From a bacterium (GTDB taxonomy: Bacteria > UBP7 > UBA6624): a stretch of 22,875 nt of DNA. Every line of letters starts with the position of its first letter. Position 1 is the stretch's first letter. The stretch covers positions 1 through 22,875 of the forward strand of contig JACNFQ010000061.1 in the NCBI GenBank assembly GCA_014384545.1, in the 5' to 3' direction. The position numbers and the translations under genes are program-made. Below are positions 1-22,875 of the stretch, piece by piece. A model generated the notes under the pieces. It saw only the letters and a list, made by a program, of their open reading frames with translations, was not told the origin of the DNA and did not search any database.

Positions 1-600
1 GACGCCAACCCTCTTGATGCCCCCGTCGTGGGAATCGTGGATAGGTTAGACCCCAACAAGGGTCATCCCACGCTGTTGGAAGCATGGCCCCGTGTCTTGG
101 AATCCCATCCCGATGCCCACCTCTTGGTCGTGGGTGGGTCCTACAAGGGATCGGGTGATTCTTATCCCAAGGAACTGGAGGCATTAGCTAGTGAACTGGG
201 ACTATCAGGCTCGGTTCATTTCACGGGAATGCGAGAAGATGTCGCTGACCACTATGCAGCTATGAGCGTGCTAGCCCACCCATCTCATTATGATCTTTTT
301 CCCTTCACGATTCTGGAAGCGATGGGTATGGGGTTACCCATTGTTGCGTCCCGTGTAGGAGGGATTCCTGACATGGTTAAGCACGAAAGGGATGGCCTTT
401 TGATTGAACCCAACAACCCCGAAGCTTGGGGGAACGCACTTTCTGGTCTTCTTGGGAATCCTGAACAAATCAACCGTATGGGAAAAGCAGCAAGAAAGCG
501 CGTAAAAGGAAAATGGACGGTAGAAAGGGCTACTTCATCTACTTTGCGGCTCTACAATGATTTCTTAGAAGGAAAATGGATAAAGGACTACGGACGATGA
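1..600 (+). CDS. Glycosyltransferase family 4, C-terminal part (5' cut by window)
   Basis: The frame is open from base 1, so the true start lies upstream; the GTG at 28 is an internal Val codon in the first strand of the donor-binding Rossmann domain (VVGIVDRLDPNKGH). What is visible is the second half of a GT-B retaining glycosyltransferase of the GT4 type. It includes the basic RLDPNKG segment, the FTGMREDV loop and a DLFPFTILEAMGMGLPIVAS block in which the usual EX7E motif keeps its second Glu and has Asp at the first position. Family members transfer sugars from nucleotide-activated donors in glycan or lipopolysaccharide assembly; donor and acceptor cannot be read here. The stop overlaps the next start as ATGA, and that neighbour is a WecD-like acyltransferase, which supports a role in surface polysaccharide synthesis. 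Confidence 0.9.
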   Translation, partial: DANPLDAPVVGIVDRLDPNKGHPTLLEAWPRVLESHPDAHLLVVGGSYKGSGDSYPKELEALASELGLSGSVHFTGMREDVADHYAAMSVLAHPSHYDLFPFTILEAMGMGLPIVASRVGGIPDMVKHERDGLLIEPNNPEAWGNALSGLLGNPEQINRMGKAARKRVKGKWTVERATSSTLRLYNDFLEGKWIKDYGR

Positions 601-1544
601 ATGATCTAGAGCGGCTTGAAGGTAGTTTGCCAGATAGAGCACGCCTCTTTCGACACGCGCCTTACAAGTTCATCAAGTTCTATCCTGCAAAGGCTCACCA
701 GGCTCATCTCGTCCACCAATGGAATGGCGCTCTCTCTTCTCCCGATCAAGCTCTTTTGGCGGGTCCCGCCTCTCTTGCCCACATTCGTATCTCTCCTTTC
801 GATTCAGAAGCGCTCGGTTTTCCCTGTGCAAGTATTCCAAGTTTCGCGTTGACGGGTGCCGACCAAGATGAAGCGAATCGCTTAGCTAAAGACGCTGTAT
901 CTTGGTCACTTGACCATGGTGTTAGATTTCTTCAAGTGCGAATTGATGCTCGCGATCACGGTGCCATTCAAGCATTAGAAGAGGCAGTGTTTAGGTATGG
1001 TGATGCTATTCTGCGATCCGTTTTTACCTTGGAAGGCATTGCTGAGGCTTCTAAGGGAATGCCCCAACCCGCTAGCGAGATACGCCTAGCGACACCACAA
1101 GACCTACCCACCGTTCTTGGCGTTGCCCAACGTATTTTTCGCCATTCCCGCTTCCATCGCGATCCTTCCTTCCCAGAGGGTGCAGCTTCTGCACTCCATC
1201 AATCTTGGGTATCAAACGCCGTATTGGGTCATCGTGGGTTCTGTTTCCTCTCAGAAGTAGAGGGGAAACTCGCAGGGTTCTTTACAGCATGGCTGGATGA
1301 AGAGATCAATCCTTTTGTAGAGAGGAAACTAGCTCGTCTGGAACTCTCTGCAGTCCTCCCCATTCGGCGTGCCCCTCGCATTTGGGAAGACATGGCACTC
1401 GCTGTTTATCACGAATGTGTCAAGAGGGGGGCGACCCTTGGAGAAGGGCGTCCCCAAGTCTACAACTACGCCATTATCCAAAAACAGATGTCTATTCTGC
1501 CCGAGTTCCTTCGTGCGGAGATTGCCCTACACCGTTGGAGCTAA
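597..1544 (+). CDS. WecD/RffC-like GNAT acyltransferase
   Basis: A 315-residue protein if the ATG at 597 (ATGA overlap with the previous stop) is used; an in-frame ATG at 576 would add seven residues. It has the two-lobe layout of dTDP-amino-sugar N-acyltransferases. The N-terminal lobe carries a DSEALGFP segment, and the C-terminal GNAT lobe begins at IRLATPQDLP, followed by RIFRHSRFHRDPSFP and then an NYAIIQKQMSILPEFL tail. WecD acetylates dTDP-fucosamine for enterobacterial common antigen; here only the family-level role, acyl-CoA dependent acylation of a nucleotide-linked amino sugar, is inferred. The adjacent glycosyltransferase fits this. The classic Q/RxxGxG/A acetyl-CoA loop is not obvious, so the exact substrate and even activity remain open. 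The gene overlaps the inferred dprA start by about ten bases. Confidence 0.72.
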   Translation: MNDLERLEGSLPDRARLFRHAPYKFIKFYPAKAHQAHLVHQWNGALSSPDQALLAGPASLAHIRISPFDSEALGFPCASIPSFALTGADQDEANRLAKDAVSWSLDHGVRFLQVRIDARDHGAIQALEEAVFRYGDAILRSVFTLEGIAEASKGMPQPASEIRLATPQDLPTVLGVAQRIFRHSRFHRDPSFPEGAASALHQSWVSNAVLGHRGFCFLSEVEGKLAGFFTAWLDEEINPFVERKLARLELSAVLPIRRAPRIWEDMALAVYHECVKRGATLGEGRPQVYNYAIIQKQMSILPEFLRAEIALHRWS

Positions 1545-2560
1545 CAGAGAGTAGAGCTCGCGACCTGACTGCTTGGAGTGTCTTGTGGGCTTCTAGGAGA
1601 GGTTGGAAAGCGTGGGAGTCGCTTGGTTCTGAAGCGTGGGAAAGAAGAAGAGAACTGGGGTGCAAACTTCCTCCTTTGGTGGGTCAACCCCTCTCATCTC
1701 TCACAGAAGTAGATGTAAGAAGAACATTAGATGAAGCCAATAAGTACTCAATTGTGGGGTCTAGGGTGGGAGATTCCAGATTCTCCTTTGAGGGATCTCC
1801 ACCTTTTATCTACCTAGAAGGGAATCCTCCCCCCAAAGAGGTAGTGGCGATTGTAGGGACCCGCCGTTGCGACCGGTGGGCTCGGTCTGCAACGCGCCAT
1901 CTTTCGGAAGGTTTGGCTCGTGCAGGGATTTCTACCATTAGTGGTTTGGCGAAGGGAGTAGATGGGTCCGCCCACGAAGGCTCGCTTGCCGGGAATGTCC
2001 CCACTTGGGCTGTCTTAGGCACTGCGATTGATCGCACTTACCCTGCGGGGCATAGGGAGTTGCGGCAACGGATTCTTGAGCAGGGGGGCGGTATTCTCTC
2101 CGAGTTTCCGCCTGGGGTGCCCACCCAACCTTCCCACTTTCCTCGACGGAACCGCATCGTTTCTGGACTTTCCAGTTTGGTCGTAGCGATTCAAGCGGGT
2201 CCAAAAAGTGGCACACTCCATACTATAAGGTGGGCTTTGGATCAAGGGGTGGAAGTCCAAGTCGTTCCTGGCCCCCTTGGGGATTCAGCGTGGGCTGGTT
2301 CTTCTCGAATGCTTGAAGAGGGAGCGACCCCCTGTTTGGGCGTCCATTCAGTCCTTGATTGGCTCGGTTATTCGCCTCGTTTCGTCCCTCCCTCAACCGA
2401 TCCCATTGCCACCCTATTGGAATCGGGTGCAATGACTGAAGATACGCTTGAGTCCCATTGGGAAAGCGATACCCCCTTTTTCGCTGCTCTCACCCAAGCA
2501 GAACTGGCGGGAGCGATTCGCCGTCGCCGCGATGGGAGATGGGAAACAACCACGACTTAG
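1535..2560 (+). CDS. dprA: DNA-processing protein DprA/Smf
   Basis: Residues about 104-235 show the DprA Rossmann-like core: VAIVGTRR, SGLAKGVDGSAHEGSL, TYPAGH, FPRRNRIVSGLS and SGTLHTIRWALDQG. The C-terminal 55 residues look like the winged-helix (DML1-like) tail. DprA binds incoming single-stranded DNA during natural transformation, protects it and loads RecA. There is no ATG upstream of the conserved N-terminus. I chose TTG 1535, which overlaps the previous stop and gives 341 residues beginning just before the helical segment ARDLTAWSVLWA. The frame is open further upstream only because it runs under the acetyltransferase gene. TTG 1583, with GGAG four bases before it, is an alternative but would remove family-like sequence. 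Identity is sure; the start is moderately sure. Confidence 0.9.
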   Translation: MELTESRARDLTAWSVLWASRRGWKAWESLGSEAWERRRELGCKLPPLVGQPLSSLTEVDVRRTLDEANKYSIVGSRVGDSRFSFEGSPPFIYLEGNPPPKEVVAIVGTRRCDRWARSATRHLSEGLARAGISTISGLAKGVDGSAHEGSLAGNVPTWAVLGTAIDRTYPAGHRELRQRILEQGGGILSEFPPGVPTQPSHFPRRNRIVSGLSSLVVAIQAGPKSGTLHTIRWALDQGVEVQVVPGPLGDSAWAGSSRMLEEGATPCLGVHSVLDWLGYSPRFVPPSTDPIATLLESGAMTEDTLESHWESDTPFFAALTQAELAGAIRRRRDGRWETTTT

Positions 2561-2586
2561 AGTGATCAAGGGATTAGGATTCTCTT

Positions 2587-4098
2587 TTGGAAAAAAAGAT
2601 CCATCGCAACGCCCTATTGTCTGTAACCGACAAGAGTCAATTAGCTTCACTTTCTCGGGGGCTAATAGCCCATGGATTTATACTTTGGGCGAGTGGTGGC
2701 ACCCGGGCTTTCTTGACCGAAAAAGGGATTGAAGTACGAGGAGTAGAAGATCTAACAGGATTCCCCTCCATCCTAGGTGGGCGTGTAAAGACCTTACACC
2801 CATTCGTATTAGGGGGGGTATTAGGAGACCCAGAGATTGAAGGTCATCCTCAAGACTTAGAGCAGCACAAGATACGATTATTTGATGTCGTCGTTGTCAA
2901 CTTCTATGACTTCTCTACTCGTTCAAGAAATGGCGAAGAAGAGGGCATAGAAGCGATTGATATTGGTGGTCCCACGATCGTTCGTGCTGCGGCAAAGAAC
3001 TTCCGTCGTGTCCTCGTACTGACCGACCCCACGGATTATCCTGAAGCATTGGATCATCTCGGTTCTGGGAGCACTCCTTTTCGGCGAAAGATGGCTCAGA
3101 AAGCGTTTTCTCTGACCACCAGTTACGACGCCTCAATTCTCTCTTGGATCGGTTCCCCTAAGGAAAAGGAAGAACCCTTTCCCTCTCTTCTCCCCCTAGC
3201 CAAGGAGCCCAAAGCGCTAAGATATGGTGAGAATCCTCATCAAAATGGGGCTGTTTACAGAATGGGGAATGGTGCGCTTGCTGATGGAACGCAACATCAA
3301 GGAAAACCTCTTTCGTACAACAATTATTTAGATATGGATGGTGCTTTGCGTGCACTTTCTGTCCTCCCTTCCGCTGGTGCTGTCGTCGTGAAACATGCCA
3401 ACCCAACGGGTATGGCAGTGGAAGACGACCCTGCCCTAGCGTTTACGAAGGCTTGGGGGGGAGACCCCCGCGCTGCATTTGGTTCGGTCGTTGCCCTTTC
3501 GAACCTGACCAAGGAGGCGGCTCTAGAGATTAGTAAGGTTTTTGTGGAGGTCGTCCTTTCCCTCCATTGTGATGATGATGCTCTTGATATTCTGTCCTCC
3601 AAGAAGAACTTGCGGGTTTTCTCCCTTCCTTCCCTCACCAAGCCTCCTTGGTCGATTCGCTCTGTGGGGGGGGTCGCTTTGTGGCAGGAGGCAGACCCAG
3701 GACCGACACACCCCGATGAATGGTCTTGGGAAGGGGATCCTCCCAATGAAGAGCTAATCTCTGACCTCGTCTTAGCAAATGGTGCCGCACTGGTCATGCG
3801 GTCCAACGCCATTTCGCTCGTCAAAGAGGGTGTCCTCGTTGGGGCTGGGGCAGGGTTGACCAGCCGAGTGGGGGCACTAGAAGTTGCTTTGAGAATAGCG
3901 GGCGAGCGCTCCAAGGGGGCTGTAATGGGTTCTGATGCTTTTTTCCCCTTTCGTGATGGGATTGATTTGGCGGCGGACCATGGCGTGATTGGAGTGGTCC
4001 AACCCGGAGGATCCATACGAGACGATGAAGTCTCCAAAGCCGCATCTGAACATGGACTTCCGATCGCCTTTACGGGGCGACGCCACTTCAATCACTAG
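2587..4098 (+). CDS. purH: Bifunctional AICAR formyltransferase/IMP cyclohydrolase PurH
   Basis: PurH catalyses the last two steps of IMP synthesis: formylation of AICAR with 10-formyl-THF, then cyclisation. Residues 1 to about 190 form the MGS-like cyclohydrolase domain (ALLSVTDK, SGGT, VKTLHP, NFYDF, IDIGGPTIVRAAAKN). The transformylase follows with RYGENPHQ, the KH pair at 269-270 in VVVKHANPTG, FGSVVALS, MRSNAI and the C-terminal DAFFPFRDG, QPGGSIRDDEV and FTGRRHF blocks. The 503-residue length is slightly short of the usual 510-530. The start is TTG 2587, placed by homology and by TAGGA eight to nine bases upstream. Several normally invariant motif positions are changed (NPTG for NPCG, Leu for Gln in the GAGQ loop), yet the proposed catalytic Lys/His, Asn and Arg remain. 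It lies 26 bases after dprA. Confidence 0.96.
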   Translation: MEKKIHRNALLSVTDKSQLASLSRGLIAHGFILWASGGTRAFLTEKGIEVRGVEDLTGFPSILGGRVKTLHPFVLGGVLGDPEIEGHPQDLEQHKIRLFDVVVVNFYDFSTRSRNGEEEGIEAIDIGGPTIVRAAAKNFRRVLVLTDPTDYPEALDHLGSGSTPFRRKMAQKAFSLTTSYDASILSWIGSPKEKEEPFPSLLPLAKEPKALRYGENPHQNGAVYRMGNGALADGTQHQGKPLSYNNYLDMDGALRALSVLPSAGAVVVKHANPTGMAVEDDPALAFTKAWGGDPRAAFGSVVALSNLTKEAALEISKVFVEVVLSLHCDDDALDILSSKKNLRVFSLPSLTKPPWSIRSVGGVALWQEADPGPTHPDEWSWEGDPPNEELISDLVLANGAALVMRSNAISLVKEGVLVGAGAGLTSRVGALEVALRIAGERSKGAVMGSDAFFPFRDGIDLAADHGVIGVVQPGGSIRDDEVSKAASEHGLPIAFTGRRHFNH

Positions 4099-4112
4099 TT
4101 AGAATCTCACTG

Positions 4113-4628
4113 ATGAAACTTTCGGGAAAAGCATTCGTTTTTGGTGACAACATTGACACCGATATGATTATTCCTGCGCGGTATTGTTCTAGCTACAATA
4201 TGGAAGACCTTGCACCCCACTCTATGGAAGGACACCCTGAGTGGAAAGACGGCTCCTTCAATTCTATGGTTGCGGAGGGCGACTTCGTGGTTGCTGGAGA
4301 GAATTTTGGATGTGGCTCGTCTCGAGAAGCCGCTCCCATCGCCTTGCGAGGGGCGGGCATTGGGCTTATCATTGCCCGTTCGTTTGCCCGAATCTTTTAC
4401 CGAAATGCCATCAATATTGGTCTACCGATTCTGATTGCTTCAGAGATTGTCAAGAGTTCTTCAGAAGGAGATGTACTTGAAGCGAATCTCTCTTCGGGTA
4501 TCATTCAGAATCTGACTCAGAATGTAGAAGAGGCAGCCGAGCCTTTCCCTCCGTTTATCCAAGGTATCATTGAAGCGGGTGGACTATTACCTTGGATTGC
4601 TGTTCAGAAGAAATCCGGTCAACTATGA
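4113..4628 (+). CDS. leuD: 3-isopropylmalate dehydratase small subunit LeuD
   Basis: LeuD is the swivelling-domain subunit that pairs with the iron-sulfur subunit LeuC to isomerise 2- to 3-isopropylmalate in leucine synthesis. The diagnostic segments are GDNIDTDMIIPARYC (residues 11-25), ENFGCGSSREAAPIAL (63-78) and ARSFARIFYRNAINIGLP. At 171 residues it is the short, archaeal/delta-type LeuD rather than the roughly 200-residue enterobacterial form. Such short forms can also serve homoaconitase or citraconate hydratase, but the overlapping downstream LeuA-type synthase favours the leucine branch. ATG 4113 lies 14 bases after purH. The stop overlaps the next start as ATGA. No leuC or leuB is present in the window. 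Confidence 0.93.
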   Translation: MKLSGKAFVFGDNIDTDMIIPARYCSSYNMEDLAPHSMEGHPEWKDGSFNSMVAEGDFVVAGENFGCGSSREAAPIALRGAGIGLIIARSFARIFYRNAINIGLPILIASEIVKSSSEGDVLEANLSSGIIQNLTQNVEEAAEPFPPFIQGIIEAGGLLPWIAVQKKSGQL

Positions 4629-5833
4629 CCGATTCGTTGATTCACGATTGGAATCTGATTGACTCAACACCCCCACCCACCCCACCCCAATTGGATGATG
4701 AGACACTTCGGGATGGACTCCAAAGCCCCTCAGTAAAGACTCCTTCTTTAGAAGCGATGGTTGAGATTCTTCATCTCATGTCCAAACTGGGGATTGAATC
4801 AGCGAATATCGGTTTACCGGGGGCAGGACCCCATGTGGAAGCATCTGCCCTTCGCCTCGCTCAAGAAATCGTCTCCGAAGACTTAGGTATCTTTCCCAAC
4901 TGTGCCGCTAGAACCCTCCAAGTCGATATTGAACCGATTGTCAGAATCCAGCAGGCGACTGGTCTCAGGATGGAGGCGAGTACTTTTATTGGGTCATCCC
5001 CGATCCGACAATATGCCGAGGGTTGGACGATAGAACAGATGATTCAATCGACCCAAACAGCTGTCTCTTTTGCCGTGGAAAACGGCTTAGAAGTGATGAT
5101 GGTTACCGAGGATACAACCCGAGCCCATCCCGATACCTTGAAGGCTCTCTATGGCACGGCGATTGCTTGCGGGGCAAAACGCATCTGTGTTTGCGATACT
5201 GTAGGACATGCAACTCCTGATGGTGTGCGCAGTTTGGTCGGTTTTGTTCGGGCCTTTGCAGACGAAGAGGGTGATGATATTCAGGTGGATTGGCATGGCC
5301 ATCGAGACCGAGGACTGGACTTGGTGAACACTCTGGTCGCAGTCGAGTCAGGAGCAAACCGTATCCATGGCACCGCATTGGGTATTGGCGAGCGTGTGGG
5401 GAATACCCCCATGGACCAAATCTTGGTCAACCTGAAACTCTTGGGTTGGATCAAGCGAGACCTCTCTTTTCTTTCAGATTATGTCCATAAGGTGAGCAAG
5501 GCGACGGGGGTTCCCATCCCAAAGGGTTATCCCGTGATTGGTGAAGACGCATTCAGAACAGGGACAGGTGTCCACGCTGCTGCTGTCATCAAGGCGATGG
5601 ACAAGGGGGACCACTGGTTGGCTGACCGTGTTTATTCGGGAGTGCCCGCAGGAGATTTTGGGCTTAGGCAGAAGATTGAAGTGGGACCGATGAGCGGAAA
5701 ATCGAATGTCGTTTTTTGGTTGGAAGAGCACGGCTATGAAGCGAGCGAAGAGAGAGTTAATCGTCTCTTTGAGGCTGCTAAGGTCTCTCGTGAAATATGT
5801 GACGAAGATCTCCTCCACAACTTGGCTCAATGA
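4625..5833 (+). CDS. DRE-TIM acyltransferase, 2-isopropylmalate synthase-like, lacking the regulatory domain
   Basis: A 402-residue member of the isopropylmalate/homocitrate/citramalate synthase family. It shows the DRE-type signature DDETLRDGLQ (residues 24-33), the metal-binding HGHRDRG at 224-230 (both His kept, the usual HxHND reading HGHRD) and GTALGIGERVGNTPMDQ (249-265), the GxGxxxGN-type family motif. These enzymes condense acetyl-CoA with a 2-oxo acid through a metal-bound TIM barrel. Beyond the barrel about 100 residues form the connecting subdomains; there is no room for the LeuA allosteric dimer domain of about 120 residues, so leucine feedback may be absent or different. Position after leuD with an ATGA overlap makes 2-isopropylmalate synthase the best guess; citramalate or homocitrate synthase is possible. 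ATG 4625 is preferred to an upstream in-frame start inside leuD. Confidence 0.8.
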   Translation: MTDSLIHDWNLIDSTPPPTPPQLDDETLRDGLQSPSVKTPSLEAMVEILHLMSKLGIESANIGLPGAGPHVEASALRLAQEIVSEDLGIFPNCAARTLQVDIEPIVRIQQATGLRMEASTFIGSSPIRQYAEGWTIEQMIQSTQTAVSFAVENGLEVMMVTEDTTRAHPDTLKALYGTAIACGAKRICVCDTVGHATPDGVRSLVGFVRAFADEEGDDIQVDWHGHRDRGLDLVNTLVAVESGANRIHGTALGIGERVGNTPMDQILVNLKLLGWIKRDLSFLSDYVHKVSKATGVPIPKGYPVIGEDAFRTGTGVHAAAVIKAMDKGDHWLADRVYSGVPAGDFGLRQKIEVGPMSGKSNVVFWLEEHGYEASEERVNRLFEAAKVSREICDEDLLHNLAQ

Positions 5834-6600
5834 TTCTCTTCCCCTTTCTCTCTTTTCTCGTTCTTGAATTCCCTTTCTACCCTTCCTCCTCCTTGAACTA
5901 CAAACCTGTTGGATTGGAAGAGCCTTCGGGTATCGCATGGCATCCTCAAAGGGGGACACTCTTTGTGGTGGGAGACGAAGGGCATTTCGCTGAGATTGAT
6001 GAAGAAGGCAAATTAGTCGGTGAGGTTCTTCGTCTAGAGGGCGGATCTTGTGAAAGAGACTTGGAGGGGATTGCGGTAGACCCACGAAATGGGAATCTCC
6101 TCTTACTAAGGGAACCCTCATGGGAGATTCTTTCGCTCGTTCCTGGCTCAGCCAAACCTCAGAGAATCTGGCGTGTTCCCGATGCCCCTCCCCCTTGTAG
6201 TGACGCGCTGTGGGGGCTGGAGGGCATTACCGTTAAAGGGATGGACCCAAGTCGTGAAGGGTGGCTCGTTGTTTTGGTCGCAAAACAACGGATACCTGCA
6301 CTCTTTATTGAGCTCTCTCTCCCCCCCACAGAGAGCTTGGAGTCCCCCCAGCTAATCTCTAGGAAGAACGCCCCCATTTCTTCGGTTTCGGAGATTCTCT
6401 GGGAACAGAGCACTGAGACTTTATGGGTCTTGGAGGGGTTTAGAGGGCGTCTTCATCAAGTGACAGAGGGAATGAATGCAGGAGTTCGGCTGCTCCCATT
6501 CCCCTTAGCCGAGGGTATGGCGTTTACACCCTCGGGAGATCTTTGGATAGCCGATGATTTTGGAGGGGTTTTTCGCCTAGCGTGGCGTCCAGCCACCTAG
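5830..6600 (+). CDS. SdiA-regulated/esterase-like-phytase type beta-propeller protein
   Basis: A 256-residue protein starting at ATG 5830 in an ATGA overlap with the preceding synthase gene. The first 15 or so residues are hydrophobic and aromatic (MILFPFLSFLVLEF), which could be a short, poor signal peptide or anchor. The body shows propeller blades of the SdiA-regulated (YjiK) type: EPSGIAWHP, LFVVGDEGHFAEID, DLEGIAVDPRNGNLLLLREP, GLEGITV and a closing AEGMAFTPSGDLWIADDFGG. Repeats of the form LEGI or GMAF plus LW/LL and an acidic residue suggest about five to six short blades. The molecular function of this family is not established; some relatives are linked to esterase or phytase-like folds. 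The stop codon shares CTAG with the convergent gene. Confidence 0.65.
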   Translation: MILFPFLSFLVLEFPFYPSSSLNYKPVGLEEPSGIAWHPQRGTLFVVGDEGHFAEIDEEGKLVGEVLRLEGGSCERDLEGIAVDPRNGNLLLLREPSWEILSLVPGSAKPQRIWRVPDAPPPCSDALWGLEGITVKGMDPSREGWLVVLVAKQRIPALFIELSLPPTESLESPQLISRKNAPISSVSEILWEQSTETLWVLEGFRGRLHQVTEGMNAGVRLLPFPLAEGMAFTPSGDLWIADDFGGVFRLAWRPAT

Positions 6601-7307
6601 CGGGCAGGTGTGGGATGGGGCACGAGGTTTTCCCAAAACGGAATCCACGAGGTGGAACCATCCAATTTCACTTCAAACCCTTCAATTGCTCCCCAATCTA
6701 GTTTAGGAAACAAGAGGAGAATGCGCCGGTCTTGTCCTGGACGAATCCCATAGTTCCACTGATACCTAGCAAGATTATTGACAATCAATAAATCAGTTCC
6801 CTCCAACGGTTTCATCGTGGAACCATCCCTGAAATGGAGGAGCACATCGAAGTCATTAGGTGGTATTGGCTTGTCGGTGCTATTCTGAATGTTCAGAATC
6901 CAAGTCAGATAGGTCCCACCAATCAACTTGTCTTGGGGTCGTGTCATCAACGAAACTTCTGCTTCCATTCGTCCATCACCTGAGAATCCCCAATAGGGCA
7001 AAGCCCAGTTGGGCGTCTCTCCATACTCCCTTCGTAAATCAGCAATCCTCAAAGGAGCATCTCCGTCTCCATACCGGAAAAACAACCACGAATCTGTATA
7101 AAGCAAGAAAGAGAGGTCTCCCTCTGCAGAAACGAAATCTCCCTCTTCCAAATGGCTTTCCAGTCGACCAGCCCACTTCGTTCGTAATTCACGCCACATC
7201 CCAATCTCGGATCGACTCTTTACAGAAAGCACTTGAGTCCCTAATACAGCGAGCACAACGAGAAGTACTGAATATCGACCTCTCTCTGAACGGAAAAAGA
7301 GCGTCAT
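6597..7307 (-). CDS. Hypothetical protein with N-terminal membrane anchor and Ig-like domain
   Basis: I do not recognise a family with confidence. The 236-residue product has a basic start (MTLFFRSERGR) followed by one hydrophobic segment at about residues 12-29 and no cleavage site I would trust, so it is probably anchored with the rest outside. Residues about 115-225 look like an Ig-like beta domain: a strand-rich GGTYLTWILNIQNSTDKPI segment, the kind of extracellular fold seen in DUF4352-type proteins, then NDFDVLLHFRDG and RRILLLFPKLDW. It is the last gene of the rplT-gatA-gatB run, overlapping gatB by ATGA, and it ends tail-to-tail with the propeller gene on the plus strand. Translational coupling to gatB probably reflects genome compaction rather than shared function. 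Confidence 0.6.
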   Translation of the reverse strand: MTLFFRSERGRYSVLLVVLAVLGTQVLSVKSRSEIGMWRELRTKWAGRLESHLEEGDFVSAEGDLSFLLYTDSWLFFRYGDGDAPLRIADLRREYGETPNWALPYWGFSGDGRMEAEVSLMTRPQDKLIGGTYLTWILNIQNSTDKPIPPNDFDVLLHFRDGSTMKPLEGTDLLIVNNLARYQWNYGIRPGQDRRILLLFPKLDWGAIEGFEVKLDGSTSWIPFWENLVPHPTPAR

Positions 7308-8701
7308 GCCTTCAGGATGATACGGATCGCTTCTAACAAGGCTTGGGGGTCTGCCTTTCCACGTGATAGGCGCATGCCCGTTCCCAGAACGGCTCGAATC
7401 GCCCCCTCTTTCCCCGACTGGAACTTCTGAGCAGCATCTGGGTTCTCTTCAATCGCAAGCAAAGCGAGTCTCTCCAGGTCCTCAACACCCCCCGCCAACC
7501 CCCCTTCTTCGACCATTGTTACGGGGTTTGCACCCGTAATCATAGAGGGGATTAGACCCTTCGCAACCGTCTTAGAAATCGTTCCCTTCTCTACCAGCCC
7601 CAAGAGCGTGGCCAAATCTCTAGGATTGGGGCAATTCCCCGGCGGCATCAAGCCTGCCTCTCTCCACGCCCCCACCAAAGGTCCCGCTACCCACTTCGCG
7701 CTTTGGAGGGGGTCTCCTCCAAGTGTGACGACCTCTTCCCAGTATTGGAACAATTTCAAGTCTAATGAAAGCATCCAAGAAAATCCTTCTGCCACTCCCA
7801 TAGCAAGCAGTTTTTCACCACGCTGAAAAGGAGTATGCACTCGATTCTCTTCTTGCAATTCATCAATGCATGGAGCGAGAGGAGGAAGGTCTGGCTCTGG
7901 AAAATACCGGTAATCCGATGCTGTTTCCTTTCGTCTTTGGAGAATGCAGCGTCCAGACTTTTCATCCCAGCCCTTCGTTACGGGCTCGACTTTCCCTCCT
8001 CCATCTAGCGTCTCCTTTTGGTATGCCAGTTCCCAGTTGATAGCCCGCTCTACTCCTCGGATTGAACCGAGGTTCTTTATCTCTACTTTCGTCCCGCTCT
8101 TATCAGGGAACGACCACGAAATATTCGGTTCGCATCGCAACGAGCCAGCCTCCATCTTCCCATCCGTCAAACCTGAATCCACCAAGGATGCTCGTATGGT
8201 CCTAAGGAATGCACCTACTTCTTTGCTTTCCGTAAAATCAGGTTCTGTAACGATCTCTAAGAGAGGAATTCCCGACCGATTAAAATCGAGCCGACACCCC
8301 TCTTTTTCGACCCTCATCTGAGCAGTATCCTCTTCTATCTGAATCCTACGAATCCTGACCTCTCTTTCCTCTACGCCCACATGGAATTTCCATACCCCCT
8401 TTTCGGCAAAGGGGGAAGAAAACTGGCTAATCTGATATCCCTTGGGCAAATCGGGATAACTATAGCTTTTCCGTTCAGCAACACTTGTGATACCGATCAC
8501 GCACCCAAGGAGATTGGCAGCTTGAGTTGCCAACATCAGAGCGCCTTTGTTAGGCACGGGCAAAGTGCCCGGCAAACCCAAGCAAGTAGGGCAACAATGG
8601 GTGTTGGGGGCGGCTTCACCAACGGAACAACGACAGAACATCTTGGTTGCTGTACTTAGCTGAACATGGATTTCCAGACCGATCGTTGGTTGAAGTTTCA
8701 A
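7304..8701 (-). CDS. gatB: Asp-tRNA(Asn)/Glu-tRNA(Gln) amidotransferase subunit B
   Basis: GatB binds mischarged Glu-tRNA(Gln) or Asp-tRNA(Asn), activates the carboxyl group with ATP and receives ammonia from GatA. The 465-residue length is typical. Seen in order: TIGLEIHVQL at the start, a Cys cluster CRCSVGEAA...HCCPTCLG, LPKGYQISQ, IQIEEDTAQ, DFNRSGIPLLEIVTEPD, SLRCEPNISW, VEIKNLGS and SDYRYFPEPDLPPL. A helical and YqeY-like tail from about residue 310 ends in AIRAVLGTGMRLSRGKADP. The start is TTG at 8701 (TTGA overlap with the gatA stop), fixed by the conserved N-terminus. The operon order is gatA then gatB. Its presence implies that Gln-tRNA and/or Asn-tRNA is made indirectly in this organism. 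Confidence 0.97.
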   Translation of the reverse strand: MKLQPTIGLEIHVQLSTATKMFCRCSVGEAAPNTHCCPTCLGLPGTLPVPNKGALMLATQAANLLGCVIGITSVAERKSYSYPDLPKGYQISQFSSPFAEKGVWKFHVGVEEREVRIRRIQIEEDTAQMRVEKEGCRLDFNRSGIPLLEIVTEPDFTESKEVGAFLRTIRASLVDSGLTDGKMEAGSLRCEPNISWSFPDKSGTKVEIKNLGSIRGVERAINWELAYQKETLDGGGKVEPVTKGWDEKSGRCILQRRKETASDYRYFPEPDLPPLAPCIDELQEENRVHTPFQRGEKLLAMGVAEGFSWMLSLDLKLFQYWEEVVTLGGDPLQSAKWVAGPLVGAWREAGLMPPGNCPNPRDLATLLGLVEKGTISKTVAKGLIPSMITGANPVTMVEEGGLAGGVEDLERLALLAIEENPDAAQKFQSGKEGAIRAVLGTGMRLSRGKADPQALLEAIRIILKA

Positions 8702-10020
8702 GGTGCCACCCTACCCGTCTCCCATGGTGAAAGTTCCTCAAGACAAAGGGCACCGTTTAGAAGAGATTCATCCCCTCCTTTCTTGCCGACCAACTGGAGC
8801 CCTATGGGCAACCCTTTCTTGGACAAAGTCCACGGAATACTGACAGCAGGAAGCCCCGCCAAAGAGGCGGGGGTCGTAAAGAGGTCGTAGTGGTGCATCT
8901 CAAGTGCATCTACGACACTCCCCCTCTTGAATGCAGTTTGAGGAGTCGTGGGCAAGAAGAGGGGGCCCTGTTCGGTGAGGCTCCCCAACTCCATTGCCAA
9001 GGATTGACGCAGACCGCATGCTTTTTGATAGATCTCCTCTTTGTATCCAGAAGAGAGCACTTGACACCCCATCAGAATGCGCCTTTTGACCTCACTCCCT
9101 AATGCCTTCCCTCGCCAATCAGCTGGGGTCATCCCTTTGCTTTCCCCAAATCGAATCCCATCAAATCGGGACAGGTTGGTGGAGACTTCGGCATAACAGA
9201 TAACATAGTAAGCCGCCAATGCCTCCACAAACGCCAAGGGCACTTCTCTAACCTCAACACCTCCCTTTTCCCATGCCTTTACACCCTCACTAAACGCATC
9301 CAAGACTTCAGACGAGACCCCCTTCTTCCATTCTTCACCAGAGGGAATCCAAACGACTCTTGGAGCTTCTGGGGTTGGCGGCGGGGCCTCTTCTACAGCA
9401 AGAGAAGTCGCATCCTTCTTGTCGATGCCACACATCTGGTCAAAAGTCCATCGAGTTGTCTCCACCGTGTTTGCTAGGACCCCCACGGTATCCATAGAAG
9501 ATGTCATAGCGACCAATCCATACCTAGATACGCGTCCCCAAGTGGGTCTAAACCCTACGACACCGCAGAACGAGGCGGGTTGCCGAACCGACCCCCCTGT
9601 ATCAGATCCCAAAGCGATGGGGACAATCCCCGCTGCGACAGCTCCTGCACTTCCGCCACTACTCCCCCCGCAAACCCTATGGGTATCCCAGGGGTTTTGG
9701 GCTGGTCCCCACGCCCCAGTCTCGGTACTAGACCCCATCGCAAACTCGTCACAGTTCGCTTTCGCCACGACTTGGCATCCCGCTTCTCTTAAGCGCGAAA
9801 CCACGGTCGCCTCAAAGGGACTTACATACCCCTCCAGAATCCGAGAGGCACACGTTGTGGGTAGGGTTAGAGTACATAGCGTATCCTTAACCACGATCGG
9901 TATCTCCTTCCCCGAAAGTTTACCCTCCACAGCAAGAAATAGACCTCTCTTGTCAGATTGGGCAGAGAGCACCGCTTGGGCAAGAGTGGGATGTTGTAGA
10001 AACGCCGGAGGTTGATTCAC
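8698..10020 (-). CDS. gatA: Asp-tRNA(Asn)/Glu-tRNA(Gln) amidotransferase subunit A (short N-terminus)
   Basis: GatA is the amidase-signature subunit that hydrolyses glutamine and channels ammonia to GatB. The catalytic triad is complete: Lys45 in IPIVVKD, cis-Ser120 in CGGSSGGS and the nucleophile Ser144 in GSDTGGSVRQPA. Spacing matches the K79/S154/S178 triad known from the Staphylococcus enzyme. At 440 residues the protein is short because about 34 N-terminal residues, the usual first helices (LTIAELRELL-type), are missing. The frame is closed by a TAG four codons above the GTG start at 10020, so this is not a start-choice error. The C-terminal PASLAGLPAVSIPW and GLPIGLQLVG motifs are intact. 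No gatC adjoins it. A 37-base gap holding a small hairpin separates it from rplT. Confidence 0.96.
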   Translation of the reverse strand: MNQPPAFLQHPTLAQAVLSAQSDKRGLFLAVEGKLSGKEIPIVVKDTLCTLTLPTTCASRILEGYVSPFEATVVSRLREAGCQVVAKANCDEFAMGSSTETGAWGPAQNPWDTHRVCGGSSGGSAGAVAAGIVPIALGSDTGGSVRQPASFCGVVGFRPTWGRVSRYGLVAMTSSMDTVGVLANTVETTRWTFDQMCGIDKKDATSLAVEEAPPPTPEAPRVVWIPSGEEWKKGVSSEVLDAFSEGVKAWEKGGVEVREVPLAFVEALAAYYVICYAEVSTNLSRFDGIRFGESKGMTPADWRGKALGSEVKRRILMGCQVLSSGYKEEIYQKACGLRQSLAMELGSLTEQGPLFLPTTPQTAFKRGSVVDALEMHHYDLFTTPASLAGLPAVSIPWTLSKKGLPIGLQLVGKKGGDESLLNGALCLEELSPWETGRVAP

Positions 10021-10034
10021 CTCGTCAGTCTAAC

Positions 10035-10051
10035 GCCCCAAAGCTCGGGGC
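10035..10051. other. Small GC hairpin between rplT and gatA
   Basis: GCCCC (10035-10039) and GGGGC (10047-10051) form a 5-bp stem around a 7-nt loop. It lies in the only non-coding gap of the thrS-to-gatB run. Neither strand has a following T tract, so it is not a convincing intrinsic terminator. It may stabilise an mRNA end after the ribosomal genes or do nothing. Confidence 0.3.
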
Positions 10052-10057
10052 ACAAAA

Positions 10058-10411
10058 TCAGCTACCGCGAACCTCGGAAACGATCTTGCCAAAGAGGGCT
10101 TCATCTCGAACGGCAATCTCAGATAGCATCTTGCGATTCAACCGCACATTCGCATCATGGAGATCCTTTTGGAACGCTGAATAGGAGCCTAGGTTCATTG
10201 AGCGGAGTGCTGCACCCAAGCGAGAAATCCAGATTCTTCGAAACATGCGCTTTCGTGCACGACGATCCCTATATGCGTATTTCCCCGCATGGAGAATCGC
10301 TTCAACCCCTGTGCCGTGTCGGCGAGAAGAAGATCCACGATACCCCTTGGTGAGTTTCCGAACCTTGTGGTGGCGCTTCCTGCGCGTGATTCCCGTCTTT
10401 ACACGTGTCAT
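10058..10411 (-). CDS. rplT: 50S ribosomal protein L20
   Basis: The 117-residue sequence is a textbook L20: a basic N-terminal extension (MTRVKTGITRRKRHHKVRK), then the GYRGSSSRRHGTG and YAYRDRRARKRMFRRIWISR segments, with the globular C-terminal domain carrying NLGSYSAF and NRKMLSEIAV. L20 binds 23S rRNA early in 50S assembly. The start ATG at 10411 has a strong GGAGG eight bases upstream and overlaps the rpmI stop as ATGA. L20 represses its own operon in E. coli and Bacillus by binding the leader mRNA; I did not identify such a site here, since the upstream genes leave no leader. Confidence 0.98.
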   Translation of the reverse strand: MTRVKTGITRRKRHHKVRKLTKGYRGSSSRRHGTGVEAILHAGKYAYRDRRARKRMFRRIWISRLGAALRSMNLGSYSAFQKDLHDANVRLNRKMLSEIAVRDEALFGKIVSEVRGS

Positions 10412-10605
10412 TTACCCAACCTCCTAAGGACACTTCTGCGATACTTGCCCTCTACTTCGTTGTCGGCAGTTAGCGTCCGAATGCGCTTCGCTGACTTCTT
10501 CGCAGTCTTGTGGTTTCGCCCTGCTCCCTTGTGGAGAACTTTCCCTGTTTTCGTCGTCTTGAAACGCTTGACGACCGCCTTATGTGTCTTATTCTTCTTT
10601 GCCAT
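10408..10605 (-). CDS. rpmI: 50S ribosomal protein L35
   Basis: A 65-residue basic protein (MAKKNKTHKAVVKRFKTTKTGK, with KAGRNH-like GAGRNHKTAKKSAKR and a final YRRSVLRRL) matching L35, which joins the large subunit near L20. I chose ATG 10605 because MAKKNKTHKA is the family start and GGAAG precedes it; a GTG two codons upstream is in frame but unnatural. The start lies inside the infC 3' end with a 17-base overlap, unlike the usual short spacer between infC and rpmI. The order infC-rpmI-rplT is conserved across bacteria. Confidence 0.97.
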   Translation of the reverse strand: MAKKNKTHKAVVKRFKTTKTGKVLHKGAGRNHKTAKKSAKRIRTLTADNEVEGKYRRSVLRRLGK

Positions 10606-11161
10606 TTGCACTTCCTTTTCCTGGAGCTAAAATGAGGGTAGATTGGGTAACTTCTGTCTTGATATCCGTCAACACTTGCCCACGGTCGCCCATCTCTTCT
10701 TTGACTCGGTCCAATAGAACGAGAGCACGCCCCTTATGAATGCGCTCTCGCCATCGACGGAACTGAACCGTTACCTTGACACGATGACCCTGACCCAAGA
10801 ACTTTGAGATTCGTTTCAACCGTACTTGAAAATCGCCTTCGTCGATGTTGATCTTGAAACGAACTTCCTTCAACTGGCGACCGATCTGCTTCGATTTCTG
10901 TTTACGATCCTTTTTGCTCCTTTCATACAGGAACTTCCCATAATCCATAATCTTAGCAATAGGGGGGTCAACTCCTGGTGTGGTCAATACCAAGTCCAAC
11001 CCTGCGGCTCGTGCCGCATCCAAAGCGCCTTGTCGGCTCTTTATACCTAAGTTTTGTCCATCCATACCAATCACTCTCATCTCTCTTGCCCTGATTCCTT
11101 CGTTGATCTTATGGGGTTTATCAGGTCGACCTCCAGGAAAATGGCGTCGGGGTCTTCTCAA
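10589..11161 (-). CDS. infC: Translation initiation factor IF-3
   Basis: IF-3 binds the 30S subunit, checks the start codon and initiator tRNA, and prevents premature joining of 50S. The 190-residue product has a basic N-terminal arm, the N-domain motif KINEGIRAREMRVIGMDG, the linker KIMDYGKFLYE followed by a Lys-rich helix, and the C-domain from LKEVRFKINIDEGDF to RALVLLDRVKEEM. The start is TTG at 11161, overlapping the thrS stop as TTGA; the first downstream ATG (MRVIGMDG) would delete conserved sequence. In E. coli infC starts with the rare AUU, which lets IF-3 repress its own translation. The UUG here could allow similar feedback, although TTG starts are common in this window. Confidence 0.97.
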   Translation of the reverse strand: MRRPRRHFPGGRPDKPHKINEGIRAREMRVIGMDGQNLGIKSRQGALDAARAAGLDLVLTTPGVDPPIAKIMDYGKFLYERSKKDRKQKSKQIGRQLKEVRFKINIDEGDFQVRLKRISKFLGQGHRVKVTVQFRRWRERIHKGRALVLLDRVKEEMGDRGQVLTDIKTEVTQSTLILAPGKGSANGKEE

Positions 11162-12900
11162 ACCGCTTTTTCCGCTTCCATCCTAGCCAGCAGCTCCGTC
11201 GTAGTCATCGAGCCCAAGTCTCCCTCATCTCGGTGCCTAACAGAAACCGTTGCATTCTCTGCTTCTCGGTCTCCCAGCACCAACATATAGGGCACTCTTT
11301 GAATCTCTGCTGCCCTTATTTTTTTGCCTATAGTCTCGTTCCTCCCCTCAATCTTTGGACGGATACCAGCACTCTCCAAGTGCGTTGCCAATGCAACCGC
11401 AGTTTCTTGATGCCGATCCGCAATAGGGAGGATTATAGCCTGAACAGGGGCTAACCAGAGAGGGAAGCTACCGCCATAGTGCTCAATCAGAATACCGATA
11501 AAGCGCTCAAACGACCCAAATATCGCCCTATGTATCAATACAGGGGCTTCTTCGACATCATGCTCGTTCACATACTTCAGATTGAATCGCTCAGGGAGAT
11601 TGAAATCGATCTGGATCGTAGAACATTGCCAATCTCTCCCCAAAGCATCCTCAATCTCAAAGTCGATTTTGGGACCATAAAAGGCTCCATCTTTAGGAAC
11701 GAAAACAGGCTCTATTCCCGCAACAACAGCTGCCTCTTCCAACGCCTTTTCTGCACGCTCCCAAGCAGAGTCATCCCCAATCGACTTTTCGGGTCGACCC
11801 TTCAAGAAGGTGCGCCACTTGAACCCAAATCTCTCCAGAATCATCCTCGTGTGGTTCAGGACGGCCACAATCTCCCCTTGGAGTTGATCGGGGCGACAGA
11901 AGATATGAGCATCATCTTGAGTAAACCCCCGAACACGGAATAACCCGTGCATCGTTCCTCCCTTTTCGTTTCGGTATACAGTGCCAAACTCAGCCATTCG
12001 AATAGGGAGTTCTCGATAACTTCTCCGTTTACGACCAAACAAGAGCATATGCCCTGGACAGTTCATCGGCTTCACGCCCATCCCTTCTCCATCCTCTTCC
12101 ATAGCGATAAACATGTGGCTTTTGAAGTTCGCCAAATGCCCACTCTTTTCCCACATCTTGGTATGTATTAGGTGGGGGGTAATCACCTCCTTATACTCTT
12201 CCTGCTCGTTGATTCTCCGTGCCCAAGAAAGGAGCGTCTCTCGCAACTTTGCACCCTCTTCCAACCAAAACACCATGCCGCTCCCTGCCTCTTCAGGGAA
12301 AGTCTCAAAGAGCCCAAGACGAGCCCCCAACTTGCGGTGGTCTCTCTTTTCGGCTTCCTTCAGTCTCTTTAGGTATGCCGCCAATTCTCCCTTAGTAAAG
12401 AAAGCGGTACCATAAATCCGTTGCAACATCGGTTGCTTCTCATCTCCACGCCAATACGCGCCTGAAGTGGAGAGGATTCGGAAGACTTTGACTTCTCTTG
12501 TCGTAGCTGCATGGGGACCACGGCAAAGATCCGTAAACTCACCTTGTCTGTAAAAGGAGATCTCTTCTTCGGGCGGCAAGTCTCTAATCAACTCTCTCTT
12601 GAAGGGTTGGTCTGCCGTCCGTTCCAATGCGTCCTCTCTGCTTAGAACGAAACGCTCAAGGGGAAATGACTCTTTGATGATGCGCTTCATCTCAGCCTCA
12701 ATAGCCGCAAAGTCATCCCTTGAAAACTCTCTCCCAAACAGAAAATCATAGTAAAACCCGTCTTGGATGGTGGGACCAATCCCCAGCTTAACCTCGGGGA
12801 ATAACCGGCAGACCGCCTGAGCCATCACATGGCTAGCGGTATGGCGCATTCGGTCTAGTGCTTCAGAGTCATCCATAATCTGTTCAGCTCGTTCGTTCAT
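11158..12900 (-). CDS. thrS: Threonyl-tRNA synthetase lacking the TGS domain
   Basis: ThrRS charges tRNA-Thr and clears Ser-tRNA-Thr. With ATG 12900 it has 580 residues, about 60 short of the E. coli enzyme, because the N-terminal TGS domain is absent; the protein begins almost directly at the editing domain. Editing residues are visible: HTASH (His20, His24) and TDLCRGPH (Cys126, His130). The class II core shows the zinc Cys281 in MNCPGHMLLF, the motif 2 region FRVRGFTQDDAHIF, and IHRAIFGSFERF with the third zinc ligand and motif 3. The anticodon-binding domain follows to the end. A TTG at 12903 is one codon upstream. There is no Shine-Dalgarno sequence, while a TAGAAT -10-like box lies seven bases above 12903, so the message may be nearly leaderless. 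Confidence 0.96.
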   Translation of the reverse strand: MNERAEQIMDDSEALDRMRHTASHVMAQAVCRLFPEVKLGIGPTIQDGFYYDFLFGREFSRDDFAAIEAEMKRIIKESFPLERFVLSREDALERTADQPFKRELIRDLPPEEEISFYRQGEFTDLCRGPHAATTREVKVFRILSTSGAYWRGDEKQPMLQRIYGTAFFTKGELAAYLKRLKEAEKRDHRKLGARLGLFETFPEEAGSGMVFWLEEGAKLRETLLSWARRINEQEEYKEVITPHLIHTKMWEKSGHLANFKSHMFIAMEEDGEGMGVKPMNCPGHMLLFGRKRRSYRELPIRMAEFGTVYRNEKGGTMHGLFRVRGFTQDDAHIFCRPDQLQGEIVAVLNHTRMILERFGFKWRTFLKGRPEKSIGDDSAWERAEKALEEAAVVAGIEPVFVPKDGAFYGPKIDFEIEDALGRDWQCSTIQIDFNLPERFNLKYVNEHDVEEAPVLIHRAIFGSFERFIGILIEHYGGSFPLWLAPVQAIILPIADRHQETAVALATHLESAGIRPKIEGRNETIGKKIRAAEIQRVPYMLVLGDREAENATVSVRHRDEGDLGSMTTTELLARMEAEKAV

Positions 12901-12910
12901 CAAGGGGAGG

Positions 12911-12916
12911 ATTCTA
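12911..12916 (-). promoter_or_regulatory. Candidate -10 box TAGAAT for thrS
   Basis: On the minus strand TAGAAT is followed by seven bases and then TTG (12903) and ATG (12900). Transcription beginning six to seven bases below the box would give a leaderless or nearly leaderless thrS mRNA, which agrees with the missing Shine-Dalgarno sequence. No TTGACA-like -35 is visible, and the tRNAs upstream may also read through. Inference only. Confidence 0.4.
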
Positions 12917-12933
12917 GAAGAACCTCAAGGGTG

Positions 12934-13007
12934 TGGGCGATAGTGGACTTGAACCACTGACCTCTTGCATGTCAAGCAAGCGCTCTATCCAGCTGAGCTA
13001 ATCGCCC
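12934..13007 (-). tRNA. tRNA-Val(GAC)
   Basis: The reverse strand folds as a 74-nt cloverleaf. Acceptor GGGCGAT pairs with ATCGCCC, the D arm is GCTC/GAGC, the anticodon stem CTTGC/GCAAG encloses loop TTGACAT with anticodon GAC, and the T arm AGTGG/CCACT holds TTCAAGT. The discriminator is A, as expected for Val. CCA is not encoded. It is the last of three clustered tRNAs before thrS and reads GUC/GUU codons. Confidence 0.95.
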
Positions 13008-13017
13008 TAATACCCCC

Positions 13018-13091
13018 AGGGCGCGGCGGGATTCGAACCCGCGAATATAGGCTTTGCAGGCCCACGCCTTAGACCGCTTGGCTACACGCCC
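13018..13091 (-). tRNA. tRNA-Cys(GCA)
   Basis: Acceptor GGGCGTG pairs with CGCGCCC (one G-T pair), the D arm is GCC/GGC, the anticodon stem TGGGC/GCCTA encloses loop CTGCAAA with anticodon GCA, and the T arm GCGGG/CCCGC holds TTCGAAT. The discriminator U73 is the key identity base for CysRS. CCA is not encoded. The gene for its own synthetase, cysS, lies just upstream on the same strand. Confidence 0.95.
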
Positions 13092-13105
13092 GGACTCGTT
13101 GCGAC

Positions 13106-13177
13106 AGCGGGAGACGGGACTCGAACCCGCGACCCTCAGCTTGGGAAGCTGATGCTCTACCACTGAGCTACTCCCGC
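13106..13177 (-). tRNA. tRNA-Gly(CCC)
   Basis: A 72-nt cloverleaf: acceptor GCGGGAG/CTCCCGC, D arm GCTC/GAGC, anticodon stem TCAGC/GCTGA with loop TTCCCAA (anticodon CCC), and T arm GCGGG/CCCGT with TTCGAGT. The discriminator is U, normal for Gly. CCA is not encoded. It decodes GGG, a Gly codon that is used very often in the genes of this window. Confidence 0.95.
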
Positions 13178-13190
13178 ATTCCAAAGAGCG

Positions 13191-13196
13191 ATTCTA
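13191..13196 (-). promoter_or_regulatory. Candidate -10 box TAGAAT upstream of the Gly-Cys-Val tRNA cluster
   Basis: TAGAAT on the minus strand lies 13 bases before the 5' end of tRNA-Gly, and its first three bases are the cysS stop codon. A start six to seven bases downstream would leave a short 5' leader for RNase P to remove. The same hexamer recurs before thrS and before tRNA-Met. No clear -35 is seen. Confidence 0.4.
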
Positions 13197-14636
13197 ACGG
13201 GGACTACCCCCACCAGAATCAGATCGCCATTGGGGGCCATGGGGTGTATCTTCCACCTCAATCCCTTGGGATTTCAGGATCTCTCGGATTCGGTCTGCTT
13301 CGGTCCAATCTCCCCTCTTTCTGGCTCTCTCTCTCTTAGAAACAAGACGATCAATCTCTCGATCCTCTTCTTGAAGTTCGGGACCGATTCCTAGAACATC
13401 ATCTACTTCTCCCAAAAAGGAAAGGACTTCTCTAGCGCCCTCCCCTCCCAAAGAGGTTGCACGCCAAGTCCGAATCCCATCCATCAGAACGGTCAAGGCT
13501 GCCGGTACATCTAGGTCGTTCTCTAACGCCTCAATAAATGCTGTCCTAATGGGAAAGACAATACCTCTTCCCTTGTCCTCCGTTTCCGCTAGGCGCACTA
13601 TCTCTTCCTGAAACCTATCCAACCTGCTCAGGAATCCCCGAGCATCTTCCATCCCCTCCCAAGTAAAGTTGAGAGGTTGACGATAGTGCCCTCTAAGAAG
13701 GGCAAAACGCAACTCTCTACTCGTATACCCCTTCCTGATTACGTCTTCGGGGGTATACGCATTCCCCAAAGACTTTCCCATCTTTCCGCCATCAACCATT
13801 AAGAACCGGTTGTGCAACCAATGGCGACAGTAGAGTTTACCTGTAGCTGCTTCCGACTGTGCGATCTCGCACTCGTGATGAGGAAAAACCAAGTCTTCAC
13901 CCCCTGTATGAATATCAAGCGTCTCGCCCAGTAAGGAAAGTGCCATCGCTGAACACTCTAGGTGCCAACCAGGAAATCCATCCTTCCCTAAGGTCGTTTC
14001 CCATTTCATCACGTGGTGAGGGTCTGTTTTCCAGAGAGCGAAATCAGCGGGATGCCTCTTTCGTTCGTCCACTTCCACCCTTGCCCCCGCAATCAAGTCT
14101 TCAACCTTGTTCCCTGAAAGCACCCCATACTCTTTGAAAGCGCTCACGCTGAAATAAACTTGCTCCTCTACTTCGTAGGCATGGCCAGACTTCAGCAATC
14201 TCTCAACCAACTCCACCATACTGGGAATATAGTCTGTTGCTCGGGGAAGATGATGAGGTCTCTTCATCCTTAGGCGGTCCATATCTTCAAGGAACCAAGT
14301 CGTTACCCTCTCTGCAACTTCCCAAGGTGATTCCCCAAGAGCGTCCGCCTCGTGCGCCATCTTGTCCCCCCCCTCATTCTCTCTAAAATGCCCCACATCG
14401 GTAATATTCATCACTTGGACGACATCCCACCCCCCCCACTCTAGGAGGCGTCTTAGAAGATCAGCAAGGAGGAAAGACCGCCAATTGCCAATCGTTGGTC
14501 GTTGATAAACGGTAGGTCCGCAGTGGTACATACGCACCACACCAGGCTCCGTCGTTTCGAGGGGTTGGGTCTCCTTTGATAGGGTGTTCCAGAATCGAGG
14601 CAACAACCAAGGCGAAGAGGAACGAGTGGCGTCCAA
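13194..14636 (-). CDS. cysS: Cysteinyl-tRNA synthetase
   Basis: A class Ia synthetase that activates cysteine without editing, using a zinc ion for thiol recognition. Visible: Cys39 in MYHCGPTVY, the HIGH-region sequence PTIGNWR (48-51 reads TIGN where HIGN is usual), VMNITDVGH, Cys228 in GWHLECSAM, the FPHHECEIAQSEA zinc segment, the HNRFLMVDGGKMGKSLGN block with KMGKS at 285-289, and a C-terminal domain with QRER-like EADRIREILKSQGIEVEDTPHG. I chose TTG 14636: it has AGGA five bases upstream, lies just below the preceding stop and gives 480 residues. TTG 14606 and 14603, next to the family-like start PRFWNTL, are alternatives. The frame runs on to 14747 only as a shadow of the zinc-ribbon gene. 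tRNA-Cys lies about 100 bases downstream. Confidence 0.95.
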   Translation of the reverse strand: MDATRSSSPWLLPRFWNTLSKETQPLETTEPGVVRMYHCGPTVYQRPTIGNWRSFLLADLLRRLLEWGGWDVVQVMNITDVGHFRENEGGDKMAHEADALGESPWEVAERVTTWFLEDMDRLRMKRPHHLPRATDYIPSMVELVERLLKSGHAYEVEEQVYFSVSAFKEYGVLSGNKVEDLIAGARVEVDERKRHPADFALWKTDPHHVMKWETTLGKDGFPGWHLECSAMALSLLGETLDIHTGGEDLVFPHHECEIAQSEAATGKLYCRHWLHNRFLMVDGGKMGKSLGNAYTPEDVIRKGYTSRELRFALLRGHYRQPLNFTWEGMEDARGFLSRLDRFQEEIVRLAETEDKGRGIVFPIRTAFIEALENDLDVPAALTVLMDGIRTWRATSLGGEGAREVLSFLGEVDDVLGIGPELQEEDREIDRLVSKRERARKRGDWTEADRIREILKSQGIEVEDTPHGPQWRSDSGGGSPR

Positions 14637-14650
14637 AGATGTCCTATCGC

Positions 14651-15406
14651 TTATACGATGATGAGGACACGACGGCAATGGGTGCAGATGGCGGTTTCGC
14701 CCCCATCTAGCGCTTCCAAGACAGAAACGGGAACAATCGCTTGGCAAGCCGTACAGAAATTCCCTTCTTGTAGGTTATCTTCATGGGGAAGATCCACTCT
14801 TTCTACGGCAGCGATAGCGACACCGCCAGCACGCGTAGCCATATCAAGGAATCGCTCGCCCTTGTTGTCCGAAAGTCCTAGAGTCAATTCCTTAACTTTG
14901 GCTCGGAGAGACTCAACCTTCTCTCCGGTTTTCTTACTTTTAGCCCGAAATCGCTCCTCTCGCTCTTCAATCTTCTCTCGAGTCTCGGAATGCTTCAGAT
15001 GGAGCTCACGAACCGACTTCTCTAGGTTCTCTACCTGAATCGTCTTGTCGCCTTGACTCTTCTCAACCTCCTCTTTCTTTGCTCTAATGGCAACCATCTC
15101 CTCTTCGAATTGCTGAAGACGACGAAAATCCGACGCACCAAACTCTTCACGCTTCCGTTCCTCTGACTCTATCTGTTGTTGGAGGGAATGAACATCTTGT
15201 GTTACCCCCTTGAGGTCTCTCTTCGCTCTAGCCAATGCCTCTTCTCTTTTCTGTAAAACTGCTTCTTCTCGGTGGATCGCTTTTCGTCCCTTGGCTAGAC
15301 CCAACTCCTGAGCAGTCTCTTCCAGCCTCTTCTGGAGACCCTCTACTTCCAGAGTCATCTCTTGCATCTCTAATAAGACGCTGATATCTTTTTTGTCTAA
15401 CTTCAT
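14651..15406 (-). CDS. Coiled-coil protein with C-terminal C4 zinc ribbon (CT398/FlgZ-like)
   Basis: A 251-residue protein. Residues about 5-185 are almost continuous charged heptads (Glu, Lys, Arg and Leu rich), predicting a long antiparallel coiled coil. The tail has a C4 zinc ribbon, with Cys218-x2-Cys221 and Cys241-x2-Cys244 (FCTACQ and ICTHCR). This layout matches the widespread family containing Chlamydia CT398 and Helicobacter HP0958. Members have been tied to RpoN/flagellar regulation, type III secretion or nucleic-acid binding, with no single agreed role. ATG 15406 has GGAGGG about eight bases upstream, and a TAGGAT box lies at 15423-15428 between it and tRNA-Val. It sits 14 bases before cysS, so co-transcription is likely. 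Confidence 0.85.
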   Translation of the reverse strand: MKLDKKDISVLLEMQEMTLEVEGLQKRLEETAQELGLAKGRKAIHREEAVLQKREEALARAKRDLKGVTQDVHSLQQQIESEERKREEFGASDFRRLQQFEEEMVAIRAKKEEVEKSQGDKTIQVENLEKSVRELHLKHSETREKIEEREERFRAKSKKTGEKVESLRAKVKELTLGLSDNKGERFLDMATRAGGVAIAAVERVDLPHEDNLQEGNFCTACQAIVPVSVLEALDGGETAICTHCRRVLIIV

Positions 15407-15422
15407 TTTCCGACCCTCCTAG

Positions 15423-15428
15423 ATCCTA
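15423..15428 (-). promoter_or_regulatory. Candidate -10 box TAGGAT for the zinc-ribbon/cysS unit
   Basis: TAGGAT on the minus strand lies 16 bases above the ATG at 15406 and just below the 3' end of tRNA-Val. A start about seven bases on would give a very short leader that still contains GGAGGG. The alternative is read-through from the tRNA promoter. Assigned by resemblance to the other boxes in this window. Confidence 0.3.
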
Positions 15429-15444
15429 TGACGCCCCTAAAGAA

Positions 15445-15518
15445 TGGGCAGAGAGGGGCTCGAACCCCCGACCTCCTGCTTGTAAGGCAGGCGCTCTATC
15501 CAACTGAGCTATCCACCC
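15445..15518 (-). tRNA. tRNA-Val(TAC)
   Basis: A 74-nt cloverleaf. Acceptor GGGTGGA pairs with TCTGCCC through two G-T wobbles, the D arm is GCTC/GAGC, the anticodon stem CCTGC/GCAGG encloses loop CTTACAA (anticodon TAC), and the T arm GGGGG/CCCTC with TTCGAGC includes one wobble. The discriminator is A. CCA is not encoded. Together with the GAC isoacceptor in the other cluster it covers all Val codons. Confidence 0.94.
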
Positions 15519-15543
15519 AACGCCTCATCACCGAAACCCGAAT

Positions 15544-15616
15544 TGGGTCTGCCTGGATTCGAACCAGGAACCAACGGATTATGAGTCCGCTGCTCTGACC
15601 GTTGAGCTACAGACCC
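15544..15616 (-). tRNA. tRNA with CAT anticodon (elongator Met or Ile2)
   Basis: A 73-nt cloverleaf: acceptor GGGTCTG/CAGACCC, D arm GCTC/GAGC, anticodon stem GCGGA/TCCGT with loop CTCATAA, and T arm CCTGG/CCAGG with TTCGAAT. The discriminator is A and CCA is not encoded. It is not the initiator: pair 1-72 is G-C and the anticodon stem lacks three G-C pairs. An elongator tRNA-Met and the TilS-modified tRNA-Ile2 share this anticodon, and I cannot separate them by eye; Met is slightly favoured. It is the first gene of the leftward unit, and its promoter probably lies in the inverted repeat at 15627-15655. Confidence 0.9.
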
Positions 15617-15626
15617 GCATTTGGGT

Positions 15627-15655
15627 ATTCTACACCTGCACCCCCGGTGTAGGAT
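15627..15655. promoter_or_regulatory. Inverted repeat carrying paired divergent -10 boxes (tRNA versus B12 leader)
   Basis: The plus strand has GGTGTAGGAT at 15646-15655. The minus strand has GGTGTAGAAT (15636 back to 15627). The two 10-bp arms differ at one base and flank a 9-base C-rich centre. Each arm ends in a -10-like hexamer: TAGGAT pointing to the riboswitch (start expected near 15662) and TAGAAT pointing to the tRNA (start expected near 15620). The boxes are 17 bp apart, so each occupies the place where the other promoter's -35 would be. As RNA the same sequence could form a 7-bp hairpin (CTACACC/GGTGTAG), but no T tract follows. It could also be a dyad operator. Confidence 0.5.
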
Positions 15656-15661
15656 AAAGTT

Positions 15662-15890
15662 GTAGGCGACAACGCTCCCATAGGGGGCTAAGTCTAATAG
15701 GGAAACCCGTGAAAACCGGGTGCGGCCCCCGCCACCGTGAGTTTGGCAAGGTGTGTCTGAAAGACTCAGCCACTGTCCAAGCGGGTCTTCTGGCTCCTTG
15801 GATGGGAAGGCGATACACCCATGGCCAAAAGCCGGGAGACCTGTCTGCAGATTTTCTTGGACTTTCGGTCCAGTTTCGGGAGGAAACGAT
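15662..15890 (+). ncRNA. Cobalamin (B12) riboswitch leader
   Basis: The leader shows the conserved parts of the cobalamin aptamer in order. There is an early hairpin GCTCCC/GGGGGC (15674-15688), then CTAATAGGGAA (15694-15704), and the CCCG-tGAAAAC-CGGG hairpin at about 15705-15720. The core GCCCCCGCCACCGTGA (15725-15740) follows, then GCCACTGTCC (about 15769-15778), GGGAAGGCGA (about 15804-15813) and the B12 box AAGCCGGGAGACCTG (15829-15843). Downstream, TGGAC/GTCCA (15858-15872) and GTTTC/GAAAC (15873-15887) form adjacent hairpins; the second holds GGGAG of the ribosome-binding site in its loop. No terminator with a T tract lies before the gene, so control is more likely translational. The AATAGGGAA element suits the adenosylcobalamin class. 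Boundaries are approximate. Confidence 0.93.
15878..15883 (+). promoter_or_regulatory. Shine-Dalgarno GGGAGG inside a hairpin loop
   Basis: GGGAGG lies eight bases before the ATG at 15892 and fixes that start. Five of its six bases form the loop of the 5-bp GTTTC/GAAAC hairpin (15873-15887). Its G run could pair with the C run at 15726-15730 in the riboswitch core, which would hide the ribosome-binding site when ligand is bound. The pairing is inference. Confidence 0.6.
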
Positions 15891-15891
15891 A

Positions 15892-17076
15892 ATGGTCAGT
15901 AAGAGATTGGGAATAAGTTCACAGGTGTGGCGAGATCTCGGTCTTGCGGTTATTCTTTTTGCGGGCTCGGCTTGTGGCTCTGGTTCAAGTCTCTCCCCCT
16001 TAGTTTCGCCCTCATCCACATTACTCATTCTGGCTAGTGATTTCACGACGGGAACGATTACCGATGTAAGGGGGGGGGAATGGACTGTTGATACGGGTTC
16101 TGGTTTGGCTGGTCCTGATGCGGCGGCGCGCTCTTTTGCCGAGCCAACCCAAACTGTGTGGATTCTGAACAGAGATTCCTTGGGTGCAGGGAACAACCTC
16201 GTTCGCGTGGGTGTCGATGGTGCTACTCCAGAGAAAGTTGCCCAATGGCAAACAGGATTCCAGAGTAACCCCCATGATCTTTGGGTGGAACAGGGTGTCG
16301 CTTTTATTACTCGGTACGACTTGCCCAGTCTCTTAGTATTGGACAGTGAAACGGGTGAAGGTTTGGGGACGATTGACTTAGGTGGGCTTCCTTCATTAGG
16401 TGCGTGTTCGGCTCCTGATGGGCTCCCTGAAATGGATGAGATTTTCAAATATGGAGATTCTCTCTTCGTCACGCTCCAATGTCTTGACCGATCCGACCCT
16501 CAATTGTGGACGGCGGCGACGACCGGGAAGATTGCCCAAATCGATATCCTGACCCACACGATGGTTAATCTCTACGATTTGCCCTCTTGCCGCAACCCCC
16601 ATGATGCGGGAGTTTCTGGAGACCATCTTCTCATTTCCTGTACAGGAGATTATGAAGGAGGAAACGATGGTGCACTCATTTCCTTTTCTTTCGTGGACAA
16701 GGCAGTTACTGTTCTTGCACCTGAATCCGATTTTCCGGGCGAAATCATGGGTCTTGGCGTGGGCGTTGATGACGAGGTTTTCTTGATTCTTTATGATTCT
16801 CAGACTACGTTCCAAACGACAGTCGCGCGATGGGACCCCATTGATGGTATTTCCTTAGTCCATGAACCCCAAGATGGATATTGGCACAACCGTATCGCTG
16901 TAAAGGAAGGGATGTTGTGGATGGCTGGTGGCTCCACTTGGACGAACACGGCAGGGGTCTATCGCCTAGATCTAGATACCCTCCTACCAGTAGACACCTC
17001 TCCTCTTTCAACGGGGTTGCCCCCTCAGGTAATGGTCTGGGTTGGAGATCCCTATTTTGGTGGAGGAGGTCATTAG
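15892..17076 (+). CDS. Predicted B12-regulated beta-propeller lipoprotein (BtuG-like candidate)
   Basis: A 394-residue protein. The N-terminus is a lipoprotein-type signal: basic residues, a hydrophobic stretch (LGLAVILFAG), then Cys28 in AGSAC, a slightly non-standard lipobox with Gly at -3, followed by a Gly/Ser linker. The mature part looks like a YncE/NHL-type beta-propeller with recurring short blades: LLILASDFTTGTI, VWILNRDS, NPHDLWVEQGVAFITRYD, SLLVLDSETGE, DSLFVTLQC, GKIAQIDI, NPHDAGVSGDHLLISC, GVYRLDLDT. NPHD occurs twice, at 126-129 and 235-238. The start is fixed by GGGAGG; the frame stays open back to 15709 only through the riboswitch. Bacteroides BtuG, also a propeller surface lipoprotein under riboswitch control, binds cobalamin. 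I infer an analogous corrinoid-capture role, but homology is unproven. A nine-G run lies at codons 60-63. Confidence 0.75.
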   Translation: MVSKRLGISSQVWRDLGLAVILFAGSACGSGSSLSPLVSPSSTLLILASDFTTGTITDVRGGEWTVDTGSGLAGPDAAARSFAEPTQTVWILNRDSLGAGNNLVRVGVDGATPEKVAQWQTGFQSNPHDLWVEQGVAFITRYDLPSLLVLDSETGEGLGTIDLGGLPSLGACSAPDGLPEMDEIFKYGDSLFVTLQCLDRSDPQLWTAATTGKIAQIDILTHTMVNLYDLPSCRNPHDAGVSGDHLLISCTGDYEGGNDGALISFSFVDKAVTVLAPESDFPGEIMGLGVGVDDEVFLILYDSQTTFQTTVARWDPIDGISLVHEPQDGYWHNRIAVKEGMLWMAGGSTWTNTAGVYRLDLDTLLPVDTSPLSTGLPPQVMVWVGDPYFGGGGH

Positions 17077-17082
17077 AGGCTT

Positions 17083-17640
17083 ATGAAGAAAAGTCTGAGT
17101 ATTCGGAACCTGACTCTAGTCGGTATCATTTTTCTGGCTGCTGGGATGCGCTTGATTCCCCACATACCTAACTTTACACCTATCGCTGCTATGGCACTCT
17201 TCGGAGGCGTTCAGTTCTCAAAGAAGAGACTTGCCTACTTGCTCCCGTTGGGTGCGATGGTACTAAGTGATCTCATATTGGGGATTTTCGTCACCAAAAC
17301 AGGGTGGTGGCACAATGGGATTCCTTTCGTTTATGGAGCGATTGCCTTCACCGTCTATCTAGGTTCACGATTGGGAAAAAATCCTTCAGCGTTGGCTATT
17401 GGAGGTGGTGCCCTATCAAGTTCAGTCTTCTTCTTTCTCTTGACCAACTTGGGCGTATGGCTGACGGGTTCCCTTTACCCAAAGACATTGGAGGGGCTTG
17501 GGTCTTGTTTCGTGGCAGCGCTCCCATTCTTTCGGAATAGTCTGATGGGAGATTCCCTTTACACCCTCGCTCTATTTGGCGGGTTTGCTTTGGCGGCTCA
17601 ACGGTGGCATCTTCTCCGAAGAGACTTGGTAATCCGCTAG
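17083..17640 (+). CDS. Small polytopic membrane protein, candidate corrinoid/cobalt S-component-like transporter
   Basis: A 185-residue protein with five to six membrane segments (about 10-24, 33-43, 51-70, 79-95, 104-128, 155-173). It has a family-like signature: MRLIPHIPNFTPIAAMALFGG near the start, then PLGAMVLSDLILG, TNLGVWLTGSLYP and ALPFFRNSLMGDSLYTLALFGG. I believe this is the uncharacterised family catalogued as DUF6580, whose size and topology resemble ECF-transporter S components; I cannot verify the accession. It starts six bases after the lipoprotein stop with AGAGG just ahead, so it should share the cobalamin-riboswitch transcript. The likely role is uptake of cobalamin, a precursor or cobalt. 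The solitary S component BtuM is a precedent, but its functional Cys is not evident here: the only Cys is residue 142. The stop shares CTAG with the convergent gene. Confidence 0.7.
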   Translation: MKKSLSIRNLTLVGIIFLAAGMRLIPHIPNFTPIAAMALFGGVQFSKKRLAYLLPLGAMVLSDLILGIFVTKTGWWHNGIPFVYGAIAFTVYLGSRLGKNPSALAIGGGALSSSVFFFLLTNLGVWLTGSLYPKTLEGLGSCFVAALPFFRNSLMGDSLYTLALFGGFALAAQRWHLLRRDLVIR

Positions 17641-18971
17641 GAATCCTTCCAGCGGGATATATCCCACAATTCCAAGCCCGTTGTGCGGGCCACCAAGAGA
17701 TGGCTTCCACGCATTCCAAACGCTGTAGCAGAACCAGTACCCAATCGGAACGCATCAGCCCCCACAATCTGAACCCCAAAAGCACCAGCAACGACACCCA
17801 GTCCAGACCCTTCTGCCACTTCAAGCGCTACGCTGGGTAAAGAGAAACCCTTCCAACCCTGTCCCTCATCCTCCCAAAGAGTACCATCAATCGTGGATAC
17901 CATTTTCTTGCTCCCAATCCGAATACCTGATTGAGGAAACTGATGGAGAACCTTCTTTTCAGGAAATGAAACCAGTTGCCCTCCATCATCCACAGCCAAC
18001 ACACCACTCTCTTGCCCAAAGAGATGGTTGAGTCCCCCCTCACATTCTCCCACCTCTTCCCAACCAGAGCCCTTTCGTCTAAGGAGTCTTCCATCCAACA
18101 TACCCAACCAGCAACTCCCATCACCCCAAGCGATACTGATGGGGATGCCCTCAATCTCAAAGACCTCCTTCTCTACACAAATCGTTGAATCCCACAGAAC
18201 GACTTTCTCATCTAGCCCCAGCGAAAGCAGCCCATCGTCTCCATGGCACATCGCAATGATACCCCCTTTGTGGGCTCGTGCCCGGGCGATTTCAGAGAGA
18301 TGTCCCTTGTCTTGAGATAAGAGGATAAGTTCACCTGATGACAATCCCAGCGCCCATCCGTGGTCTCCGGTAGCTAGAACGACTATGACATTCTCAACGG
18401 GGATTGATGAAAGGGGTCTTTCACCTGCTAAGACGCGCATTTCTACAATCCAAGGAGCGTTCATTCCCATCCCCAGCGCTTCCCGAGCTTTTTGGAGGAC
18501 AGTATCCCAATCCCCTCTCTTCTGGGCTTTCCGAGCCTCACTTTCAACGCGATTCTCCGCTTGGGCTCTTCTTTCCTGTGCCCGCTCTTCCAAAAACCTC
18601 TTTGCCCACTTATGCTCCGGTCTAATCGCAACGATTGATCGGGCACACTCTTCGGCCGTATCACCCAGAGCCTCCTTCCCCAAAGACTCTTTCTCCTTGA
18701 TGGTTCCTGCCTCTGCCTTTTCCAAGCCTTCCTTCGCCCAAGGAACTAATGGAGCCTTTGTAACGATCCTAGAAAAAAGAGCGATTGCTTCGTCCCAATC
18801 CTCACTCTTGAGGGTACGAAATGCCTCATCTTTTTTCCCTTCAGCCCAGTTGAGGGCATCAACGGATGCCTTTCCCCCCTCTATCAACCAACTTTGACAA
18901 TGAGGGCACAAGTTGGCACCTCTCAAAATCGGCTCTTGGCAATAAGGGCAAGGAGTCCGCTCTTTAGTCAT
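17637..18971 (-). CDS. Zinc-ribbon, TPR-like and beta-propeller protein
   Basis: A 444-residue protein with three parts. Residues 8-25 form a zinc ribbon (CPYCQEPILRGANLCPHC; Cys8, 11, 22, 25). Residues about 35-180 are helical TPR-like repeats (SEDWDEAIALFSRIVTKAP, DTAEECARSIVAIRPEH, KRGDWDTVLQKAREALGM). From about 195 to the end lies a WD40-like propeller with blades such as HGWALGLSSGELILLSQD, GLLSLGLDEKVVLWDS, SCWLGMLDGRLL and LLVARTTGLELWDIS. No signal peptide or membrane span is seen, so it is probably cytoplasmic. The start ATG 18971 overlaps the stop of the upstream gene by eight bases, and that gene also joins TPR-like helices to propellers. Function is unknown; a scaffold or sensor for protein complexes is the most one can infer. 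Confidence 0.7.
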   Translation of the reverse strand: MTKERTPCPYCQEPILRGANLCPHCQSWLIEGGKASVDALNWAEGKKDEAFRTLKSEDWDEAIALFSRIVTKAPLVPWAKEGLEKAEAGTIKEKESLGKEALGDTAEECARSIVAIRPEHKWAKRFLEERAQERRAQAENRVESEARKAQKRGDWDTVLQKAREALGMGMNAPWIVEMRVLAGERPLSSIPVENVIVVLATGDHGWALGLSSGELILLSQDKGHLSEIARARAHKGGIIAMCHGDDGLLSLGLDEKVVLWDSTICVEKEVFEIEGIPISIAWGDGSCWLGMLDGRLLRRKGSGWEEVGECEGGLNHLFGQESGVLAVDDGGQLVSFPEKKVLHQFPQSGIRIGSKKMVSTIDGTLWEDEGQGWKGFSLPSVALEVAEGSGLGVVAGAFGVQIVGADAFRLGTGSATAFGMRGSHLLVARTTGLELWDISRWKDS

Positions 18972-21450
18972 TATGGAGTGCCTCCACAGAGAATAGCGTC
19001 ATCTTTTCTCCTTGAGCCGCCACCAATCCCTTCCCCTCATGGGAGAAGGTAACGAAGACCCGACCCTCCCCCTGGTCATAGAGGAAAGAACCGACAAGAG
19101 AGCCATCACGGTTTCGGACTTCAATTTCCCCTCCAGTTTCGTAAGCGAAAAGTGAGCCATCTGCCGTCGTTGCAATATCGTAGGTTTTTTGATCAATTTC
19201 AGGTCTCAATTCCAAGAGACGGGTTCCTTCTTCTCGCTCTTCAGGATTTCCACTAAGCCATATTTGACCAGCACTATCCCCCACGACCAATAGGGGTGGC
19301 TCCCCCGACAAGATTGCCAAGGCAGTAATCTCTGCCCCAGAAGGAATATCCATCCACCCTCCCTCAGTAAAGTTCTCCAAGGAAAAAAGACTCGCTCGGC
19401 GTCCAACAGCGACAGCAATCCAATCTCCATGGACTGCAATTTGTGAAGGGGAAGCGCGTGAAGACATCGTTCTTGCACCCAAGCCATCCGTCCAAACGAC
19501 GATCCCTACTTTTGACATCACCCTCATCAAAGCACTTTTTCCATCATCACCTACCACAAAAAGGTCAAAGACCTGTCTTTCAGGGCTCACCAGCGAGCTA
19601 CCTCCACTCAACCATAGCCCCTCTCTGTCGGCAAGGAGAATTCCCCGAGGCGATTGACCAATTGCTTGGATGGGTAATGGCCTACCAGTCGGGCTTACTT
19701 CAAGAGGCACCCCGCCTGGCATCCAAGCTGTAAATCCCCCCTTCGTTCCCAAGAGGAACTCTTGGGCGGACGCGTCCCAAGCCAACGAGAAGATATCTTC
19801 AGAGAGAGTCGCCGAAGAATGGATACCCTCTTGATCTGCCACCTGCCACAGCGCCTCGCTTGCTAGTACGTTTCTTGGTTCAATCGCAAGGATGCGACCT
19901 GCGGCATCTCTCACAGAGTTTGTATCCCCGCCAGCCAAAGCGATATTCAAGTCTGATTGTGCCTCAAGGAGATCCCTCCTGATACCAGCGAGTTCCATCC
20001 AAGGGGTGGGCGTCTCAACCAAAGAGCTAGCCTCGTCCAGCAGAGCTGTAATCTCCTCAGCTCCTCCATCTGAAGAGAGGAGCGTCATTACCTTAGATTC
20101 CAACTGGCTCAACAACCCACTGGTAGCATTCTCTAACATCGGTAGCACCCATCCAAGAAGGGGTCTTGTGGGGAGCCGCAATAGGAGATCTCTTGCTTCT
20201 GAAAACCGATTCTCTTCTATCGCACTCTTTACACTTGATTGTGTCGCCGAAAAAGCACTCTGCGTGTACTTGGCAACGAGGTCGCTTACGCCCGGGTCAC
20301 TCTGCCATGCGGCCAAGTCATCAAGTGTGCTGGCAGCCTCAGTCCAATCCTCGTCCTGAATAGCACCCCTAGCTTTCTTGACAACATTTCTAGGGGGATG
20401 TTCACCACCACCCCCTTGTCCGATACTCCAAATGAGTGTCCCAAGAAGAAGAACGAGAGCCCCAATCACCTTGGGGTCCTTTAGGGAGACTCCTGCCCTA
20501 ACCTCTTCATCAACGACATCCTTCTCTTCATCACGCTCCTCACCCACAGAAACGGGTGCAATCACCCTCTTGGGTGTCGTTCTTTCAACAGAAGGATGTC
20601 TTCCCCATGTACGGACCCCTCCATCAGCAAAGACGCCCGAAAAGACCCTTCCATCAGGAGACCAAGACATAGAAGTAATGCCTTCTGTCTTTTCCATTTC
20701 ATTCTTCATGCTGATTCCCGTTCTCCAATTGAAGACAGAAAGGGGTTCATATTTTTGGCTAAGGGCTAAGAGAGGATGGCAAGGCGAGAAGGTGATTGTT
20801 GAAACTGTACCTTCAAGATTATGTGAGGAAATGGGTGTCCAATACCCCGAGCGGTGGATGACGACAGCTCCATCCTCTGAACCTGTTGCAAATGTCGTCC
20901 CGGATGGGTGAATGGCAAGTGATGTGATGGTGTCTCTATGGGAAGCGATTTCTGCTAGGAACGAACCGTCTTTATTCAAGATATGGAATGTCGGTCTTTC
21001 ACCTACTACCACACAAGAACCATCCGGGAATAAGCCGAGTCCATGGATGCTCCCTATTCCCACTTGGGTCTCCCAAAGAAGCTCCATCGAACTGTGATCC
21101 CAACAACGAATCCTCCCATCCTGCCCCCCACCAAGCACTCTTTGGGCATCACCGGCTACCCCATAAACGAATCCTTCTGGTCCTACCAACCGCCCGATAG
21201 CCGTTCCATCTTCTGGGTTTAGGATGTGAATAGGTCCTTTCCCCCCCACCACCAAAGCCCCTGAGGGGAGAAAAGAGAGAGAGAGAGCCATCCCCCCAAA
21301 CCCCTTTGCGACGCGTATGCGTCGCCCTGTTTCTAAATTGGAAAAGAGGACGCGATCGTCCAACCCGCCCGTAACCAAACTCTTGCCATCGGGGCTAAAC
21401 GCCAGGGATGCTCCCTCGTTAAGGTGTCCCGCTAAGTTGTATGGCTTCAT
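18964..21450 (-). CDS. Membrane-spanning double beta-propeller protein with TPR-like middle region
   Basis: An 828-residue protein when started at ATG 21450; the 37 codons upstream are not family-like and run into the divergent promoter region. Residues 1 to about 285 form a WD40 propeller (GASLAFSPDGKSLVTGG, GGGQDGRIRCWD, TSLAIHPSGTTFATGSEDGAVVIH, ITSMSWSPDGRVFSGVFADGGVRTW). An acidic linker (about 304-320) leads to one membrane span, VIGALVLLLGTLIWSIG (328-344), then a Gly run. Residues about 350-550 are TPR-like helices, and the last 275 form a second, more divergent propeller. The two propellers would therefore lie on opposite sides of the inner membrane. The partner gene downstream overlaps it by eight bases. 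No enzyme motif is visible. A minus-strand TATAAT at 21484-21489 is a plausible -10. Confidence 0.72.
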   Translation of the reverse strand: MKPYNLAGHLNEGASLAFSPDGKSLVTGGLDDRVLFSNLETGRRIRVAKGFGGMALSLSFLPSGALVVGGKGPIHILNPEDGTAIGRLVGPEGFVYGVAGDAQRVLGGGQDGRIRCWDHSSMELLWETQVGIGSIHGLGLFPDGSCVVVGERPTFHILNKDGSFLAEIASHRDTITSLAIHPSGTTFATGSEDGAVVIHRSGYWTPISSHNLEGTVSTITFSPCHPLLALSQKYEPLSVFNWRTGISMKNEMEKTEGITSMSWSPDGRVFSGVFADGGVRTWGRHPSVERTTPKRVIAPVSVGEERDEEKDVVDEEVRAGVSLKDPKVIGALVLLLGTLIWSIGQGGGGEHPPRNVVKKARGAIQDEDWTEAASTLDDLAAWQSDPGVSDLVAKYTQSAFSATQSSVKSAIEENRFSEARDLLLRLPTRPLLGWVLPMLENATSGLLSQLESKVMTLLSSDGGAEEITALLDEASSLVETPTPWMELAGIRRDLLEAQSDLNIALAGGDTNSVRDAAGRILAIEPRNVLASEALWQVADQEGIHSSATLSEDIFSLAWDASAQEFLLGTKGGFTAWMPGGVPLEVSPTGRPLPIQAIGQSPRGILLADREGLWLSGGSSLVSPERQVFDLFVVGDDGKSALMRVMSKVGIVVWTDGLGARTMSSRASPSQIAVHGDWIAVAVGRRASLFSLENFTEGGWMDIPSGAEITALAILSGEPPLLVVGDSAGQIWLSGNPEEREEGTRLLELRPEIDQKTYDIATTADGSLFAYETGGEIEVRNRDGSLVGSFLYDQGEGRVFVTFSHEGKGLVAAQGEKMTLFSVEALHND

Positions 21451-21483
21451 AATGTTGCCGATCTGGTGTTTCCAGACCCAGCG

Positions 21484-21489
21484 ATTATA
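21484..21489 (-). promoter_or_regulatory. Candidate -10 box TATAAT for the double-propeller operon
   Basis: On the minus strand a perfect TATAAT lies 33 bases above ATG 21450, which would give a leader of about 27 bases. No TTGACA-like hexamer is found 16-18 bp upstream and no strong Shine-Dalgarno precedes the gene. It sits in the 64-base divergent gap before the protease gene. Confidence 0.45.
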
Positions 21490-21502
21490 TGGTCGGATTC
21501 GA

Positions 21503-21508
21503 TAGGAT
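21503..21508 (+). promoter_or_regulatory. Candidate -10 box TAGGAT for the S8 protease gene
   Basis: TAGGAT is followed by six bases and the GTG start codon at 21515. With normal -10 to start-site spacing, transcription would begin at the GTG itself, giving a leaderless mRNA. No Shine-Dalgarno precedes the GTG. The same hexamer precedes the B12 riboswitch. Confidence 0.4.
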
Positions 21509-21514
21509 AGTCTT

Positions 21515-22846
21515 GTGCACCCTCTATTCGCATTGCTACTTCTCTCTACCCCCACCATCATCGTTCAGAATCCATCTGGTCAATCCGTGGAAGTCGCTGC
21601 ACAGAGGCTCGTGGTGGGATGGGAAGCGAATACGCTCTTCACCGCATCCCCCAACGAGACAACGCTCTTTTTCGGTTCTGGAGGAGAGCGTATTACGACT
21701 ATTGAACTCCCAACGGGAGTTGATCTCCACCAAGAAAGAGAGCGTCTCTCTGCTCTAGAAGGCGTAGCTTGGGTTGAATATGACAACCTAAATAGACTCC
21801 ACGCTTTACCCAACGACCCCACTTGGGGAGATCAATGGACACTCCAAGTCATGAATATGGAGACCGCTTGGGATATTGAGACGGGTGACTCCTCCATAGT
21901 CGTAGCCGTTCTTGACAGTGGATTTGACCTAACCAATACGGGTATTGGGTACGCTGCTTGGGACCCAGCAACTGAACTCATTGACTTTGGGAATAACGAT
22001 GGCGATCCCACTTGGACCACTGCATCTTTGTGCAATCCGGGTGCTTTCCATGGGACGGCTACAGCGGGACTTATTGCTTCAAATGGGAACGATGGACAAG
22101 GCATTACGGGTGTGGGATGGGGGCTGAACGTTTTACCCGTAAAAGTGATGCGGGATAGTGATTGTGGCATTTGGGATTCGGATTGGACCGCTGCGTTGAA
22201 CTGGATTGTGGATAACCGGCCCGATGTGCGCGTGGTAAATATCTCTTTTGGTAGTGAGGGGACGGGTTCGCTCCAGAGTGCTGCTATTGAGAAAGCATGG
22301 AATGGGGGCGTCCTGGTGGTCGCCTCGGCGGGCAACTGTGGCGACCCTGCTACTTGGCAAGATAATGGTTGCACAACTCTGAACCCTCTGTTCTTCCCAG
22401 CCAGCCTTGACCATGTGATTGCTGTTGCAAGTACAGATGAAGATGATGGGCGAAGTCTCTTTAGTGAACATGGAAATTGGATTGATCTTTCTGCGCCGGG
22501 TGGGTTCTCTAGTCCCATAGGGAAACCGATGCCCGTTTGTGGTCTTTCTCCTGGAGCCCCTGGGTGGGGTCCTATTGCAACGGATATTACAGGATCGGAT
22601 GGGTATAACACGGGGGGGTCGGGTCCTGGGTCTCTTTCACAGGCTTGTGATCCTTCGGGGGGGCGCTACTATAGTTTTTTTGGGACGAGTGCCTCTGCTC
22701 CCTATCTATCAGGACTCGCTGCCTTGGTCTTGTCCAAGACTCCCTCCCTCACCAACCAAGAGGTATGGGATCGGTTGTTGGGAACAGCGAGGATTCCTGC
22801 GGGGTGGAACAGTAGTGAGATGGGTGTAGGGGTGGCTGATGGTTGA
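21515..22846 (+). CDS. Secreted subtilisin-like serine protease (S8)
   Basis: A 443-residue protein from GTG 21515. Residues 3-17 (PLFALLLLSTPTIIV) are a short secretion signal. Residues about 28-92 resemble an I9-like propeptide ending in LEGVAWVEYD, followed by the usual DPTWGDQWTLQ entry to the catalytic domain. The triad is complete: Asp134 in VVAVLDSGFD, His179 in FHGTATAG, Ser392 in FGTSASAP; the oxyanion Asn274 is in ASAGNCG. Several Cys pairs suggest disulfides and an extracytoplasmic location. It is 400-odd residues with no extra C-terminal domain. The end, GVGVADG then TGA, stops where many relatives continue with a final helix (GxGxVDAxxAV-like), so either the protein is naturally short or a frameshift lies near. 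It diverges from the double-propeller gene across 64 bases. Confidence 0.92.
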   Translation: MHPLFALLLLSTPTIIVQNPSGQSVEVAAQRLVVGWEANTLFTASPNETTLFFGSGGERITTIELPTGVDLHQERERLSALEGVAWVEYDNLNRLHALPNDPTWGDQWTLQVMNMETAWDIETGDSSIVVAVLDSGFDLTNTGIGYAAWDPATELIDFGNNDGDPTWTTASLCNPGAFHGTATAGLIASNGNDGQGITGVGWGLNVLPVKVMRDSDCGIWDSDWTAALNWIVDNRPDVRVVNISFGSEGTGSLQSAAIEKAWNGGVLVVASAGNCGDPATWQDNGCTTLNPLFFPASLDHVIAVASTDEDDGRSLFSEHGNWIDLSAPGGFSSPIGKPMPVCGLSPGAPGWGPIATDITGSDGYNTGGSGPGSLSQACDPSGGRYYSFFGTSASAPYLSGLAALVLSKTPSLTNQEVWDRLLGTARIPAGWNSSEMGVGVADG

Positions 22847-22875
22847 GTGTGGGGCATTTTCAAAGTGCGTCGTTC

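Follow-up and report, generated by a model that had tools for sequence, protein, structure and literature searches.

The window, which is the whole 22,875-nucleotide stretch of DNA that was analysed, contains a cobalamin riboswitch followed on the same strand by two closely spaced genes. The features of this locus are the following:

15647..15862, + strand: cobalamin riboswitch aptamer (RF00174; cmscan 77.9 bits, E 6.2e-18)
15873..15887, + strand: possible expression platform, a GUUUC-GGGAG-GAAAC hairpin over the Shine-Dalgarno sequence (predicted fold, tentative)
15892..17076, + strand: BtuG-like beta-propeller lipoprotein of 394 aa with lipidation at Cys28, a proposed corrinoid binder (translation, homologues, profile, model)
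17083..17640, + strand: DUF6580 (PF20221) six-helix membrane protein of 185 aa, a proposed solitary BtuM-like corrinoid importer (Pfam 1.4e-53, model)

A sequence-only reading of the window had described a full set of cobalamin-aptamer motifs at this place, which is confirmed by Infernal: the match to RF00174 covers the full-length model (positions 1-189), and its 77.9 bits compare with a gathering score of 31.5. This is the only cobalamin riboswitch found in the window genome, which is 79% complete, and a syntenic copy exists in a genome of the same family, G001 (L108:7909-8099). The Shine-Dalgarno sequence GGAGG is located at 15878-15882, 9 nt 5' of the lipoprotein ATG. The hairpin predicted over it has a z-score of -0.43, no better than shuffled sequence, and a promoter and terminator scan gave results near chance level. 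Six bases separate the lipoprotein stop from the DUF6580 ATG, in agreement with the spacing and the 185-residue protein given in the sequence-only reading. Since the downstream gene (17637-18971) runs in the opposite direction, its end meeting the gene pair, the riboswitch appears to serve just the lipoprotein and the DUF6580 gene, as had been proposed. The reading also held in that no btuB, btuF or ECF module stands beside the pair, such genes being found neither in the window nor elsewhere in the incomplete genome. On the minus strand, positions 17637-21561 encode two WD40-type proteins, one of them with an N-terminal zinc ribbon, that occupy the same place in G001.

Fold and conserved residues of DUF6580

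The small membrane protein belongs to the Pfam family PF20221, or DUF6580, with 181.9 bits against a gathering threshold of 27 (E 1.4e-53). The family is unannotated and its name was not found in the literature searched. Across GTDB species genomes, members are encoded at 576 loci or more, 80 of which were kept as a sample, and the phyla concerned include Bacteroidota, Planctomycetota, Ignavibacteriota, Omnitrophota, Myxococcota, Patescibacteria groups, Fibrobacterota, Verrucomicrobiota, Elusimicrobiota, Acidobacteriota and others; no viral relative was found in BFVD.

The AlphaFold2 model of the protein (58 rows) displays six transmembrane helices with a pLDDT of 95.2 and a pTM of 0.90. Among solved structures, those of BtuM with B12 bound resemble it most (Z 15.0, 167 residues aligned, rmsd 3.2), and the ECF S components all score under BtuM, at Z 13.2 and below, while CbiM shows a related fold with a Z of 9.6. 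Foldseek also ranks BtuM first, with weak E-values. The S-component-like nature attributed to this protein by the sequence-only reading, which had suggested a structure comparison, is thus borne out. At the sequence level, when the PDB, in which BtuM is present, was searched with the profile and with the single sequence, no BtuM appeared up to E 10, the single-sequence search returning nothing or chance matches.

Strong conservation in the family is seen for R23, P26, H27, N30, P33, D63, Y84, N122, W126, Y132 and G138, and, following the topology of S components, we infer that most conserved residues face the periplasmic side. In BtuM, an invariant cysteine of loop 3 serves as cobalt ligand (PMC6072759). 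Among 57 DUF6580 sequences, a conserved Cys is absent from loop 3, and its position 77 is occupied by a His in 38 and by a Tyr in 16 of them; we infer that a histidine may be the cobalt ligand in DUF6580. Given that both the cysteine and the sequence tests fail, DUF6580 is not claimed as a member of the BtuM family, the claim being that it works like BtuM.

Corrinoid need and a BtuF-like gene at the DUF6580 position of a sister genome

The window genome, G000, encodes a fusion of a methylmalonyl-CoA-mutase-type protein with its G protein, together with a separate B12-binding subunit, as well as a PduO adenosyltransferase. The presence of the mutase and of the adenosyltransferase indicates that this bacterium needs corrinoids. 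Methionine synthase was also considered as a B12 client and was set aside, the weak MetH match coinciding with the B12-binding subunit encoded at the mutase locus. In addition, an Omp85 protein, found in two of the three incomplete genomes of the family (G000, G001 and G002), G000 included, suggests an outer membrane. Nevertheless, a TonB plug was detected in none of the three, so that the passage of a molecule of ~1.3 kDa through this outer membrane is unexplained.

The closest genome bearing the lipoprotein is G001, from the same family as the window genome. The two have in common the gene order gatB, gatA, rplT, infC, thrS, cysS, zinc-ribbon coiled-coil protein and tRNAs, which continues with the riboswitch and the lipoprotein and then, beyond the position of DUF6580, with two WD40-type proteins, synteny thereby being kept on both sides. 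At the DUF6580 position itself, G001 carries a Peripla_BP_2 (BtuF-like) gene, and genes for a FecCD permease and an ATPase are located elsewhere in G001 and G002. In the window genome, a family search for FecCD and Peripla_BP_2 detected neither of them. At 79% completeness, each single absence has a roughly 1-in-5 chance of being due to a gap, and BtuCD could therefore lie in one; the missing BtuF is exempt from this reservation, the operon being intact. These comparisons of gene content point to the replacement of BtuCDF by DUF6580 in the window lineage, this being the presumed direction of the change. As to the origin of the gene, in the DUF6580 tree the window protein clusters with three sequences from planctomycetes (support 89/84). 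A horizontal gain from Planctomycetota was considered and is compatible with this grouping, which is suggestive and not proof.

S components are usually partnered by EcfT, BtuM and some BioY being solitary (PMC6072759). In this context, the pair could be devoted to corrinoid uptake with DUF6580 acting as a substrate-binding part in need of an energising partner, either a distant ECF T component with its ATPases or BtuCD, encoded elsewhere or in assembly gaps. The S-component fold of DUF6580, the normal reliance of such proteins on EcfT (PMC6072759) and the 79% completeness of the window genome are in line with such a partner. We nevertheless regard it as unlikely, since CbiQ/EcfT was found in none of G000, G001 and G002 and in 8 of 50 DUF6580 genomes, where it perhaps belongs to cobalt transporters, and since BtuM and some BioY function without an ECF module (PMC6072759). 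The lack of a detected CbiQ/EcfT in the other 42 genomes, whose completeness is not given, is as expected if DUF6580 acts alone.

DUF6580 and the lipoprotein across bacteria

The sequence-only reading had proposed to look for shared riboswitches among the homologues of both proteins. For DUF6580, a cobalamin-class riboswitch (Cobalamin, AdoCbl or AdoCbl-II) is present in 28 of the 65 loci scanned with Rfam, and in 22 of the 65 it precedes DUF6580 in the same orientation; an estimate based on a few switches per genome, and not on a computed control, puts the chance expectation for the ~540 kb scanned at about one or fewer. The 83 adjacent proteins encoded on the same strand include 9 TonB receptors, 6 DUF71/Diphthami_syn_2 and 4 DUF4430 proteins, 3 PduO and 2 CobO adenosyltransferases and 2 BtuF-like proteins, counts that are lower bounds because a simple ORF picker missed the DUF6580 gene in 7 loci. 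One subgroup of DUF71 consists of predicted B12-salvage proteins (PMC3541065).

Two loci illustrate a fuller arrangement. In L053, a riboswitch is found with a BtuB-like receptor, a secreted protein, a BtuG-like propeller, DUF6580, DUF71 and CobT/CobS-like genes, all named from sequence, and L086 combines a riboswitch, a TonB receptor, a propeller, DUF4430 and DUF6580. The earlier suggestion of a lineage-specific solution stands in part: among the lineages examined, the two-gene form lacking BtuB is confined to that of the window, whereas both proteins belong to widespread riboswitch-linked families, and BtuG-DUF6580 pairs alongside BtuB also occur in L053, L086 and L027.

Other arrangements were observed as well. 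In Patescibacteria (L036, L021, L074, L077 and L082), the DUF4430 and DUF6580 genes adjoin or lie close together, and several of these loci stand behind AdoCbl-II riboswitches, such a switch being found at L036 and L021, and have ribonucleotide reductase or PduO genes as neighbours. By its gene content, the DUF4430-DUF6580 combination may represent a parallel minimal B12 module made of a binder plus DUF6580. MetH-like genes are found 3' of DUF6580 at L052:6405-10085 and at L068:4248-5240, 11 bases away in the latter, and carboxyltransferase genes lie just 5' of DUF6580 in L023, L065 and L070, B12-dependent metabolism being thus co-located. At L028:168-1155, DUF6580 is flanked on both sides by AdoCbl (RF01482) riboswitches, and a BtuB-like gene follows the second of them.

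Cobalamin riboswitches also control the uptake of cobalt and of precursors. DUF6580 could for this reason be thought to move a related compound, namely cobalt, a lower-ligand base or cobinamide, instead of complete cobamides, and the related fold of CbiM (Z 9.6) and the CobT/CobS-like genes of one DUF6580 locus (L053) would fit such a role. It is however quite improbable in our view: the B12-bound BtuM is the best structural match, with CbiM and every vitamin S component behind it, the recurring neighbours of DUF6580 are corrinoid binders and BtuB and not CbiQO, and G000 relies on corrinoid enzymes.

Regarding the lipoprotein, its signal peptide ends in LFAGSA-C28 after a hydrophobic stretch, with a lipobox that is weak at position -3, and comparison with Pfam, NCBIfam and PHROGs assigned the protein to no family. 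Of 289 other genomes examined, 26 contain a homologue, one of them from the same family as the window genome and the rest sharing only the domain level with it. Of the 19 homologue loci scanned, 18 carry a cobalamin riboswitch 5' of the gene and in its orientation, so that riboswitch sharing holds for this protein too, and most of the 19 loci contain a BtuB-like receptor recognised by its C-terminal motif; the 3 such receptors tested are TonB receptors according to Pfam. As a single sequence, the window lipoprotein finds no match in the PDB. When a family profile of 13 members is searched against the PDB, the best of all chains is BtuG2 8BMX (E 6.6e-8), followed by BtuG3 and related BtuG entries, the identity of these entries as BtuG proteins being taken from PMC10404256. 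In the same line, a profile-profile comparison with the propellers encoded at Bacteroidota and Ignavibacteriota DUF6580 loci gives an E of 5.7e-14, the corresponding values for two unrelated window proteins of propeller type being 0.22 and 0.06.

The propeller lipoprotein had been likened to BtuG from its sequence, and the structural comparison points the same way: the AlphaFold model is an all-beta propeller of low confidence (pLDDT 64, which does not fix whether the blades number seven, as in BtuG), and BtuG-family entries fill the first 11 places among its structural matches (Z 26.0-27.1), BtuG-like sequences having been part of the model alignment. While BtuG has been described as exclusive to Bacteroidetes on BlastP evidence (PMC6143338), the profile and homologue searches argue for a divergent BtuG-like family that would extend far wider than this phylum. 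That the lipoprotein is a generic YncE-type propeller without a corrinoid role, co-regulated by chance, is very unlikely, for, common as propellers are, and even if a sequence search with the single window protein does not reach BtuG and its model is of low confidence, the riboswitch recurs 5' and on the same strand at those 18 of 19 loci in distant genomes, BtuG proteins head the PDB matches of the family profile and two other propellers of the window fail to match the lipoprotein family.

Besides, two tandem lipoprotein homologues were observed at L126:5986-8797, behind a BtuB-like gene and a cobalamin riboswitch. In the window itself, positions 5830-6600 (+ strand) encode a 256-aa secreted protein with an SdiA-regulated/phytase-like propeller match, unrelated to the BtuG-like family.

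Proposed mechanism and comparison with known systems

Taken together, we consider it probable that the window contains a B12-repressed two-gene operon for corrinoid scavenging, in which a BtuG-like binder and a solitary BtuM-like importer replace BtuCDF. The minimal corrinoid capture-and-uptake module put forward by the sequence-only reading is thereby largely supported, through the riboswitch-linked families and the predicted BtuG-like and BtuM-like folds, which suggest binding and transport as the functions. In such an operon, as the aptamer family suggests, scarce cobalamin would let the riboswitch permit expression of both genes and plentiful B12 would repress them. The lipoprotein, judging from its family and fold, would capture corrinoids at the cell envelope, and DUF6580 would carry them across the cytoplasmic membrane as BtuM does, with no ECF module, BtuCD or ATPase partners. 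By taking the place of BtuF, DUF6580 may have made BtuCD dispensable. Once imported, the corrinoid would be adenosylated by the PduO-type enzyme and serve the B12-dependent acyl-CoA mutase. The crossing of the outer membrane is not covered by this scheme.

A more far-reaching version would hold that cobamide import in a bacterium possessing an outer membrane dispenses with a TonB-dependent receptor, BtuCDF and an ECF module and proceeds solely through a BtuG-like lipoprotein and a BtuM-like DUF6580 whose ligand is a His and not a Cys, and that the whole family consists of B12 transporters in a dozen or more phyla; we put it forward tentatively, and its truth is doubtful.

Many B12-dependent bacteria have no recognised importer. 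If the proposed operon is right, a function that can be tested would be available for a Pfam domain of unknown function encoded at no fewer than 576 loci of GTDB species genomes, the BtuG family would be extended well past Bacteroidetes, its reported sole home (PMC6143338), and a natural swap of BtuF for DUF6580 within one operon would have been caught. It also raises the question of which route B12 takes through the outer membrane where no TonB receptor is found.

The BtuG-like and BtuM-like parts are recognisable, and their combination and this lineage were not described in the literature searched. With BtuG, the surface B12-binding lipoprotein of Bacteroides (BtuG2 8BMX, BtuG3 8OKV), the window protein shares its lipoprotein nature, its predicted beta-propeller and its position behind a cobalamin riboswitch. 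It differs by its occurrence outside Bacteroidetes, by an identity of 13-16% in structural alignment and by the lack of a partner BtuB, no TonB plug being detected in the genome. BtuM, the solitary B12 transporter of Proteobacteria (8C7P, 8OVV), resembles DUF6580 in its size of ~185 aa, its six helices, its S-component fold and its B12 context without an ECF module, whereas DUF6580 has no detectable sequence similarity to it, lacks a counterpart of Cys80 and occurs in other phyla. The ECF S components RibU, ThiT, BioY and FolT have the fold in common with DUF6580 (Z 9 to 13) but score under BtuM, and no EcfT was detected in the window genome. BtuCDF, the ABC importer of cobalamin, would do the same job, and its BtuF-like gene stands at the DUF6580 position in the G001 operon; DUF6580 is however an unrelated membrane protein, and FecCD and Peripla_BP_2 were undetected in the window genome. 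Finally, the DUF4430-DUF6580 pairs (L036, L074 and L077) differ from the window pair in their binder, which is DUF4430 and not a propeller, but they resemble it in that EcfT/CbiQ was undetected in their genomes and in that a small binder-like protein is encoded directly 5' of DUF6580, in L036 behind an AdoCbl-II riboswitch.
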